This document shows, one piece after another, positions 1 through 64,000 of a stretch of 64,000 nt of DNA; positions within the stretch are counted from its first letter, which is position 1, and each line of letters starts with the position of its first letter. The position numbers and the translations under genes are program-made. The notes under the pieces are model-generated. The model did no database searches, was not told where the DNA came from, and saw only the letters and a program-made list of their open reading frames with translations. The stretch is from Halobacteriales archaeon YIM A00013 (lineage in GTDB: Archaea; Halobacteriota; Halobacteria; Halobacteriales; Haloarculaceae): contig JAKCFM010000001.1 of the NCBI GenBank assembly GCA_025041195.1, positions 2,046,001-2,110,000 on the forward strand, written 5' to 3'.

Positions 1-283
1 TGAGAGTGCCAAGGAGTTCCCCGACGCCACCACCGGTCGTCAACGATCCGACGGCCCCACTCACACCAGCCCCGATGATGAAGAAGGTGATCGCACCCAC
101 CGACCAGGTGAGCATGTTCTTCGTCAGCTGGTTGGCCACGTTCTTCGAACGGACCTGTCCGGCCTCAAGCATCGCGAATCCGGCGTGCATGAAGAAGATG
201 AGAAACGTCACCGTCAACACCCACACCATGTTCACCGAGTTCGCGATCGCTCCCGGATCAACCGCCAGAAGGTGCGTGCTCAT
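1..283 (-). CDS. amt: Ammonium transporter, N-terminal part (runs off the window)
   Basis: This is the first 94 codons of an Amt/MEP-type ammonium channel; the rest lies beyond position 1. Amt proteins conduct ammonium/ammonia across the cytoplasmic membrane. The visible part starts MSTHLLAVDPG and continues with a first membrane segment (about residues 17-33), then the family-typical FAMLEAGQVRSKN stretch, then a second hydrophobic segment after NQLTKNMLTWSVGA. The ATG at 283 is preceded 7 bases upstream by a strong Shine-Dalgarno (GGAGGT), so this gene has a real leader, which is not the rule in haloarchaea. In related genomes a PII (glnB/glnK) gene usually accompanies amt, but it would be outside this window. 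Confidence 0.9.
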   Translation of the reverse strand, partial: MSTHLLAVDPGAIANSVNMVWVLTVTFLIFFMHAGFAMLEAGQVRSKNVANQLTKNMLTWSVGAITFFIIGAGVSGAVGSLTTGGGVGELLGTL

Positions 284-644
284 TCACACACCTCCGTGAT
301 TACGGCAGCACTTTGTTTATGTTCGTCCACCATTACGCCATTCTGCTGTGGAAACCAGTAGCGTCTCACGTCGAAACACCACGGAATAGTCACACATAAA
401 GCTTGAGTTGAAAATATGTGATTTCAATACTCAGAATCGTACGGTCGTCCCATTTACCGCACACTGAAGAGAATATAAGGTTGTATTTTGTCCAACCCTT
501 GCACGATTGGCCATTGGTTTCTGGACGGGCGTCCACTGCAAATGTTGCCAGACGGCGCTGTGAGCCTCGTGCGCGCCCCAATCTTTGTGAGTCCTACACA
601 GGGGTGGAAAACTGCTTTCCAATGATGGTTCTGATGGTGGATGT
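284..644. other. Intergenic region between divergent amt and methyltransferase
   Basis: No credible gene is seen in these 361 bases. It must hold both divergent promoters. A 6-bp inverted repeat (CACATA at 393-398, TATGTG at 415-420) lies roughly mid-way and could be a regulator site for the nitrogen-responsive amt gene, but that is only a guess from position. Confidence 0.4.
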
Positions 645-1280
645 ATGGCGGAAAAAACTGCTGTGCGGGAGGGCTACGATCAACTCGCCGAAACCTACAC
701 CGAGAGTCGAACAATTACGTCGCCGGCAACAGAGATTGCCCGATCGTTTGCCGGTGGTTTTTCGTCGGGAGATCGGCTGCTCGACGCTGGCTGTGGTGGT
801 GGCAAGCCAGTGCTCTCGTTGCTCACCGAGCACGCCCGCACGGTCGGTATTGATTTTTCACGGGCACAGCTCGACATTGCCAGATCAAACGCACCATCGA
901 GTGAACTGGCGATGGGCGACCTCACACAACTTCCGTACGGTAACGATACGTTTGCGGGGATCGTCTGTTACTGGGCGTTGATTCACGTTCCGTTGGACGA
1001 GCACCAGGCTGTTATCGATGAGTTCGCGCGGTTGCTCGAACCAGGCGGTCGGTTGCTTCTCATCGAAGGAACAAACGCGTGGACTGGCGAGAACGACGGC
1101 TGGCTTGAGACTGACGTTCGAATGGAGTGGGAAATCGCGGGCGAAACAACAACGGCAACGCAGCTCGAACGCGCCGGATTCGAGATCATCGATCGGACGC
1201 GGGTTGCAGAAAACATGACAGACGATGGTTCGGATGAGCTGCCCTGGGTCGTGTTCGAGGGAGCGGTTGTGGATTACTGA
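645..1280 (+). CDS. Class I SAM-dependent methyltransferase
   Basis: A 211-residue soluble Rossmann-fold methyltransferase of the UbiE/Methyltransf_11 type. Motif I is at residues 45-53 (LLDAGCGGG), the acidic residue that binds the ribose of SAM follows in VGIDFS, and the typical post-motif segment LLEPGGRLLLIEG is at about 130-142. The substrate cannot be told from sequence. The stop codon overlaps the 3' end of the convergent arylsulfotransferase-like gene by 7 bases. There is no operon partner on the same strand. Confidence 0.85.
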   Translation: MAEKTAVREGYDQLAETYTESRTITSPATEIARSFAGGFSSGDRLLDAGCGGGKPVLSLLTEHARTVGIDFSRAQLDIARSNAPSSELAMGDLTQLPYGNDTFAGIVCYWALIHVPLDEHQAVIDEFARLLEPGGRLLLIEGTNAWTGENDGWLETDVRMEWEIAGETTTATQLERAGFEIIDRTRVAENMTDDGSDELPWVVFEGAVVDY

Positions 1281-2533
1281 TTGGCGGTGAGCTCCAGATA
1301 GCCACCGAAACCACTCGAGATGAGTCCGCCAACCAACACGAGCACGTGGAGTTCAGTCACCCAGAACGGGAGCGCAACCACGTGTCGCGCGCTGTCGAGT
1401 AGATAGGAGACCACCGGAATGGAGATTCGACTGTTGCTGTTGACCGATGAATCATCGGTCGAGAGCACGGGGCCGGTCGCGTTCTCTCCAACGCCGACGT
1501 AATCGGCCTCGTATGGCAGGTAGTTTGCCTGATGGCTCCAGAGCTCCGTTCCGTTCTCATCAACCATGACGACGCGGTTGTTCAGCGTGTCAGTGATAAG
1601 CGTCCGGCCATCGGGGAGTCGGTCGGCATCGCGTGGCCAGTCGAACGGCACCTCGCCGGTGTCGTGGAGCGTCCACCCTGGTGTCCAGTCGCCGTTTTCT
1701 CGGATCAGTTCGACGACGCGGTCGTTGTGGCTGTCAGCGACGAGCACTGCATCCTCGGTCAGTTGCTGTGGGTTGTGTTGCTGATTCAGCACGCGTTTCG
1801 ATTCGTCGGCGTTGATCACCTGCTGGACGCCAGCCCCGCGTTCGATGATCACGAGCTGTTTTGCGTTTCTGACGCTGACGAGAAAGCGATCATTACCAAG
1901 AAAATCCACGTCGTTGATGTGGAGCCAGTCGGTTTTCGTTGGGTCTGGGGGCGCGTCGTATCGACTCGATGCGTTCCAGCTCCAGGTGATTTCGTCGCCG
2001 TCTACCGTGAAGACGCGCTCGTGGTCCATATCCGTCAGCACGACCTCGCCGCTCGGCAACAGCTCTACGTCGTGGACCTCGCTGTTCACGTCTGATCGCA
2101 CCGGGAACGTGTACTCTCGGATTACGTGTGGCTCTGGATCGGGCTTGATCAGGCGAAAGCCGGTTTTCGAACACGGCGTGTCGTACGGCTCACAGCCCGA
2201 CTGGTAGCCCTTTTTCATGAACGCGGTCAGCACCGTCCCGTTGTCAAGCACGGAGACGTCGAAATACGCGTGGGCATCGCCATACTCCCAGAGCGTTGTG
2301 CCGGTGTTGTTGATCATCCGAACGTGGGCTTCGTCCATCCCACCGAAGCGGTTCGTTCCGGACTGCAGTCCGATCGCTACCTTGAACTCCTCGTCATCCG
2401 TTCCATTGAGGCTCGACTGGGCGGTGATATCTGGCGCTGTGAGTGCAGATACGGAAAATGCCAGTACGATGCTCCCAATTCCAAGCAGCAACAACGCTTT
2501 CCCAGTCCACGTGGGCACCGACTGACGGTTCAT
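1274..2533 (-). CDS. Arylsulfotransferase-like exported beta-propeller protein
   Basis: A 419-residue protein with an N-terminal hydrophobic signal or anchor (about residues 11-33) and a C-terminal membrane segment (about 390-410). Between them is a repeat-rich region resembling the arylsulfotransferase (ASST) propeller family: repeated units such as HDVELLPSGEVVLTD, HINDVDFLGNDRFLVS, and DRLPDGRTLITDTLNNRVVM. Haloarchaeal members of this family are membrane-tethered with the propeller outside the cell. The sulfotransfer activity is not established for them, and no phosphosulfate donor site is recognisable here. It converges with the methyltransferase gene. Family call is fairly firm, activity is not. 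Confidence 0.75.
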   Translation of the reverse strand: MNRQSVPTWTGKALLLLGIGSIVLAFSVSALTAPDITAQSSLNGTDDEEFKVAIGLQSGTNRFGGMDEAHVRMINNTGTTLWEYGDAHAYFDVSVLDNGTVLTAFMKKGYQSGCEPYDTPCSKTGFRLIKPDPEPHVIREYTFPVRSDVNSEVHDVELLPSGEVVLTDMDHERVFTVDGDEITWSWNASSRYDAPPDPTKTDWLHINDVDFLGNDRFLVSVRNAKQLVIIERGAGVQQVINADESKRVLNQQHNPQQLTEDAVLVADSHNDRVVELIRENGDWTPGWTLHDTGEVPFDWPRDADRLPDGRTLITDTLNNRVVMVDENGTELWSHQANYLPYEADYVGVGENATGPVLSTDDSSVNSNSRISIPVVSYLLDSARHVVALPFWVTELHVLVLVGGLISSGFGGYLELTANQ

Positions 2534-2934
2534 TACTCGTTACTGAGCTGGCAACTACGTATTAGGATTGTGGTCTTTCACGCTAGTTGCTAGGACCGTT
2601 GGGGACTGGCGGTTGCCCGTCATTCGTTCTATTATAATATGGTTGATACTCTGCGGATATGGCGTTTTCGAAAGATAGAGGCAGCCCTCAGACTGTGTAC
2701 TGCCCATATATTACATCCAAGAAAACTTTCCAAACTATAATAGTTTCAATATATCGCACCTATTGCCGCCTCTACGCTATAGAATCGCAAATCAACTGAC
2801 CTGGCACGTGAGTATGGGGACAATCATAGATCTTGACTGATTTCGCTCAGGAGAGACCCCCCTGAGACCACTCCCTCCAGAAATAATGACGGTCTATCAA
2901 CATTCGTTAAAAATTGTAAGATATATGCATTCTA
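2534..2934. other. AT-rich intergenic region before the toxin-antitoxin pair
   Basis: About 400 bases without a credible gene, clearly richer in A+T than the neighbours. A hairpin-forming segment CTCAGG...CCTGAG at 2846-2866 lies about 70 bases past the toxin stop codon on the minus strand and could act as a 3' end signal. A 7-bp inverted repeat GCAACTA (2551-2557) / TAGTTGC (2584-2590) lies upstream of the arylsulfotransferase-like gene. The low G+C together with the adjoining toxin-antitoxin genes suggests transferred DNA. Confidence 0.45.
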
Positions 2935-3267
2935 TCAAGATTCCGGTTCGGTGTGCTGGACGATCTCTTCAGCCACGGCATGAATCACTTCGTTGGATGC
3001 CTGTGCCACACGGCGATTAATCTCTGTGGCTTCAAATTCGTGTAATGACCACGGGTTTACGAAACTCGGGAGAACGTTCAACGACCCTTCACTGAAATCG
3101 TCACTATCCAGCCGAATTGCTTCGTCGCGTTCTCTTGACGTCACAATCGCTACTGTGTACTGTTTACCCTGATACGGCCTGTCGGCGTTCGACACGATCA
3201 TGACCGGTCGTAGCCCATCCGCATACGGGTTCTCAACGAGGACTATCGAACCTTGTGCGTATACCAT
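2935..3267 (-). CDS. PemK/MazF-family toxin (type II toxin-antitoxin)
   Basis: A 110-residue protein with the PemK/MazF fold signature: GSIVLVENPYADG at residues 6-18, then RPVMIVSNADR and VAIVTSRER. These toxins are ribosome-independent or ribosome-linked mRNA endonucleases in the cytoplasm. The ATG directly follows the stop codon of the antitoxin gene with no spacer, so the pair is certainly co-translated. The surrounding DNA is AT-rich and sits next to a tRNA with duplicated fragments, which fits a mobile stabilisation module. Catalytic residues cannot be assigned with certainty by eye. Confidence 0.8.
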   Translation of the reverse strand: MVYAQGSIVLVENPYADGLRPVMIVSNADRPYQGKQYTVAIVTSRERDEAIRLDSDDFSEGSLNVLPSFVNPWSLHEFEATEINRRVAQASNEVIHAVAEEIVQHTEPES

Positions 3268-3504
3268 CTACGCGTTCTCTCCAAGGTCCTCAAGGTCGCT
3301 CGACCAGCCTGGATTCTCTCCGTAGTAGTCGTCACCGTACTGTTCAACGATCGATTCGCGGCTAAGGCGGCGTGCAAATGCACTATCGTCGCTCGCGTCC
3401 ATCAACCGCTGTATCACGTCCTCGTAAGAGTCACCACGTGCTTTTAGGTTGTGTAGTTTGTCTGCTAATTCTTCGCTTACGCTTATCGTCGTTCGAGAGC
3501 TCAT
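3268..3504 (-). CDS. Antitoxin, ribbon-helix-helix/VapB-like
   Basis: A 78-residue partner of the toxin immediately downstream. The N-terminal 38 residues (SSRTTISVSEELADKLHNLK then SYEDVIQRLM) look like the DNA-binding ribbon-helix-helix part found in haloarchaeal VapB/DUF217-like antitoxins. The acidic C-terminal tail (YGDDYYGENPGWSSDLEDLG) would wrap the toxin. Such antitoxins usually bind their own promoter. The more usual haloarchaeal partner of this antitoxin type is a PIN-domain VapC, so pairing with a PemK-type toxin is a module swap. Confidence 0.75.
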   Translation of the reverse strand: MSSRTTISVSEELADKLHNLKARGDSYEDVIQRLMDASDDSAFARRLSRESIVEQYGDDYYGENPGWSSDLEDLGENA

Positions 3505-3812
3505 ACTACTATTTAATCAGTCAGGCTATAAAAATCCATTCAGTGAATGCATTTATATATTAGGAGGAGATGGAGACACACCTGCACCACGATACTATAG
3601 CAGTTGGCTCACCATCTCGACAATGGATCGCGATCGAAGCCGTTGCTCGTGAGTATCGCAATTTGATCAGTGTAAAGTGAGAGTGATCGATAAAAGGGTG
3701 CTCACAATAGATTCGCTGGGATTTGAACTGAGTAGGACGATCGCTCACTGCGTTCGCGCTGCGACCTACGTGTTCAAATCCCAGCTCGCCATCTCCTCAC
3801 TCCGTTCGTCGA
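3505..3812. other. AT-rich flank with partial tRNA copies
   Basis: No protein gene is credible here. The left part is AT-rich and holds the toxin-antitoxin promoter. At 3713-3728 there is a 16-base exact copy of the tRNA-Ala T-arm/acceptor end (also at 3818-3833), and an inverted 14-base copy of the T-arm lies at 3772-3785. The two outer copies (3715-3728 and 3772-3785) plus an inner GTAGG/CCTAC pair form a long imperfect hairpin. This looks like the scar of integration at the tRNA gene. Confidence 0.6.
3713..3785. repeat. Inverted pair of tRNA-Ala 3'-end fragments (att-like scar)
   Basis: The segment TCGCTGGGATTTGAAC (3713-3728) repeats the 3' part of the intact tRNA-Ala (3818-3833) exactly, 105 bases away. 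GTTCAAATCCCAGC at 3772-3785 is the same T-arm in the opposite orientation. tRNA 3' ends are the usual attachment sites of archaeal integrases, so this looks like an attachment-site remnant. No integrase gene is present next to it. Confidence 0.6.
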
Positions 3813-3884
3813 TGGACTCGCTGGGATTTGAACCCAGGGCCTCTTCCTTGCGAAGGAAGCGATCTGCCGCTGATCTACGAGCCC
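3813..3884 (-). tRNA. tRNA-Ala (anticodon CGC)
   Basis: A complete 72-base cloverleaf on the minus strand. The acceptor stem is GGGCTCG with CGAGTCC and includes the G3:U70 wobble pair that identifies alanine tRNAs. The anticodon arm is CTTCC-TTCGCAA-GGAAG, giving anticodon CGC. The T-arm is CTGGG-TTCAAAT-CCCAG. The discriminator is A and no CCA is encoded. It lies upstream of nothing obvious on its strand and next to tRNA-fragment repeats. Confidence 0.95.
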
Positions 3885-3995
3885 GCAGTCCGACCAAGTC
3901 TCCCATTCCGGTTAACACTTTCCGTTCACGCGCTGACGCGAAAGATGCGCGTGAGATACGACCGTTCCTATCGGCACCGACCGTCTCTAACGCGA

Positions 3996-4304
3996 TTAGT
4001 CCTCAAGGACGATTTCGATGCTCACGTCATTCGGGACCTGAATCCGCATCAGCTGCCGAAGCGCGCGCTCGTCAGCGTCAATGTCGATCAGCCGCTTGTG
4101 AACGCGCATCTCCCAGTGCTCCCACGTTGCCGTCCCCTCACCATCTGGAGACTTCCGACACGGAACGCCCAGCGTCTTCGTCGGCAACGGCACTGGGCCC
4201 GAGAGACTCACTCCAGTCTTATCGGCGATCTCTCGAACGTCGTCGCAGATCGTGTCAAGATCGTTTGGGCTGGTTCCCGCCAGCCGAACGCGTGCTTGTT
4301 GCAT
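3996..4304 (-). CDS. rpsJ: 30S ribosomal protein S10
   Basis: Archaeal uS10, 102 residues, the usual length. Recognisable segments are [14 protein letters not shown] at the start, [23 protein letters not shown] in the middle and [26 protein letters not shown] near the end. S10 is part of the head of the small subunit. The gene begins 5 bases after the tuf stop codon, so the two are one operon, as in most archaea. Confidence 0.98.
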
Positions 4305-4309
4305 TTATG

Positions 4310-5575
4310 TTATCGCTCCTCGACGCTCCGGACCTGCCCCGCAGCAATGGTCTGACCCATGTCACGGATGGCGAAGCTCCCGAGCTCGGGGATCTCCGAC
4401 GCTGGCTCGATCGAGATTGGCTTCTGTGGCCGAACCGTCACCATCGCGGCGTCGCCGCTCTTGATGAAGTCCGGGTTCTCTTCTTTGATCTCACCGCTGG
4501 CCGGATCGAGCTTCGCGTCAAGCGACTCGATCGTACAGGCGACCTGTGCGGTGTGTGCGTGGAACACTGGCGTGTAACCGGCCGTGATCACACTTGGGTG
4601 CTGCATGACGACAATCTGAGCCTGGAACGTCTCGGCGACCGATGGGGGCTCCTCGGCCGGACCACAGACGTCTCCACGGCGGATGTCGTCCTTGCCGATG
4701 CCACGAACGTTGAATCCAACGTTGTCGCCCGGCTCCGCTTTTGGCACCTCCTCGTGGTGCATCTCGACGGTCTTGACCTCACCGGAGGCATCGCTTGGCT
4801 GGAACGAAACGTTTGTGCCAGCCTCAAGCAGTCCCGTCTCGACACGACCGACCGGCACCGTACCGATGCCCGAAATCGTGTACACGTCCTGGATCGGAAG
4901 TCGAAGCGGCGCGTCCGTCGGTGGCTCGACTTCAGGCAGCTCGTTGAGCGCATCGAGAATCGTCTCTCCGTCGTACCACGGCGTGTTGTCCGACAGATCC
5001 GAGACGTTGTCGCCCTCGAAGGCCGACGTCGGGATGAACTTCGTGTTGTTGGCGTTGAACTGGACCTGACTGAGCAGCTGACTGACTTCCTCTGTGACTG
5101 CCTCGAAGTCGTCCTCGCTGTAGTCGACGAGGTCCATTTTGTTCACTGCAATGATCAGCTCGTTGATACCGAGCGTACGCGAGAGGAAGACGTGCTCCTG
5201 GGTCTGTGGCTGTACACCGTCGTCAGCCGCCACGACGAGCACTGCGTTGTCTGCCTGGCTCGCACCAGTGATCATGTTCTTCACGAAGTCGCGGTGGCCC
5301 GGCGTGTCCACGATAGTGAAGTAGTAGTCGTCAGTGTCAAATTCCTGATGGGCGATGTCGATGGTGACACCACGCTCGCGCTCCTCGGCGAGGTTATCCA
5401 TCACGTAGGCGAACTCGAAGCCGCCTTTGCCTTTCTCCTCTGCCTCTTCGCGGTGCTGTTCGATCACGTGCTCCGGGACACTGCCTGTCTCAAAGAGCAG
5501 TCGACCGACGAGCGTACTCTTCCCGTGGTCGACGTGACCGATAATCGCCAAATTCTGGTGTGGTTTGTCTGCCAT
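4310..5575 (-). CDS. tuf: Translation elongation factor EF-1alpha
   Basis: The 421-residue archaeal EF-1alpha GTPase carries aminoacyl-tRNA to the ribosome. The G domain shows G1 GHVDHGKST (residues 13-21), G3 DTPGHRDF, and G4 NKMD; domains 2 and 3 follow at normal length. The switch region contains the [19 protein letters not shown] stretch typical of the family. It leads the tuf-rpsJ operon. A TATA-like box lies about 50 bases upstream of the ATG (see separate entry). Confidence 0.99.
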
Positions 5576-5621
5576 TGATATCTCACGCGCAAAGCGCTGT
5601 AGGGGTTACTACCGGGTGAAA

Positions 5622-5630
5622 CTCATAAAA
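5622..5630 (-). promoter_or_regulatory. Probable TATA box of the tuf-rpsJ operon
   Basis: On the minus strand TTTTATGAG follows a purine-rich BRE-like segment (CGAAATCG). With the usual 25-27 base distance the transcript would start near 5597, leaving a short leader of about 20 bases before the ATG at 5575. Confidence 0.5.
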
Positions 5631-5741
5631 CGATTTCGAAAGCTTGGCCCGCACACCCGCTTCGCGTACAGCGGTTTGACAGATCGTCACACGATTGACA
5701 ACCTTTGGCCATACTCCGGGCTGTGTGCATGACCGCCGAAC

Positions 5742-6683
5742 TTATTCTAGTAATCCAATATCTCTCAACACGGCGGTGGCGGTTTCGTGACCACCGGCAC
5801 CTCGGCCACTCACATTGAGTCGGCCAGCGTGTTGGGTCTCGATCTGCACGATGTTCTGTGTCCCGGAGACGGCGAGCGTGCCGGATTCTGGGACGAGTCG
5901 TGGGCCAACGAGAATCCGTTCGTCGGCAACGTCGCCGATGAGGCGGATCGTTCGTCCGTCTTCGGCGGCGAGCGAGAGTGCTGATGCGGGCACGTTCTGA
6001 ATCCCTTCGACGGTGGCATCCTCGATCGTGTAGCCACCGCCATAGAGAACGTTGGCGATGATCACACATTTGAGCGCGGCGTCAGTTCCATCCACATCGA
6101 ACGTCGGGTCTGCTTCTGCGACGCCGAGATCCTGGGCTTCTGCGAGCACGTGCTCGTAGTCCAGCGAATCGGTTGCCATTCGCGAGAGGATGAAGTTCGC
6201 CGTTCCGTTGAGCACACCCCTGACGGCCGATACGGAGTCCGAATCGAAGGCGTCAATCGTCGAAACGACTGGTATCGCGCCGCCGACAGTGGCATCGAAC
6301 AGCATGGTCCCCTCGCTTTCTCGTTCTACCCGTCGAACGTCGTCGTATCGTTCAGCAACGGGCCCCTTGTTCGCGAGGACGACATGTCGGTCGCGTTCGA
6401 GGGCGGACGTGACGTGACTGTATCCTGGTTCGGCATCGCCGAGCGTCGTCGGTGTTGCTTCGATGAGCGCGTCGTACGCTCCATCGAGCAGATCTGCGGG
6501 TGCCAACTGGCCAACCGTGTTGTCCGTTCGTTTCCGTTCGAGAACGGCTTCGACGTCAATGCCACCGGGATCGACCGCCGCACTTGAGGAATCTCCAATG
6601 CCGGTGACAGTGTGGCCGTACGTCGAGGCAAGCTCTGCGACGCTGGTACCAACCGCTCCTGCGCCCATGATGGCGAGTTTCAC
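5742..6683 (-). CDS. hom: Homoserine dehydrogenase
   Basis: A 313-residue NAD(P)-dependent enzyme reducing aspartate semialdehyde to homoserine for threonine and methionine synthesis. The nucleotide-binding loop is GAGAVG (residues 7-12). The substrate-binding segments GVLNGTANFIL and the GVAEADPTFDVDGTDAALK signature with its active-site lysine are present, as is the conserved NKGPVA. It lacks a C-terminal ACT regulatory domain. Instead the start codon overlaps by 4 bases the stop of a separate ACT-domain gene, so regulation may be supplied in trans by that partner. Confidence 0.95.
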   Translation of the reverse strand: MKLAIMGAGAVGTSVAELASTYGHTVTGIGDSSSAAVDPGGIDVEAVLERKRTDNTVGQLAPADLLDGAYDALIEATPTTLGDAEPGYSHVTSALERDRHVVLANKGPVAERYDDVRRVERESEGTMLFDATVGGAIPVVSTIDAFDSDSVSAVRGVLNGTANFILSRMATDSLDYEHVLAEAQDLGVAEADPTFDVDGTDAALKCVIIANVLYGGGYTIEDATVEGIQNVPASALSLAAEDGRTIRLIGDVADERILVGPRLVPESGTLAVSGTQNIVQIETQHAGRLNVSGRGAGGHETATAVLRDIGLLE

Positions 6684-7210
6684 GCGGTCTCACCCCCGGC
6701 AAGCGGTGAGATAACCTGGAGTTCCTGGTCGTACGCCACGCCACGGACGGCTTCGAGAGCAGCGTCGCTGGCTCCTGTGTGGACCGCGAGGCGGAGGCGT
6801 GCACTCGACGGATCGGCCGCCGATTCACCGACTGATAGGGTGACGTTCTTGATCGAGCAGTCGGACTCGGATTCGATCCGTGAGAGTGTCTCGGAAAGAT
6901 TGCTCTGGAGCAGTTGTCCGACGAGCACGACCGTTAGCTCGTCGCCGTACTGTTCCGTGCCGGCCTGAACGACGTTAACGCCAGTCTCACGCAAGGCAGT
7001 CACAATCCGTTCGAAGCGCTCGGCAGTCGCCTCGACATCAACCGCAACCGGAATCTGTCCCCGCGGTGTCCGATTGCCACGCTCGTGGAAAATCGAGAGC
7101 AGATTGCCGCCGTTGTCGGCGATCGGTCCGAGTGCGTTGAGTAGTTCGCCCGGCTCATCATCGAGTTCGAGCCGAACGGTGTGAGCACGGACCGGATCAC
7201 GGTCGCTCAT
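6680..7210 (-). CDS. ACT-domain protein coupled to homoserine dehydrogenase
   Basis: A 176-residue protein made of an N-terminal ACT domain (HTVRLELDDEPGELLNALGPIADNGGNLLSIFHER...) and a second ACT-like half. ACT domains bind amino acids and control enzymes allosterically. The ATG at 7210 is chosen because a good Shine-Dalgarno (GGAGGT) lies 6 bases before it; an in-frame upstream ATG at 7261 has no such support. The last codons overlap the hom start by 4 bases, so the two are translationally coupled. Acting as the detached allosteric subunit of homoserine dehydrogenase is an inference from context. Confidence 0.85.
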   Translation of the reverse strand: MSDRDPVRAHTVRLELDDEPGELLNALGPIADNGGNLLSIFHERGNRTPRGQIPVAVDVEATAERFERIVTALRETGVNVVQAGTEQYGDELTVVLVGQLLQSNLSETLSRIESESDCSIKNVTLSVGESAADPSSARLRLAVHTGASDAALEAVRGVAYDQELQVISPLAGGETA

Positions 7211-7367
7211 CCGGCCACCTCCGTGCTGTCTCGCGTCGATAGCATTGTCGTGACCAATCACGAGAACACCTTAATCACCTCGTTCGTCACGTATGCTTGC
7301 CGGTGATTCGATGCGGACAGACTGCGACCAAAGACCTAAACCAAACATCGTAATAATAATAATCGTA

Positions 7368-8762
7368 ATGTTGTTCCACGACCGTACTGACGAATTGACA
7401 ACACTGCGAGAACAGCACGATCGAGATTCGTTGAGTATGGTTGTGATCTATGGCCGTAGACGAGTTGGAAAAACTGAGCTCGTGAAGAAGATATGTGAAG
7501 AAACAGACAGTATATATCATCTGGCAACAAAGGATGCTCCAGCAGTCCAGCAGAGAAAGCTCCTTGAAGAGCTCGCAGCATTCGACGAAAGCCGGGTTCC
7601 ACGTCATTCGGATTGGCACGACGTGATGGAGTATTTGGGAGAGATTCTTTGCAGTACGTCTCCACTCATCGCTATTGACGAGTTTCCGTACCAGATTGAA
7701 TCGGACGAAGCGGTGCTCGGTGCACTCCAAACGGTAGTTGATGGAATTCAGGAACAAACCGAGGGAACACTAATTCTGTGTGGATCATCAATCGGGGTCA
7801 TGGAGTCCGACGTTCTGGGCCGAGAAAGTCCATTATTTGGCCGCCGTAGCGGTCAAATTGATCTTCAACCGTTTTCGTTTTCCACGGCAAACGAAGTAAT
7901 TGAGTATTCATTTATTGACAGCATCCGAACGTACGCAGTTGCTGGGGGGATGCCGATGTATCTCATGTTGTTCGACTACGCGCAGCCAATAGCTGACAAC
8001 TTGCTTCAAAACCACCTCTCAAAAACGTCAATTCTGTTCTCTGAACCAGAGTTTTTGCTTCGATCGGAGCTCCGCGAGCCATCGCGTTATATGTCAATTT
8101 TAGAATCAATAGCGCTTGGAGCGACAACTCCAAACGAGATGGCTGGCCACACAGGGATAGACAGTACGCAGCTTCCGAATTATCTCTCCCGATTACAACG
8201 CCTTAGATTGATCGAACGGACAGTTCCGGTGACTGCAGAACAACAACGATCGAAGCGATCTCTGTACTCGATCAAGGATCCGTTTCTCAGGTTCTGGTTT
8301 CGATTCGTTGAACCAAATCAATCAGGAATCGAACAGGCTCCGGAACAGGTGCTCGACAATCGGATTCTCCCTGATCTCGACCGGTTCGTTTCACAGACGT
8401 TCGAGGACGTCGCACGAGAGTGTGTCTGGGAGTGCATCCGTTCTTCTTCGTTCAGTGGAAATTACGGGAGCGTTGGCAGCTGGTGGTACGGGGAGGAGGA
8501 GATAGATGTCGTTGCACTAGATGATCGAACACCTTCAGTGCTGTTGGGTGAATGTAAATGGACATCCACCCCGATTGGTATGGATCTCGTGAACCAACTC
8601 ACAGAGAAAGCAGATCAGGTCCGCTGGAAAACCGGAGCTCGTAATGAGGAGTTTGCGATTTTCTCGCGAGCCGGTTTTGAAAACGGCGTTCGAGCACAGT
8701 GTGACGATCGGTGGCACCTGTTCGATCTCGATGACATGCAAGCCGTCTTCGAGGACAAGTAG
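7368..8762 (+). CDS. Archaeal AAA ATPase with C-terminal DUF234-type domain
   Basis: A 464-residue member of the archaeal ATPase family (ATPase_2 with DUF234). The P-loop is YGRRRVGKTEL (about residues 29-39), the Walker B region contains PLIAIDEFPYQ and the arginine/sensor region contains TLILCGSSIGVME. A winged-helix-like middle is followed by SLYSIKDPFLRFWFRFVEPN, typical of DUF234, and a nuclease-like GECKWTS segment near the end. The function of the family is unknown. The ATG at 7368 is preceded by a run of TAA/TAATAAT triplets, so initiation is probably leaderless. It stands alone and its base composition is lower in G+C than the flanking hom and fusA genes, so it may have been acquired. 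Confidence 0.85.
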   Translation: MLFHDRTDELTTLREQHDRDSLSMVVIYGRRRVGKTELVKKICEETDSIYHLATKDAPAVQQRKLLEELAAFDESRVPRHSDWHDVMEYLGEILCSTSPLIAIDEFPYQIESDEAVLGALQTVVDGIQEQTEGTLILCGSSIGVMESDVLGRESPLFGRRSGQIDLQPFSFSTANEVIEYSFIDSIRTYAVAGGMPMYLMLFDYAQPIADNLLQNHLSKTSILFSEPEFLLRSELREPSRYMSILESIALGATTPNEMAGHTGIDSTQLPNYLSRLQRLRLIERTVPVTAEQQRSKRSLYSIKDPFLRFWFRFVEPNQSGIEQAPEQVLDNRILPDLDRFVSQTFEDVARECVWECIRSSSFSGNYGSVGSWWYGEEEIDVVALDDRTPSVLLGECKWTSTPIGMDLVNQLTEKADQVRWKTGARNEEFAIFSRAGFENGVRAQCDDRWHLFDLDDMQAVFEDK

Positions 8763-8766
8763 CCAG

Positions 8767-8982
8767 TCACAGATCGGAATCGACATACAGCCGAACCAAT
8801 CCACATTCCGGACAGACGTACGGCACGACGGTCTCTTTTTCGTGCTGGCCGAGTTTTCCAAGCAATCCACTCCGGCGCTCGTCAGAGACGACTTTTAATC
8901 GATTCGCATGAGCTTCAGTTCGGAGCGTCAACTGATCGAGCGAGACACCACAGTCAGGACAGTGTCTGGACAGATCATCCAT
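8767..8982 (-). CDS. Small haloarchaeal zinc-finger protein
   Basis: A 71-residue protein with two CxxC knuckles, CPDCG at residues 8-12 and CPECG near the C-terminus, so it very likely binds one zinc ion. Haloarchaea carry many such CPxCG micro-proteins, and most have no assigned role. It lies convergent to the AAA ATPase (4-base gap) and upstream of fusA on its own strand. No helix-turn-helix or enzymatic motif is seen. Confidence 0.75.
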   Translation of the reverse strand: MDDLSRHCPDCGVSLDQLTLRTEAHANRLKVVSDERRSGLLGKLGQHEKETVVPYVCPECGLVRLYVDSDL

Positions 8983-9075
8983 ACCACACGTACGTAGCGG
9001 TCGCCATTAAGGATCACCCACCAATACCGCAAGCCGGCGGCTCAACAAATGAAAACCACACCCCGTGAGCGGGAG

Positions 9076-11268
9076 TTAGAAGTAATCGACAGTCACGGGA
9101 AGTTCGGTTTTCATGCCCTTGCGCTCGCGAATCTCCATGATCGTCTCTGTCTGGAGGTTGTCGGCCATCACCTGGAAACCGGCGTTTTCGGTGTTCCAGG
9201 AGGCACGACCCTCGGTTGCCGAGCGAATGTCGCTGGCAAAGCCGATCATTTCGTCCACTGGCGCAATTCCTTCGACGACCATCAGATCGCCTTCCTGATA
9301 CATGTCATCGACGCGGCCACGACGACCCTGCAGTTCGCCCGAAGCAGCGCCCATGTGCTCGTTCGGAACGTCAATGCGGACGTTCTGGATCGGCTCAAGC
9401 AGCGCAATCCGGCCGTCGATGAGCGCGTTGTGTGCGGCTTCACGAACTGCCGGGATCACCTGCGCCGGACCACGGTGGATGGCGTCCTCGTGGAGCTTGG
9501 CATCGTGCAGACGGATGAGTGAGCCTTCGACTGGCTCGGCTGCGAGTGGGCCATCATCGAGTGCCTCGCCGAGGCCTTCGATGACGAGCTCCATCGTCTC
9601 GTTGAGGTGCTGAATACCCTTCGTGTCATCGATGAGGATGTTTGCACCGTGGATGTGCTCAACGTTGAGCGCGGTGTCTTTGTCCATCCCAGCCTCCATG
9701 AGTGCCTCACGGCGCTCAAGCTCTGGCATGTCGTTGCTCGCATCGCCCATCTTCAACAGCTCGATCAGCTCTTCGCTGAGCGGCTGCACGCTGATGTAAA
9801 AGCGGTTGTGTCGGTTCGGAGAGATCCCCTCGACAACGTCGCTTGCATCGCGGGGGAACTCACGGAAGACAACGATCGGCTCACCAGTGGTAACCGGAAT
9901 GCCCTGATTGCGCTCGATACGCTGGGTGATCACTTCAAGGTGGAGCTCGCCCTGGCCGCTGATGAGGTGCTCGCCAGTGTCCTCGTTGATCTCGATCTTG
10001 ATCGTTGGGTCTTCTTTGGAAACCTGCCGGAGCGTTTCGATGAGTTTTGGCAGGTCGTCCATGTGCTGTGCCTCGACGGATTTCGTAATCACTGGCTCGG
10101 AGATGTGTTCGATCGACTCGAACGGCGTCATCTCGACGCTCGTGACCGTTGAGCCAGCGATCGAATCGCGCAGTCCAGTGACACAGGCAATATTACCGGC
10201 CGGAACGCGCTCGACCTCCTCGCGCTCGCCGCCCATGAAGATACCCACCGACTGGATGCGGTTCGTGCCGGCAGTGCCCGAAACGTAGAGATCCTGGCCG
10301 CGCTCAAGCGTCCCCGAGAACACACGCCCGGAGGCGATCTCACCGGCGTGGGGGTCCATGCCGATATCGGTGACCATGAAGACGACCTCGCCGTCCTCAT
10401 CGACGGCCTGCATCTGATTTGCGATGTCGCTGTCTGCATCGCCACGCCAGACGGTTGGGATACGCTCTGGCTGTGCATCGAGCGGGTTCGGGAAGTGCTC
10501 GGCAACCATATCCAGCACAACGTCCGAGAGCGGCGACTGCTCTTTTAGCTCACGGATGCCGTCCTCACCACTGCGGTTGTATTCGATGATGTCGCCGAAG
10601 TCGATGCCCGTTGCCTGCATCGATGGAAGCGAAACGGCCCAGTTGTACAGCGCCGAGCCAAAGGCGACGGTGCCGTCCTCGACGGAGACACGCCAGCCTT
10701 CCTCTTCGTATTTCTCCTCGGCCATGCCGCGAATGAGCTCGTTGACGTCCTGGATGACGCCCTGGAGACGCTGTTGCATCTCCTGGGGGCCTTCCTGAAG
10801 CTCGTTGATGAGCCGATCGACCTTGTTGATGAACAGTGCTGGCTTGACACCCTCGCGAAGCGCCTGTCTGACGACCGTCTCGGTCTGTGGCATCGTCCCT
10901 TCGACGGCGTCAACAACCACGAGCGCGCCGTCGACGGCACGCATCGCCCGCGTCACGTCGCCACCGAAGTCGACGTGGCCAGGCGTGTCGATAAGATTGA
11001 TGAGGTGGTTGGTGTCTTCCCATTCGTGGGTCATCGAAACGTTTGCTGCGTCGATGGTGATCCCACGTTCCTGTTCGTCTTCCTCGGTATCCATTGCCAA
11101 CTGCTCGCCAGCGAGATCCTCAGAGATCATTCCCGCACCCGCAAGCAGATTGTCAGTTAGCGTCGTCTTTCCGTGATCAATGTGGGCGGCGATCGCGATG
11201 TTCCGGATGTGATCCGGCTCGTCCATCAGTCGCTCACATTCCTGTACGATCTTCTTACGTCGGCCCAT
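9076..11268 (-). CDS. fusA: Translation elongation factor EF-2
   Basis: The 730-residue archaeal EF-2 GTPase that drives translocation. G1 is AHIDHGKT (residues 28-35), G3 is [11 protein letters not shown] and G4 is NKVD. The diphthamide target His is in the [13 protein letters not shown] segment of domain IV, and the C-terminal [16 protein letters not shown] region is typical. In many haloarchaea fusA lies close downstream of rpsL-rpsG. Here it is separated by about 7.5 kb of other genes and has its own promoter region. Confidence 0.99.
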
Positions 11269-11377
11269 TACCCCGCTATATCAGCAGGGCAGTGAAAAGC
11301 GTAGTGTTTCGGCTGAGCCCTGTGGATCCGGGTGGCAGAACCCACCACCCCGATTCCCAGAGCTGTTCGACGCCTGA

Positions 11378-12967
11378 TCACTCAATCGTGAGCGATCGAA
11401 GCCGACTCGCTGCGTATCGGTAGCCGCCGTACGAAACGACAATTGTAACGAACAGATACACCACCAGCAAGGACGTGCGTGCAGCTGTCAGTGAGCCCGA
11501 AACCACCAGCCCAGAGAGCCACAATCCAACACAGGTTCCCACCATGACGACTATTGTGTGGCCGAACAACACACCCAGTGACGGAACGAGGGTTACGGTG
11601 CCGAGGAGCTGGCGTTCTTCGTAGATCGGCTTGAATGCGCCCAGCCCGAACGCCAGTCCTGTGGACGGCACACAGAGTAGCAAGGTGACGACCGCAAATC
11701 GAATCGCCGTCTCTGCTGACGTTCCGTCTACGGTGGCAAACATCGACCCACAGATGACGAGCGGGGCGGAGACCACCAGTCCAGCGAGCACCCGCGCACG
11801 TAACCGAGTTTTTGCTCCAGCGGTCGTGACAAACAGAAGCTCACCCTGACGTCGGTCCTCACCCAGTGGGTTCAAACAGAACGCAACGCCTGCCAGCACG
11901 GTCGCAGCGATCATCAGCAGGTAAATAATCGGGATGTCGAGCTCTCCTAGTGATAACAGTCCAGCGTAGAACAGCAACGAGAGCTCTACCAGCAATGCAT
12001 GGGTCAGTTGTTGTGGATCTCGTGTTGCCACCAGGAGATGCCTCCACGCGAGATGGCCAGCTCGAAACGCATTCACTGGCCACGGAGGGTTGAATCCACC
12101 CGCCAAAAAGCGCCGGTGCCCACGAATTCGTTCCGGTGGATCGCGGAGTAAAAACGCCCGCGCCTGGCGCGTTCCTGTAGCCACACCGACTGGTATCGAG
12201 AACACGAATACGGCCAGCAGCACCAGCCCACTCAGTAGTGGACCAGTCGATATCTCAGTCCCAGCAAACGCAAGCGCCCCGTAGGAGTAGATCGGCTCAA
12301 ACACGACCGAGCCGGCCAGCGCTGTGAGCATTTCAGGACGGATGCCAAAAATATCCACGGGCAATAAAATGAACAGACAGAACACGAATCCAAATAGCAA
12401 GACGAGTTTCAGTAGCAACTGCACGACCGGTCGATTGCGGACATGACGAGCCACCCAGACACCAATCGTGTAGCCCCAGACGGCCGCCCACCCAAGTAGG
12501 ACGACCATGAGCACGACAGCTGTGAGAATTACCGACGGCGTTTCAACGCCAGCAAGGAACGTCAGCATGAACAGGAAAATCGGCCCAATCCACCAGAGAC
12601 CGAGCGGATACGCAATCGAACAGAGAATCCCGAACATTGCTGCCCGTGGATGGATGATCGTTAGCTCGGTAGAGTGTATTTCGTACTGTGCAGTGCCGTA
12701 TCCTGCCCAGATCGCAACCAATCCAGCCAGAACGACCGGTAGCAGTGTCAGCAGTACGCCACCGTACGGAATATCACCAACTGATCCGAGACCGGTGCCG
12801 GCCGCGTACGCGTTCGGTAGCCGGGGACCCAACGCCACGAGATAGACGATACTCCAAATGGCGAACTTGAGCTGACGGCGGCGATCGCGCTTGATACCAC
12901 GAATGTCAAGGCGTCGTTCCTTTTTGGCGATCCAGAGCGCCTGTGCAATATCTGTTCGGAAGGACAT
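11378..12967 (-). CDS. ABC-2-type transporter permease (second membrane subunit)
   Basis: A 529-residue polytopic membrane protein with about a dozen hydrophobic segments, read as a haloarchaeal NatB/ABC-2-like permease. The ATG at 12967 is chosen because it overlaps the stop codon of the preceding permease (TAATG). An in-frame start further upstream would lie inside that gene. It begins MSFRTDIAQALWIAKKERR, a cytoplasmic amphipathic segment also seen at the start of its neighbour (MNWREDLRTGSMIANAELRR), so the two permeases are diverged paralogs that likely form a heterodimer. The substrate is unknown. Confidence 0.8.
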   Translation of the reverse strand: MSFRTDIAQALWIAKKERRLDIRGIKRDRRRQLKFAIWSIVYLVALGPRLPNAYAAGTGLGSVGDIPYGGVLLTLLPVVLAGLVAIWAGYGTAQYEIHSTELTIIHPRAAMFGILCSIAYPLGLWWIGPIFLFMLTFLAGVETPSVILTAVVLMVVLLGWAAVWGYTIGVWVARHVRNRPVVQLLLKLVLLFGFVFCLFILLPVDIFGIRPEMLTALAGSVVFEPIYSYGALAFAGTEISTGPLLSGLVLLAVFVFSIPVGVATGTRQARAFLLRDPPERIRGHRRFLAGGFNPPWPVNAFRAGHLAWRHLLVATRDPQQLTHALLVELSLLFYAGLLSLGELDIPIIYLLMIAATVLAGVAFCLNPLGEDRRQGELLFVTTAGAKTRLRARVLAGLVVSAPLVICGSMFATVDGTSAETAIRFAVVTLLLCVPSTGLAFGLGAFKPIYEERQLLGTVTLVPSLGVLFGHTIVVMVGTCVGLWLSGLVVSGSLTAARTSLLVVYLFVTIVVSYGGYRYAASRLRSLTIE

Positions 12968-14577
12968 TATCCAATCACCGCCGCAAGCGTGAGCGATTCG
13001 AATCGCCGAACGGCCGATCGATAGGAAGCCAGGGCGGGACCGATAACCACCGCGCTGTAGCACACCAGCCCACCTACGACTACCGGCGTCACCGTCAGCC
13101 AGCCAGAGAGCACCAGCCAGAGCACCACAACGCCGATCGTCGCGCCGTCCCAGACGGTGAACAGGAAGACGATCTGGGCTGCTATCGATGGGGTGACCGT
13201 CTCAGTTCCCCACTCCTGGGTGGTGGCACTCGAAGGCATCGCCGCCCCCAATCCAGTGGAAAACAGCGCCGCCGCCAGACAGAAGCCGCTGCCAACGGGC
13301 CACAGCAGAACGAACGACCGAAGGTCGAGGCCGATGGAAAGCGCAAGCAGTCCCACGCTGGTGAGAACGACCACTCCAGCCGTCGTGGCGCCGATGACAC
13401 GCCCGCGAAGCAGCGTCCGTGGAGAGAGCCGGGTAAGCAACACGAGCGGGAGCTGCTCTGTGAGCTCCCCGATCGGGTTGAGGACGAACAGCTCCCCAGA
13501 CACCACGGTCGCCAGTATCACGCCACCGAGCGCGAGTAGCAGACCGTGCTCACTTGTTGGGGCGTTGGTGAAGACGCCCGCGAACGGCGCGACCGCGGTG
13601 AACGCAGAGAAGACGTGGCCGTGATTTCGCGGTGCGCGAATCGCCCGAACGAGTGCGCCCCACGCGACGAATCCTGCGGGCGACCAGCTGAATGGGACGG
13701 GCGGCGAGAACCCACCAGTCGTGACGTGTGACCGATTCGTGGTTCGTTGATCGTCGACCAGCCAGTGCTGGGTAGCAAGCCTGGTGGAAATCGAGAGTGC
13801 GAGTGGCGTGCTCACGATCACGACCAGTCCAACGATGAGCGGACCACTTCCAATCGGGGTTGCGAACGGCGTGGCGATGAAGGCAAGCTGCGCGTACGCA
13901 AACAGCGGTTTGATGGCGATCGTCTCTGGTGACAGCGCTGTAATGGCCCCGGTGAAACGACTGACGTACAGCTGCGAACCGAATGCCACAACGAGAAAGA
14001 CGAGCACACCACCCACCGCGAGCAACCGGCGATCGAACTGGAGCCGATCGTCAAGCACGAGCAGTCCCATTCCACCGACGTAGCCAACGACGATCGTCCA
14101 CCAGAACAGTGGCGTTCCAACCAGAAACGCAGTCAATCCGAGCCAGGGAACGCCAGCACCAACACCGAACGCTGTGAAGAGCACGCAACCGATCACACCG
14201 ACGGTGACCAGCTGTCGGACCCACTCCGCACCGATGAGACCGATCACCACCGCACGCGGATGGACAGTGCTCAACACGAGTGCATCCTGATCGATCGCCC
14301 CGACGGCACTCACCGTTCGATAGACCGAGAGAATAAGGAGGCCGATCGTGACCAGCGTGACCCACCCGGCCACCGGTGGAAGTGCAGTACTCGCTCGCAC
14401 GCTCTCACCCTTCCCAACGAGAACCGGGAACAACACCGAAACCGGAAGGAGCACACTCACACCGATGACGACAGCTTCTGCGAGGCGGCGGCGATCACTG
14501 GTGATCGAGCGGACCGAACGGCGCAGCTCAGCGTTCGCGATCATCGATCCCGTCCGCAGATCCTCACGCCAGTTCAT
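12967..14577 (-). CDS. ABC-2-type transporter permease (first membrane subunit)
   Basis: A 536-residue membrane protein rich in Val/Leu/Gly stretches, with roughly twelve predicted spans in two halves separated by a soluble loop near residues 270-300 (TRLATQHWLVDDQRTTNRSHVTTGG). It overlaps the ATPase stop by 4 bases at its start and shares one base with the next permease at its end. The operon order ATPase-permease-permease matches NatA/NatB-type exporters. Substrate not deducible. Confidence 0.8.
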   Translation of the reverse strand: MNWREDLRTGSMIANAELRRSVRSITSDRRRLAEAVVIGVSVLLPVSVLFPVLVGKGESVRASTALPPVAGWVTLVTIGLLILSVYRTVSAVGAIDQDALVLSTVHPRAVVIGLIGAEWVRQLVTVGVIGCVLFTAFGVGAGVPWLGLTAFLVGTPLFWWTIVVGYVGGMGLLVLDDRLQFDRRLLAVGGVLVFLVVAFGSQLYVSRFTGAITALSPETIAIKPLFAYAQLAFIATPFATPIGSGPLIVGLVVIVSTPLALSISTRLATQHWLVDDQRTTNRSHVTTGGFSPPVPFSWSPAGFVAWGALVRAIRAPRNHGHVFSAFTAVAPFAGVFTNAPTSEHGLLLALGGVILATVVSGELFVLNPIGELTEQLPLVLLTRLSPRTLLRGRVIGATTAGVVVLTSVGLLALSIGLDLRSFVLLWPVGSGFCLAAALFSTGLGAAMPSSATTQEWGTETVTPSIAAQIVFLFTVWDGATIGVVVLWLVLSGWLTVTPVVVGGLVCYSAVVIGPALASYRSAVRRFESLTLAAVIG

Positions 14578-15323
14578 CGGTTGGCCATGGGCTCGCTCGT
14601 CACGGCCAGGAACGCATCCTCAAGCGTCGCGTCGCCGTCGGCCTCTGCCCGCTCGGTTACGGCATCCGGACTTCCTTCGGCGACGAGTTCGCCGTCATAC
14701 AGCACGCCAATCGTGTCTGCGAGCTCCTCTACGACCGGCAGGATGTGTGTTGATAAAAACACGGTCGTGCCCGCCTCGCTGAGTTGGGCGATCGATTCTT
14801 TGAGCTGGCGAGCCGCCCGTGGATCGAGACCTGCGGTCGGTTCGTCGAGCAACAACACCGGCGGATCGTGAAGAATCGTCTGGATGTACGCTACCTTCTG
14901 TTTCATTCCGGTGGAGTAGCCACTGATCCGCCGGTCGGCATCCTCGATAAGATCGAATTGGGCAAGCAGTTCTTCGATACGCTCTGCGGTTCGGTCGGCG
15001 TCGAGCATTCGCAACCCGACGACGTATTCGAGCTGCTCACGCCCACTGAACTCACCGTACAGCGGTGGACTCTCAGGGAGATAGCCGACGATATCGGCGA
15101 TCGAACGGCGATCGCCCACCGGCGTCCCACTGAGGCTGGCAGTACCACTCGTGGGGTCTGAAAGCCCCGTCAACAGCCGCATAGTTGTCGTTTTCCCCGC
15201 GCCGTTTGGCCCAAGAAAGCCGTAGATAGTTCCGGCCTCGATCGAGAGATCTAAGGACTGGAGCGCAACCGTGTTCCCGTAGGTCTTCCGAAGGGCGTCG
15301 GTTTCGATAGCAGGAGGACACAT
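14574..15323 (-). CDS. ABC transporter ATP-binding protein
   Basis: A 249-residue ABC ATPase of the NatA/CcmA export type. Walker A is GPNGAGKTT (about residues 38-46), the Q-loop is followed by YLPESPPLYGEFSGREQL, the signature is SGYSTGMKQK, Walker B is PVLLLDEPTAGLD and the switch His is in STHILP. It powers the two membrane subunits encoded downstream with overlapping starts. The gene faces away from the CPBP protease gene; the 217-base gap between them holds both promoters. Confidence 0.95.
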   Translation of the reverse strand: MCPPAIETDALRKTYGNTVALQSLDLSIEAGTIYGFLGPNGAGKTTTMRLLTGLSDPTSGTASLSGTPVGDRRSIADIVGYLPESPPLYGEFSGREQLEYVVGLRMLDADRTAERIEELLAQFDLIEDADRRISGYSTGMKQKVAYIQTILHDPPVLLLDEPTAGLDPRAARQLKESIAQLSEAGTTVFLSTHILPVVEELADTIGVLYDGELVAEGSPDAVTERAEADGDATLEDAFLAVTSEPMANR

Positions 15324-15540
15324 TGAATGTGCCGAACGGTTCTGTTCGCAGGCATATCAGTTGTGATGGTTTCAGATGAATGCAATGGATAGCGCCACCC
15401 GCCTAGAAATGATTCGAAGAAAACGTCGTTCACTTCCGAAACTATCGGCAGAGATTAATACGATTCACTGTCAGGTGCGTCCTGTATATGGAGATTCAAC
15501 AGCACTGCTTTCACACCAGAGGAAAAGACCTGTGAGTGGG

Positions 15541-16287
15541 ATGGTTCCCACACTGTCCACTCCGTTCGGTGGGCGGTCTCGCATCGCTGCCACAGCTGGG
15601 GCGCTCAGCGTTGCTGTTGGTGGATTCATCGCAGGGCTGCTCGGAATCGAACTCCTTGGAGTTGTTTTGCCCGCATGGATCTGGGACACGGTCGCAGTTC
15701 GAATTGCAGCCCAGCACCAGATCCAGTTTGGATTCGCACTGTTCGGGGGAGCGCTGCTCTACTTCCATACGAGCCCTGATCGACTGTGCCGAATTCAGTG
15801 GCCCACGCTCGGAGATGTCGCCTGGATCGTCGTGTTACCGCCGCTAATAGTAATTAGTGGAGGAGTAGTCACACCGGCGCTTTCTGCGATTGGTCTCTCA
15901 CCGCCGTCTGTGGGCAGTACTGGTGCCATCGATTTGGCCACAAATCCTTCGCTCTGGCCACTCGCGTTCGTCGTCAAATATCTGTTTGCCGCTCCGGCCG
16001 AGGAGTTACTCTATCGCGGAATCGTCCAGGGATTTCTTCGCCCGGCGTTCGACAGACTCGGCGTTGTTCTCATCAGCGGGCTGCTGTTCGGACTGTTGCA
16101 TCTGCTCGTTGGAATCATTCAGCCTGGGGTTGGTTTCGAAAGTGCGCTGTACTGGGGACTCTCGACGACCGTTCCAGGTATAATCTGGGGATATGCATAC
16201 GAGCGAACGGAGAATCTTCTCGTCACTATTACAGCACACGCGATGGCATGGACGGTTCCACTGGGAATTCTCACGCCGTTCGTCTAG
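15541..16287 (+). CDS. CPBP-family intramembrane metalloprotease
   Basis: A 248-residue membrane protein with the CPBP (CAAX protease and bacteriocin-processing) signature: AAPAEELLYRGIVQGF, then LLFGLLHLLVGI, and a final TITAHAMAWT with the third metal ligand. About seven spans are predicted. The start at 15541 (MVPTLSTPFGG) is chosen because the 55 codons before it in the same frame have no hydrophobic or conserved character; a GTG at 15532 is an alternative. Related proteins cleave prenylated proteins or peptides, and its substrate here is unknown. It is divergent from the ABC exporter, which might export or depend on a processed peptide, but that is speculation. Confidence 0.8.
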   Translation: MVPTLSTPFGGRSRIAATAGALSVAVGGFIAGLLGIELLGVVLPAWIWDTVAVRIAAQHQIQFGFALFGGALLYFHTSPDRLCRIQWPTLGDVAWIVVLPPLIVISGGVVTPALSAIGLSPPSVGSTGAIDLATNPSLWPLAFVVKYLFAAPAEELLYRGIVQGFLRPAFDRLGVVLISGLLFGLLHLLVGIIQPGVGFESALYWGLSTTVPGIIWGYAYERTENLLVTITAHAMAWTVPLGILTPFV

Positions 16288-16393
16288 AGTGCTCAGTATT
16301 CTACCAAGTTGAAGATGATTTGAACAACTTTCTTTCACCAATATATCCTTCGACACAAGAGTCATGATAGTTGCGCGCATGATATTTATACAC

Positions 16394-17137
16394 ATGGACC
16401 TCCGTGTGCTAGGCGATGGTCCCTCAGAGCCGTTTTTGAGCGCCAGAGATCTCTTCGAAACGGAGTACGATCTCGAAAAAAGCGTCCGGGTTCGGCTTCA
16501 GGATGATCCCGACGAACGAACCTGGACAACGCAGCGAGATGAGTATCACCTGTTGAACATGGCCACAACGACAGCAACCAGTGCGATGGCTCGCGAGCTC
16601 GCCCTCCACGAGTTTTCGCACATGCACCGCAACGAACAGGCTCACCCCTCACACACGCAGTCGACCACAGAAGCCGTTTATCTCGCGCTCGCAGGCCGAA
16701 CGATCGATCGCCAGACGCTGACCCACTGTTATCAGATCGCCAATCACATGAAAGACATCTACGCCGACGACATCACGCTCGCCATCTCGCCGGCGAATAA
16801 GCTCATCACGTTTCTCGAATCAGCGCTCGCAAGCGCCGTCCGCAACCGGGCACGATCAGTGCCGAGCATGTGGACGCGATGGTCCACCGCCGCCGACCCG
16901 AATATTACGGCCGTGAATGCGGCGTTTGCACTCGCACTGTGTGAACGCCATTCGCTGGTCGGCGCTGACCACCTCCTCTACGATCTGGCACACGCCGCTG
17001 CCAATGACGCGCCGAATATTGATATAACGGCGTTCAAAGACGCGTTCCGGTCGCTCTCGATTGATCCTGAAAAAAGCGAATACAAACAGACGCTGATGGA
17101 CGTCACTCGGCGATACGCGGAGTGTACGTCCACTTGA
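16394..17137 (+). CDS. Conserved haloarchaeal HExxH protein (DUF5781-like)
   Basis: A 247-residue soluble protein. It opens MDLRVLGDGPSEPFLSARDLFE and has LALHEFSHM (an HExxH zinc-protease-type motif, around residue 80), followed by GRTIDRQTLTHCYQIANHMKDIYADD. I recall a haloarchaeal family, DUF5781, of this look near the S7-EF-2 genes in other species. Activity is unproven. The start at ATG 16394 is preferred because conservation begins there. The last codons abut the end of the IS element; the final residues (YAECTST) may have been altered by the insertion. Confidence 0.7.
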   Translation: MDLRVLGDGPSEPFLSARDLFETEYDLEKSVRVRLQDDPDERTWTTQRDEYHLLNMATTTATSAMARELALHEFSHMHRNEQAHPSHTQSTTEAVYLALAGRTIDRQTLTHCYQIANHMKDIYADDITLAISPANKLITFLESALASAVRNRARSVPSMWTRWSTAADPNITAVNAAFALALCERHSLVGADHLLYDLAHAAANDAPNIDITAFKDAFRSLSIDPEKSEYKQTLMDVTRRYAECTST

Positions 17138-17163
17138 CATCCTCCTCGGCGATACGCGGAGAG
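17109..17163. repeat. 17-bp direct repeat across gene end and IS end
   Basis: CTCGGCGATACGCGGAG occurs in the last codons of the HExxH gene (from about 17109) and again inside the IS right end (from about 17146), roughly 37 bases apart. Similarity continues weakly afterwards (both followed within a few bases by TACGTCC). One copy is coding, the other is in the noncoding end of the element. Confidence 0.7.
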
Positions 17164-17228
17164 GGACTACGTCCCTCAGGCAGTCGTGTATAGCCCGACG
17201 ACGACGTGGGATCCCAGGCTTTGGGATA
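17138..17228 (-). ncRNA. Putative TnpB guide RNA (omega RNA) scaffold
   Basis: In known TnpB elements the RNA guide is transcribed from the 3' end of tnpB through the right end, with the guide read from the flanking DNA. The region past the tnpB stop shows a palindrome (TGGGATCCCA, 17208-17217), a perfect 7-bp hairpin with 3-base loop (17161-17177) and a terminal imperfect hairpin, as expected. The guide would then be the complement of the 3' end of the HExxH gene. Inferred from the family, not from any direct evidence here. Confidence 0.45.
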
Positions 17229-18521
17229 TTATGGTTTGCAGCCGAGTTGTTCTTGTGGGTGAAATGCACCCGTTGGTGGATCGAACAGTCGGACTGTTGG
17301 CTGTGCCAAGCAGCCGTTATCCCTATCCAGTCGGTCAAAGGCGTCTGGATTCGGGAGTAGCGTTTGTCTGATGTTCTCTGCCCCGTTCACGTCGGCGTTT
17401 TGTGTCCGGCCACACTCGGTGCAGTGATAGAGCCCCCTGTAAACGCGTTGGGAACCGTCAATGTGTCCACACACTGAGCACATTTTTGACGTGTTGCGTT
17501 CTGAGTCAACGATCACGTCGATTCCGGCGGCTTCGCCCTTGTATTCGAGCAAGCCGATGAGTTTGGAGAACGCCCAGCCGTGGAGTCGTTTGTTGCCGTG
17601 CCGACCCCAGCTTCGTCCCTCACCGTTCTCTTTGGACCGAATGCCACCCAGATCACCAACACGAAGCCGCCCAACGTTGCGCTTGATACATCGGGAGATG
17701 ATGTCCTTCGAGAGAACATGAAGGAGATACCGACGACGACGCTTCAGGCTCCGTTTGGCCCACCGAGCGGTGTTTGAGAGACCATTGTCTCCTTCACAGT
17801 CGTACTCGATTTGTTTGAAGTAGTGTTTGGCTTCTTTCAGCGCTCCACCAGGATACAGCAGTGACTCATCACCAAACGAAATTACGGCAATGTTGTTAAT
17901 ACCAAGATCGACGCCAGCTATTTCCTCACCACGACCGTCAGGAACTTGCTTAGCGACATCACAGACGATGTGTAACTCCCATTCACCACCGGTCCAGACT
18001 GCTCGCACCTGTTGGATTGACACTGAGTCAGCTGAAAGGTCTACGTTTGGGGGTGTCTTGTAGTCGCACAACACGTAGTCGTACCGATTTGTTTTCAGGT
18101 TGCTACCTTTCGAGAGCCGGAGGTAGTCGTGTTTCTCATCGTGTCTGATTGCATCCTTCTTGAACGTAATCGTTGACCGCGGATGTTCATCACCCTGTTT
18201 GCGGTAGCCGGGTGGATTTGCCTGCTCGTTGCCCTGATTGCGGTGTTCGTACCAACTCTCGAACGCCTCACCAAGCTCTGCGAGAACTTGCTGACTTGAT
18301 TGCGAATGAAGATCACCATAGCGTTCGTGTTTCTTGAGGTACTTCTGGAGGTCAAACGCGGAGGGAATCTGTCCGCAGCCATTCCACACTCGATCGACCG
18401 TCCACCGCCCGACGTTCCAGAGTTTCGAGGCAGCAATCCCAAGCGCATCCAATTCGTCCGATACCTGCGGGTGATTCCGAATGGAAGCCCGATAGGTCCG
18501 CCGGACAGATTGAATCGCCAT
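17229..18521 (-). CDS. tnpB: TnpB, RNA-guided endonuclease of an IS200/IS605-family element
   Basis: A 430-residue full-length TnpB/OrfB. The RuvC-like nuclease motifs are present: GVDLGINNIA (first Asp), the VDSERNTSKMCSVCGH region, and DVNGAENI with the last Asp. A zinc ribbon is formed by CSVCGH and YHCTECG. The N-terminal helix-rich region (SQQVLAELGEAFESWYEHR, then PPGYRKQGDEHPRSTITFK) is typical. The reading frame is intact and the catalytic residues look complete, so it may be active. The AT-rich upstream region (18522-18560) provides a promoter. Confidence 0.93.
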   Translation of the reverse strand: MAIQSVRRTYRASIRNHPQVSDELDALGIAASKLWNVGRWTVDRVWNGCGQIPSAFDLQKYLKKHERYGDLHSQSSQQVLAELGEAFESWYEHRNQGNEQANPPGYRKQGDEHPRSTITFKKDAIRHDEKHDYLRLSKGSNLKTNRYDYVLCDYKTPPNVDLSADSVSIQQVRAVWTGGEWELHIVCDVAKQVPDGRGEEIAGVDLGINNIAVISFGDESLLYPGGALKEAKHYFKQIEYDCEGDNGLSNTARWAKRSLKRRRRYLLHVLSKDIISRCIKRNVGRLRVGDLGGIRSKENGEGRSWGRHGNKRLHGWAFSKLIGLLEYKGEAAGIDVIVDSERNTSKMCSVCGHIDGSQRVYRGLYHCTECGRTQNADVNGAENIRQTLLPNPDAFDRLDRDNGCLAQPTVRLFDPPTGAFHPQEQLGCKP

Positions 18522-18826
18522 ATATAATATTTACAGTAATTATATAAAAAATTGTCGAATAATGAATATACAGAGAGCAATCGTCCGATGAATGAAGGCA
18601 ATTATGTCGGATTCATCCTAAACACTAAAGTTGCCAGAACAAAGTTCTGGCAGCCCACCGGCTGTAATCCGGCGAAGTAGTCAAGCGAAGCTTGACTGAT
18701 CAACCAGAAATTGAAGATTTCTGGTCAAGTGGCAAGAACACTATGCGTTCTTGCTGATCAGCCAGAAGCCGTGCTTCTGGTGAAGAGCCAGGCATTCTCC
18801 TAGATTCTCTGTAAAGTGAAGAGAGA
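18522..18826. other. AT-rich IS flank plus hairpin-rich region downstream of rpsG
   Basis: These 305 bases hold the tnpB promoter and left-end repeat (up to about 18620) and then the tandem hairpin array listed separately (18633-18780). No protein gene is credible. Confidence 0.6.
18633..18780. repeat. Array of tandem short hairpins
   Basis: Five perfect 8-bp hairpins: GCCAGAAC/GTTCTGGC (18633-18651, loop 3), AGTCAAGC/GCTTGACT (18679-18697, loop 3), CCAGAAAT/ATTTCTGG (18704-18724, loop 5), GCAAGAAC/GTTCTTGC (18732-18754, loop 7) and CCAGAAGC/GCTTCTGG (18762-18780, loop 3). A weaker 5-bp hairpin CAGCC/GGCTG sits at 18651-18664. The last four are spaced 26-29 bases centre to centre. Three share CCAGAA in the left arm. 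On the minus strand the array follows the rpsG stop codon by 46 bases. Confidence 0.75.
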
Positions 18827-19441
18827 TTATCGCGCGGCAGCGGCGACGCGCTCTTTTTCTTCTTTCTGGTTGATCGCGTAGGTCTGGACGTTGTAGTTGG
18901 ACGCACCGATCAGCTGATCAGCGAGTGCCTCCTCAACGTCGGTCGCAGTCTTGAACGACCCAGAGTGTGTCCCCTCCGCGATGAACTTCAGTGCCTGATC
19001 GACACGGCGCTGTGGCGCAACGTCGACGGCCTGTGGCACCGAAATGCCACCGTATTTGAGCCGGACGGTCTCCTCACGCGGCGCGGCGTTCTCGACGGCC
19101 GTCACGAGCACCTGCACCGGGTTCTCGTCGGTGCGGTCGTTGACGATATCGAACGCACGACGGACGGCCCGCGTGGTCAGCTGCTTTTTCCCAGTGTTCT
19201 CTTCGGTCGCCATGAGCCGATTGATCAGCCGCTCAACGATGCTGATCTCCGATTTTTTGAACTGCTTCGAAGAATGTCGACCCATCGTGTGTGCGACCGG
19301 CGTAACGGTGATGTACCGTTCGGTCGAAGGATCCTCGTAGGCGATCTCGTCGACATTCCACTTCGTAAACAGCTTCGCGTCGACATCGAGATCGTCGCTG
19401 CCAGCAGGCTGGTCTGGTTCTGGGGTGTTCGTCTCGCTCAT
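18827..19441 (-). CDS. rpsG: 30S ribosomal protein S7
   Basis: Archaeal uS7, 204 residues. Family segments include LFTKWNVDEI, TPVAHTMGRHSSKQFKKSEISIVERLINRLM and the RNA-contacting GISVPQAVDVAPQRRVDQALKFI. An acidic N-terminal extension (SETNTPEPDQPAGSDDLDVDAK) is a halophile feature. S7 nucleates the head of the small subunit. It starts 3 bases after the rpsL stop, so both are co-transcribed. Confidence 0.98.
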   Translation of the reverse strand: MSETNTPEPDQPAGSDDLDVDAKLFTKWNVDEIAYEDPSTERYITVTPVAHTMGRHSSKQFKKSEISIVERLINRLMATEENTGKKQLTTRAVRRAFDIVNDRTDENPVQVLVTAVENAAPREETVRLKYGGISVPQAVDVAPQRRVDQALKFIAEGTHSGSFKTATDVEEALADQLIGASNYNVQTYAINQKEEKERVAAAAR

Positions 19442-19444
19442 ACG

Positions 19445-19873
19445 TTATCGCACCGGTTTTTCAGCGTTCCCACGGACGAGCTCGATCATACTGACGCCGT
19501 TGACCTTCTCGACCTTGTAGTTCACGCCGGAAAGGTCGCCCATCGCACGACCCTTTGCCCCGCCAATGCCGGCGATCGTCACTTCATCGTGTTCGTCGAT
19601 GAACGAAATCGCGCCGTCACCAGGACAGAACGCGGTGACCTGCTTTCCGTTTTTGATGAGCTGGACCCGGACACACTTCCGGATTGCCGAGTTGGGCTGT
19701 TTTGCTTCGACGCCAACCTTTTCCAGTACAATACCTCGCCCCTGCGGTGCGCCTTCGAGCGGGTCGGATTTCTCACCGAGTCCGCGTGCGCGTCGCGCGT
19801 ACTTCGAGTCGGACCACCGGTGGTTCTGGCGGTCCTTCTTGAGCTTCCGCGCGGCGTACTTGCCGTTCGCCAT
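19445..19873 (-). CDS. rpsL: 30S ribosomal protein S12
   Basis: Archaeal uS12, 142 residues, the usual length. The decoding-site region [20 protein letters not shown] is intact, as are [19 protein letters not shown] and [17 protein letters not shown]. Together with rpsG it forms a two-gene unit. In other haloarchaea nusA lies directly upstream; here the upstream neighbour is a small membrane protein on the opposite strand, so rpsL must have its own promoter between 19874 and 19967. Confidence 0.98.
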
Positions 19874-19967
19874 AGTACGCCCGAATACCCGACCGAGCTA
19901 CGTAAGCGTTCCTTTTCACAAATCGCCAGGAGTACGCTCTTTGTTCGCGCCACCGTAGGCCAGATTC

Positions 19968-20219
19968 ATGTCGAACGAGTCGGATGATGACGGCACAGTG
20001 AGAGGTATCAAACAGTTGCTCACCGGCGTAGTCGGCAAAGCCCTGCTCTTTGTCGTTGCGTTGTATCTCCTCGGGAATCTGCTTGCCTATCTCGCGATCG
20101 AAACGGAGCTGCTGACGTACACGCCGTTCATCAGCCTTGCAATTGGATTACTCTACTCGCTCGCACTCATCATTCTGGTCATTGTGGTCGTGGCCTCCAT
20201 CACCGCCTATTTACACTGA
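19968..20219 (+). CDS. Small membrane protein, two predicted spans
   Basis: An 83-residue protein with an acidic N-terminus (MSNESDDDGTVRG) followed by two hydrophobic segments, about residues 24-45 and 54-80. No family is recognised. It lies between rpoA'' and rpsL on the opposite strand to both, divergent from rpsL and convergent with rpoA'' (24-base gap). That is where haloarchaea usually carry nusA. It looks coding (hydrophobic pattern, no competing frame) but no function can be proposed. Confidence 0.65.
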   Translation: MSNESDDDGTVRGIKQLLTGVVGKALLFVVALYLLGNLLAYLAIETELLTYTPFISLAIGLLYSLALIILVIVVVASITAYLH

Positions 20220-20242
20220 AAAATGACGCGCGCGTAGACGAC

Positions 20243-22915
20243 TTACTCCGATTGGGCACTCGATCCCATGCGAAGCGTGACGTCGCCCGTGCCGAGTTTG
20301 ATCGGCTTGCCAATAATGACGTTCTCGGTGACGCCATCGAGTTCGTCGGATTCGCCGTGCACGGCCGCATCCAGCAGGTGATTGACCGTCACCTCGAACG
20401 CTGCACGGGCCAGCACGCTCTCTTTGTTGCCGGAAATACCGTGCCGACCGATCGATTCGATCTCACCGTTGTTGGTCATGATGTCGGCAACGAGCATCAG
20501 GTGACGAATGTTCACATCGTCGAGCCCCTGCTCTGCCAGCGTGTCCATCGTCTCTTCGATGATCCGCTCACGAGCGGCCTCGACACCGAGCACGCGATAG
20601 ACCTCGTGGATGTTGTTCGTCGTGGTGCGCGAGGCGTCAACACCCTCGATTTCGAGCACCTTCCCGAACGCTGCACCCTCGGTGTGAAGCACGAACTCCT
20701 GTTCGTCCTGCCCTTCAATATCCTCTTTGCGAATAACGACACGAGAAATATCGCCGATTCCCTTAAAGACGATGTCGCGCAGCTCCTCAACAAGCTGGAG
20801 GAGATCCCGGTAGCTCGGCTCGTCCGGGCCGAATTCTACGGTCGTCCCCTGGTGATACGTTTCGACGCCCAGCTCGCTCTCAATCGTCTCGGCGATGTCG
20901 TTGACGATCAGATCGAGACTGTCAACCGTCGGCCAGCGCTCGTGGAGCGTCTCTTCGTTCAGATCAATGCTGACCAGCATGTCGGCCACGTTGGTTGAGA
21001 CGTCACCGAGCGCAAGAATACGCGTTGCCTCGATCTTCCAGACGACTTCGTGTGCTCGCTCGCGGTCGTTCGCGAACTCCGATTCGAGATTCACCTTCAT
21101 CGTCGGGGTGTCGGGCGTCTTTCGGGCGTCCACCAGCTCGATCAGCCGTGGCAACCCCTGCGTGACGTCGATCTCTGCAACACCCGCATAGTGGAAGGTG
21201 TTCATTGTGTTGTGCGTGACAACTCCCTCTGCGGTGGTGAAGGTCTCGAGCCCGGCAACTGAAACGTCGTACACGTGCTCGTGCTCGCTCTCGATGGTGT
21301 CGACTGAATCGATGCGGTCCCAGACGACATCACTCGCAGCAGCCGATTTCAGTGATTCGAGCGCTTCGTGCTCGTCCTCAATTGAGGATTCGACCGACGT
21401 AATGAGTTTCTGGAGACGGTTACGTCCAATTCGCTGTCTATTGCTCGCGCTATTGAACTGTCGCTGTGGAATATCGGACTCAGCGACGACGCGGTCGATT
21501 GCATCGCCAAAGTTTGGAATCTGATCCGTCGAGTCTGGGCCATCAGCATCGACGCTCGCGACGAGATCGGAGAGTTGTGAGGCTCGTTCTCCAACCATAC
21601 CAACACGGTCCGCGTACCGTTCGACATGTTTCGTTGGCACCCGAAGTGTTGACGAGCCGTCCTGCTCACCCCTGGTAGTGTTAATACCGAAGCGAGCGAG
21701 TAATAGCGCAATACCGCTGATGAGCGATGCAGAGCGTGAGCTCGCTCTGATCGAGCCGTCGCCCACGCTACCATCTCCGCTGAAGTACCCACGAAGCAGG
21801 GCACTCACGAACGAGTCCGTTGCACCGTAGGCGAACGGAGGCACGCGCTTCGATCCGTCCGTTAGACACAGCGCATCAAGTAGCCGAGCAAGCACTGTGC
21901 CGTTCAGTCGAAGATCGTGGCTCGTTGCGAACCCACTCTCGTTGTCGTACTCGTTGATGGTTAGCTCGAACCGGTCTGCGAACGCTCGGATTTGATCCAG
22001 GAAGGCTTCATCGACGTTGGAAATCGACGTGTAGTACTCTGTCGTATTTCCTTCCGCAAGAAATGCGCCAATGAAAAATCCAACCGTCTCATCGAGCTGG
22101 ATTCGTTCAGGGAGCCCTACTGTTCCCTGTCGAGGGTAGACGTAATTGTCCGCGAGACGGCCCGAGATGAGCGCATCACGTTTGTTCTGCAGTTGTTCTG
22201 CTGCACCCGGAACTGCCGTCTTGACACCGCCATCTGTGAGTGCTGACGTGAACCAGTACTCCGATGGATCGAATGATTCGCGCAGATCGAGCTGTGTCGT
22301 TGGCTCTGCAATATCGAATGATCGAACCACTGGCAGCCAGTCTCCAGATTCGAGATCGCTTCCAGCGACGGGAACGACGTCGTTGTCTTTTCGAGTAACG
22401 AACGAATGGTTGGCCGTAGCACGAATCGATCGACCGGATGCTAGCTCGAACTGTAAGAGTTCGTCTGGCGTCTCGTGGCGACTAATCTCCTCGATCGATC
22501 GCCACTCGACAGTTTCGTCTCGACCAAGGCTGAGAACTTCGAGGCCGTCAGGGGCGATCCCAACCTCATGGTCATCAACCGTTCGGGTCTCCCGTGGTTC
22601 AAGAAGGGAATCGACAAACGGTCCAATAGCAACGGCCTCAGTCGTCCCATCACGACGAACAACGATCTCTTCGTCGGACGGAATCGACATCTGGGTGCCT
22701 GGCTCACCAATCGACTGTGCACTCACCGTTCCCACGGGATCGAGCGGGTCAACACGAGATTCGACGTACTCGTGTTCGACGCGTTGTGCAACCTGATTTG
22801 CGGATTCTACGTCAGATATCCCTTTTTCGTTGAGTACGCTGTACACCTCGTCCTTGAGCCGCCGCGGGAGCTGTGTGTCCTCGACGACGAGTTCGATATC
22901 TTCGGATACTGCCAT
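20243..22915 (-). CDS. rpoA2: RNA polymerase subunit A'' with an in-frame intein
   Basis: An 890-codon gene. The mature subunit is about 397 residues after removal of a 493-residue intein. The N-extein ends SIGEPGTQM (residue 76) and the C-extein resumes [30 protein letters not shown], the conserved trigger-loop/bridge-helix region of the catalytic centre. The rest matches the archaeal A'' C-terminal part ([18 protein letters not shown] and [25 protein letters not shown]). The start ATG shares one base with the stop of rpoA' (TGATG), so translation is coupled. Splicing is essential to make active polymerase. Confidence 0.97.
21209..22687 (-). other. Intein in RpoA'' with LAGLIDADG endonuclease
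   Basis: Residues 77-569 of the rpoA2 product (493 aa). It starts with Ser ([14 protein letters not shown]), has a block-B TANHSF with the conserved His, and ends VVTHN followed by Thr+1, so Ser1/His-Asn/Thr+1 splicing chemistry is complete. Two LAGLIDADG-type blocks are visible, [10 protein letters not shown] and [11 protein letters not shown], so the homing endonuclease is probably present and not decayed. Insertion is after GTQM in the trigger-loop region, the most conserved part of the subunit, the usual choice of a homing site. Inteins at this polymerase site are known in haloarchaea. Confidence 0.93.
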
Positions 22916-25851
22916 CAGTCATCACCCTGTGCGGTAATCGCATCCATTCGCTCGGAGAGATTCGTCCGCGTGTCTGTTTCGTCTCGAACCTGTTCTAAGA
23001 ACGTATCGCCGTCGTCCTCGAACTCGGCTTCGAGAACGCCGTCGGCAATCTCCGCAACGTCCACTTCGTGATCAACATCCGACGAGACCTTCACGGGACT
23101 CGTGCCGTCCTCACCGAACTCGAACTGTACAATGGTGTCTTTGGTGTTGCGGACAGTGCCATCGTACTGCGTTTCGAGCTCGCTGAGCGCGTTGATGAGT
23201 CGGCGCTGGAGATAGCCGGACTTCGAGGTCCGGACTGCAGTATCGACCAGCCCCTCACGACCACTCACTGCGTGGAAGAAGAACTCGCGTGGCGACAGCC
23301 CGCTCCGATAGGACGACTCCACGAAGCCGTGAGCGTCTGCGCCCAGATCGTCGGGCTTGTAGTGGCTCAGGGTGCGATCCTCGTAGCCACGGTTGATTCG
23401 CTCGCCACGAACTGCCTGCTGGCCGACACAGCCGGCCATCTGCGTGAGGTTCAACATTGAACCACGAGCACCAGACTGGGCCATCACCACTGCCGGGTTA
23501 TCATCGCCAAAGTAATCGCTGACGATGTCACCGGCCGTGTCACGCACCTTTCCGAGTGCCTGCATGATCTTCATCTCAAGCGTTTCCGAGACCGTCCGTC
23601 CGGGGAGCGACTCGAGATCACCGTTCTCGTAGATCTCGATCAGCTCCTCGACGCGATCGTAGGCGTTGTCGATCGTCTCGTCGATCTCTGCGCGGGCCTC
23701 GCCCGGAATCGACTCGTCGTCGATCCCGATCGAGAAGCCAAAGTGCATGATCGCACGCATGGCCAGTGCAGCAACCTCGTTGATGAACATCCGCGCACGG
23801 GTCGTGCTGTACTGCTTACAGATCGTATCGACGACAGTGCCACCGAAGGCGCCGACGCCGTCCTCGTCAATCGTCCCCTCGATGAGTTCGCCGTCTTCAA
23901 TCAGCACGGTATCGCCAGTCGCACTCGTAAACTCAAGGTTCAGTCCGTCCGGCAACAACTCGGAAAAGAGGGTTCTCCCCGTCCAGTACTCGATGTCGCC
24001 GTCGACACGGTCTGGCTCCGGAAGTTCGTCAACGCGCGTGGCGCGAAGGAGATCCAGTGCCTGCGTCTCGTTGAACTCTGGGTTCTCGTGGGTCAACAGA
24101 TACGTCCCCGAGATGTGGTCCTGAATCGCGCCGATGATGTTCTCACCAAAGCGTGGGCTGAGAATCTGCTCTTGGACCCGCATCAACACGCGGGCCTCTG
24201 CACGAGCCTCCTCGTTCTGGAGGGCGTGCATGTTCATCTCGTCGCCGTCAAAGTCAGCGTTGTACGGCGGACAGACCGTCGTGTTCAGCCGGAACGTTTT
24301 ATACGGCATCACCACGACTTCGTGTGCCATAATCGACATCCGGTGAAGCGATGGCTGTCGGTTGAAGATGATGATATCACCGTCAACGAGATGCCGGTTG
24401 ACCTCCCAGCCGACTTCGACCTTCTCTGCGAGCTCTTCGCAGTTTTTCTCGGTGACCTTCAGACGTCGACCGTCCGGTCGCTTGACGTAATTTGCACCAG
24501 GATGTGTGTTCGGCCCGTTGGAAACGTACTGCTGGGCCTGCGAGCGATTGCGATCGGTGACCGTCATCGTCTGGGTCATCTCTTCTGCCACGCGATCAGG
24601 AACACCCACCTCATTCAGCGAGAGCGTCGGATCCGGCGAGATAACCGTCCGGGCGGAGAAGTTCACCCGCTTGCCAGAGAGAGAGCCACGGAAGCGACCT
24701 TCCTTGCCCTTCAGCCGCTGTGAAAGCGTCTTCAGTGGCCGACCGGAGCGGTGACGGGCCGGTGGCGTCCCTGAGATTTCGTTGTCCATGAACGTCGTGA
24801 CGTGATACTGGAGAAGCTCCCAGAGGTCCTCAATAATGAGCTGAGGGGCACCAGCCTCACGGTTTTCCATGAATCGCTGGTTAATCCGGATGATATCGAC
24901 CAGCTTGTGTGTCAGATCGTCCTCGGAACGCTGGCCGTTATCCAGCGTAATCGACGGCCGAGCCGTCACTGGTGGCACTGGCAACACCGTCAGAATCATC
25001 CACTCCGGTCGAGAGTGGTCCGAATCGATTCCCAGCACTTCGAGGTCTTCGTCAGGAATGGACTCAAACCAGTCACGAATGTCTGAAGCCATCAGCTTGT
25101 TCATGTCCTCCTCGGTCAGATCCACCGACAGTGCCTTCTCAATCGCCTTGCGATCTTCCGGGCGCGGGCGGAACGTCCCCGAGAGGATTTCGTTGATGCG
25201 CGAGAGCTCGATGCCGGTCTCGTTTGCCAACTCGTCTGGCGACATCGGATCGCGGTCAACGTCGTCTGGATCCTCATCGCGAACCGCATCGCCCTGCATC
25301 GCCGCCGCGATCAGTTCCGGGAACTCGTTCGTCAACACGTCCTGGACCTCGTAGTAGGTCGTTGGCTTCTCGTGTTTGATGTCGAACTGCTTCTCGCCGC
25401 AGTGTGGACACTGATCTTTCTTTCGAGCCTGGCGGATCGCCGCTTTCATCACGTCCGACTGATCGTCGCCGAGTTCGATCGTCCGCTCAAGTCGATCGAG
25501 AAACTCACCGCGCTCTTCGGACGTCAACAGCAGCTTCGAGCAGTTCCGACAGGTACCTCGCAGCAGCCGACGAACACGCTTTGAGAACCCAACGTGAATC
25601 ACCGGCGCGGCGAGTTCAATGTGCCCGAAATGCCCTGGACAGGAACCGGACCGCTGCCCACACGTTGGACACTCAAGACCCGGATCGATCACACCCAACC
25701 GGGGGTCCATCAATCCCATGTCGATGGGGAACCCATCGTCGTCGTAGGTGTCCGCCGTGATCACTTTCGTGATCGACATGTCACGATACGTCTCGGGATC
25801 CATCAGCCCGAAATCAATCGAACTGATGTCTTTTGGCGTTTGAATTGACAT
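22915..25851 (-). CDS. rpoA1: RNA polymerase subunit A'
   Basis: The 978-residue largest subunit of the archaeal RNA polymerase, corresponding to the N-terminal two thirds of bacterial beta'. The catalytic Mg-binding motif [12 protein letters not shown] is intact. Zinc sites [17 protein letters not shown] (near residue 60) and CPHCG follow. An acidic insertion around residues 190-220 ([21 protein letters not shown]) is halophile-specific. Start overlaps the rpoB' stop by one base (25851). It is followed by rpoA'' with an equally tight junction. Confidence 0.99.
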
Positions 25852-27680
25852 TATACTGCGTCCTCCAGGTTGAGTCGTGGTCGAATGCCGAGCGCCATCA
25901 TCTCATCGAGCAACAACTTGAACGCGTAGCTGATCTCCACCTCGTGGATGTCGCCTTCGTCGCCAGTGAGCGGGTCGTACACCCGATGCTGGTTCACGTC
26001 GTTGACGGCAACCATGCCAGTTTCGGCGCTGATGTACACCTTCTCACGGTCGGATTCGTCGAGGAGCCGTTCTTTGAGCGCCATCGCTGCGCCGTGACCG
26101 ATCAGCACATCGCGTTCCATCTCTCCAACACGCAGTCCGCCTTCGCGGGCACGACCCTCGGTGGGCTGGCGGGTCAGCACCTGCACCGGCCCACGAGAGC
26201 GGGCGTGAATCTTGTTGGAGACCATGTGGTAGAGCTTCTGATAGAAAATCACGCCGACGAAGATCTCCGCGTCGATCTGTTCGCCGGTGACACCGGAGTA
26301 CATGATCTCCTTGCCGCTGGACTCGAAGCCGTGATCGACGAGCGCCGACCGCAGCTCTTCTTCGTCCTCGCCCTGGAATGCGGTTCCATCGACACGCCGG
26401 CCTTCGAGTGCGCCGACTTTGCCACCGAGCATCTCCAGCACGTGGCCCACCGTCATCCGGGAGGGCAGCGCGTGAGGGTTGAGAACGAGATCGGGCACCA
26501 CGCCGTCCTGCGTGAACGGCATATCCTCCTGGGGTGCGATGTGACCGATCACACCCTTCTGGCCGTGACGGGAGGCGAACTTATCGCCCAGCTCTGGAAT
26601 CCGTTCGTCACGAACGCTGACTTTCGAGAGCTTCGAACCGTCTTCGCCTTCCATCAGCGTGACCGTATCGACAACACCGTTTTCGCCGGAGCGCATCGTT
26701 ACGCTGGTTTCACGGCGTTTCTGTCGGCCGAGTCCGCCCATGTCGTCGGGCTCTTCGAGAAATCGCGGGGGGCTGGTCTTTCCGAGCAGAACGTCATTCT
26801 CGTCGACGTCCGTTTCTGGGTTGACCAGACCGTCCTCGTCAAGGTGTGCGTAGGCTTCCTCACCGCGTGCGCCCCGAACCTCATCGTCCGGAATCTCGAA
26901 GTGGTCTTCCTGGCCACCCGGATAACGCCGTTCTTCGCCCTCATACGTTCTGAAGAAGTGCGATCGTGCGAGTGCGCGATCGACACTTCCTTTGTTCAGC
27001 ACCAGCGCATCCTCAATGTTGAACCCTTCATACGACATCACGGCGACGACAAAGTTCTGTGCAGCAGGCCGGTCGTCGTAGCCGATCTGTTCGGTGGTCT
27101 GGGTTTTGACCATCGACAGCTGTGGATAATGCAACAGATGCTGGCGGGTGTCCGGACGAATCCGATAGTTCGCCGACGGCAGCCCCAGCGACTGTTTGAT
27201 CATTCCCGATCCCATCGTAATACGCGGCGAGGCGTTGTGTTCGGGATACGGAATCATGCCGGCACCAATGCCGAACATCAGCTGTGGATCGATTTCGAGG
27301 TGTGTGTGGTCGGTCGTGAGGTCGTCCTCATCGACGGCGACGTAGATGTCTTCTTCTTCCTCGGCGTCGATGAACTCGACTGCGCCGGTGTTGATGAGAT
27401 CCTCGAACTCCATCTCACCGTTTTTCACTGCGTCAATATCCGCGTCGGTGACCCGTGGTTCGCCGTTCTCAATGACGATGAGCGGGCGGCGTGCCCGACC
27501 CGCATCGGCGTTAATGATCACTTCGCCCGTGCGCTTTTTGACGGCCACGTTCACCATCTCGCCGATGTCACCGCGCCGTCGTGCTTCGCGGATATCGCTC
27601 GCGAGCCGCTCTGGCTCGGGGTGTGTGCCGATCAAACTCCCGTTAACGTAGACTTTCGCGTCTTGTCCCTGACTACTCAT
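25851..27680 (-). CDS. rpoB1: RNA polymerase subunit B'
   Basis: The 609-residue C-terminal half of the second-largest subunit, separate from B'' as in other haloarchaea and many methanogens. Segments [11 protein letters not shown] and [51 protein letters not shown] and the C-terminal [19 protein letters not shown] are family-typical. The ATG follows the rpoB'' stop by 9 bases. The stop codon overlaps the rpoA' ATG. Confidence 0.99.
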
Positions 27681-27689
27681 AATTCGGTG

Positions 27690-29255
27690 TTAGTCGCCCG
27701 CTGCGGAGCGTTCGAGCGTGTCGAGCCCGGCGATCCCCCGGACACCCATGGCCGACAGCTCACGTTTGAGTGTTCGTTCGTCTTCGACGTTCTGTGACAG
27801 CTCCATTGCCTGTGCGAAGTTTTTCACCAACCCACAGTTTGGCCCCTCAGGCGTTTCTGACGGGCAGATCCGTCCCCACTGGGTGGCGTGCAGATCTCGT
27901 GCCTCGAAATGGGGCTGGCTTCTCGAAAGCGGGCTTCTAAGCCGGCGCAGATGAGAGAGAACGCCCATGTAATCCGTCCGGTCGACGAGCTGTGAAACGC
28001 CCGACCGACCACCGACCCAGTTGCCTGTGGCGATCGGGTGTTCGAGCCGCTCGGTCAACACGTCGGACCGAACGACCGTGTTCACCGAGAGCTGTCGATT
28101 GCGCATGTTCGCACGTTCGAGCTGGTACTTCACGTCGCGTGCGAGTTTGTTCAGCGCGGTGCGGAACAGATCGCGCATCAGATCGCCCGACACTTTCAGG
28201 CGCTTGTTTGCGTAGTGGTCTTTGTCGTCTGCCTCGCGGCGACCGAGCGCGAGTTCGAAACACGCCTCTGCCATCCGGCAGAGATAAAACGCCTTGTTGA
28301 GTCGAACCTCCTCTTCGTCGATGCCGTCCTCGTGGAGATGTGGAAGGAGATAGCGATCGATGACGTAGTTGGCGCGCTTGAGCTGGTAATTTTTCCCCTG
28401 GCCCTGTGCAACGCGCTGACCGAGTGCCTCGATGGCTTCGGTCGTTGATTGCACTTCTGCGGCCTCTAAGTTCTCCAGCATGAATTTGACGACCTCGGGG
28501 TCGTCGCTGACCCGGTGGACGATCTCTTCGTCCGATTCGAGCCCGAGCGCCCGCACGAGCGTCACGAAGTTGATCGAACCAGACACGGAGGGGAACGAAA
28601 CTTCAAGCAGTCCCTCCCTGTTTCGCTCACACAGCACGAGTGCGCGGTAGCCACGGCGCTGTGAGAACGTTTTCGCCACCTGGATCGTTTCGCCGTATTT
28701 CGTGTCCTCTTCGGCCAGAATCTTGTTCGGTGCCAGATCCTCGGAGGTCATCAACACCCGTTCGGAGCCGTTTACGATGAAATAGCCGCCAGGGTCGGCG
28801 GGATCCTCGCCGATCTCAATCAGCTCTTCATCGGAAAAGCCTTCGATGTTGCATTTTTCTGAGCCCACCATAATCGGCATGCGCCCGACTTTCGTCTCGG
28901 ACTGGTCGACGATGTGCTCTTCTTCGTCTGCACCCCCGCGTACGATGGTCATCTCCATGAACACCGGTGCGGCGTACGTAATGTTTCGTAGCCGTGCTTC
29001 CTGGGGATACTGCAGCTCTTCGGAGCCATCCGCTTCACGCACGCGTGGAGTGGTCACTCTAACATTCCCGAGCTCAACCCACACAGGCTCCTGGCCTTCT
29101 TTGTCTCCGATGTCAGTATCGATCGTCTCCTTTTCGTCAACCACTTCCTGCATCCCCCGGTTGAGAAAGGCGTTGAACGATCGGAAGTGATGCGCTGCAA
29201 GTCGGTCACGAGAGAAATATTCCCGAGAGATTGCGCGTCTACTTTCCCTGTTCAT
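27690..29255 (-). CDS. rpoB2: RNA polymerase subunit B''
   Basis: The 521-residue N-terminal half of the split second-largest subunit. It begins [30 protein letters not shown] and contains the lobe and fork regions, including [16 protein letters not shown] and the downstream [28 protein letters not shown] signature. Its ATG overlaps the stop of rpoH by 4 bases. Confidence 0.99.
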
Positions 29256-29482
29256 TCTATTACCAGTCGGTATACGATCGCGGTGTCAGTGGTTCGTGAA
29301 TCACGTTCGATTCGAATGACGTCTCCGGCTTCTGCATCGACATCCCGAAGTGCCGGATCAAGTCGTTTTATTTTTGGAAGATCTGTGCGCTCGATGTTGT
29401 ACTCGTCAAGGATTTCTTCGAGCCTCTCCTCGTCTACGAGGTGATGCTCTGGGACGAGCTCGTGTTCGGTTGCGTCTACCAT
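29252..29482 (-). CDS. rpoH: RNA polymerase subunit H (Rpb5-like)
   Basis: A 76-residue subunit equivalent to the C-terminal domain of eukaryotic Rpb5. The sequence [49 protein letters not shown] is the family pattern. The start at 29482 (MVDATEHEL) is chosen over an in-frame upstream ATG at 29545, since family members begin here. It leads the polymerase operon rpoH-rpoB''-rpoB'-rpoA'-rpoA''. Confidence 0.96.
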
Positions 29483-29645
29483 GTGTGTCTCTGGCCAGTG
29501 ATGGAAAAGGCTATCTCGAGATACTACAGAGGCATATCGGACCAATCGGCATAAGCCTTACTACCGACGGTCAGCAGCCCGCTCGCTGGCGATATAGCAG
29601 TTTTTGGCACGTCAGTCCGTACCAGCGCACGATCGTTTGGAAAGT

Positions 29646-29653
29646 CTTAAATG
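29646..29653 (+). promoter_or_regulatory. Probable TATA box for tRNA-Asp
   Basis: CTTAAATG, preceded by TTTGGAAAG as a BRE-like element, lies about 34 bases before the mature tRNA 5' end, so transcription would start near 29675 with a very short leader. Confidence 0.45.
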
Positions 29654-29682
29654 GAAGTCGGCAATACAATGGAATGCAGGCA

Positions 29683-29755
29683 GCCCGGGTGGTGTAGTGG
29701 CCCATCATACGACCCTGTCACGGTCGTGACGCGGGTTCAAATCCCGCCTCGGGCG
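29683..29755 (+). tRNA. tRNA-Asp (anticodon GTC)
   Basis: A 73-base cloverleaf. Acceptor GCCCGGG pairs with CTCGGGC (one G:U). The anticodon arm is CGACC-CTGTCAC-GGTCG, anticodon GTC. The T-arm is GCGGG-TTCAAAT-CCCGC. Discriminator G is expected for tRNA-Asp. No encoded CCA. Confidence 0.97.
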
Positions 29756-30083
29756 CTTCAATTCCTTTCGACGTTTTGTTCTCGCCGAGTATATTCTCTT
29801 CTATCAACGATTCACTGGCGATACTCGTCGTTCAGTGCTGGATCTAGTGGATCATTCACTCACGCCACCAGTGCTGGCGTTCACAGCCCAGTTTGCGGTG
29901 CCGTCACTGCGCACCCACCGCACCCCAGAAATTATTTCAATAATTTGCACTTAATACCTACATAGTACTATTGGGTGAAATTGCACCAGAACCACCATCA
30001 GTGGAAGTGATTCTTCGCCCCATCAGTATTATTGGCCAGAAGACATTTATAGATAATACTATCAAATTTAAAATGTACTATAT
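29756..30083. other. Intergenic region, tRNA-Asp to glycosyltransferase
   Basis: No gene seen. The region becomes AT-rich towards the right. A perfect 7-bp inverted repeat AAATTAT/ATAATTT (29930-29947) and a short CGCCA/TGGCG hairpin near 29870 are present. The TATA-like CAAATTTAAAATG just before the glycosyltransferase ATG suggests a short or absent leader. Confidence 0.4.
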
Positions 30084-31694
30084 ATGAATGGTCCCTCCAA
30101 ATCGAGCGGGCAGCTTCTCCAACAATCGTCGATAGACGACGACGGTGCGGATGAAACCGGGGATACACACCACCAATCCGCTTCTGAAGGAGAATTCAAC
30201 TGGCTAACAGACGGAGATGAACTGGGCAAAGCCGAAACCGCCACTCCAGATGCAGAACGGACGATCAAAGCTGATGGATTCTACTGGAAGAAAGCCGCAA
30301 TCGACAAAACGAATCGCCTGACCAGTTCGGTATCGACGATCGTCAATGACGGAATTCCAGAAACGGCCGTTACGAGCTTCGAACTCGATCGACTTCGGGA
30401 TCGGATCCCCCTCGCAGTCGGGTGTTTTTCATTTGCAGCACTGGTGTTGGCACTGCCACTTCCCGTTGTCGGTGGCTCTGGATTTGGGACGCTCAATACG
30501 ATGCCCCTGGTCTTTCTCGCTTTCGTTGGATACTACGTCGGCCGACCACTGTTGGCTGCGTATCGACATCTGACACTCGATTACGAACAGTTCGATACGC
30601 TGCCTTCCATGACGGTCTCACTCCCAGCATACAACGAAAGTAACACCGTTCGAGAGACAATCGATGGGATCTTTTCACAGCAATATCCTGGACCACTGGA
30701 AGTCGTCGTCTGTGACGATGGCTCTACGGACGACACCTGGGAGATCCTAACCGCGCTCAGTGAGGAATACGAGGGGTTAACGATTGTGCAACAGGAGAAT
30801 GCCGGATCAGCAGCCGCCCGGAACACAGCCCTCAAACACGGCACCCACGATATTGTCGTGAGTATGGACACCGACACCGTGCTCAAGGATAACGCCCTGT
30901 ATGAAGCCGGTGTTTCGTTCAAACGTCACCCAGAGGTCGTCGCTGTTGGGACGAACATTGGCGTTCTGAACAAAGGCGAGACCATCTGGACGAAAATGCA
31001 GGTGTACAACTATCTCTTGGCGATGGAGATCACCCGCATGTTTCAGTCACAGCTTGGTTTTGTGCTGGTCTTATCCGGTGGGTGTAGCGTGTTCAAGCGT
31101 GACGTTCTTGAGGAGATTGGCGGCTGGAACACATCTCAACTGCTCGCAGACGACACAGACATCACCGTACGCGTGCACGAGCACGGACCAGTTACGTACA
31201 ATCCGAATATTCATGCCTTCACCGAGGTCCCGTCGTCGTTCCGGGGGTTGTGGAAACAACGACTTCGCTGGCGACAGCACGGCGTAACTGCGCTACTACA
31301 CCACTATCGAAAACAATTGAATCCGTCGTATGGACGATTCGGGGTGATTGGATTGCCGTTTCGTGCGGCTGTATTGGGACTCATCCTCGCCCAAATGGGG
31401 GCCTTCATAGCGACGTTCGTCAGCAACCAGGCCTCAGTCTCCGCTGCTTCACTCACGCTACTGCTGTCGGTCTCCGTGATTTCTGTTGCACTCGCGTCGA
31501 TCAGTGTTGGGACGGTAGTCATGGTCGCACGTGATCGAACCGTGCTTGACCATCCGTCCCTTGCAATCCTGTATCTCCTCCTGTATCGCCTGTTCCACAT
31601 CACGGTTCGATTTACCGGAACGGTACTGGGATTCTACTCGTTCTATCTGCACTGGCGGTACCGGCAAAAAAGAGAGATCCCGCTCCCACTCTAG
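30084..31694 (+). CDS. Membrane glycosyltransferase family 2 (processive type)
   Basis: A 536-residue protein with an acidic soluble N-terminus of about 100 residues, two membrane segments (about 108-130, 138-158), a GT-A catalytic domain and a C-terminal group of four or so spans. Catalytic features are SLPAYNES (179-186), VVCDDGSTDD (208-217), MDTDT with the DxD motif (261-265), the LADDTDITVR acceptor Asp and QRLRWRQHG (the QxxRW of processive enzymes such as hyaluronan/cellulose synthases). It would extrude a polysaccharide or glycolipid; the sugar is unknown. No other sugar genes are near. Confidence 0.9.
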   Translation: MNGPSKSSGQLLQQSSIDDDGADETGDTHHQSASEGEFNWLTDGDELGKAETATPDAERTIKADGFYWKKAAIDKTNRLTSSVSTIVNDGIPETAVTSFELDRLRDRIPLAVGCFSFAALVLALPLPVVGGSGFGTLNTMPLVFLAFVGYYVGRPLLAAYRHLTLDYEQFDTLPSMTVSLPAYNESNTVRETIDGIFSQQYPGPLEVVVCDDGSTDDTWEILTALSEEYEGLTIVQQENAGSAAARNTALKHGTHDIVVSMDTDTVLKDNALYEAGVSFKRHPEVVAVGTNIGVLNKGETIWTKMQVYNYLLAMEITRMFQSQLGFVLVLSGGCSVFKRDVLEEIGGWNTSQLLADDTDITVRVHEHGPVTYNPNIHAFTEVPSSFRGLWKQRLRWRQHGVTALLHHYRKQLNPSYGRFGVIGLPFRAAVLGLILAQMGAFIATFVSNQASVSAASLTLLLSVSVISVALASISVGTVVMVARDRTVLDHPSLAILYLLLYRLFHITVRFTGTVLGFYSFYLHWRYRQKREIPLPL

Positions 31695-32102
31695 AACTGA
31701 TCCTGTTCGAGAGACAGTCCACACCACAGGAGGGCTGTTCCAGGGGATGTGAAATCGTCAGTAGCCGTGGCTCCGTTACGACGGTTGTCGCAATCGAGCG
31801 TGTACGACCGATCTTCCGAACAGATCCCGCCGCTACCAACCGTTCGCGTCTCATTACAATGCCACATTTAATCAACACTCTAACAAAAAGTAATAATATG
31901 AAGGGGGGTGATTGCACAGTTATATCCCGTAAACAGCCGGTGTGTATCGTCGGTGACGCCACCCACATTTTAATCGGTGCAAAAGCTCCGCCGTCTTGCG
32001 ATTAAACAATCGTTTGCAACAGTTGCAACAGTCTGAATTGGCCTGAAATGTCGGTAAACGACCGGCCCCCTTTTTAGTCCTGTTCGGAGGAGTGTTAGCC
32101 GG
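31695..32102. other. Intergenic region upstream of the DsbA-like gene
   Basis: No gene is credible in these 408 bases. A perfect tandem pair of 9-mers, TTGCAACAG at 32014-32022 and 32023-32031, lies 72 bases before the DsbA-like ATG and may bind a regulator. Confidence 0.4.
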
Positions 32103-33236
32103 ATGAAGCCATCACGTCGAAAGTTCCTGGCAGTTACTGGCAGCGCTGCGGTAACGAGTGTTGCTGCCGGTGCTGGTACGGCAAGTGCTGCAACTGATGT
32201 GCATAACGCGCCTGTTCCAGACAACGCATCGTTCCTCTACCCAACGATGGGTAAGAGCCCGGACAACCCGACGGCAACGCTGTACGGGAACTTCAAATGT
32301 CCGTTCACCAAGGAGTTCGTCAACAGTGTGTTGCCAACCATTGTTGATGAGCTCGTGCAAACCGACAAGCTGAACTTCCGCTTCCGGACGATCTCGTACG
32401 ATCCATACGGGCGCGGAACGACGCACGGCACGTCGGGAGGATTCATTTCCTCAAGCGACCCGGAGATCAGCGCAACGGCGCTCGGTGTCTGGGAGGAAGA
32501 TCCCGATTCGTACTGGACGTTCTTCGAGGACATGTTCGCTGGCGACCTCGTTTCGGGCTCGGTGACCCCGAGCTCGCTCGAGGGGCGCATGTCCCAGGCT
32601 GGCGTTAGCAACATTTCCGAGGTCGTTGCTGCGGCCGAAAACGGAAAGTACGACAGTCTCGTGAAGGACTCGCACTCTGAGTCTGAGAGCCTGAAGATCC
32701 CACACACCCCAACGCTCGAAATCGGTGGGCAGACTGTGGTTGGTCCACAGAAAAACGGTGCCCAGAACACGATCGATTTCATTACGGCAAACCTCTCCTC
32801 GGCAGCTACCTACAAGCCAAAGCAGGACTCCGAAGAGGTCACGAAAGGGTCGACCAGCAGCTCTGGAAGCTCCACGAACACGATCACGCTCGATGGCTCC
32901 GATGTGCAGGGCTGGGCGGATTATCAGCTCACCGTTTCGGGCGAGTTCGAACAGAGTCGTGCAATGGACTCCTCGCTTGAGGATTCCGACACGATCGACG
33001 GTTCAACCGCAACGGGCGGTCTCGGTCCGTGGGAAGACACCTACACCTACACTGGTGAGGTAACTGATCTCGTCGTCACGCAGCCAATCACTGTCGTGAA
33101 AAACGGCTCTGAGGTCAGTCTCGACGACATCGGTGCAACCGTCTCGTCCAACACCATCGAGGCGAAGTCGGCACCCGCTCAGGATACGAGCACTGCCACC
33201 GAAGACGCAGTCTCCGGCGTTTGTGGACGTCGGTGA
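32103..33236 (+). CDS. Tat-exported DsbA-like thioredoxin-fold protein
   Basis: A 377-residue protein. The N-terminus has a twin-arginine signal (SRRKFLAVTGSAAVTS) followed by AGTASAA as a likely cleavage region. Residues about 50-225 form a DsbA/thioredoxin-like domain: TATLYGNFKCPFTKEF holds a CPxT site in place of CPxC (single Cys66), and the cis-Pro loop is KIPHTPTLEIGG. A Ser/Thr-rich linker leads to a C-terminal beta-rich domain (TITLDGSDVQGWADYQLTVSGEFEQSR...) resembling repeats in other haloarchaeal secreted proteins. With one catalytic Cys it may act as an isomerase/peroxidase-like or non-redox protein. It is not an ordinary oxidase. Confidence 0.8.
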   Translation: MKPSRRKFLAVTGSAAVTSVAAGAGTASAATDVHNAPVPDNASFLYPTMGKSPDNPTATLYGNFKCPFTKEFVNSVLPTIVDELVQTDKLNFRFRTISYDPYGRGTTHGTSGGFISSSDPEISATALGVWEEDPDSYWTFFEDMFAGDLVSGSVTPSSLEGRMSQAGVSNISEVVAAAENGKYDSLVKDSHSESESLKIPHTPTLEIGGQTVVGPQKNGAQNTIDFITANLSSAATYKPKQDSEEVTKGSTSSSGSSTNTITLDGSDVQGWADYQLTVSGEFEQSRAMDSSLEDSDTIDGSTATGGLGPWEDTYTYTGEVTDLVVTQPITVVKNGSEVSLDDIGATVSSNTIEAKSAPAQDTSTATEDAVSGVCGRR

Positions 33237-33283
33237 ACGACACGATTTTCGCGTTCTAACACCAACATTTCCGGTGTCCCCGT

Positions 33284-33943
33284 TCAGGAAAGACCAGTAG
33301 CAACGGGACCGTTCGCTGGGGTGTACTCGATCGTTCCGTTCCAGGAATCGTATCGATCATCGTGGGCATGGTCCACGTCGTAGAGTCCAACTGAAACCGA
33401 AAGCGGTCCCGCCGAATACTGACTGAGCGCCGAGGCCGGCACTTCGAGGCCAAACGTGCCGTTGTCGCGGTACGGAACGCTCGCCCGGCTCACACCGGCA
33501 CCCTCAACAGTGACGTAGAAGTAGGGCTCGCCGTCCACGTCGGGCTCTGGATCCACATTTCGCATCGTCGTGTTCGCACGGACGAACAGATCGAAATCTG
33601 CGTAGCCACTCCCGTTTGGTGATTGTTCCTGATTACTAAACCGAACGGAGTGAATACGCGACTGAGGCTTTGATTCGGGGGAATTTGGCGGCGTTGGTCG
33701 TTCAAACGCCGATCCGTTCGACGGTTGCGCCGGTGTGTCACCACCTGTCGTCGATTCCGTGTCAACCGCTTCGGTTTCCGCAGGTCCAGAGGTCGGTGAA
33801 TCGATCGACGGTGGTGTGGGGGTGCCTACACGTCCATTGTCTCCACCGCCACTCGGTGCGTCGGGATTGGGGATCACGCTGCTACAGCCGGCGATCATCA
33901 GTACGACTGTCAATACAAAAACTAGTATCCGTTGGTCGTGCAC
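33284..33943 (-). CDS. Exported lipoprotein, member of a local paralog family
   Basis: A 219-residue lipoprotein. A signal peptide ends in a lipobox (VLMIAGC, Cys20), followed by a Pro/Ser/Thr/Gly-rich spacer to about residue 90 and a C-terminal domain of about 110 residues containing NGSGYADFDLFVRANTTMRNVDPEPDVDGEPYFYV. The same pattern occurs in the lipoproteins at 47.3 and 48.2 kb. The domain is beta-rich and carries no enzyme motif. Signal peptide here is Sec-like, whereas the two paralogs have Tat-type signals. Confidence 0.75.
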   Translation of the reverse strand: MHDQRILVFVLTVVLMIAGCSSVIPNPDAPSGGGDNGRVGTPTPPSIDSPTSGPAETEAVDTESTTGGDTPAQPSNGSAFERPTPPNSPESKPQSRIHSVRFSNQEQSPNGSGYADFDLFVRANTTMRNVDPEPDVDGEPYFYVTVEGAGVSRASVPYRDNGTFGLEVPASALSQYSAGPLSVSVGLYDVDHAHDDRYDSWNGTIEYTPANGPVATGLS

Positions 33944-34064
33944 AGCTATCGGTGTTCTGGCCCCTAATTAATCGTTTTGGATGCTCTACACCGACAGCAT
34001 ACTGTTCAAACAGATACCTGTTAGAACGAAATAATTGGTAGCGATTGCCCTGCTCAGTGGCCAG

Positions 34065-34319
34065 TCAGATCCCCAGTGTTGTGGCCTCTTCGGGAAGCTC
34101 GATTGACTGCGGGTCGACACCGAGATACTCGGCTGCGTGGTCGAGTGCCATATCCAATGCGTAGTAGCGCTCCAGTTCATTGCCGGCTGCCCTGACCGAA
34201 CAGATAGCGTAGCCAGTCGCATTCTGCGCAATCGTGACGCGCGTTCCACCGTGTGAAATGATCACCCGGTGTTCGTCGGGGGTAGATTCGTATTGTGCGG
34301 TGATCGTCTCGTTCGGCAT
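34065..34319 (-). CDS. Small conserved haloarchaeal protein, function unknown
   Basis: An 84-residue acidic protein (MPNETITAQYESTPDEHRV...) predicted to have a beta-rich first half and a helix (ALDMALDHAAEYLGV). No domain recognised. It sits alone between a lipoprotein and the acyl-CoA dehydrogenase gene on the same strand, 43 bases past the latter's ATG direction, and has a distinct start. Real coding is supported by its acidic halophile-type composition. Confidence 0.55.
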   Translation of the reverse strand: MPNETITAQYESTPDEHRVIISHGGTRVTIAQNATGYAICSVRAAGNELERYYALDMALDHAAEYLGVDPQSIELPEEATTLGI

Positions 34320-34362
34320 AGCTACTCTGCGGGCGCAAGCGGTTCGAAGCTATCGATTGCGC

Positions 34363-35502
34363 TTAGAGCAGTTCATTCGCGATCGTGTTTCGCAACACTT
34401 CGCTGGTGCCCTCATAGATTTCGTTCAGCTTCGCGTCTCGATAGAAGCGTTCTGCCGGAAAGTCAGTCGTGTAGCCATAGCCACCGTGGATCTGAATGCC
34501 CTCGTTGGCCACTTCCCGGGAAACTTCGCTGGCGTAGAGCTTTGCCTGTGCGGCTTCTTTGATGAACCCATCTCCGCGCAGCTTCAGATCGGCCGCCTGG
34601 TGCATCAACAATCTCGCGGCGTTCACCTTGGTGTCCATGTCGGCTATCTTGTGCTGAATGGCCTGGAACTCACTGATTGGCTGCTCGAACTGCTCGCGTT
34701 GCGTTGCGTACTCGATGGCCTGATCGAGCGCCGCCTGTGCGATGCCGACACCACGAGCAGCGATGGTAATCCGACCGCCATTGAGCGTTTTGAGTGCCTG
34801 AACGAAACCCTCACCCTCCGCGCCCAGCCGTCGGTCTGCCGGAATACGCAGCTCCGAAAAGCGGAGTTCTGCGGTTGGACAGCCCTTATCGCCGAGTTTG
34901 TGCTCCGTTCCTTCGACGAAAAAGCCGTCATCTTCGCCAGGACGGACGATGAACGATGAGATTCCCTTCGAGCCCGCTTCTGGGTCGGTTTTTGCAAACA
35001 GGGTGACCGTATCCGCAACCGAACCATTCGAGATCCAGAGCTTGCCACCGTTGATCACGTACTCGTCGCCCTCACGCTCGGCGGTGGTCTCCATTGCCGG
35101 GACATCGCTGCCAGCCTGGGCCTCAGAGAGCGCAAACGCCCCAACGTCAGTGCCCGCCGCCAGCGGCGTCAGAAACTCCGATTTCTGTGCGTCTGATCCA
35201 AATTCGTACAGCATGTTGCCGGCCAGCGACGTGTGGGCTGCAACGACCGTGCCGAGTCCGCCACTGCCACGGGCGATCTCCGCGAGACCGATCGCATAGG
35301 AGTGATAGTCAAGGCCAGCACCACCGTACTCCTCGGGAAACGGCATGCCCATCAGTCCGAGCTCGCCCATTTCCGTCACCAACTCTGCGGGGAATTCGTC
35401 GGTGGTGTCGATCTCATCGGCAACGGGGATGATCTCCTCATCGACAAACTCCGAGACCATCTCCTTGATCTGTCGCTGTTCGTCTGTCAAACGAAAGTCC
35501 AT
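34363..35502 (-). CDS. Acyl-CoA dehydrogenase
   Basis: A 379-residue FAD enzyme of fatty-acid or branched-acid oxidation. Signatures are [32 protein letters not shown] (N-terminal domain), [11 protein letters not shown] (FAD/acyl binding), and the C-terminal [36 protein letters not shown], with the catalytic Glu in YEGTSE. It forms a pair with the 3-hydroxyacyl-CoA dehydrogenase gene upstream on the same strand (52-base gap), consistent with beta-oxidation. Confidence 0.97.
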
Positions 35503-35554
35503 GATTGATGTGGGTACTACCCACTCTTGATAGTTAGCATCACGGACGAGTTGC

Positions 35555-36415
35555 CTACTCGTAGCTGTAAAAGCCTGCGCCGGTCTTTTTACCGAGATCG
35601 CCGGCTGCTACCTTCCGCTTGAGCAGATACGCTGGGGTGTACCGATCGCCAAGCTCCTCGTGAAGCGTCTCAGTCGCATCGAGGCAGATATCGAGTCCAA
35701 TGTGGTCGGCAAGCTCCAGCGGGCCCATCGGAACGTTCGTCCCGAGTTTCATCCCGCGGTCGATATCGGCTTTCGTGGCAACTCCCTCGTCGTACGCCCG
35801 AATGCCCTCATTGATCCACGGCATCAAGATCCTGTTCGAGACAAAGCCCGGTTTATCATCCGACAGCCAGGTCTCCTTTCCCAGCTCCTGGGCGAATTCG
35901 TCCACAAACTCGACGACTGCATCCGTGGTGTGTGACCCAGAAACCAGCTCAACCCCCTTCATCACCGGCACCGGATTCATGAAGTGAAGCCCCACTACGA
36001 GTTCGGGACGCGTCGTCGCACTCGCAATCGATGTCACCGACAGCGTGCTTGTGTTGGTCGCCAGCACGACGTCCGAATCGAGCGTGCCGTCGAGATCGGC
36101 GAAGATCTCCTGTTTGATGTCCATGTTCTCGACGGCGGCTTCGATCGCCAGATCACAGTCGGACAGCGCTGAGAGCTCCGTTGTGCCGGTGATTCGATCG
36201 CGTGTTGTCGCAGATTCCGAGTCAGTCAGACGATCGCTCTCGACGAGCTTCGAGAGGCTCGATTCGATCGTTTCGAAGCCGGCGTCAACACGGTCAGTGT
36301 CGATATCGTAGAGCTGTGTTTCATAGCCTGCCTGGGCGACAACCTGTGCGATACCACTTCCCATCGTTCCGGCGCCGATAACCGCAACGCTCTCGATCTC
36401 CGTGCGAAACTCCAT
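35555..36415 (-). CDS. 3-hydroxyacyl-CoA dehydrogenase
   Basis: A 286-residue NAD-dependent enzyme oxidising L-3-hydroxyacyl-CoA (3-hydroxybutyryl-CoA dehydrogenase type). The Rossmann motif is [14 protein letters not shown] (about residues 13-26). The catalytic His is in [18 protein letters not shown], and the C-terminal domain has [16 protein letters not shown] and [18 protein letters not shown]. It is the first gene of a two-gene unit with the acyl-CoA dehydrogenase. Confidence 0.97.
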
Positions 36416-36562
36416 ACCTTCGCTCTGCGATCCGCCGGCCTAAACCTACCGTGTTTTCACGCAGGGACAACCCAGTAGTAAGCAGATAGTTGCAAAAGTG
36501 AGTAAATATTTTTCTGATCGAATGCCGGTACACTGATTACGCCGCTCCGATTCACTCGAACT

Positions 36563-37351
36563 ATGATCCCGATCGACGAGACGCCTCTCACACGGGACGG
36601 CAAAGTACTCATACTTGCGTACGATCACGGTCTCGAACATGGGCCGGCGGATTTTACCGGTCTTCCCGAGAGCGCAGATCCAGCCCGAACGTTCGAGGCG
36701 GCGACACATCCAGCAGTGACCTCGATTGCCGTCCAGAAGGGGATTGCCGAGGCGTACTATCCGTCATACGACGACGCCACTGATCTCCTGTTGAAGCTCA
36801 ACGGCACCTCGAATCTCTGGATGGGCGAACCCGATAGCTCAGTCAACTGTTCGGTCGAGTATGCCCACGATATTGGTGCCAGCTCCGTTGGCTTTACGCT
36901 GTACGGTGGCTCGAACAAGGAGGTCGAGATGACCGAAGAGTTCCGAGCGATACAGGAAGATGCGCGTGCGCACGACATGCCAGTCGTGATGTGGTCGTAT
37001 CCACGCGGACAAGGTCTCAAAAACGATACGAAAAGCGACGTCATCGCCTACGCCTCCAGACTCGCGCTGGAACTTGGCGCGGACGTTGCCAAGGTGAAAT
37101 ATCCGGGCTCGAAAGCTGGAATGGAGCATGCCGTGCAGATGGCCGGCAAGACGAAGGTCGTGATGAGCGGCGGGTCAAAAACCTCCGACCGGGAGTTCTT
37201 AGAGAGCGTGAAAGCAGTCATCGACGCCGGTGGAAAGGGACTCGCCGTCGGTCGTAACGTCTGGCAGCGTGAGAACCCAACGCAGATTCTCGATGCGCTT
37301 GAGAAGGTCATCTTCGAGGAGACGACCGTCGACGCCGCACTCGATGCATGA
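36563..37351 (+). CDS. fba: Class I fructose-1,6-bisphosphate aldolase (archaeal DhnA type)
   Basis: A 262-residue archaeal-type class I aldolase. Features are LTRDGKVLILAYDHGLEHGP at the start, a barrel strand with VAKVKYPG holding the Schiff-base Lys, and VVMSGGSKTSDREFLE plus GGKGLAVGRNVWQREN for phosphate binding. It cleaves or condenses fructose 1,6-bisphosphate. The stop overlaps by 4 bases the ATG of fructose bisphosphatase, so the pair is a gluconeogenesis operon. Confidence 0.95.
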   Translation: MIPIDETPLTRDGKVLILAYDHGLEHGPADFTGLPESADPARTFEAATHPAVTSIAVQKGIAEAYYPSYDDATDLLLKLNGTSNLWMGEPDSSVNCSVEYAHDIGASSVGFTLYGGSNKEVEMTEEFRAIQEDARAHDMPVVMWSYPRGQGLKNDTKSDVIAYASRLALELGADVAKVKYPGSKAGMEHAVQMAGKTKVVMSGGSKTSDREFLESVKAVIDAGGKGLAVGRNVWQRENPTQILDALEKVIFEETTVDAALDA

Positions 37352-38184
37352 CACTCTCACCGATCTTTGCGGTCGTTGCCGAAACGGCCAGCGAGATTCG
37401 ATCGAGTCTCGCCGGTCGGCGCACGTACGAGGACGGCGTCAATCCGAGCGGTGAGACACAGCTCGAAGCCGACGTGTACGCCGACAGACTCCTCGAAGAG
37501 CGACTGTGTTCGCTGTCGACTGTCGGCGAGTACGCCAGCGAAGAGCGCGACGCCGCTGTCGACAACGGTGAGGGCTACACCGTGGCGGTCGATCCACTCG
37601 ATGGATCGTCGAACGTCAAATCCAATAACGCGATGGGGACGATCGTTGGCGTGTACGAGGAGTCGCTTCCAACGACCGGTCGGTCGCTCGTTGCAGCCGG
37701 ATATGTGCTCTATGGGCCGCTCACCACGATGGTGGTCGCAGACGATGGCGTCACCGAGTACGTCATCGAGGATGGCGAACCAACGCCGGTTCGTGAAGCA
37801 CTTTCCATCCCAGCCGATCCGGTGGTGTACGGCTTCGGTGGCAGACAACCCGACTGGCCGACCCCATTTGCCTCGTATGCTAACACCGTCGCCACGGAGC
37901 TGAAACTCCGATACGGCGGTGCAATGATCGGCGACGTGAACCAGGTGCTCACCTACGGCGGCATTTTCGCGTATCCCGCGCTCGAAAGCCATCCGGACGG
38001 GAAACTCCGGGCGTTGTTCGAAGGCGCACCGATCGCGCACATCATCAACGCCGCCGGCGGCAGCTCATCCGATGGGTCGCAGTCGCTACTCGACGTGGAG
38101 ATTACAGATCTTCATCAACGCGTTCCCGTCCACGTCGGAAACGACGCCTACATTGAGCGGCTCGAAGAAACGCTCACCAAATAA
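37348..38184 (+). CDS. fbp: Fructose-1,6-bisphosphatase, class I
   Basis: A 278-residue sugar phosphatase with the metal-binding motif VAVDPLDGSSNVKSNNAMGT, the upstream acidic ligands in GEYASEERD, and the FBPase-specific LRYGGAMIGDVNQVLTYGGIFAYPA and GKLRALFEGAPIAHIINAAGG. These distinguish it from plain inositol monophosphatases. It acts with the aldolase encoded just upstream (4-base overlap) to make fructose 6-phosphate in gluconeogenesis. Confidence 0.93.
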   Translation: MTLSPIFAVVAETASEIRSSLAGRRTYEDGVNPSGETQLEADVYADRLLEERLCSLSTVGEYASEERDAAVDNGEGYTVAVDPLDGSSNVKSNNAMGTIVGVYEESLPTTGRSLVAAGYVLYGPLTTMVVADDGVTEYVIEDGEPTPVREALSIPADPVVYGFGGRQPDWPTPFASYANTVATELKLRYGGAMIGDVNQVLTYGGIFAYPALESHPDGKLRALFEGAPIAHIINAAGGSSSDGSQSLLDVEITDLHQRVPVHVGNDAYIERLEETLTK

Positions 38185-38237
38185 TTGTTCGTTGCAGTCA
38201 CCACAACACATACTTCATACCATCCACGTGTGTACGT

Positions 38238-39185
38238 ATGGGGCTCGGGTCTGCGCCTGCCGTGCCGATTTCGGATGGAACGCTCACCACGGGAACGTTT
38301 CGTGGGCGGTGTGAATCGCCAGTTGCGCCCGCACAATCGCGATTATCGCGTTCGAGATTCCTGCCGTGGCGAGGCGGTCGGACGCTGCTACGATTCTGGG
38401 GGGTGGATCGCTCGCTCATTCTGTCAGGAGCGGTGATCGACGACGGTATCGTTGGTGTGGCCAGGCTCTGGGTGTACGACCGTGACCAAGCAACGGAGCT
38501 GGTCGATCGGACACGGCTGTTGCCGCCGTTCGTCTGTCACGTCCCGCCAGGATCGCAGTCCGATCCGATGGCAGTTGGTCGATTTCTGGAAAGCCGACTG
38601 ACAATCGAGCTTCGGGGACGGACAGCGAGGCTCTCGGGTCGAATGGGGAACACACGGCTCACTGTTGGGTTCGACACCAGTGACGCCGAGCCAGTGACGG
38701 AGATTCTGGGTGCTGCGGGCGACGCCGGCGTCGAGTGGTATCGCGTCGTCGAGCACCGGCCGGCGCTTTCGCTCACCGGCTGGCTAGACGTGGATGGCGA
38801 TCATTTCCGGCTCGATGAGATGGCGACCGGAAGCCTCGCACACATCTACAGCGACGACGATCGACACCAACAAATCGAACACAGGGAAGCGCTTGGCCGC
38901 TCCAATGGCGGTTCAGTTGCCGTCATCCCAACGGCTGCTGGCGTCTGTGTCTGGAGTGATGGGACGCCCGAACTGCACGAACAGCCGGCCGATCGAACGG
39001 CCAACGCATTTCCCACCGCACTTGCGTACGACACTCACCACGAAGGGTCGCACACGACATCGTTCGGGCCGGTCAGCTACGACCACCACCACGATGTGGG
39101 AGATTGGACCGGCGCAATAGCGTCACATGCATTCGAAGACACGCCCCTGGTTGGACTCACAGATCGATTCGAACTGGGGCGATAG
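38238..39185 (+). CDS. Conserved haloarchaeal protein of unknown function
   Basis: A 315-residue soluble acidic protein without recognised domains or membrane spans. The middle contains RFWGVDRSLILSGAVIDDGIVGVARLWVYDRDQ, faintly reminiscent of DUF2804-like beta proteins, but I would not assign that. It is rich in His (THHEGSHTTSFG, SYDHHHDVGD) near the end, possibly metal-binding. It starts 54 bases after fbp on the same strand, so it may be in the same transcript. Confidence 0.6.
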   Translation: MGLGSAPAVPISDGTLTTGTFRGRCESPVAPAQSRLSRSRFLPWRGGRTLLRFWGVDRSLILSGAVIDDGIVGVARLWVYDRDQATELVDRTRLLPPFVCHVPPGSQSDPMAVGRFLESRLTIELRGRTARLSGRMGNTRLTVGFDTSDAEPVTEILGAAGDAGVEWYRVVEHRPALSLTGWLDVDGDHFRLDEMATGSLAHIYSDDDRHQQIEHREALGRSNGGSVAVIPTAAGVCVWSDGTPELHEQPADRTANAFPTALAYDTHHEGSHTTSFGPVSYDHHHDVGDWTGAIASHAFEDTPLVGLTDRFELGR

Positions 39186-39245
39186 CGACCGATATACTGA
39201 CGGAAGTTCGCAAAGCCCTATTAGGTCCGTTTAAGAATATTATGT

Positions 39246-40952
39246 ATGAAGGTACGGATCGATGCGGACGCCAGCGAGGAGGAAGCCAGGGCGACCGCGG
39301 CGGCACTTGCCAGGCACGCCGTCGAGGAAGTCGAGGTGTACGTTGGGGACGAATCGACCCCAGCCGTCGTTCACTCCGCAGACGAGGTTGGCACTGCGGT
39401 CCCGTCCGACGACGTCGGCCCGACGGACAGGGAGATCGAACTGCTCGAAGAGATTGCCCGAATCGAGGACGGTGGCCCAGAGAAGTACAAAGAGCGCCTC
39501 GATGAACAGGGAAAGCTGTTCGTTCGTGATCGACTCGATCTCTGGTTCGATGAACTGCTGTTCGAGGACGGGCGGTTCGCCGAATTCGACGCTGACGATC
39601 AGCTGCCGGCGGATGGACTCCTCACCGGCGGCGCCGAGTTTGAGGACAGGACCGTCCATTTCATGGCCAACGATTTTACCGTGAAAGCCGGCTCGATGGC
39701 CGGAAAGGGCGTCGAGAAGTTCCTTCGAATGCAACAACGGGCGCTCGAAACCGGTCGGCCGGTGTTGTATCTGATGGACTCCTCGGGTGGACGAATCGAC
39801 CAGCAGACTGGCTTTTTCGCCAATCGAGAGGGGATCGGCAAGTACTACTACAATCATTCGATGCTCTCCGGGCGCGTGCCACAGATCTGTGTGCTGTACG
39901 GCCCGTGTATTGCGGGCGCAGCGTACACGCCGGTGTTCGCGGATTTCACCATCATGGTCCGGGATATGTCTGCAATGGCGATCGCCAGCCCACGAATGGT
40001 GAAGATGGTGACAGGTGAAGAGATCGACATGCAGGAGCTCGGCGGCCCGGAGATCCACACCAGACAGTCCGGGAGTGCAGACCTGATCGCCGACGACGAA
40101 ACACACGCCCGTGAACTCGTTGCACAGCTCATCTCCTATCTGCCGGACAACTGCGAAGAGACACCGCCACAGGCTGATTCGGTCGCCCCATCGGTCTCAC
40201 CGTCGCAGCTTGATCGCGTCATTCCAACGGATCCGAACAAGGGGTACGACATGCACGACCTGCTCGACTGTGTCGTCGATGCCGACTCGGTCCTGGAGCT
40301 GAAACCGGAGTTCGGTCCGGAGATACTCACCGCGTTTGCAAGAATTGACGGGCGGCCAGTCGGTGTAGTGGCGAATCAGCCGGCCGCGCGCGCTGGTGCG
40401 ATCTTCCCCGATGCAGCCGAGAAGGCCGCCAGATTCATCTGGAAATGCGATGCGTTCGAGATTCCCCTGTTGTATCTGTGTGATACGCCAGGCTTTATGG
40501 CGGGCTCGGCCGTCGAAACCGAGGGCATTCTCGAAAAAGGAAAGAAGATGATCTACGCCACCTCCTCGGTGACAGTTCCAAAGCAGTGTGTGGTGGTGCG
40601 CAAGGCCTACGGCGCGGGAATTTACGCGATGTCCGGACCGGCGTACGGTCCCGAATCGACCATCGGGCTTCCATCGGGTGAGATCGGCATTATGGGGCCA
40701 GAGGCAGCCGTCAATGCGGTGTACGCCAACAAGCTCAATGCGATTGACGATCCGGATGAGCGGGCCAGACGAGAGCAGGAGCTGCGAGAAGCCTATCGCG
40801 AGGATATCGACATTCACCGGATGGCAAGCGAGATGGTGATTGACGAGATCGTTCCACCGTCGTCGCTTCGCAGTGAGCTCGCCAATCGGTTTGCGTTCTA
40901 CGAGACGGTCGATAAGGACATTCCGTCCAAAAAACACGGGACGGTCCTCTGA
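39246..40952 (+). CDS. Acyl-CoA carboxylase carboxyltransferase subunit (propionyl/acetyl-CoA)
   Basis: A 568-residue biotin-dependent carboxyltransferase beta chain of the PccB/AccD type. Crotonase-fold motifs: SPRMVKMVTGEEI in the first half, and in the second half VGVVANQPAARAGAIFPDAAEKAARFIWKCDAFEIPLLYLCDTPGFMAG, then AYGAGIYAMSGPAYGPESTIGLPSGEIGIMGPEAAV. An N-terminal stretch of about 60 residues (MKVRIDADASEEEARATAAALARH...) is not part of the usual core. A biotin carboxylase/BCCP gene is not in the window. It probably forms part of propionyl-CoA/acetyl-CoA carboxylation. Confidence 0.93.
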   Translation: MKVRIDADASEEEARATAAALARHAVEEVEVYVGDESTPAVVHSADEVGTAVPSDDVGPTDREIELLEEIARIEDGGPEKYKERLDEQGKLFVRDRLDLWFDELLFEDGRFAEFDADDQLPADGLLTGGAEFEDRTVHFMANDFTVKAGSMAGKGVEKFLRMQQRALETGRPVLYLMDSSGGRIDQQTGFFANREGIGKYYYNHSMLSGRVPQICVLYGPCIAGAAYTPVFADFTIMVRDMSAMAIASPRMVKMVTGEEIDMQELGGPEIHTRQSGSADLIADDETHARELVAQLISYLPDNCEETPPQADSVAPSVSPSQLDRVIPTDPNKGYDMHDLLDCVVDADSVLELKPEFGPEILTAFARIDGRPVGVVANQPAARAGAIFPDAAEKAARFIWKCDAFEIPLLYLCDTPGFMAGSAVETEGILEKGKKMIYATSSVTVPKQCVVVRKAYGAGIYAMSGPAYGPESTIGLPSGEIGIMGPEAAVNAVYANKLNAIDDPDERARREQELREAYREDIDIHRMASEMVIDEIVPPSSLRSELANRFAFYETVDKDIPSKKHGTVL

Positions 40953-41537
40953 TCAGTCGGCTTCGATCGCGACTCTGAGCTGTCGTACTTCCTCGGCAAT
41001 CGCGGTCCATTCCTCGATTGTTCCGGGAATCGCATCTTCTGTGTGGTCGATCCCATGGATCGATTCGATACGGTCCAGAATCTCACGTGGGTGTCGAATG
41101 TCCGAAAACGTCAGCGCGCCAGCGACGCCGGCGGTGTCGACTCTGATGGAGCCGTAGTTCAGCAGTCGGCCAATTCGGCCCTGGATGAGCGTGCTGTTCT
41201 GGATCATCGGATGGCTGATTCGATCCACTCGCGTGGAATACACACCGCGTTTGCTGTACACCGCTTTGTCGGTGATCACGAACTGGGTGTTGAGTAACAC
41301 CACGTAGCTCCAGAGCGGAATCGACAGCCCGAGGACGATTCCGACGGCTGGAATGAGCAGTGCTTCCTGTGGGATTGAAACGATATCCTGGAGGTAGATG
41401 TACAGGCCCAGCGAGCTCAGCGTTATGAGGACCGAACCAGCAATGGCGGGTCCGGTGATGCGCATGCGCCGTGGATGGCCGCGCCACTGGACGGTTTCGT
41501 TGTGCTGGTTGGGAAGAATGGTCTCAATGGTACTCAT
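40953..41537 (-). CDS. Membrane protein with bacterial PH domain (DUF304)
   Basis: A 194-residue protein with two membrane segments (about residues 30-50, 57-77) and a following PH_2 domain with TQFVITDKAVYSKRGVYSTRVDRISHPMIQNSTLIQGRIGRLLNYGSIRVDTAG, the family signature. Its start overlaps the upstream paralog by 4 bases. The pair resembles YdbS/YdbT, membrane proteins of unknown role. Confidence 0.85.
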   Translation of the reverse strand: MSTIETILPNQHNETVQWRGHPRRMRITGPAIAGSVLITLSSLGLYIYLQDIVSIPQEALLIPAVGIVLGLSIPLWSYVVLLNTQFVITDKAVYSKRGVYSTRVDRISHPMIQNSTLIQGRIGRLLNYGSIRVDTAGVAGALTFSDIRHPREILDRIESIHGIDHTEDAIPGTIEEWTAIAEEVRQLRVAIEAD

Positions 41538-42148
41538 GGCGATTCGTCGATCGTTTCGGTGTCGCCGTTTGATGGATCCGAAATCCCGATTGTCGGTTCC
41601 GTCTCCTCGCTCACAGCGTGCCGAATGGCCGTGAGCTCCGAGAGGATCTCTTCGAGCACGTCGTGTTTTTCCTGCGTTGAGTCGTCGCCACCGGTGTCGG
41701 TGCTCTGTTCGTTGATTATCGACTGAATCGTTCGGGGAGTGGCCACATTTCGAAAGAGCATCTCCACGCCGCCAGTGCCGGCTGTTGCAATCTCAACGGT
41801 TCCGTAGCCGAACTTCGATCCGATGAACGTCTGCTGGTAGGAGGTGTTCTGTACCTTATCAAACTCGATCCGTTTGACGTTGCGCGAGAAGACGCCCGTT
41901 TTCTTATACACGGCCTGGTTCGTTACCACGTAATGCGTGCGCGTGTGATCCAGATACGAGCTTATCACAAGCGGGATTCCAACGAGCAGTAAACAGAGCG
42001 GAAGCCCGACCGCAACCGATACGTAGAGACTCAAACGATGGGGCGTCTCGCCCCACAACAGTTCCTCATCGGTCTCGAGCGTCAACCACTCAAACCGATC
42101 TGCCGACGGTGTATCGCCCATATGAAACCCAACTTCGTTGAGGATCAT
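41534..42148 (-). CDS. Membrane protein with bacterial PH domain (DUF304), paralog
   Basis: A 204-residue paralog of the downstream gene, with two spans near residues 44-70 and a PH_2 domain THYVVTNQAVYKKTGVFSRNVKRIEFDKVQNTSYQQTFIGSKFGYGTVEIATAG, followed by an acidic Ser/Thr-rich tail. Its stop overlaps the next gene by 4 bases. Likely a two-subunit membrane complex. Confidence 0.85.
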   Translation of the reverse strand: MILNEVGFHMGDTPSADRFEWLTLETDEELLWGETPHRLSLYVSVAVGLPLCLLLVGIPLVISSYLDHTRTHYVVTNQAVYKKTGVFSRNVKRIEFDKVQNTSYQQTFIGSKFGYGTVEIATAGTGGVEMLFRNVATPRTIQSIINEQSTDTGGDDSTQEKHDVLEEILSELTAIRHAVSEETEPTIGISDPSNGDTETIDESP

Positions 42149-42289
42149 AACTATTGGGTGTTCGGTGAAATAAAATAGGTGGAGAAGGAGCCGAACTATG
42201 ATATCCCCGGAATATAATAGGTCGTTATCGGTGATATGGAAAAGATCTCACCGACTACGAATTCTCAGATTCTCGTTTGTGTTGCGTCC

Positions 42290-45200
42290 TCAGTCCTGCG
42301 CCGAAGGAGACACCGTCGTGATCGGTACTTTCACGACTGATTCATCGATAACGATCTGCTCTCCGAAACCATTATTTTGGGGATCTATGTTGGAGAGTCT
42401 GTACTCGTTCCCTGGGACGAGTTCTTTCAGGTGTGTACTTTGCCAGGCGACGAGCGGAATTGAAAAATCATCACAGAAGAACATGGCTTCGAACGGTCTG
42501 GGATCACCAAGTCCAAGATTGTTCCAGGTACCAACGGTGCCAGTAAGGTCCCATGTGTCGGAGCGTTCCTCCTCGAGATAATGATCAATATCAGACAAAT
42601 ACCGTGACGCGTTGCCGTGTTCAGTGACGATGTAAAGCTCGCGCTTCGCCCTGGTCATCGCCACGTAAAACAGCCGCCGTTCCTCCGCAAAGTGCGACGC
42701 CTGATTATCAATTACGGGGTCAAGTAATCTATTTTCCCTGTGGGGTTTCGGCAGCCCATTGTACGTTTGATCCCGCGCGTTCGTGAGAATTACCACCTCG
42801 GCCTCGGTGCCTTTCGATTTGTGGATCGTCTGCACTGTTACAGAATCGTCGTCGTTTCCGTATGGAATCGAATGTTCATCTAACGTGTCCCTGATGGCAT
42901 CCGTAAATGGGCTGGCATTGTCTGTTGGAGAAAGGACCATGACATCACCAGGATCGGTATCGGGCGCGGCGAGTGCTTGTTCTACCAGATCTACGACCGA
43001 ACTCGGTAATCGTCGGTCGTACACTCCGCTGAGGTTGCGAACTGTGGGTCTCGTGTCGACGTCGGAATGGGCTGTTACGGCCTTGGACGTCACGGTATCT
43101 TCGCTGTACTGCATTAACTCAGCACCAGCTTGCACGATCGCTGGTGGACACCGATAGTTAATTTCCAACTGGGTTTTCGCATTGTCGGGGAACTGATCGT
43201 CGAAATCAGTGAAAAATGATGGATCAGACCCACGAAAGCCATAGATGCTCTGCCAGTCGTCACCGACGGCAAACAGCCGTGTATCACTCGTTTTCCACAT
43301 GAACTGTGTGACAAATTCGATAATCATCTGGTTTGCATCCTGGAACTCATCGAGAAGAATGTGCTGGAACATAGATTCAAACCGCACTGGATCACGTTCT
43401 CCGGCTTCGATCGCAGATTCCAAAATTGCCGTAAAATCTGCAGGGCCCGCCATCGAATCTGCGTATTCGAGGAACGCTTCCAGTAGCCACGACCCAGCGG
43501 TGCAGAACGCCCCCTGGATCTCATCGGTGGGATCTACTCGATCACGAACATCCGCGGGCGACAGTGAAAATGTTCTCGCATTTTCGAGAAAGTCAGTGTA
43601 CTTATCGATGCAGTATTCGTGAGGCTCTTTCCCGTACCTACTCGCCTCGATATACTCCGCTCCAACGGTCAGAAACCGCTGGTGGGCTTGTTCAAACTGC
43701 TCGATTGTGTCTTTGTGATTCTCACAGAGCGAAGGATCACCACGCATTATTCGCGACACGAACCGTTCGTGGGGCTCATCGAGATCGAATGACGACGTTT
43801 CGAACTCATCACCGACCAGATCGATTGCAAACTGGTGATAGGTGAAGATGTTTAGCCGCTGTTCATTTCTGATATTGATGGCGTCACTGATTCGATCACG
43901 CATCTCCGCAGCGGCGTCGTTCGTGAACGTAACGGCGACAATATCATCGAGGGGAACCCCCTTGCGGTGGAGATACAGGAATCGGTACGTGAGCGTCAGG
44001 GTTTTGCCTGTGCCAGCACTGGCGTCAACAAGATTGTAACGGTCATTTTTGACGACTGCCGCCTGTTGGCCCTCATTGAGCGGTCCGTGTTCAGTTTCGA
44101 ACAGTTCAGCGAATCGCTCCCGTTCTCGTTGAATGAACTGCTCGTTGTAATCACTGAGGATGTCAGCATGAGCGTTGTAGGTGGCTAACCGTTCGTTGGC
44201 CCACTCTTCGTTCTCTGGGGGAAGAATTGAAAGCTCCAGTTCTCGGTGAAGATCGCGAAGCTCCGCCCGGATACCTTCGCACTCGTCGGTGAGAAACGCC
44301 TCATCTGGGGAGGTCATATACTGCTGTCCGCGTTTGTATGGCTGGTATCTGCGATCGAACGTTTCCATTCGATTCGAGAGCGTGACTTCGTAGGACTGGA
44401 ACCGTTGAAGTTGCGTAACGTATGTAGTTGCATTTTCCAGTGCGTGTTTCGTCCTATAGAGCCATTTCTCCCTCTCGAATGGGAGATACTCCTCATCAAG
44501 CGCTTCCGAAAGCGCGGCGAAATCATCCATCGCTTCTTCGAGTTCGATTTGAGCCACCCCTAGCGCACAGCGTGGCTGTTCGCGTTCATATCGACCCGCA
44601 AGGACCCGCTCAACTGTCGATCCGTAGGCAGCTTCGAGCTGCTGGAGTCCCTCCCGACAGCGCTCATCCTGCTCGTCCATCTCGTCGTGAATCATCTCTA
44701 GATCCCGGAGATAACTCATCCGGAACAGCTTCGCAAACACCTGATCGAGGTGCGGAGGGGTTCGTTCGAGCAGCTGTTCGACGGCATTCGCGTCACTTCG
44801 GTGCGCTTCGAGTGCCTCACAGCTATGCGACTCTTCTTCACCGGGAAGTCCGCCACCGAATCGTTGGGTCGCCACAATTGAATCGTCAGTATCGGTTTTT
44901 CGGACGTAGACGTCCCAGAGATCCGTTGGCCCCGGATCGTCATCCGGGATTTGTTCTGCGGCGAGCGTTCGCCAGCGCTTGAACGGCTTTTTCCCCCCTG
45001 CTGCCATGTGATCGAAATGTTCCTGAAACAGCTGTCTCACAGCCGATTCGTCGGCCTTCGTCTGCGATTGGGCCTCAATCGAGAACCGACAGTCATCATT
45101 CGGACAGGCCAACGCGCGGACGTGCTTGTCGGTCCCTGTTTTTTCGGTTCCGTAGATGTTCTCTCGAAGTTCGCTCGTCTTCTCGTAGGTGCGATCGTCA

Positions 45201-45688
45201 GCACCAATCGGGGTGTTCGGTCGATCGAGAGCCCGCTGTGTGATGGTTCGCTCGGATAGCCCAACCTGACAGAACGGACAGAGTCGTTCGGGTGTGGTAA
45301 CACGATCTGTGGTTGTGTAGCTCGCTTTCCACTGACAATCTCCGTGTTTGAGAATCCCAGTAACGATTGGCTTCTCGTCAGGGAGCAATCTGGCTTTCCA
45401 CGCTTTGAACGTGGCGAATGCTTTCACCCAGAAATGATCAACGGTATGCCATATGTAGGCCACAAGTCCGCCGAAAATCACGACAGTTCCGAAGAAAACC
45501 CGCGGATCTGTGAGTAATCCGAACACATCAATCACCAGTGATATGGCCGGTGCAATCGCAAGTATCCGTCCATACGTTTCTAGAGCACTCCAGATCAATC
45601 CGATAACGACAATTATTGCGAATACGCTAGTAGTTCGGACACGTCGAATGCGACCGATAAGTCCTGAAATTTTCACATACAGTTGCAC
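42290..45688 (-). CDS. Large membrane-anchored UvrD/Rep-like superfamily 1 helicase
   Basis: A 1132-residue protein. Residues 1-85 contain two or three hydrophobic segments (about 20-40, 43-60, 64-80), so it is anchored in the membrane. Residues 137-200 hold a zinc-binding set (CPFC 137-140, CPNDDC 195-200). The ~300-540 region is helical. The helicase core has Walker A ASAGTGKT (556-563), GD.QSIYGFRGS, DEFQD (780-784), QTIHKSKG (953-960) and motif VI RRLFYVAMTRAKR (1004-1016). Such SF1A enzymes unwind DNA 3'-5'. The domain order suggests membrane-linked DNA processing or defence. No nuclease domain is recognised. It stands alone. Confidence 0.88.
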   Translation of the reverse strand: MQLYVKISGLIGRIRRVRTTSVFAIIVVIGLIWSALETYGRILAIAPAISLVIDVFGLLTDPRVFFGTVVIFGGLVAYIWHTVDHFWVKAFATFKAWKARLLPDEKPIVTGILKHGDCQWKASYTTTDRVTTPERLCPFCQVGLSERTITQRALDRPNTPIGADDRTYEKTSELRENIYGTEKTGTDKHVRALACPNDDCRFSIEAQSQTKADESAVRQLFQEHFDHMAAGGKKPFKRWRTLAAEQIPDDDPGPTDLWDVYVRKTDTDDSIVATQRFGGGLPGEEESHSCEALEAHRSDANAVEQLLERTPPHLDQVFAKLFRMSYLRDLEMIHDEMDEQDERCREGLQQLEAAYGSTVERVLAGRYEREQPRCALGVAQIELEEAMDDFAALSEALDEEYLPFEREKWLYRTKHALENATTYVTQLQRFQSYEVTLSNRMETFDRRYQPYKRGQQYMTSPDEAFLTDECEGIRAELRDLHRELELSILPPENEEWANERLATYNAHADILSDYNEQFIQRERERFAELFETEHGPLNEGQQAAVVKNDRYNLVDASAGTGKTLTLTYRFLYLHRKGVPLDDIVAVTFTNDAAAEMRDRISDAINIRNEQRLNIFTYHQFAIDLVGDEFETSSFDLDEPHERFVSRIMRGDPSLCENHKDTIEQFEQAHQRFLTVGAEYIEASRYGKEPHEYCIDKYTDFLENARTFSLSPADVRDRVDPTDEIQGAFCTAGSWLLEAFLEYADSMAGPADFTAILESAIEAGERDPVRFESMFQHILLDEFQDANQMIIEFVTQFMWKTSDTRLFAVGDDWQSIYGFRGSDPSFFTDFDDQFPDNAKTQLEINYRCPPAIVQAGAELMQYSEDTVTSKAVTAHSDVDTRPTVRNLSGVYDRRLPSSVVDLVEQALAAPDTDPGDVMVLSPTDNASPFTDAIRDTLDEHSIPYGNDDDSVTVQTIHKSKGTEAEVVILTNARDQTYNGLPKPHRENRLLDPVIDNQASHFAEERRLFYVAMTRAKRELYIVTEHGNASRYLSDIDHYLEEERSDTWDLTGTVGTWNNLGLGDPRPFEAMFFCDDFSIPLVAWQSTHLKELVPGNEYRLSNIDPQNNGFGEQIVIDESVVKVPITTVSPSAQD

Positions 45689-45724
45689 ACAACAGTTCGT
45701 ATTATATGTTGCTGATCGATGTCT

Positions 45725-46189
45725 TTAATTTTCATCTGGATGTTTCAGTGACAGCGCAGTCCGGTCGAACTCACAGACGAGCGTTTCCTCCGCACCGTTA
45801 ACGGTGAACGCCTCGACGTGCATGGTGACGATTCCGCGTTCGCCATCGGAGGTTTCTCGCTTGTCGGTGACGGTCGATTGTGCTCGGATCGTATCGCCAA
45901 CGAAGACGGGATTCGGGTGTTCGACGTCGTCGTAGGAGAGATTCGCGACGATCGTTCCGTCGGTTGTGTCACCGATTGTGAGTCCAACGGCAAGCGACAT
46001 CGTGTAGAGGCCGTTCACCAGCCGGCGTTCGAACTGCGAATCTGCAGCGAACTCGGCATCCAGATGGAGCGGCTGCTGGTTCATCGTCATGTCGCAGAAC
46101 GTCTGGTTGTCCGCCTCGCTTATTGTCCGGCGTTTTTCGTGGTCGATCGTTTCGCCCACTTCGAATGCCTCGTAGTAGCGTCCCGTCAT
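45725..46189 (-). CDS. MaoC-like acyl-CoA hydratase/dehydratase
   Basis: A 154-residue hot-dog-fold protein of the MaoC type. FEVGETIDHEKRRTISEADNQTFCDMTMNQQPLHLDAEFA holds the hydratase signature region (D-x4-H analog at NQQPLHLD), and GLTIGDTTDGTIVANLSYDDVEHPNPVFVGDTIRAQSTVTDKRE is typical of this group. The ATG at 46189 is preferred because conservation begins with MTGRYYEAFEVGE; the in-frame 34 codons upstream look non-coding. It probably hydrates an enoyl-CoA, substrate unknown. The divergent neighbour at 46.27 kb shares its promoter region. Confidence 0.85.
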   Translation of the reverse strand: MTGRYYEAFEVGETIDHEKRRTISEADNQTFCDMTMNQQPLHLDAEFAADSQFERRLVNGLYTMSLAVGLTIGDTTDGTIVANLSYDDVEHPNPVFVGDTIRAQSTVTDKRETSDGERGIVTMHVEAFTVNGAEETLVCEFDRTALSLKHPDEN

Positions 46190-46272
46190 GCGTTGATCGA
46201 GCGGCCACAGCCAGTAATAGCACTCGGATTTCGAGAATGGATTCATTGGCACGGAGCGACTAGAAGGGGACC

Positions 46273-46449
46273 ATGTGGCAACGATCCTCATCCAGCCGAT
46301 TCATGAAATACGTCTATCTGTTCGCTCTAGGGAGCGTTCTCCCCGGCTTTGCGGGCTCGTTGCTCAACGCACCGTCGTTCGATGCAGCACTCGAACTGCT
46401 CAAAACGTTCCTCATTTTTGTGCTCGTGCTGGCACTCCGATGTCGGTGA
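46273..46449 (+). CDS. Possible small membrane protein
   Basis: A 58-codon reading frame (48 codons if it starts at the internal ATG 46303) encoding a Phe/Leu-rich hydrophobic peptide: MKYVYLFALGSVLPGFAGS, a short acidic loop, then LLKTFLIFVLVLALRC. Two membrane segments are predicted. It is divergent from the MaoC-like gene. Similar tiny membrane proteins are common in archaea but this one has no recognised relative, so confidence is limited. Confidence 0.4.
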   Translation: MWQRSSSSRFMKYVYLFALGSVLPGFAGSLLNAPSFDAALELLKTFLIFVLVLALRCR

Positions 46450-46521
46450 GGAGATTCTGTTACTGAATCAGTCTTTCACAATTATTCCTAATTAACTTTA
46501 TAACCGATCGGGAAGGCATAG

Positions 46522-46616
46522 CAACACGAGAGCACAGGTGCGCCGCGAGGGCGTTGCGCGTTCGTGTTGAATGCGCCGGGTGGTTAGGACACCCGACGCT
46601 GGGCTCTCGTCAAGGA
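46522..46616 (+). promoter_or_regulatory. Structured leader RNA with two mutually exclusive stems
   Basis: A TATA-like box (ACTTTATAA, near 46496-46503) should start the RNA at about 46522. Stem A: CAACACGA (46522-46529) pairs with TCGTGTTG (46562-46569). Stem B: ACGAGAGC (46526-46533) pairs with GCTCTCGT (46603-46610). They share the ACGA segment, so only one can form. Inside A is a hairpin (46540-46559, GCGCCGC/GCG..GCGC), and between the two lies hairpin CGGGTG/CACCCG (46577-46595, with a further GCG/CGC extension). Stem B thus closes a three-way junction. The Shine-Dalgarno (AAGGAG, 46612-46616) immediately follows stem B. Haloarchaeal genes are usually leaderless, so this is unusual. Confidence 0.6.
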
Positions 46617-46623
46617 GATACCC

Positions 46624-46761
46624 ATGCAATGGGAGAACACACGCGACCGTAATTGTACCGGCTCACTAAACTACTACAGTCACAGCTGTGTCGTCTGTCG
46701 TCGCCAGCTCAGCGGGCATCGCGATCACCATCTGTGCTGTCCACTGTGGGGTCGCCGATGA
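46624..46761 (+). CDS. 45-residue Cys-rich putative zinc protein (micro-protein)
   Basis: A 45-residue protein with a Shine-Dalgarno (AAGGAG, ending 7 bases before the ATG). It has Cys at 11, CVVC at 22-25 and CC at 38-39, and His at 20, 32, 35 and 36, so metal binding is likely. Its stop overlaps the ATG of the next gene by 4 bases (ATGA), so the two are translated together. No relative is recognised. It follows the structured leader. Confidence 0.6.
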   Translation: MQWENTRDRNCTGSLNYYSHSCVVCRRQLSGHRDHHLCCPLWGRR

Positions 46762-47294
46762 CGCTGCCGCTGTTTCTCTTTCGTGACGAGGATCGCAACT
46801 GTGTGAACCTCTCAACGGTCGATTCCCGGAGTGAGCTCTCCGAAGCTGAGCTCTATCACGTGGTGGATATCGGTCAGGGAACGTGGTGCAGGCCATGCCA
46901 GTCGACTGGCTGTCCGCACGCCACGCGGATCGAACAAATTCTCACGATGGCCGATCTCGCGAGCGAACGAACCGCCTTCGAACATCTCCCCGGTATCGAG
47001 CGGATCACGCGCTATCGCGCAACGGGAGAAACCGTCGTCGCAGCAACGTTCGATACCGGCGCAAAAGTCAGATATCACGAAACGAGAGCGGGCGAAATCC
47101 ATCAGCTCACGTTCCCCGCGTCGGATCCGAAATCACCGCTCGAACGAATCGACCGCCCTGGCTGTGCGAGTGCGGCGGAAGGACTGATCGACCTGCTCGA
47201 TTCGTACGGGCGCTATCGCAGTCTCGGCTGTCCGACCGGCCTCGAAGATCAACACCCCGCCGTTGGGCGGATCATCATCGAAAACGAGGGGTAG
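46758..47294 (+). CDS. Cys-containing protein of unknown function, coupled to micro-protein
   Basis: A 178-residue soluble protein starting MTLPLFLFRDEDRNC. A CRPC-QSTGC cluster at about residues 44-52 (WCRPCQSTGCPHA) could bind metal or FeS. The remainder is a mixed alpha-beta region with TRYRATGETVVAATFDTGAKVRYHE and CASAAEGLIDLLDSYGRYRSLGCPTGLED. The ATG at 46758 is preferred because it overlaps the micro-protein stop; an in-frame upstream ATG at 46653 has no Shine-Dalgarno and lies in the micro-protein. Function unknown. Confidence 0.65.
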   Translation: MTLPLFLFRDEDRNCVNLSTVDSRSELSEAELYHVVDIGQGTWCRPCQSTGCPHATRIEQILTMADLASERTAFEHLPGIERITRYRATGETVVAATFDTGAKVRYHETRAGEIHQLTFPASDPKSPLERIDRPGCASAAEGLIDLLDSYGRYRSLGCPTGLEDQHPAVGRIIIENEG

Positions 47295-47309
47295 TGAACC
47301 GACAACAGC

Positions 47310-48056
47310 CTACGGTCGATACGTAACCGTCCCGTCCCAGCGACCGTAGAGATCGTCGGATTTCTTGTCCGGGTCGAACAGCAACACGGTTACCTCCAGC
47401 TGGCCGGAGTCGAACTGTTTGAGCGCCCCGGTTGGAATGTCGATGTTGTACGAGACATCTGGGATGTCATCGAGCTCTCTCGTCCGAGCGACGAGAACGC
47501 CATCGAGCTTCACCGCGAACGTGGGCTCACCAGGCTCGTCCGGCGAGGGATCCACATCCTCCATCACCGTGTTGCCGTGGACTCGGATGTCGAAATCCGC
47601 GTAGCCGTTGCCATTCTCGACCGTGTTGATGAACTGCACGTCATCGATCCGGTCGTCGAACTTCGGATCCGGATTGTTGATCGGCTCTGGTGCCTCCCAC
47701 GGTTCGTCCGGTACAGACGCGCCACCAGTTTGTGTGTTCGACGCCGTCGCCGTCGCTGACTCTGTTGTCGTCGCATCTGCCGGCGTCGACACGGCTTCGG
47801 GCGACGTGGCGTCCGCAGGCGTCGATGTGGGCGTCGACATCGCTTCGCCACCGGTGCCCGAATCGCCACCACCTCCCGACGACTGTCCACCACCGACGCC
47901 CGAACCGTCTGCACCGGACTGGTGATCATCACTCGCACCGGTATCGCTCGATGCACCGATCTCTCGATAGAGATCCGTACAGCCCGCAAATACGCTCACT
48001 ACACCTGCTGAAACCACGCCAAGCAACGTCCGTCGAGAACAATATTGGTCTGTCAT
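47310..48056 (-). CDS. Tat-exported lipoprotein, tandem paralog 1
   Basis: A 248-residue lipoprotein. The Tat signal is CSRRTLLGVVSAGVVSVFAGC with the lipid-attached Cys, and just beyond is TDLYREIGAS, identical in pattern to the neighbouring paralog. A Ser/Gly/Thr-rich spacer (to about 120) leads to a C-terminal domain of about 120 residues: DDVQFINTVENGNGYADFDIRVHGNTVMEDVDPSPDEPGEPTFAVKLDG and ending FDPDKKSDDLYGRWDGTVTYRP. The start at 48056 avoids an unconserved extension. Confidence 0.8.
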   Translation of the reverse strand: MTDQYCSRRTLLGVVSAGVVSVFAGCTDLYREIGASSDTGASDDHQSGADGSGVGGGQSSGGGGDSGTGGEAMSTPTSTPADATSPEAVSTPADATTTESATATASNTQTGGASVPDEPWEAPEPINNPDPKFDDRIDDVQFINTVENGNGYADFDIRVHGNTVMEDVDPSPDEPGEPTFAVKLDGVLVARTRELDDIPDVSYNIDIPTGALKQFDSGQLEVTVLLFDPDKKSDDLYGRWDGTVTYRP

Positions 48057-48225
48057 ACACTGATCGCAACTCCTCAATCGCGAAAATCGAACGGAGCGAC
48101 CACCGTTCGTTACCAGTTACATGTGATACTGACAGTTTTATAACCCGATCGCTTTCGAATCCGTCCGGCGGTGGGACTCCTGAGAGTGCGTTTTCAGCGA
48201 ACCGGAAAAAGAAATCGGTGGCCGT

Positions 48226-48909
48226 TCAGGGCTGATAGGTGACGGTTCCAGTCCATCTGCCGAACAGATCGTCACGCGATTTATCCGTATCAAGCAGGAG
48301 GATTTTGAGCGATAGCTCGCCAGCATCGAACTGCTGGAGCGCCCCCGTTGGGATGTCGAGCTCCCAGGAACCCTGTTTTCGGTAGGCCACAGTGTCCGAC
48401 CGCGTCACGAGCACGTCGTTGATCAACACCGCAAAATACGGCTCACCGGGCTCGTCCGGCTCGGGATCGACATCCTTCATCCAGCTGTTGGCGCCAACCT
48501 GCACGTCGAAATCCGCGTAGCCATTGCCGTTTTCGATCGTGTTGATGATATCTACGTCATTGATCCGATCGTCGAAATCACCCTCATCAATCGGACCGTT
48601 GATCGGCTCTGGCTCTTCCCAGGGCTCATCCGGCACTGATGGGTCTCCACCGCCACCACCATCATTGGAGCCACTACTCCCACCGGAGTCGTCACCACCA
48701 CCGTTGTTGGAATCGCCACCACTACCTGATCCGCCACCGTTCCCACTGGCGCCACCATTGCCACCCTGGCCGCCAGAGGAGTCGTCGTTCGAGCCGTCCG
48801 CACTGGCACCGATCTCTCGATAGATATCGGTACAGCCGGCAAGCGAACTCCCGATGCCGATGGTCGCAATACCAACAACCGCCCGTCGTGTGTATTGTTT
48901 GTCAGTCAT
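48226..48909 (-). CDS. Tat-exported lipoprotein, tandem paralog 2
   Basis: A 227-residue lipoprotein with signal YTRRAVVGIATIGIGSSLAGC, then TDIYREIGAS, a long Gly/Ser/Asn repeat (GGNGGASGNGGGSGSGG) that is the lower-complexity spacer, and the C-terminal domain DVDIINTIENGNGYADFDVQVGANSWMKDVDPEPDEPGEPYFAVLIND ending DLFGRWTGTVTYQP. The close similarity to the downstream gene and the shared lipobox region point to a tandem duplication. Function unknown; the domain may bind a ligand on the cell surface. Confidence 0.8.
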   Translation of the reverse strand: MTDKQYTRRAVVGIATIGIGSSLAGCTDIYREIGASADGSNDDSSGGQGGNGGASGNGGGSGSGGDSNNGGGDDSGGSSGSNDGGGGGDPSVPDEPWEEPEPINGPIDEGDFDDRINDVDIINTIENGNGYADFDVQVGANSWMKDVDPEPDEPGEPYFAVLINDVLVTRSDTVAYRKQGSWELDIPTGALQQFDAGELSLKILLLDTDKSRDDLFGRWTGTVTYQP

Positions 48910-49189
48910 AGAACGTTCGGTGTGTCGATGTAGCGAACGAGGAGTGCAATACGCTCATCCGTTAGGAAGACATCTCCGGAGGTAAGTTATCACTCTATCG
49001 TTTTCGTTTCTCCAGGGCGACATAACGTTCTCTTGGTAGCCACTCGGTCCACAAATTGTGGAGTGTGCGGCTACTTTCGTGTATCCGGAACCCAGCTGCA
49101 TCCATTTCAGTGGCATTTATTTTCTAATATATTATCCTAATTTTAGCCATAGGAATCTGTATTAATGAGTCGGGGATCATACTACAGTA

Positions 49190-50047
49190 ATGCAGCCGCT
49201 GGGACTGTCGGATCGAACGAGTCGGCGATCGTTTATGAAAGCTATCAGTACAGGCGTTATCGGGCTCTGTACCGCTGGGAAGGGGGCTGCTGCACGGAGC
49301 CAGCCTGACACGGTGCTTCGAAAGGGGACAACGCAGGCGACACCGATTTTTCAGAACTCCGGGAGAGAGTCGGGGCAGACCGCATTGATCATTGGTGGTG
49401 TCCACGGCAACGAACGCGCGGGCTATCTCGCGGCCGAGCAACTCGCTCGCTGGACGCCACCTCGGGGGAAGACGGTCGTTGTTCCCCGAGCCAACGCGGT
49501 TGCGGTCGCAAATGAGACGCGAGAAGCAAACGGCGATCTAAACCGTCAATTTCCGGTCGGCAAACGCCCGACAACGCCGTTGGCACGAGCACTCTGGAGG
49601 CTTATCGAGCGAACTCAGCCCGACGTTCTTCTCGATCTCCACGAATCGACCGGCCGCTACATCGACGGCAAGCTCGGCCAGTCGATCGCATATCCGCCGT
49701 TCGATGGCGTTCGATCCGGCGTCAATCAGGTTGTCAGTCGACTGAACCGGTCGATAGATCGCGCCGAAAACCGGTTTCATGCGCGGGAACTCCCCAGACC
49801 TGGCACGGATCCATCCGGTGTGCTTGTAAAACGAGCGGCGTTCGAAGGGCGGGTGCCGGCGTATCTCATCGAAACGTACACCGAGCTCGAACTCTCAGAG
49901 CGCGTCCGATACCACAAAACACTCACAAAAGGGGTGATCCAGAACCTGTCCTCCAGGGATGAGCACCACAGTGGCAGCCCATCAACCAACGGATGGTCGC
50001 CGTACGACACCCGTCGCACGAGCGAACTGTTCGATCAGCTTCCGTAG
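49190..50047 (+). CDS. Tat-exported aspartoacylase/AstE-like zinc hydrolase
   Basis: A 285-residue member of the succinylglutamate desuccinylase/aspartoacylase (M14-like) family. The N-terminus carries a Tat signal (SRRSFMKAISTGVIGLCTAG). The zinc site is GGVHGNERAG (His and Glu) and DVLLDLHES (second His), with the substrate Arg region NGDLNRQFP between. The family normally acts in the cytoplasm, so export is unusual. It resembles the protein at 57.9-58.7 kb, so there are two exported members in the window. Confidence 0.85.
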   Translation: MQPLGLSDRTSRRSFMKAISTGVIGLCTAGKGAAARSQPDTVLRKGTTQATPIFQNSGRESGQTALIIGGVHGNERAGYLAAEQLARWTPPRGKTVVVPRANAVAVANETREANGDLNRQFPVGKRPTTPLARALWRLIERTQPDVLLDLHESTGRYIDGKLGQSIAYPPFDGVRSGVNQVVSRLNRSIDRAENRFHARELPRPGTDPSGVLVKRAAFEGRVPAYLIETYTELELSERVRYHKTLTKGVIQNLSSRDEHHSGSPSTNGWSPYDTRRTSELFDQLP

Positions 50048-50100
50048 CCACGGCGGAAAAACAGCGCAACCACCTTGTACGAGCACCGTGAGATCCGAAC

Positions 50101-50688
50101 ATGAGCGATCGGAACGCAGCAATTTCGCGGTCTACTGCAGAAACCGAGATCGAACTGACGCTCGATCTCGACGGCAACGGAGATGCGACGGTCGATACGG
50201 GAATCGGCTTTTTCGATCACATGCTCGCGTCGTTTGCCAAACACGGACTGTTCGATCTGACGGTCCGTGTGGATGGTGATCTGGAGGTTGATGACCACCA
50301 CACGATCGAGGACGTTGGCATCGCCCTCGGTTCGGCCATCGATACGGCGCTCGACGACCGACGTGGAATCCAGCGGTTTGCAGACCGACGAATTCCCCTG
50401 GATGAAGCCGTCGCCTCGGTCGTGATCGACCTGAGCGGGCGTCCACTGTGTGCGTTCGAGGGATCGTTTTCCCAGGAGCAGGTTGGTGAGATGACGAGTC
50501 AGCTGGCCGCCCACTGGCTGCGGTCGGTTGCGATGAACGGCGAGTTCACGGTTCATGCAGACGTTACAGGCGAGAATGCCCACCACGAGATTGAAGCGCT
50601 GTTCAAGTGTGTTGCTCGCACGCTTGACGACGCCACGCGGATCGATGACCGGCGGTCTGATACGCCATCGACGAAGGGAGCGCTCTGA
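50101..50688 (+). CDS. hisB: Imidazoleglycerol-phosphate dehydratase
   Basis: A 195-residue enzyme of histidine biosynthesis, dehydrating imidazoleglycerol phosphate. The manganese ligands lie in [16 protein letters not shown], the [17 protein letters not shown] motif and the C-terminal [13 protein letters not shown]. The acidic surface is typical of halophiles. It lies 54 bases past the aspartoacylase-like gene and its stop is one base before the ATG of an ACT-type protein, so hisB and that regulator are likely one transcript. Confidence 0.96.
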
Positions 50689-50689
50689 G

Positions 50690-51193
50690 ATGTTCGATGA
50701 GATCATGCAGAAATTCGAGAACAGTCCGAGCCAGCAGGCCGTCGTGCGGCTGTTGCTCGAACGAGGATTTTCTGTCAACGACGATGGGCGTGTGGTTTCT
50801 GGCGGGATCGAAATCCCAAACACCGGGATTGCCCGAGAGATCGACGTTGACCGGCGGGTTGTCGATGCAACGACGGACGAGCTGCTGGCTGATGAAACGC
50901 TGCGGCGAATTTTTCAGAACATCTCTGCGGTGCCGTCACTGAAAGATCTCGCTCCCGTGCTGGATCTGACGGTGCTCACCATCTACGTCGAAGACGCCAG
51001 CGAGTCAGGGATCGCAGCTGACATGATCGACCACATTGCGAGCCACGACATCATAATCAGACAGCTGTTTACCGAAGATCCGGAGTTCGCCGACATGCCC
51101 TCGTTGACCGTGATCATTGACACACAGCTGCCGGGTGAGCTGCTCAACGAGTTACAGTCGCTCGGATTCGTCCGTCGAATCGAGATCGAGTAG
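50690..51193 (+). CDS. Putative amino-acid-metabolism regulator with ACT domain
   Basis: A 167-residue protein. An N-terminal helical stretch FDEIMQKFENSPSQQAVVRLLLERGFSVNDDGRVVSGGIEIPNTGIAREIDVDRRVVDATTDELL looks like a winged helix with recognition helix. The C-terminal half (APVLDLTVLTIYVEDASESGIAADMIDHIASHDIIIRQLFTEDPEF) is an ACT-like sensor. I recall a haloarchaeal family annotated as ACT-containing regulator in this position after hisB. It starts 1 base after the hisB stop. Likely regulates his genes in response to an amino acid (inference). Confidence 0.75.
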   Translation: MFDEIMQKFENSPSQQAVVRLLLERGFSVNDDGRVVSGGIEIPNTGIAREIDVDRRVVDATTDELLADETLRRIFQNISAVPSLKDLAPVLDLTVLTIYVEDASESGIAADMIDHIASHDIIIRQLFTEDPEFADMPSLTVIIDTQLPGELLNELQSLGFVRRIEIE

Positions 51194-51194
51194 C

Positions 51195-52304
51195 TCACTC
51201 ACGATCCATTCCTTCGACGATTTCGAAATCCTCATCGCCATCGAATCGCGTTGGCGAAAATGGCTCAGATGAGCCACCGTCACGGATTTCCGCAGCAAGT
51301 CGTTCACCCATCGCTGGCGCGCGCATAAAGCCATGGCCTTGCCAGCCAGCGCCAACGTAAATGGAGTCAGTGAGCGGACCAACGAGGGGATCGCCGTCAG
51401 GGGTGGCCGTACACAGCCCGGCCCATGACCGCGCTACCGGGAGTGTCTGCTCGATTGCCGTTTCGAGATAGCCATCGACGGCCGACAGAAACCAGTCGTC
51501 GGCAGCCCGGTCATACGTCTCCGGATCGCGCTCGATTGGTTCGGTACCATCACCGACGAAGAGCCCATCACCGGCTGGACGGAGATAGTAGCCACCAGTC
51601 GCGTCGAACAGCATCGGAACGTCGACGTCGATCGCCCCTGTGGTGAGCGCCTGGACGCGGTATGGTTTGATCGGCACAGACAGACCAGCAGCAGCCAGTA
51701 GCGATGGCGTGTGCGCACCGGCCGTTACCAGAACAACATCGAACGATTCCCGGCCGGCCGGCGTGTTGACCGTCCCATCGGCGTTGATGCTCACGGGCGT
51801 CTCCTCGAAAATCGTCGCGCCTCGATCGGCCGCCAGCGATCCCATCGCTCGCGTGTACGCACCAGGATCGGTGTAGCCCGCGTTTGCTACCCAGGCTGCG
51901 AGCGCAACGTCCTCGACGGACAGCGCGGGAAAGCGCTCGCCCAGCGTGTCACCGTCCAGTACTGAGATGTCTACCCCGTTCGAGCGCATTCGATCGACGC
52001 TATCACGAAGGGCATCCTGCCCCTCGGTATCTCCCGAGCGGACGAGCCAGACGTAGGGACAGTCAGTGAACTCGATCTCGCCGGCCGCGTCGAGTTCGCG
52101 AAACCGCTCCATTGACCGGCTCCCGAGACGAGCGTCGAGCGAACCGGCGTAGGCATCATAACAGAGCCCAGCGGCACGACCGCTGCTTGCGGTATCATCG
52201 CCGATTTCCGTCCGTTCGTAGAGTGTTACTGAAACGCCGCGATCTTTGAGTGCGACAGCGGTGGTCGTGCCGACCGCACCGCCGCCAACGATTGCAACCC
52301 TCAC
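51195..52304 (-). CDS. FAD-dependent amino-acid/sarcosine oxidase family protein
   Basis: A 369-residue DAO-family oxidoreductase. The FAD-binding dinucleotide motif begins at the start (VAIVGGGAVGTTTAVALKDRGVSVTLYER). GGYYLRPAGDGLFVGDG and YVGAGWQGHGFMRAPAMGERLA form the C-terminal FAD contacts. The GTG at 52304 is chosen because it overlaps the stop of the upstream nob1 gene by 4 bases (GTGA). A 13-codon longer reading from GTG 52343 lies inside nob1. The substrate is unknown. Confidence 0.88.
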   Translation of the reverse strand: MRVAIVGGGAVGTTTAVALKDRGVSVTLYERTEIGDDTASSGRAAGLCYDAYAGSLDARLGSRSMERFRELDAAGEIEFTDCPYVWLVRSGDTEGQDALRDSVDRMRSNGVDISVLDGDTLGERFPALSVEDVALAAWVANAGYTDPGAYTRAMGSLAADRGATIFEETPVSINADGTVNTPAGRESFDVVLVTAGAHTPSLLAAAGLSVPIKPYRVQALTTGAIDVDVPMLFDATGGYYLRPAGDGLFVGDGTEPIERDPETYDRAADDWFLSAVDGYLETAIEQTLPVARSWAGLCTATPDGDPLVGPLTDSIYVGAGWQGHGFMRAPAMGERLAAEIRDGGSSEPFSPTRFDGDEDFEIVEGMDRE

Positions 52305-52756
52305 GGTCGTTTTCTCGAAAGCTCGCTTCCACAGATGGGACACCGACCGGGATTCTCATCGAACTCGCGCCCACAGCCAACGCACATGAACTGCCAGTCG
52401 CGCTCTTCAGTGATTCCATCCTGATCGATCCCATCGATGGCGATCGAGAGCCGTTCTGCCACGTTCTGCATGGCGTAATCGTCGGTGACGAGAGTGCCAT
52501 CGAGCTCAACGGCAGCCGCCAACAGCCGAACGTCAGTCTCCGAAAGCGTGCCGAAATCACCCGTCTGGCGCGCCGTCCGCTCGACGTGCTCAATAGCAGC
52601 CTGCTCGGGCACATGGACGTGCATTCCGCTCCCCTCCAGGGCATCGAACCGGTAGCCGCTTTCGTCGGTGAGCTCCTCGCGCACGCGCGGAACTGTCGCT
52701 GTCCGGTCTGTCGTGTCGTACCCCTTGATGAACGCAGAAGCGTCGAGAACGTGCAT
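52301..52756 (-). CDS. nob1: rRNA maturation endonuclease Nob1 (PIN plus zinc ribbon)
   Basis: A 151-residue protein. A PIN domain begins MHVLDASAFIKGYD (first acidic residue) and has TLVTDDYAMQN; a C-terminal zinc ribbon (FMCVGCGREFDENPGRCPICGSEL) follows. It is the archaeal homolog of Nob1, which trims the 3' end of 16S rRNA. The ATG 52756 is 4 bases beyond the PRC-barrel stop; an ATG at 52780 would overlap that gene by 20 bases. Confidence 0.9.
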   Translation of the reverse strand: MHVLDASAFIKGYDTTDRTATVPRVREELTDESGYRFDALEGSGMHVHVPEQAAIEHVERTARQTGDFGTLSETDVRLLAAAVELDGTLVTDDYAMQNVAERLSIAIDGIDQDGITEERDWQFMCVGCGREFDENPGRCPICGSELSRKRP

Positions 52757-52760
52757 TTCG

Positions 52761-52997
52761 TTATCGGCGGACGATGACATGATCTTTCACTGCAGTGACG
52801 CGATCGACCGGAATGAGATAGTGGCCGTAGTCGTTCGTCGCGAAGTTCTCATTGCCGCCGTCTTTTGGGTCGACGATGAGGTTCTCAAGTTTGCCGTTAT
52901 CGACGTCCATCGTGATATTGTGCAGAATACCGATGTACGTGCCATCAGAACCTGTAATTGCCTTCTCCGACAGGTTCTCGGCGAGGATCGTGGGCAT
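52761..52997 (-). CDS. PRC-barrel domain protein
   Basis: A 78-residue PRC-barrel protein: LAENLSEKAITGSDGTYIGILHNITMDVDNGKLENLIVDPKDGGNENFATNDYGHYLIPVDRVTAVKDHVIVRR. Archaeal PRC-barrels of this type bind RNA/ribosomes or regulate related machinery. It is upstream of nob1 in a tight unit and divergent from aIF5B, a neighbourhood I recall from other haloarchaea. The ATG at 52997 (MPTILAENL) fits the family start. Confidence 0.85.
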   Translation of the reverse strand: MPTILAENLSEKAITGSDGTYIGILHNITMDVDNGKLENLIVDPKDGGNENFATNDYGHYLIPVDRVTAVKDHVIVRR

Positions 52998-53019
52998 ATA
53001 TTCGACATACCAGAGGGTA

Positions 53020-53031
53020 GTATATAAAGGC
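53020..53031 (+). promoter_or_regulatory. Probable TATA box of the aIF5B gene
   Basis: AGTATATAAAGG on the plus strand, about 100 bases before the aIF5B ATG. It would give a start near 53047 and an 80-base leader. A palindrome GTCTTAAGAC lies in that leader near 53068. A second TATA is possible, so this is provisional. Confidence 0.35.
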
Positions 53032-53128
53032 GGGGGAACGGCCGAAGGAGCCACGCAGACGCTGGTGTCTTAAGACTTAACCCGGCAGGCGGCTACTGGC
53101 CTGTAAGGAGTTTCTCTCCGGGTGAGTT

Positions 53129-54937
53129 ATGTCTGATACGGATACCAATACCGACGCCCAGGGTGGCGACCTCCGCACGCCAATCGTTGCCGTTCTGGGA
53201 CACGTCGATCACGGAAAAACGAGCTTGTTAGACGAAATACGTGGGTCTGCGGTGACACAGGGTGAATCCGGTGCAATCACCCAGCACATTGGGGCGACGG
53301 CGGTCCCCCTCGATATCATCTCCGACATCGCCGGTCAGCTCGTCAATCCAGACGATTTCGATCTCCCAGGCCTGCTGTTCATCGACACGCCGGGGCATCA
53401 CTCGTTTTCGACGCTGCGCTCTCGCGGTGGTGCGCTGGCTGATATCGCGATTCTTGTCGTCGACGTAAATGACGGCTTTCAGCCACAGACGATCGAGGCG
53501 CTCGATATTCTAAAACGCACACAGACGCCCTTTATCATTGCCGCCAACAAGATCGACACCACACCTGGCTGGAACACACAGGAGCCCGGCCCCGTCCAAG
53601 CAAGTCTCGACGCCCAGTCCGACAGAACGAGCCAGCGGCTCAACGAGTCGCTCTATGAGTTGATCGGCGAACTCAGCGATCACGACATCTCCGCCGACAT
53701 GTACTGGCAAGTCAGGGATTTCCAGCAGAACGCAGGACTCGTTCCTCTGAGCGCGCTCACTGGCGAGGGGATTCCGGATCTGCTCACGGTGTTGATGGGC
53801 CTCTCCCAGCGCTATATGAAAACCGAGATGGCGATTGACACCTCTGGACCGGGATCGGGCACCGTCCTTGAGGTGACCGACGAGCGCGGCTTTGGCACCA
53901 CGCTCGATGTTGTCCTCTACGACGGAACGATCCGGACAGATGATACGATCGTCGTTGGGGGTGCCCACAAGCCAATCGTCACCGACGTTCGGGCACTGTT
54001 GCAACCGCGCGAACTCAGCGAGATCCGGACGGAAAAGCAGTTTGAGAAAACTGATGAGGTCACGGCCGCTGCGGGTGTGAAGATTGCAGCCCCGGATCTC
54101 GGGGATGCGATCGCAGGTGCGCCGGTGCGCGTTGTTCGCGACCAGTCACAGGCGGACGTCCGTGAGGCGGTCGAAGCCGAACTCGCTGAGTTTGCCGTTT
54201 CGACCGACGAAAGCGGCGTCGTCGTCAAAGCCGACACGCTCGGCAGTCTTGAGGCGATAGCCAATACGCTCCAGGAGGCGGAGATTCCCATCGTTCGCGC
54301 GGAGGTCGGCGACGTGGCCTCCCGTGACGTCGCCGTCGCATCAACCGCCGAGGAGGCCACCAATCGGGCAATTCTGGCGTTCAACGTCGACATCCGCGAT
54401 GATGCGTTGGGCCGTGCCGACGAACAAGAGATCCGCCTGTTCTCCGATGACGTCATCTACCAGCTCGTCGAAGAGTACGAGGCGTTCGTCGATGAGATCG
54501 AACGGGAACAACAAGACACCGTTCTAGAGAACATTTTACACCCCTGTACGTTCCGTATCCTCGACGATCACACGTTCAGACAGTCCGATCCGGCCGTTGT
54601 TGGCGTCGAAATCATGTCCGGGACGCTCTATCGAAACTCACCAGTCGTTCGCTTCGATGGCAATGAGCCCACCCGCGTTGGCATTCTCAAAGGGATTCAA
54701 TCACAGGGCGAAGATATCGACTCCGCGCGCGCTGGCGAACGCGTCAGCGTCTCCATCGATGGCCCGACTGTCGGCAGACAGATCGAGGAGGGCGACGATC
54801 TGTGGACGGAAATTCCGGAAAAGCACGCCAAAATCCTCGAACAGGAGCTCAAAGAAGAGATCCCAGCCGACGAACGCGAGGCGCTCGGGCGCTATCTCGA
54901 TTCCCGACGAACGGTCGATCCGTTCTGGGGGAAATGA
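53129..54937 (+). CDS. infB: Translation initiation factor aIF5B
   Basis: A 602-residue archaeal IF2/eIF5B GTPase for subunit joining and initiator tRNA placement. G1 is GHVDHGKTSLLDEI, G3 DTPGHHSF and G4 NKID. C-terminal domains II-IV are complete with VSIDGPTVGRQIEEGDDLW and the last helix ends FWGK. No intein is present, though the P-loop of this gene is a common intein site elsewhere. Confidence 0.97.
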   Translation: MSDTDTNTDAQGGDLRTPIVAVLGHVDHGKTSLLDEIRGSAVTQGESGAITQHIGATAVPLDIISDIAGQLVNPDDFDLPGLLFIDTPGHHSFSTLRSRGGALADIAILVVDVNDGFQPQTIEALDILKRTQTPFIIAANKIDTTPGWNTQEPGPVQASLDAQSDRTSQRLNESLYELIGELSDHDISADMYWQVRDFQQNAGLVPLSALTGEGIPDLLTVLMGLSQRYMKTEMAIDTSGPGSGTVLEVTDERGFGTTLDVVLYDGTIRTDDTIVVGGAHKPIVTDVRALLQPRELSEIRTEKQFEKTDEVTAAAGVKIAAPDLGDAIAGAPVRVVRDQSQADVREAVEAELAEFAVSTDESGVVVKADTLGSLEAIANTLQEAEIPIVRAEVGDVASRDVAVASTAEEATNRAILAFNVDIRDDALGRADEQEIRLFSDDVIYQLVEEYEAFVDEIEREQQDTVLENILHPCTFRILDDHTFRQSDPAVVGVEIMSGTLYRNSPVVRFDGNEPTRVGILKGIQSQGEDIDSARAGERVSVSIDGPTVGRQIEEGDDLWTEIPEKHAKILEQELKEEIPADEREALGRYLDSRRTVDPFWGK

Positions 54938-55002
54938 TCGGACGGACTACAACAGTTTGAGGTAATAACTATTAATTAGGTGGATGCCGTCGTTTCAACC
55001 AG

Positions 55003-55188
55003 ATGATCAGCGCCTTCGTGAGTTCCTACGATGTGGTGCTTGCCGCGATGGCGTTACCAGTGGTTGTGGGATTACTGATGAGTACGATAACAGGTGTATC
55101 AGCAACGCTGGGGCTCGTAATTGGTGGGATACCGTCGTTGCTGGTGCTGGGATACGCGTTGTTCGTTGCGCCGCCGCAGAACCGATAG
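55003..55188 (+). CDS. Small membrane protein
   Basis: A 61-residue hydrophobic protein with two predicted spans (about residues 10-30, 36-56) and a short C-terminal tail (APPQNR). No family is recognised. It follows aIF5B on the same strand at 65 bases and converges with a haloarchaeal conserved gene. Its length and hydrophobic profile make it a plausible real gene. Confidence 0.5.
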   Translation: MISAFVSSYDVVLAAMALPVVVGLLMSTITGVSATLGLVIGGIPSLLVLGYALFVAPPQNR

Positions 55189-55195
55189 TCCAGGG

Positions 55196-55528
55196 CTAAC
55201 AGGCTGTCGGCTCGACATCACTGAGCGCGCGTTTGACCTGCAGCGCCGCACCGGCCGCGAGCTCGTGTACAAGCGTGTCGTGTTCCTGTTCACTGGCGTC
55301 GATCGGAATTCCCGTGGATATCGCCTGTCCGACGGGGGGCTGGACGCTCACAGCCCCATGGGTACCGTCAGGATTCGCTCTGAGTTCCGAGCCGACGATG
55401 AACTCATCGGGCAACAGCGCGCGCGTCCGTTCGCTTACCGTTGCCACATCCTCGCGCAGTGTGGTGATCTGCTCCGAAGAAAGTTCCTCCTCGTCGGCAA
55501 AATCTGCATAGGGTGCGTTGCCGTGCAT
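55196..55528 (-). CDS. Conserved haloarchaeal protein (DUF5811-like)
   Basis: A 110-residue acidic protein: MHGNAPYADFADEEELSSEQITTLREDVATVSERTRALLPDEFIVGSEL, then AVSVQPPVGQAISTGIPI and VHELAAGAALQVKRAL. I recall a haloarchaeal family of this pattern (DUF5811). The role is unknown. The gene is alone on its strand between a small membrane protein and pdaD. Confidence 0.6.
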   Translation of the reverse strand: MHGNAPYADFADEEELSSEQITTLREDVATVSERTRALLPDEFIVGSELRANPDGTHGAVSVQPPVGQAISTGIPIDASEQEHDTLVHELAAGAALQVKRALSDVEPTAC

Positions 55529-55599
55529 TCGACCGGTAAAGGGGAACGAGACATATAAATGATGCTGATTCGCCAGGTTGTCAACTACGTTTCAGTAGT

Positions 55600-56073
55600 T
55601 CAAAGAATCGGTCGAGCGTTGCCATAGACCGCACAAACGAGGGTGGTGGTGTAGTTGTCGCCAGATTGTGCTGGTGCGCCGACGATTTTCTGTCCGGTAT
55701 CGGAGAAGTCCCAGTCACGGAGCGCTTTGCCGGCCGCGATGCCATCAGCAAGGGTCGTGGTGACGGCGTCGGGATCGGTGCCGCTCGCTTCGTAGAAGAT
55801 ACCGCGGCCGTTCCCTTCCGTTGCCCAGCTGAGACCGGCAACCGCATCACCATCGGTGACGGTTTCACGCGCCTGGACGACCGTGAGCTGTGTGCCGGTC
55901 GGGCCGAGATCCGGTGCGGTGCCGACAATTTCGAGCGTTCCACTCCGCGGGATAACCGATGATAGCTGAACGAGATTGTAGTTGTGGATATTCGCCTCCG
56001 CGAGTGCTGCGTCGTAGGAGGCTTTTTCTGTCGGGGCCGTCGCTGTGCCCCAGACGATTCTAATGAGACCCAT
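55600..56073 (-). CDS. pdaD: Pyruvoyl-dependent arginine decarboxylase
   Basis: A 157-residue proenzyme that cleaves itself at a Ser-Ser bond to make the pyruvoyl group. The cleavage motif is NLVQLSSVIP with the Ser pair at residues 38-39. Downstream, GLSWATEGNGRGIFYEASG is typical of the family. It makes agmatine from arginine, used for polyamines and for agmatidine modification of tRNA-Ile. The start ATG at 56073 matches family length; in-frame codons upstream are unsupported. Confidence 0.93.
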   Translation of the reverse strand: MGLIRIVWGTATAPTEKASYDAALAEANIHNYNLVQLSSVIPRSGTLEIVGTAPDLGPTGTQLTVVQARETVTDGDAVAGLSWATEGNGRGIFYEASGTDPDAVTTTLADGIAAGKALRDWDFSDTGQKIVGAPAQSGDNYTTTLVCAVYGNARPIL

Positions 56074-56131
56074 TGGCTGAACAGTGGTGATCGGTCCGCT
56101 AAGGGGTTTGGTTTTATCGGTGGAGCAGAAG

Positions 56132-56824
56132 ATGGAAGAAAATCGACAGCAAAGGCCCATCATGGACAGCTTCTGGTCGCTGGAATACACACACGACAGC
56201 GAGCTCGCGGTGGACGAATACGATCTCCGGACGCCACACGAGCTGGTTCGTCGCGCCCTCGATCGGTGGAGCGAGCCGGGAGATTGTGTGCTCGATCCGT
56301 TCGCTGGCTACGGGACGACGCTATCCGTAGCCGAATCGATGGATCGTGAGCCAATTGGTGTCGAGTATGAACTAGAGCGGGTGAACTACGCCCGCGGGCA
56401 GCTCGACAATCCAACACGGATCCGGCAGGGCGATCTCCGAACGATCGATCTGAACTCGCTCGGGCGCTGTGACTGTTGTTTCACATCACCACCGTTTATG
56501 GAACAAACTGACAGTCGGAACCCGTTCGAAAATTATGGGGGTACGAGCAGTTACGATTCCTATCTCGACGACATCGAGACCATCTTCGAACGGCTTCGAT
56601 CGGCGTTCGTTCCCGGAGCACGGGTGATTCTCGACATCGTGAACATGAAACACGAGGGGCGGGTGACGACGCTCGCCTGGGACGTGGCCGATCGGCTGTC
56701 AAACCATTATACGTTCGATGGCGAGCAGGTGGTCGTCTGGGAAGGGAGCGGGGACGCGACCGACGGTCGGTACGGCTACGGGTTCGACCACTCCTACTGT
56801 CTGGTGTTTTCCGTTCCGGAATGA
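56132..56824 (+). CDS. DNA methylase-like (N4/N6) methyltransferase
   Basis: A 230-residue methyltransferase. SAM motif DPFAGYGTT comes first (about residue 55) and the catalytic TSPPF later (about 128), the reverse order to the usual SPPY-first bacterial N4/N6 enzymes. GGTSSYDSYLDDIETIFERLRSAFVPGARVILDIVNMKHEG follows. No restriction gene is near, so it is an orphan, possibly an RNA or DNA methylase. The start ATG 56132 is favoured by the conserved beginning (MDSFWSLEYTHD just downstream). Its 3' end overlaps a convergent gene by 31 bases. Confidence 0.75.
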   Translation: MEENRQQRPIMDSFWSLEYTHDSELAVDEYDLRTPHELVRRALDRWSEPGDCVLDPFAGYGTTLSVAESMDREPIGVEYELERVNYARGQLDNPTRIRQGDLRTIDLNSLGRCDCCFTSPPFMEQTDSRNPFENYGGTSSYDSYLDDIETIFERLRSAFVPGARVILDIVNMKHEGRVTTLAWDVADRLSNHYTFDGEQVVVWEGSGDATDGRYGYGFDHSYCLVFSVPE

Positions 56825-57555
56825 GCGGTCCGTTCGAGGATCACACCGATTGTAGCGGCATGGATCGACACGATCAGCCCGCTGCCAATGGGACCAACAA
56901 GTGGAATGCTCAACAGCAGATGGTGGCCAAAACCGAGGACGGTGAAAATGGCCAGAATCGTCCAGCCATAGCCTTGTGTTCGACGCCAGCTCTGCTGTAT
57001 CGCTCCACGAATCGTCACACCATCCACGATCAGTCCAGGAACGAGAAACAGCCGAACGAATACGAACGCACCGATACCGAACAGAGAGATTGCGATCCAC
57101 ACGCTCTTTACGTCGAGCTGCACGGACAGCAACAACACAAGAAAGACAAACACCACGTAGCGACCGGCAGTTCGCCTCGTGATCGGTTGTGCTCGAATGC
57201 TGGACAGCACAAATAGCCCCGCCCCAACGCTGACGAGAAAGCCCACAAGCTGGAGTATGATCAGCCACACAAACCATTGGGCTCGCAATCCACCGACAGC
57301 ATTCAGCTCTGTCGTCGTGGTCCCGGCGATGGCTACCGGCACATCAAGCGAGATCGCAAACCGGAGCTCCTGAACGCCGACATAGTCGGTCACCGGGATC
57401 GGATCCCAGCGACGGAGCCCTTCGATAGCAGCGAGAACAGCTCCAGCAGCCATCGGAACGAGGATCGCCATTTTGTCGTCTATGAGGCTCTGAATTGCCT
57501 GTTGTAGCACCTGAAGAGAGCCAATTCGTGACCGTTCGTCGGGCCCCTCACTCAT
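56794..57555 (-). CDS. Membrane protein, six or so spans (DUF7847-like)
   Basis: A 253-residue membrane protein. It starts MSEGPDERSRIGSLQVLQQAIQSL, with hydrophobic segments near residues 30-50, 95-125, 140-165, 175-200 and 215-245. The pattern DGVTIRGAIQQSWRRTQGYGWTI is seen in archaeal proteins of the DUF7847 / GlpQ-membrane-like group, unknown role. The ATG at 57555 overlaps the stop of a short upstream reading frame by 4 bases. The 3' end overlaps the methylase gene on the other strand. Confidence 0.7.
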   Translation of the reverse strand: MSEGPDERSRIGSLQVLQQAIQSLIDDKMAILVPMAAGAVLAAIEGLRRWDPIPVTDYVGVQELRFAISLDVPVAIAGTTTTELNAVGGLRAQWFVWLIILQLVGFLVSVGAGLFVLSSIRAQPITRRTAGRYVVFVFLVLLLSVQLDVKSVWIAISLFGIGAFVFVRLFLVPGLIVDGVTIRGAIQQSWRRTQGYGWTILAIFTVLGFGHHLLLSIPLVGPIGSGLIVSIHAATIGVILERTAHSGTENTRQ

Positions 57556-57701
57556 GGTGCCTCCCGGGCGTATACAGGTTCGGTCCAAGCAGTTGGTTGG
57601 GATACGCTTGGTCCCATTGGATTCGTCACGCCTGCCGTGAACAATCCACCGACACCAGCACAGAATCCGAGAATTTGCCGTCGAGTCGAACGAGTAGACA
57701 C
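57552..57701 (-). CDS. Possible 49-residue Tat-exported mini-protein
   Basis: A GTG-started 49-codon frame: STRSTRRQILGFCAGVGGLFTAG is a Tat-like signal (TRRQIL, hydrophobic core), followed by a short tail. The stop overlaps the ATG of the membrane-protein gene by 4 bases (ATGA). A TATA-like box (CTTATTATC) lies about 35 bases before the GTG. It has no relative that I recognise. The overlap and signal suggest a real co-translated small secreted peptide, but it could be chance. Confidence 0.4.
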   Translation of the reverse strand: MSTRSTRRQILGFCAGVGGLFTAGVTNPMGPSVSQPTAWTEPVYAREAP

Positions 57702-57945
57702 GATTGTCTGTTGTTAGATTGATAGATAATAAGCGTATCCCTGCGAACAGATGCTGACAAACAGTATCCATGACCGAATAGTTCTTCTCGCCACCCAGCC
57801 ACTCCCGGACGGCGACCGACTACCACACGAAGAATAAATAGTCTATTATAAACAAATTAGAATGTCATATCTGCAGCGTAATCGTATTCAACTCCAACGC
57901 AACGGTCTTCTGGCTTTATCTGTTCAGTTGCTGTCAAGAGAGGGT

Positions 57946-58734
57946 ATGGCAGAGACAGTCATGAGACGGCGGGCCGTACTACGAGCAATCGCAGGGACGG
58001 GCCTTGGAGCGGTCTCTGTCAGCGCTTCACGCCCTGCAAGGGCTCACATTTCCAGGCGAATGGCCACGCGGGAGTTGTCGGTTCCGGGCTCAGAGCATAC
58101 GCTCGAAGTGATGACGACCACGGCAGGGACGAATGGGCCGACAGCGTTGGTTGTTGGCGGCGTCCACGGTGACGAGATCGCTGGCTATCGTGCGGCAGAA
58201 TCGTTCGCCAACTGGACGCCAGAAGCCGGCAAGCTGGTGTTGCTTCCGCGGGCGAACCCAGGAGCAATCGCAGACGACAGTCGTTCAACCGGCACTGGCG
58301 ATCTGAATCGGAAGTTCGTTCCAGACGAGCAGCCGACGACACCGCTCGCACGGACAATCTGGAATTTCGTACTGGAGACCAATCCAGACGCCCTGATGAG
58401 TTTACACGAATCGCGTGGAATTTTCGGAGGGGAGCCAGCAGGAGTGGGACAGACCGTGTTTTGTTCGCCTCGAAAGGAGGGGTACGATGCAGCGCAGATG
58501 GGCGTCCGACGCGCGAATCGATCGGTTTCCCAGTCCAGGCTCGCATTTAAACGAGGAACGATCAGTCCACCGGATGATGAACCAATCGGCCTCTTGACGG
58601 AAAAGGCGACGTACGATGCGAACATTCCGTCGTTCATCGTCGAGACCTACTGGAGCAACCCGCTTGCAAAGCGAATTGGCTGGCATCAGGCGACAGTGCG
58701 TGGGGTGCTCGACTACTTCGATCTCATCGACTAA
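57946..58734 (+). CDS. Tat-exported aspartoacylase/AstE-like zinc hydrolase, second copy
   Basis: A 262-residue member of the same family as the 49.2 kb gene. The Tat signal is RRRAVLRAIAGTGLGAVSVSASRPARA. Zinc site is GGVHGDEIAGYRA (His, Glu) and ALMSLHES (His), and DLNRKF is present. The start ATG 57946 is chosen for the signal; 57961 is equally possible. Similarity to the other copy includes TPLARTIWNF and SLHESRG. Gene stands alone; it may cleave acyl-amino acids outside the cell (inference). Confidence 0.85.
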   Translation: MAETVMRRRAVLRAIAGTGLGAVSVSASRPARAHISRRMATRELSVPGSEHTLEVMTTTAGTNGPTALVVGGVHGDEIAGYRAAESFANWTPEAGKLVLLPRANPGAIADDSRSTGTGDLNRKFVPDEQPTTPLARTIWNFVLETNPDALMSLHESRGIFGGEPAGVGQTVFCSPRKEGYDAAQMGVRRANRSVSQSRLAFKRGTISPPDDEPIGLLTEKATYDANIPSFIVETYWSNPLAKRIGWHQATVRGVLDYFDLID

Positions 58735-58760
58735 GTCGGCGTTGGATCGCGTTCGTGCGA

Positions 58761-59921
58761 TCAGTGGACTGGATCGGAGGTGAGTACTGCGAACGTATCG
58801 AACCGCGTTAGCAGTACAAACGCCCCGGCGAGCACCACTGCTGTTGCGAACACGAACGGCACGGTCTCACCGTAGGTCTGACCGAGCAAGCCGGCCGTGA
58901 TCGGCGCGAACGCCCCACCAATAAATCGCAAACTGTTGAACGCGCCTGACGCAACCGATCGACCGTGGTCGGAGACACCCATCGCGAGCGTCGTGAGATT
59001 CGCATTGAGCATGCCACAGAGGAGGCCACCCAGAACAACAAGCACCGAGAGTGTCATGCTGTCGGTCGAGAGCCACATGAGCGCCAACAGGGCGCCAAAC
59101 AGCACGAGCGAGAAACTGGTCACTTTCGTAATTCCGTACCGCGGATTGAGACGGGGGGAAACGGTGGTCGAGCCAACAACCAACAGCAGGCCCCACACGA
59201 AGAACACGAGACCGATCTGGACCGTCCCAACGCCCAGAATCAGTGGGGTGTAGGCAAACAGCGTGAAATAGCCGAACGTGTACAACATTCCAACGATTGC
59301 GGCCGTGCGCACGCCCGAATGGCGGTAGGTCTCAACGACATCGCGAACGCCCTGTTTCCGTTCCGTGGCTGGCTCGCGAACGGTCATCACCACGAATGCG
59401 ATGGCAAGAACCATGATGACGCTGGCACCGACAAACGGGAGTCGCCACGAGTTCGTACCCAGAACCCCACCGAGCAGTGGCCCACAGGCAATACCAAATC
59501 CGAGCGACGCCTCGTAGTACCCAATTGCCCGCTCGGTGTTTTTGTTGGCCACACCAACGATGATCGAAAGGGCCGTAGTCGTGAACAACGCGTTGCCGAG
59601 CCCCCAGAACCCACGAAGCACGCTCAACGCTTCGACCGTCGAAACGAGTGCACACGCACCAGAAAACACGGCCACGATGGAGAGTCCGAGAACCAACGTC
59701 CGCCGGCTGCCGATCCGCGTGGCAAGCGCGCCCGCCACCAGATTTGCCAGCCCCATTATCAGCAGATAGCTCGTGAACAGGAACATCACCATGAAATGTG
59801 ACGCGCCCAGCTCACGGGCTATGCTCGGCAAAATCGGATCGACAATACCAATACCGAGAAACGAACCAAACGTTGCAACCGCCGTTGCCAACACCGCTGG
59901 GTGAGTCCCCCTAATTCTCAT
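58761..59921 (-). CDS. Major facilitator superfamily transporter
   Basis: A 386-residue MFS carrier with twelve predicted spans. The N-domain motif A is GALATRIGSRRTLVLG, the second motif A region VVGSTTVSPRLNPRYGITKVT follows, and motif C-like GFGIACGPLLGGVLG resembles drug efflux carriers. The ATG at 59921 (MRIRGTHPAVLA) matches the family start; upstream codons look non-coding. A palindrome lies in its promoter (59982-59993). Substrate unknown, drug:H+ antiport-like. Confidence 0.9.
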   Translation of the reverse strand: MRIRGTHPAVLATAVATFGSFLGIGIVDPILPSIARELGASHFMVMFLFTSYLLIMGLANLVAGALATRIGSRRTLVLGLSIVAVFSGACALVSTVEALSVLRGFWGLGNALFTTTALSIIVGVANKNTERAIGYYEASLGFGIACGPLLGGVLGTNSWRLPFVGASVIMVLAIAFVVMTVREPATERKQGVRDVVETYRHSGVRTAAIVGMLYTFGYFTLFAYTPLILGVGTVQIGLVFFVWGLLLVVGSTTVSPRLNPRYGITKVTSFSLVLFGALLALMWLSTDSMTLSVLVVLGGLLCGMLNANLTTLAMGVSDHGRSVASGAFNSLRFIGGAFAPITAGLLGQTYGETVPFVFATAVVLAGAFVLLTRFDTFAVLTSDPVH

Positions 59922-60298
59922 ATAGTAACAAATTCTGAGGCGCTCAAATATGTGTTGATTATGAGACAGTATGTCGAACTGATACCATGGTATATAATTC
60001 ACATCCACCGTGAAATTCCTTCGTAGTCCGTCACTTTTGATGTTCGAACCATCCGAGTGCGATCGTTATATAATCGAGATAACAATTATGATTGAATGTG
60101 AACATACCCAACGATGACTGTTTTGAGATATGAATTGGTGGGGAAATGGTGTTCGAAAACGGTTCTGCGGTCACTGTCGTGGCACCAGTCAGCCCCGTCA
60201 CCAGAACTGGCCAGGATAGTACTAGCAGAACGATTTCGGACACGCGCAACCCCCCACCCAAACAGCCTTGAACGTACCAGTGTGATCACCTACTGAGA
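59922..60298. other. Intergenic region between MFS and citrate synthase-like genes
   Basis: This 377-base region holds divergent promoters and no secure gene. The MFS side has TTATATA on the minus strand overlapping a perfect 12-bp palindrome ATACCATGGTAT (59982-59993). The right part has AT-rich motifs near 60068-60090. A 76-codon minus-strand frame (60031-60261) with a hydrophobic start overlaps nothing but is unsupported. Confidence 0.45.
59982..59993. promoter_or_regulatory. Perfect palindrome in the MFS promoter, possible operator
   Basis: ATACCATGGTAT, a perfect 12-bp palindrome, overlaps the TATA-like TTATATA of the MFS gene on its downstream side, 60-70 bases before the ATG. That is a typical place for a repressor to block polymerase assembly. 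Confidence 0.45.
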
Positions 60299-61753
60299 GT
60301 GACACCATCGATCTTCGATCCCGGACTCACTGCAACGGCAATCGCCGAGACGAGCTGTAGCAATATCGATGCTGAGAACGGGACGGTCCACATTCGGGGC
60401 TATTCGATCGAAGCGATCGCTGCAAAAGCCAGCTACGAGGAGGCCACATGGCTACTCCGCAACGGTCGGCTCCCAACGACCGACGCCGTCGAATCGTTTC
60501 GGGGGGCGCTCGCGAAACGGCGGTCGATTTCCGAGCCGGTAGAGACGGTGCTCAAAACGGCTGCGCAAGCGAATCGATCGGTGATGGAGGCGCTCCAAAT
60601 GGGACTTGCCACAGCGACCGTGAACGGTGACGATACGCTGATCGAAACCAGCCGCGTCGTATCGATCTGTCCGACGATCGTCACCACGTACTGGCGATAT
60701 CGCGAGGGCGTCACCCCAATTCACCCAGACGCTTCGTACTCACACACCGAAAATCTCTGGTATATGCTCACCGGGATGGAACCGGATGCGGCTACCGTCG
60801 CCGGCCTTGAGACGTATCTGACGACAATCATCGAGCACGGCGTCACACCCTCTACGTTCGCCGCTCGAATCGTTGGGTCGACGGGGGCAGATCCGTTCTC
60901 CGCGGCCACCGCGGCGGTCGGTGCGCTGACGGGACCGCGCCACGGTGGCGCACTTGCACGAATTCACACGTTGTTGACGAACAAGGATGCCGTAGAAACT
61001 CCAGCAGCGTTCGTCGAGCAGCGACTCACAGCAAGTGAGTCGATTCCCGGCTTCGGACACAGCGTCTACACCGGGTGCGATCCCCGTGCGGAGATACTGA
61101 AAGCGTGCGCCACAACGATGCTCGAAAACCACGGCGACAGGTCGCTGCTAAACACTGCCACAGCACTCGAAGCGGCCGTTCACGACCAGGTGGCTGGATC
61201 CGACCATCCGTCCGCTCCCAACGTGGATTTCTACGCCGTCGTCTTGCTCGATGCGCTCGCGGTGCCACCACCGCTGTTTCCAGCCATGTTTGCGATCGGA
61301 CGGACGGCTGGCTGGATGGCACAGTATCTCGAACAGCTCGAAAGCGAGACCCTGCTCAGGCCTCGATCCCAATATAAGGGTCCAGAACCCAGATCCTGGG
61401 TGTCTCGTGCCGATCGTGACGCGGCAATTGCAGGCGCTCAGCTCGAACCCGACACGCTCGCCGAGCTTGCAGACGCCTTCAAACTGCTTTCTGAGCCGAG
61501 TCGACTCGAACTGCTCGCAATTCTCGATCAGGCGAACACGCCGCTCTCGTATTCGACATTCCACGAGCGGAGTTCGATTGCGGACAAGGGGCGGTTCAAC
61601 TATCATCTCCGACGGCTTCGGGGAACACTCATCGCAAACGACGGCGCAACGTACACCCTGCGGGCTCCTGGCCAACGGATCGTCGACCGATTGCTAGACG
61701 GCGATATCACATCGTCCGTCGAGCAAGTAAGCGATGCTGACAGGGAACACTGA
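60299..61753 (+). CDS. Citrate synthase-like enzyme fused to a winged-helix domain
   Basis: A 484-residue fusion. Residues 1-370 are citrate synthase-like: catalytic His in GPRHGGA (His215), His in GFGHSVY (His254), Asp in NVDFY (Asp310), and the substrate Arg in DPRAEIL. Residues about 385-470 (LAELADAFKLLSEPSRLELLAILDQ, then DKGRFNYHLRRLRG and YTLRAPGQRIVDRLL) form an ArsR-like winged helix common in haloarchaeal regulators. A condensing enzyme joined to a DNA-binding domain is unusual and may sense its substrate. The start GTG 60299 fits alignment with the next gene. Confidence 0.85.
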   Translation: MTPSIFDPGLTATAIAETSCSNIDAENGTVHIRGYSIEAIAAKASYEEATWLLRNGRLPTTDAVESFRGALAKRRSISEPVETVLKTAAQANRSVMEALQMGLATATVNGDDTLIETSRVVSICPTIVTTYWRYREGVTPIHPDASYSHTENLWYMLTGMEPDAATVAGLETYLTTIIEHGVTPSTFAARIVGSTGADPFSAATAAVGALTGPRHGGALARIHTLLTNKDAVETPAAFVEQRLTASESIPGFGHSVYTGCDPRAEILKACATTMLENHGDRSLLNTATALEAAVHDQVAGSDHPSAPNVDFYAVVLLDALAVPPPLFPAMFAIGRTAGWMAQYLEQLESETLLRPRSQYKGPEPRSWVSRADRDAAIAGAQLEPDTLAELADAFKLLSEPSRLELLAILDQANTPLSYSTFHERSSIADKGRFNYHLRRLRGTLIANDGATYTLRAPGQRIVDRLLDGDITSSVEQVSDADREH

Positions 61754-61849
61754 TTCTCCGCACACGGTGTGTGGATCGCGGTGCGTACCACCGTAAGGTT
61801 CCTTCTGACCTGATTTCACGATGGAGGGACGACCCATGCCATAAATCTG

Positions 61850-61869
61850 GAGAATCAGCGTTCTCCAAA
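61850..61869. promoter_or_regulatory. 7-bp hairpin/inverted repeat between the two citrate synthase-like genes
   Basis: TGGAGAA (61850-61856) and TTCTCCA (61863-61869) flank a 6-base loop, 40 bases before the second gene's ATG. It could end the first transcript or be an operator for the winged-helix domain of the upstream fusion. Confidence 0.4.
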
Positions 61870-61908
61870 TTATTATTTCTCGTTGCTCCGTCCGCCAAAT
61901 AGATATCG

Positions 61909-63036
61909 ATGGTTGACAACTCACTGCATCGTGGGGTCGAAGACATTGCGGTCACAGAGACGGAATTGAGCGATATCGATGGTGAGAGCGGCTCGCTCAT
62001 CATCAGGGGTGTCCCAATCGAGGTGCTGGCGAACAATGCGACCTTCGAGGAGAGCTGTTATCTGCTGTTCAACGATCGCCTGCCGACTGAACCCCAGCTT
62101 GCAAGGTTTCAGCAGCGGCTTTCCGAGCATCGACAGCTTCCGGACCGGGTAGCGACGGTGCTGTCGCAGGCAGCCGCCGAGGCGGTCCATCCGATGGACG
62201 CCGTCCGAATGGGCGTGGCCGCGCTCGATTTTGATGACAAACCACCAGCTGAACAGGCCGTTCGACTGGTGGCGGTGGTACCGACGATCGTCGCGGCGTA
62301 CTGGCGATATCGAGCGGGAGAAGCTCCTGTCGAGCCGCGGGCGGAGCTTCGCCACGCCGAGAACTATCTATACATGCGTACCGGAACGGAACCCGAACCG
62401 GCGGTCGTCGACGCGCTTGAGGCGTATCTGATCGCAGTGATCGACCACGGGCTCAACGCCTCAACCTTTGTCGCCAGGTCGATCGTCTCGACGGAATCGG
62501 ATCTGGTGTCGGCGGTAACGGGAGCCGTTGGCGCGCTCAAAGGACCGCGTCACGGTGGTGCGCCTGGTCCGGTCCTTGAAACCCTACGGACGGTGGCAAC
62601 AACCGGGTCGCCCACAGCGACTGTCGAGTCAGTCCTCGAATCTGGTGATCGGCTGATGGGCTTTGGTCACCGGGTGTATCGAACCCGCGATCCGCGTGCG
62701 GCCGTGCTCGCCAGCGTGGCAGAACGGCTGGATGCACACACCGACGGCTCAACGCTGTTCGAAACCGCCAGCTCGTTCGAGGAAGTCGCCCGTGAGAAAC
62801 TGGCCGCACACCATCCGGATCGACGACTGGAAACGAACGTGGAGTTCTACACGGCGGTCGTGCTAGACGGGATCGACATTCCGCCGGCGCTGTTTACTCC
62901 CACGTTCGCTGTCTCCCGCGTTGTCGGCTGGACGACACACTGTCTGGAGGAACTCGAAGATCCAAAGCTCGTCCGTCCCACTGCACGCTACACTGGAAAA
63001 CGAGATCGAGGGTGGACACCACGATCGGATCGATAG
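61909..63036 (+). CDS. Citrate synthase-like enzyme (no fused domain)
   Basis: A 375-residue paralog of the upstream enzyme with no C-terminal extension. Motifs: KGPRHGGAPG (His215), MGFGHRVYRTRDPRA (His254 and Arg), and TNVEFYTAVVLD where the usual catalytic Asp is Glu (Glu312). I recall Glu here in some CitA-like members of the family, so this could be a subfamily trait. The product is not predictable: citrate, 2-methylcitrate or another condensation. It lies 155 bases after the fusion gene on the same strand; the tandem arose by duplication. Confidence 0.88.
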   Translation: MVDNSLHRGVEDIAVTETELSDIDGESGSLIIRGVPIEVLANNATFEESCYLLFNDRLPTEPQLARFQQRLSEHRQLPDRVATVLSQAAAEAVHPMDAVRMGVAALDFDDKPPAEQAVRLVAVVPTIVAAYWRYRAGEAPVEPRAELRHAENYLYMRTGTEPEPAVVDALEAYLIAVIDHGLNASTFVARSIVSTESDLVSAVTGAVGALKGPRHGGAPGPVLETLRTVATTGSPTATVESVLESGDRLMGFGHRVYRTRDPRAAVLASVAERLDAHTDGSTLFETASSFEEVAREKLAAHHPDRRLETNVEFYTAVVLDGIDIPPALFTPTFAVSRVVGWTTHCLEELEDPKLVRPTARYTGKRDRGWTPRSDR

Positions 63037-63228
63037 CGAGCGCCTCTGGACCCAATGACGGCGACAGACCGGCGGGTTCCGAACTAGCGTCGTGATCGGC
63101 GACGAGAGAATCGGTAGCGTCGAACTGCTACGGTACCCGTATAGCGTGGCTTTCTCCTCTGATTTGAGTAATAACTGTTGGGCCGTGTTCAGTCCTGATG
63201 GCCAAACCGAGATAGGAGAGCAGTCCTA

Positions 63229-63804
63229 TCAACTGGTAACACGGAATCGAAGATGGGTTGCCGAGGCTGATTCGGTCACGTCGATGAGATCCAATTCGAT
63301 CTGCTCACCATCCAGATTCTCGAACAACGGCGTTCCGCCACCCAACAGCACCGGCGCGAGATGAATCACAATCGCATCGACCAGTCCAGCAGCGAGAAAT
63401 TGCTGGCAGATGCTCGCGCCGCCCATCACACTGACAGTCTCCGCACCCGCGGCTGCCGTTGCCTGATCGAGCGCGCTTTCGATGCCATCGGTTACGAACG
63501 TGTAGACGCCATCAGCAGGGGGATCCGATGGTGGGTCGTGCGTGACGACGAACACCGGACGGCGGGCAGAACCCGTCGGGCCATCCGCCCCCCACCACGG
63601 GAGCGAACTGTCGTACGTCGTGCGGCCAGCGATGACCGCTCCCAGGTTGGCTGTCGCCTCCGCGAGGAGTTGGCTGCCAACGGCATCGTCTATCCAGTCG
63701 TGTAGTTGGGCGCCACCTTCCCCGAGAGGTTGCTCTGGAGTCTGGGTATCCGCGGTGATGTATCCGTCCAGCGAGATGCTGATGTCGATGACCACTGTAC
63801 TCAT
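63229..63804 (-). CDS. Dihydrofolate reductase/RibD-like reductase
   Basis: A 191-residue RibD C-terminal/DHFR-family protein: STVVIDISISLDGYITAD, NLGAVIAGRTTYDSSLPWW, VSVMGGASICQQFLAAGLVDAIVIHLAPVLLGGGTPLF and IELDLIDVTES. It likely binds NADPH and reduces an unknown substrate. The ATG overlaps by 4 bases the stop of another member upstream (63801-64000), so they are a tandem pair. Confidence 0.88.
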   Translation of the reverse strand: MSTVVIDISISLDGYITADTQTPEQPLGEGGAQLHDWIDDAVGSQLLAEATANLGAVIAGRTTYDSSLPWWGADGPTGSARRPVFVVTHDPPSDPPADGVYTFVTDGIESALDQATAAAGAETVSVMGGASICQQFLAAGLVDAIVIHLAPVLLGGGTPLFENLDGEQIELDLIDVTESASATHLRFRVTS

Positions 63805-64000
63805 GTGGATGGCTCCTCGGTTGCCGTTGGCTGGTATGTGAGAATCACGGCATCTGCACTGGTTCTCTCCACATCGATCAGCTCCAACTGCGTCGGCTCA
63901 ATCGCATCGGTGAACAGCTGCGTCCCGCTCCCGTGAATAATTGGATGCAGCCAGATCCGATACTCATCCACGAGCTGGTTCGCTATGAGCGTCTCCAACA
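63801..64000 (-). CDS. Second RibD/DHFR-like reductase, C-terminal part (runs off the window)
   Basis: Only the last 66 or so codons are in the window, in the order ...NQLVDEYRIWLHPIIHGSGTQLFTDAIEPTQLELIDVERTSADAVILTYQPT, which is the C-terminal segment of the same family as the next gene. The stop overlaps the downstream ATG by 4 bases (ATGA). The N-terminal part lies beyond 64000. Confidence 0.85.
   Translation of the reverse strand, partial: LETLIANQLVDEYRIWLHPIIHGSGTQLFTDAIEPTQLELIDVERTSADAVILTYQPTATEEPST

Follow-up and report, generated by a model that had tools for sequence, protein, structure and literature searches.

The structured 5′ leader at positions 46522 to 46623 of the window (the whole 64,000-nucleotide stretch of DNA that was analyzed) belongs to a previously uncatalogued haloarchaeal RNA family, whose features resemble those of an on/off switch built into the genes of small zinc-binding proteins. 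Comparative sequence analysis indicates that the leader probably acts in cis to switch translation, and a helix termed P1 would mark the on state and a helix at the start codon, P5, the off state. Rfam searches with the window leader returned only chance-level matches (CRISPR-DR12, CRISPR-DR29, and mir-329), and the leaders of six relatives gave none above the gathering score. We found no description of this RNA in the open-access literature, an absence that does not by itself prove novelty. Most haloarchaeal mRNAs lack a leader, and riboswitch-like leaders are scarce in archaea. The features discussed below are as follows.

46457..47277, + strand: repeated unit (promoter, leader, ORF1, ORF2); at least 12 near-full copies in the genome, with unique flanks
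46497..46503, + strand: TATA box TTTATAA, from the sequence and the clustering of TATA-like matches across copies
46522..46623, + strand: structured 5′ leader; new RNA family
46522-46529/46562-46569, + strand: stem A, competitor of P1 in its own subfamily; not conserved elsewhere
46528-46533/46603-46608, + strand: P1, core of stem B, closing the sensor domain; strong covariation
46556..46576 (46556-46563/46569-46576), + strand: P3 hairpin; covariation at 2 of 6 pairs across lineages
46577..46595, + strand: P4 hairpin CGGGTG-GTTAGGA-CACCCG; invariant stem, hypervariable loop at 46583-46589
46600..46624 (46600-46603/46621-46624 and 46605-46608/46615-46618), + strand: P5, covering the Shine-Dalgarno (SD) sequence and the first base of the start codon; excludes P1
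46624..46761, + strand: ORF1, 45-amino-acid zinc-finger-like protein (CxxC...H..C-like); dN/dS of 0.19
46758..47294, + strand: ORF2, 178 amino acids, C-x2-C-x4-C-x-H motif; dN/dS of 0.04

Alignment of fetched copies showed that the whole 46457-47277 stretch (a unit of ~820 bp) is repeated at 75 to 89% DNA identity, with sharp borders and unrelated flanks. Leader searches found at least 13 matches in the same genome and similar numbers in its congeners. Counts of the strict hairpin pattern GCCGGGTG-N-CACCCG-GC are 21, 19, 15, 12, and 34 across five congeneric genomes, compared to 0 to 1 for a control pattern. The genus is Halocatena, “Actinarchaeum halophilum” YIM 93972 included; the group contains hypha- and spore-forming strains (PMC10067837, whose main text makes no mention of zinc fingers). 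ORF2 starts within the end of ORF1 (ATGA). The 45 codons of ORF1 are kept in 22/22 aligned copies, one of which has lost the ATG, and ORF2 is intact in most; both are real genes, since their dN/dS values indicate purifying selection. ORF2 is confined to Halocatena, bar one weak partial match in another family, and a fold search of the PDB with its model (pLDDT of 64) gave no convincing match. The 5′ border of the unit coincides with a short inverted repeat at window positions 46458-46482 (CTGTTATTCGAACAG in other copies). Unit fragments, mostly 3′ parts of ORF2, lie near complete copies (L058:2455-2697, L039:4152-4338, L046:639-750, and L049:5218-5349). Downstream of the unit in the window, the minus strand encodes two tandem paralogous proteins (47310-48077 and 48226-48909) with a signal-like start and a low-complexity Ser/Gly linker.

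The first-pass annotation of the leader described two 8-bp stems that exclude each other, and both are present in the sequence. Stem A pairs CAACACGA (46522-46529) with TCGTGTTG (46562-46569), stem B pairs ACGAGAGC (46526-46533) with GCTCTCGT (46603-46610), and their overlap at ACGA makes them mutually exclusive. The leader folds at −54.6 kcal/mol, compared to −41.3 kcal/mol for shuffled sequences (z, −3.15; 1 of 200 shuffles as good). The proposed three-way junction with two internal hairpins needs correction: the stem B fold has three hairpins, with conservation seen for P3 and P4. The RNA 5′ end had been placed at the first base of stem A from the TATA box. This placement agrees with the start predicted from TTTATAA spacing (~46522-46530) and with 77 TATA-like matches over 85 Halocatena copies that cluster in a single 10-nt bin ahead of P4.

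Homologous leaders with P1 covariation number about 90 in Halocatena/“Actinarchaeum” and occur across Halobacteriales as well. All six P1 pairs form in 67 of 69 non-redundant leaders, compared to a mean of 42 and a maximum of 49 over 2,000 shuffles of the partners. In a clean alignment, three P1 pairs changed on both sides with 100% pairing retained, and in a cross-lineage alignment, P1 was again 100% paired, with covariation at 2 of 5 pairs. Fully paired P1 hexamers depart from Watson-Crick pairing only by G-U, never by A-C, which argues that the sense RNA, rather than DNA or an antisense transcript, is the folded strand. By these comparative measures, P1 is a real RNA structure. Conservation is confined to this 6-bp core and does not extend to the outer 2 bp of stem B. 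The P4 stem never varies, so its pairing is not provable by covariation; in Halocatena, a conserved C-A mismatch lies beneath it. A GAACGC/GCGUUC helix is nearly always possible, yet it shows no covariation. The bistable pair of the first-pass annotation thus stands in one half: compensatory changes support stem B through P1, while stem A does no better than chance outside its own subfamily. Stem A pairs at 8/8 positions in 15 of 21 copies of its own type and elsewhere as in random pairings; the conserved competitor of P1 is P5. That reading had overlooked P5 and the multicopy, order-wide nature of the leader. One variant (L120, at G005 C4:323126, with two similar copies) carries CACCCGTCGC and lacks hairpin 1; it has a P1 of CAGGCGGC/GCTGCCTG, a start-abutting hairpin, and a different downstream gene.

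The 3′ strand of P1 and the following linker are complementary to the bases directly before the start codon, and each lineage achieves this with its own sequence: UGGG(UU)/(AA)CCCA-UG in Halocatena, UGGCUUC/GAAGCCA-UG in Natrialbaceae, and GGUCUUC/GAAGACC-AUG in Haladaptatus. P5 duplex energies were better than those of permuted pairings within Halocatena and within Natrialbaceae (0 of 2,000 permutations equal in each); the Haladaptatus permutation was not significant, its nine sequences hardly varying and so being uninformative alone. Combinations between lineages are mostly 3 to 6 kcal/mol weaker, the exception being the Haladaptatus P1 strand with Natrialbaceae start regions. In all but one copy per lineage (80 of 81 for Halocatena, 22 of 23 for Natrialbaceae), the 3′ end of P5 falls at the A of the ATG or one base before it. 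Of 116 leaders, 108 have bases common to P1 and P5. In Halomontanus, the apical part of P5 varies with pairing kept. An SD sequence, as annotated earlier, is present in the window, but only 16 of 86 Halocatena copies have an SD-like sequence, a sign that control is probably exerted at the start codon itself.

P1 and P5 rule each other out, and the case for a two-state translational leader is accordingly a good one. In the window, the predicted state with stem A and P5 (−57.5 kcal/mol) lies 1.7 kcal/mol from the P1 state (−55.8 kcal/mol), values that, like all fold energies here, refer to 37°C and standard parameters, while the haloarchaeal cytoplasm is multimolar KCl. When the transcript is cut at 46611, P1 is favored by 6.5 kcal/mol. 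The earlier claim of a bistable leader ahead of a Cys-rich two-gene unit therefore gains support from P1 covariation, the P5 competitor, and this small gap. For many Halocatena copies, the prediction clearly favors the P1 state (median, 7 kcal/mol); bistability is thus uneven among copies, and some may need an active signal to switch off.

The leader has the two mutually exclusive conserved helices expected of a riboswitch, one of which would control initiation. In the first state, P1 would close a domain containing P3 and the invariant P4, leaving the start region free and translation on. In the second, the P1 3′ strand and the UGG linker would form P5 with the nucleotides just ahead of the start codon, blocking initiation and turning translation off; in the window subfamily, stem A would also trap the P1 5′ strand. 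A factor binding the P4/junction region may decide between the states. Comparative sequence covers the P1 and P3 structure, P5 complementarity, mutual exclusion, the invariant P4 stem, and the gene association; we infer the on/off direction, the input, and transcription.

On its invariant stem, P4 carries a hypervariable loop, which may serve geometry only or make a locus-specific RNA contact. Among 92 leaders, we found 79 distinct loops, always 6 or 7 nt long, and the 7-nt loops have a U-turn-like bias (pyrimidine at position 2 in 79%, purine at position 6 in 96%). In flank-orthologous copies from the two closest species, 25 of 67 sites in loops of equal length are different and 3 of 13 pairs changed length, compared to a difference of 0.195 at four-fold sites from crude ORF sampling. 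In several orthologs, the loop is completely different although the ~90 leader bases around it match fully or almost fully (GCCAAAA/CTAGGA, TAGGAG/CCACAAA, and TCAGAAG/GTCATAA); in others, it is unchanged. Leaders that differ by 1% upstream have loops that differ by 0.52, compared to 0.57 for random pairs. Measured against the four-fold sites, the loop appears to evolve somewhat faster than neutral, with a roughly two-fold excess and not one of orders of magnitude. A loop mutating many times faster than neutral is ruled out, as four-fold sites already differ by about 0.2, and the contrast between the loop and the flanking leader is, as far as these rates indicate, largely one of purifying selection on the flanking leader.

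Such diversity would suit a recognition loop for a cognate trans RNA (a cis-encoded antisense RNA or an sRNA) that diversifies against cross-talk among paralogs, as in antisense-controlled plasmid replicons. The number of loops, their fixed length and bias, their divergence between orthologs, and the near-random difference between loops of near-identical leaders all fit this model. We nonetheless regard it as unlikely, because an antisense TATA-like sequence lies downstream of P4 within 600 nt in only 3 of 85 copies, some orthologous Natrialbaceae loops are conserved, and a search for a cis partner by position-wise scan, duplex energies, and exact complements against the leader, ORFs and cassette, and flanks gave nothing beyond marginal single tests. 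By the TATA-like measure, applied in Halocatena, no antisense promoter was found opposite the leader or the ORF start, where a cis-antisense leader of the type I toxin-antitoxin or copy-control kind should have one. A candidate Natrialbaceae antisense promoter was rejected: the TATA-containing palindrome in the small ORF varies C-G/U-G/U-A at one pair and is more likely a sense RNA hairpin. The fuller version is distinctly unlikely: an archaeal leader class would read a locus-specific trans RNA via an anticodon-like loop that diversifies and would set start-codon access separately for each of dozens of zinc-finger paralogs, as endogenous orthogonal riboregulators.

If the leader were constitutive, its structures would tune mRNA stability or initiation without switching, and P5 would be a by-product of a conserved start-codon context. 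The strongly favored P1 state of many copies would be expected from such a leader. This explanation is very unlikely, given that P5 complementarity is kept by different sequences in at least 3 lineages and outperforms permuted pairings, and that the Halomontanus apical part varies with pairing kept. A DNA-level element, with P4 a recombinase-type site (inverted arms and a 6- to 7-bp variable spacer) and the unit a transposable cassette, has in its favor a dispersed multicopy unit with sharp borders, the arm-spacer-arm geometry of P4, and joints of rearrangement between this genome and strain YIM 93972 that lie at the repeats (the window unit versus L037, L038, L041, L042, L045, and L048), but it is highly improbable in view of the G-U-only departures in P1, the constant position of the element between promoter and start codon, the lack of a visible transposase or terminal repeats, the orthologous placement of many copies in two species, and the switch points of recombinant copies, whose scatter within the unit suggests homologous recombination. 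In this indirect test, the scattered breakpoints also led us to reject site-specific recombination at the P4 spacer.

Two known leader classes were rejected. For a tRNA-sensing T-box, the loop consensus N-Y-NNN-R-N would fit an anticodon loop or its complement, but stop triplets are not depleted (TAG occurs in four 7-nt loops, the window's own included), and the genes downstream encode zinc-finger proteins and not amino-acid functions. A ribosomal-protein leader was rejected since no ribosomal protein gene lies downstream.

A covariance model built from Halocatena leaders (R1) found matches in other families with P1, P3, and P4 present and different P1 sequences. A later model (R2; matches at E ≤ 1e-4) found the RNA in 106 of 392 Halobacteriales genomes and 38 of 95 genera, with E-values that are rough and single weak matches in some families that may be false. 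Many genomes have at least 12 copies, some up to dozens, and the listed matches sum to at least about 570. A phylum-wide draw gave no R2 match outside Halobacteriales. Carriers on plasmid records include Natrinema, Halopiger, Halostagnicola, and Halomontanus (Natrialbaceae) and Haladaptatus; no viral carrier was recognized, the two orientable IMG/VR matches looking like unrelated palindromes. One Haladaptatus plasmid has up to 28 places similar to a leader-plus-gene query, mostly annotated as SWIM zinc finger family protein, some of them without a leader.

Outside Halocatena, a small ORF with zinc-knuckle spacing lies within 330 nt at 45 of 49 loci, compared to 8 of 293 control positions. Database records name the Haladaptatus proteins SWIM; a Haladaptatus-type protein and one other scored 17.9 and 18.2 bits against Pfam SWIM PF04434 (cut-off, 19.6), and protein P0002 had no match to it. 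The most likely input would be a zinc-linked signal, that is, zinc itself or the small zinc-finger protein (acting in auto- or cross-regulation); both are no more than reasonable candidates, suggested by the zinc-finger genes that almost constantly accompany the leader. The ORF families downstream vary from lineage to lineage, an argument against simple autoregulation by a single protein; since the downstream proteins are not one family, a shared external input would be as plausible as autoregulation.

Like translational riboswitches that sequester the start codon or SD, the leader has a P1-closed sensor domain whose P1 3′ strand is common to an initiation-blocking hairpin, and it is conserved across paralogs and orthologs. 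It differs in having no Rfam match or known ligand, an invariant hairpin with a hypervariable loop, and dozens of copies per genome with almost only zinc-finger genes downstream. CopT/RNAII-type leaders of antisense-controlled plasmid replication share with it a GC-rich hairpin with a mismatch, a 6- to 7-nt U-turn-like variable loop, and a small ORF overlapping the next gene; the Halocatena leaders have no antisense promoter that we found and do not precede a replication gene. Archaeal autoregulatory ribosomal-protein leaders (PMC7247131) likewise precede a small zinc-binding, possibly RNA-binding protein, whereas the genes here are not ribosomal and several unrelated zinc-finger families follow one RNA. 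A start-codon switch that is backed by covariation, recurs hundreds of times across no fewer than 38 genera, is linked to uncharacterized zinc-finger microproteins, and is abundant in plasmid-rich Haladaptatus and the Halocatena group would offer a large model in which archaeal RNA regulation can be tested directly. The pairing of a hypervariable loop with an invariant stem also raises a well-defined question about selection on RNA recognition.

Three further observations concern other lineages. In four of the Halomontanus replicons examined (L241, L243, L245, and L247), the RNA unit adjoins a transcription factor B gene in the opposite orientation. In Natrialbaceae, ~20 to 45 nt past the start codon and within the first small ORF, there is a hairpin CGRGAY-ATAAAC-RTCYCG (L132, L135, L138, L140, L148, and L241-L247). 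Its stem varies with pairing kept, including one U-G, and its ATAAAC loop is fixed; it may be another RNA element or an operator. In Haladaptatus (L137, L142, L145, and L248-L250), palindromes beside the TATA box upstream of the leader vary among copies, as though every copy answered to a different repressor.

Follow-up and report, generated by a model that had tools for sequence, protein, structure and literature searches.

A regulator named for an enzyme family is already known from haloarchaea, namely GfcR (gene pyrE1), which resembles the citrate synthase (CS) fusion described below in that respect and has a fold unrelated to the CS fold. According to passages of the published account, GfcR activates genes for sugar degradation (PMC11519228). 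The closest enzymes are the dimeric archaeal CSs, S. tokodaii ST0587-CS and Metallosphaera sedula MsCS. Sections of the structural papers on archaeal CS (PMC6386500, PMC5021468) give H180, H215, H254, R263, R335 and R354′ as the substrate contacts of ST0587-CS, describe a contact between MsCS Asn182 and oxaloacetate, and report a C-terminal arginine that reaches across the dimer into the active site. The fusion is like these enzymes in fold, in domain length and at all substrate-contacting positions, but has an additional DNA-binding domain, has lost the arginine that follows the catalytic histidine, and falls well short of the NCBIfam equivalog cut-offs. In the open-licence literature we found no paper on such a fusion, none naming its winged-helix family, DUF7347, and none joining AzlC, haloarchaea and a transcriptional regulator.

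The fusion gene lies in a 64,000-nucleotide stretch of the genome of Halobacteriales archaeon YIM A00013 (the window, meaning the whole stretch analyzed) and is followed by a stand-alone CS gene, hereafter the partner. The features of the locus are as follows:

60299 to 61753, plus strand: CS–winged-helix (CS-wHTH) fusion gene, 484 aa, GTG start, a single frame without internal stop
60323 to 61366, plus strand: CS domain PF00285, residues 9 to 356 (Pfam profile)
61367 to 61450, plus strand: linker, residues 357 to 384, low-confidence and probably flexible (AlphaFold pLDDT < 50)
61469 to 61687, plus strand: DUF7347 winged helix (wHTH), residues 391 to 463, ArsR/SmtB-like fold (Pfam and Foldseek)
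61586 to 61618, plus strand: probable recognition helix, residues 430 to 440, placed by the AlphaFold model and presumed to contact DNA
61742 to 61759, no strand assigned: possible second site O2, AGGGAACACTGATTCTCC, 10/12 positions, overlapping the fusion stop codon; the nearest relative has 11/12 at the corresponding position
61849 to 61866, no strand assigned: predicted operator O1, GGAGAATCAGCGTTCTCC, 12/12 positions (palindrome comparison)
61867 to 61878, plus strand: TATA-like element, A/T-rich, directly after O1, read from the sequence; putative promoter element
61909 to 63036, plus strand: partner, a stand-alone citrate/methylcitrate synthase-type gene, 375 aa, the predicted target (profile and neighborhood comparison)

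The original prediction of a CS joined to a C-terminal winged helix within one protein is borne out by the intact frame and by two profiles, the sole Pfam domains above cut-off in the window protein: PF00285 (E = 5.2e-96; 322.2 bits against a gathering score of 27; profile positions 1 to 357 of 357) and DUF7347 (PF24038; E = 1.1e-18; 67.7 bits against a gathering score of 27.6). The FNYHLRRLRG signature that had suggested the winged helix is located at residues 433 to 442, and no MerR/HTH_17 domain exceeds the Pfam cut-off at the N terminus. The fusion falls below all listed NCBIfam CS cut-offs, scoring 273.9 against 550 bits for haloarchaeal CitZ (NF041301) and 274.4 against 421.3 for TIGR01800. 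An AlphaFold model of the fusion, made with 44 related sequences (mean pLDDT 81.8), displays a CS fold, a linker and a winged helix, and in structure matches its CS part resembles Metallosphaera, Sulfolobus and further citrate synthases. The match list for the full model was limited to the CS part; therefore, the wHTH was folded and searched as a separate domain. The wHTH-only model (pLDDT 86.6) consists of helices and a two-strand wing, that is, a winged-helix fold. Its nearest Foldseek matches are ArsR/SmtB and MarR regulators, which are weak matches (best E 0.008, none at E ≤ 0.001) and include SqrR, SmtB and BigR near the top at E of about 0.01; NmtR was matched by the wHTH sequence profile (E 0.0045).

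A scan of 392 genomes of the order found the fusion in 9; a second scan, of named genomes, gave 9 fusions, 4 of which were already in the order set, and a Halomontanus rarus plasmid adds one, for 15 species in all. Besides the source genome, the carriers are Actinarchaeum halophilum YIM 93972, YIM A00010, Natrialba SSL1, Halovivax KZCA124, H. rarus, Halogranum rubrum, Halorientalis marina, Natrinema gari, Salinibaculum litoreum, a Halovenus MAG and four more genomes. The other fusions are 40 to 83% identical to the window protein, the nearest being that of A. halophilum YIM 93972 (83%), and 14/15 fusions share a V-T/S-P start, the Halovenus MAG copy starting at ATG. Because the same fusion recurs in 15 distinct species at these identities, a frameshift or assembly artifact is excluded; the fusion is real and conserved. 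A domain search across archaea had been proposed as the check on the architecture, and the searches made here returned that architecture in 15 haloarchaeal species; in the window gene no frameshift or stop separates the domains. In the 392-genome scan, three of the five congeners of the source organism have no such match; thus, the distribution of the gene is patchy. The 15 species are related and do not represent 15 independent events. Quick trees of 83 and 67 rows, with SH-aLRT support values, unite all 15 fusions in one clade (SH-aLRT 99); it nests within the haloarchaeal "citrate/methylcitrate synthase" family of stand-alone enzymes, and its sister is a stand-alone CS. Two candidate distant fusions (G294 and G205, with matches to residue 468) were rejected, as they are canonical CitZ genes read past the stop into an unrelated gene. 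Also rejected was a link to hyphae or spores through the nearest relative, YIM 93972, the differentiating haloarchaeon described in parts of PMC10067837: many of the carriers fall in other genera, and the gene is absent from those parts of that text.

The CS domain of the fusion retains the residues expected to hold substrate. Fusion residues carry the same numbers as those of ST0587-CS, and H180, H215, H254, R263, R335 and R354 are all kept in the window protein; H215, H254, R263, R335 and R354 are present in 15/15 fusions and H180 in 14/15. The triad H215, H254 and D310, named as conserved in the original prediction, is indeed intact in the window protein. Conservation at other positions was assessed against 68 non-fusion rows, in which 42 columns are ≥97% invariant; in row P_L085, the start was taken too far upstream and brought in a stop symbol, which was dropped before counting. 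(The "Std" group comprises 49 of the 70 non-fusion loci L086–L155, and alignment A2 has 44 rows.) Arg255, the residue after His254, is found in 1/15 fusions versus 67/68 non-fusions, and N308 in 4/15 versus 68/68. A184 and A218 are each kept in 9/15 fusions and N183, which aligns with MsCS Asn182, in 10/15, all three positions being near-invariant in non-fusions; the window protein itself has a serine at 255 and a threonine at 183. When columns were chosen on 53 other CS rows, the partners kept 570 of 585 invariant cells and the fusions 519 of 585. This pattern fits a binding pocket that is retained and catalysis that is relaxed, and we give even chances, judging from the residues, that the fusion is catalytically poor or dead.

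The best surviving alternative is a true trigger enzyme, in which a functional (methyl)citrate synthase would double as a DNA-binding protein, its turnover or substrate occupancy setting the binding. The catalytic triad of the window protein and the kept substrate residues agree with it, as does position 310, which is D in 10/15 fusions and E in 5/15, since E is the residue of all partners and of Bacillus subtilis CitA; the conserved catalytic residues are expected equally of an active enzyme. However, R255 is lost in 14/15 fusions and N308 in 11/15, N183, A184 and A218 show changes, the fusion branches are long in the tree, and the genome already has a canonical CS and the partner. We therefore regard a trigger enzyme as possible but rather doubtful.

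A stand-alone CS gene lies downstream of the fusion on the same strand in 15/15 species, as the immediate neighbor in 14 and with two genes between in G071. Along with the fusion and the partner, the source genome has a third CS gene, of canonical CitZ type, and the CS domains of fusion and partner are about 42 to 52% identical. A common metabolic neighborhood was considered and rejected: besides the partner CS, which is conserved in all, the neighbors vary among clades. MmgE/PrpD is present in 7/9 fusion genomes, so a methylcitrate-cycle link is not obligate. A single clade of all partner CS genes was rejected as well (p-AU 0.00036, quick tree), so that a single duplication with strict co-inheritance lacks proof.

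An 18-bp palindrome in front of the partner gene, GGAGAA-N6-TTCTCC, is newly described here. Searched for in 300 bp upstream of the partner's start codon, it occurs in 15/15 species, at 10 to 12 of 12 positions, and is located at −41 to −61 relative to that start, with the exception of Halorientalis (−110, although the gene there may start closer to the site). In most species an A/T-rich or TTTACAT-like element follows within about 10 bp, and in G071 the palindrome remains beside the partner despite the two intervening genes. O1 is the sole exact match in the source genome (3.73 Mb). A motif-free scan for shared gapped palindromes recovered the same palindrome in 15/15, compared with sharing by three or fewer in 30 shuffles, and 11/12 was never attained by shuffled 300-mers in 2000 trials. 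Among 25 regions upstream of CS genes that lack a fusion (two were fetched twice, leaving 23 distinct loci; three are canonical CitZ), none has the palindrome at ≥11/12, the best being 10/12 in Haloferax mediterranei. Near the fusion stop codon, several species carry a second copy, often weaker, as O2 is in the window. Autoregulation at the fusion's own promoter was rejected, as no palindrome of ≥10/12 is found in the 300 bp upstream of the 15 fusion genes (best 9/12). The proposal that the protein regulates its neighbors, made for regions around both 59982 and 61850, thus divides: the predicted regulation near 61850 is supported by a conserved, genome-unique palindrome that is also found with stand-alone wHTH relatives, whereas the region near 59982 did not hold up, the palindrome there having another sequence from the fusion's site and fronting a divergent MFS gene. 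That palindrome, TACCATGGTA, at 59983 to 59992 of the window and at L035:7734, stands beside a TATA-like element and is kept in the nearest relative.

These data suggest that the fusion probably acts as a one-component regulator of the partner CS gene, its CS-fold dimer sensing oxaloacetate/citrate-like metabolites. Its parts differ in strength: comparative evidence makes it very likely that the fusion is a regulator acting at O1, while the assignment of its CS domain as the metabolite sensor is one toward which we lean. The regulator would have derived from a duplicated citrate synthase. Its CS fold would form the usual dimer, R354 near the C terminus entering the active site of the opposite subunit, and such a dimer would therefore present two ArsR-type winged helices, which could bind both halves of GGAGAA-N6-TTCTCC, a site defined by comparative genomics. 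As the predicted site abuts the TATA-like element of the partner, the fusion protein would thereby control the partner gene; repression is modestly favored over activation, to which we assign a smaller though appreciable share. Oxaloacetate or a citrate-like metabolite, possibly plus acyl-CoA, would occupy the retained pocket, and closure of the two CS domains would shift the winged helices and alter DNA affinity, such that the amount of partner (methyl)citrate synthase would be set by its own substrate or product.

Constant adjacency, the similarity of the two CS domains (about 42 to 52% identity) and an active-site arginine shared across the dimer, as given in sections of PMC6386500 and PMC5021468, would also suit mixed dimers, in which the fusion pairs with the partner CS and the latter co-regulates or titrates it. 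A mixed dimer would, however, bring only one wHTH to a two-fold site, and we consider this arrangement unlikely.

The palindrome is also found apart from the fusion. Exact palindromes number 64 sites in 57 of the 392 genomes, against 14 for the reversed control pattern. The flanks of the 60 sites outside four fusion loci were examined, and 16/60 lie ≤130 bp from a gene matching the fusions' wHTH profile; a 17th such locus, L063, comes from a genome outside the 64-site set. At 15 of those 16 loci the exact site precedes azlC-azlD, and in 16 loci of this kind, compared in one orientation, the palindrome starts −27 to +39 nt relative to the stop-codon end of the wHTH gene. AzlC and AzlD follow the stand-alone wHTH gene in 18/19 loci compared, two of these without an exact site. 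The resulting module, a DUF7347 wHTH gene followed by GGAGAA-N6-TTCTCC (mostly exact) and azlC-azlD, is seen at L059–L066, L189, L193, L195, L204 and L205, and likewise at L212, L219, L220, L230 and L231. Because the palindrome recurs right behind the genes of stand-alone wHTH relatives, the site goes with the DNA-binding domain. These stand-alone DUF7347 proteins share with the fusion the DNA-binding domain and a palindrome placed where the regulator gene ends, ahead of the following gene, but have no CS domain, and their predicted target is AzlCD (branched-chain amino acid transport). The simplest history that we infer from these sequences is that an azlCD-type wHTH was joined to a duplicated CS and retained its own site. 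Alignment A3 took 10 of 18 stand-alone wHTHs, mostly those that read DKG (others read DNG), and its invariance is therefore no general count. A Haloprofundus salinisoli plasmid (L246:9977-11110) carries a partner-type CS with an exact site and no fusion beside it; since this CS falls inside the partner clade, it is likely a relic, the pair minus its regulator. The remaining 43/64 exact sites are without explanation by fusion, wHTH or partner CS, and some of them may have arisen by chance.

Nine places in the source genome match the wHTH, the fusion included, and another protein could therefore bind the palindrome; together with the palindromes before azlCD where there is no fusion, this would accommodate a different, stand-alone DUF7347 regulator at the site, with the fusion's wHTH doing something else. 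Yet palindrome and fusion co-occur in 15/15, and none of the 12 azlC loci in 9 fusion genomes is adjoined by a wHTH gene of this type, near sites at azlC in those genomes being confined to YIM A00010 (11/12, the best, and 10/12), which makes such a regulator quite improbable. An ordinary enzyme whose C-terminal tail is inert, in keeping with the annotation of the H. rarus copy merely as citrate/2-methylcitrate synthase, is more improbable still, given the predicted-operator evidence and a DKGRFNYHLR stretch identical in 14/15 fusions (one reads DKGQLNYHLR) while whole-protein identity descends to 40%.

The premise that citrate synthases are not DNA-binding proteins is overstated, since HTH-CS proteins are encoded on proteobacterial plasmids. 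Plasmid pAt of Agrobacterium fabrum encodes a 425-aa protein, WP_236762366.1, with an N-terminal MerR-type HTH (MerR_1, 25.3 bits against a Pfam cut-off of 21.6) and a CS domain; its gene and that of a stand-alone CS are divergently oriented. Its relatives on other proteobacterial plasmids are often divergent from catabolic genes, and at the N terminus they can be aligned with the Agrobacterium HTH; CS-family genes in a regulator's place were observed on proteobacterial plasmids at L067, L071, L072, L074, L075 and L076. Six bacterial HTH-CS proteins, one Pfam-checked and the rest alignable at the N terminus, were compared: R263, R335 and R354 are present in 6/6, the histidines in 5/6 and the arginine after the histidine in 1/6, both catalytic histidines being gone from the Cupriavidus protein. 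This family therefore resembles the fusion in combining an HTH with the CS fold, in keeping the substrate arginines and in losing the arginine after the histidine, and the Agrobacterium gene, like the fusion gene, adjoins a stand-alone CS; it differs in its N-terminal MerR-type HTH, its CS domain with deletions and its independent fusion. The existence of these proteins lends independent support to the idea of a CS-fold sensor. The CS fold may have been adopted on two or more occasions to read metabolites for a transcription factor: in haloarchaea it carries an ArsR-type wHTH at the C terminus and in proteobacteria a MerR-type HTH at the N terminus, both keeping the oxaloacetate/citrate pocket and dropping the same arginine. 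Such proteins would make up a class of direct TCA-entry sensors, and we judge the odds of this reading as a whole to be even.

The fusion would be counted among the enzyme-derived one-component regulators, and, if true, oxaloacetate/citrate sensing by a CS-fold regulator would be a new coupling of entry into the TCA (or methylcitrate) cycle to transcription. A span of 2.8 kb contains the fusion protein, the predicted operator and the predicted target, and the stand-alone wHTH with the same site and the partner CS without a fusion provide natural controls. A predicted regulator and operator for haloarchaeal azlCD were obtained as well. Downstream of the partner, a minus-strand frame with a RibD-C domain occupies 63229 to 63998, adjoined at the window's end by a similar-looking short second frame.
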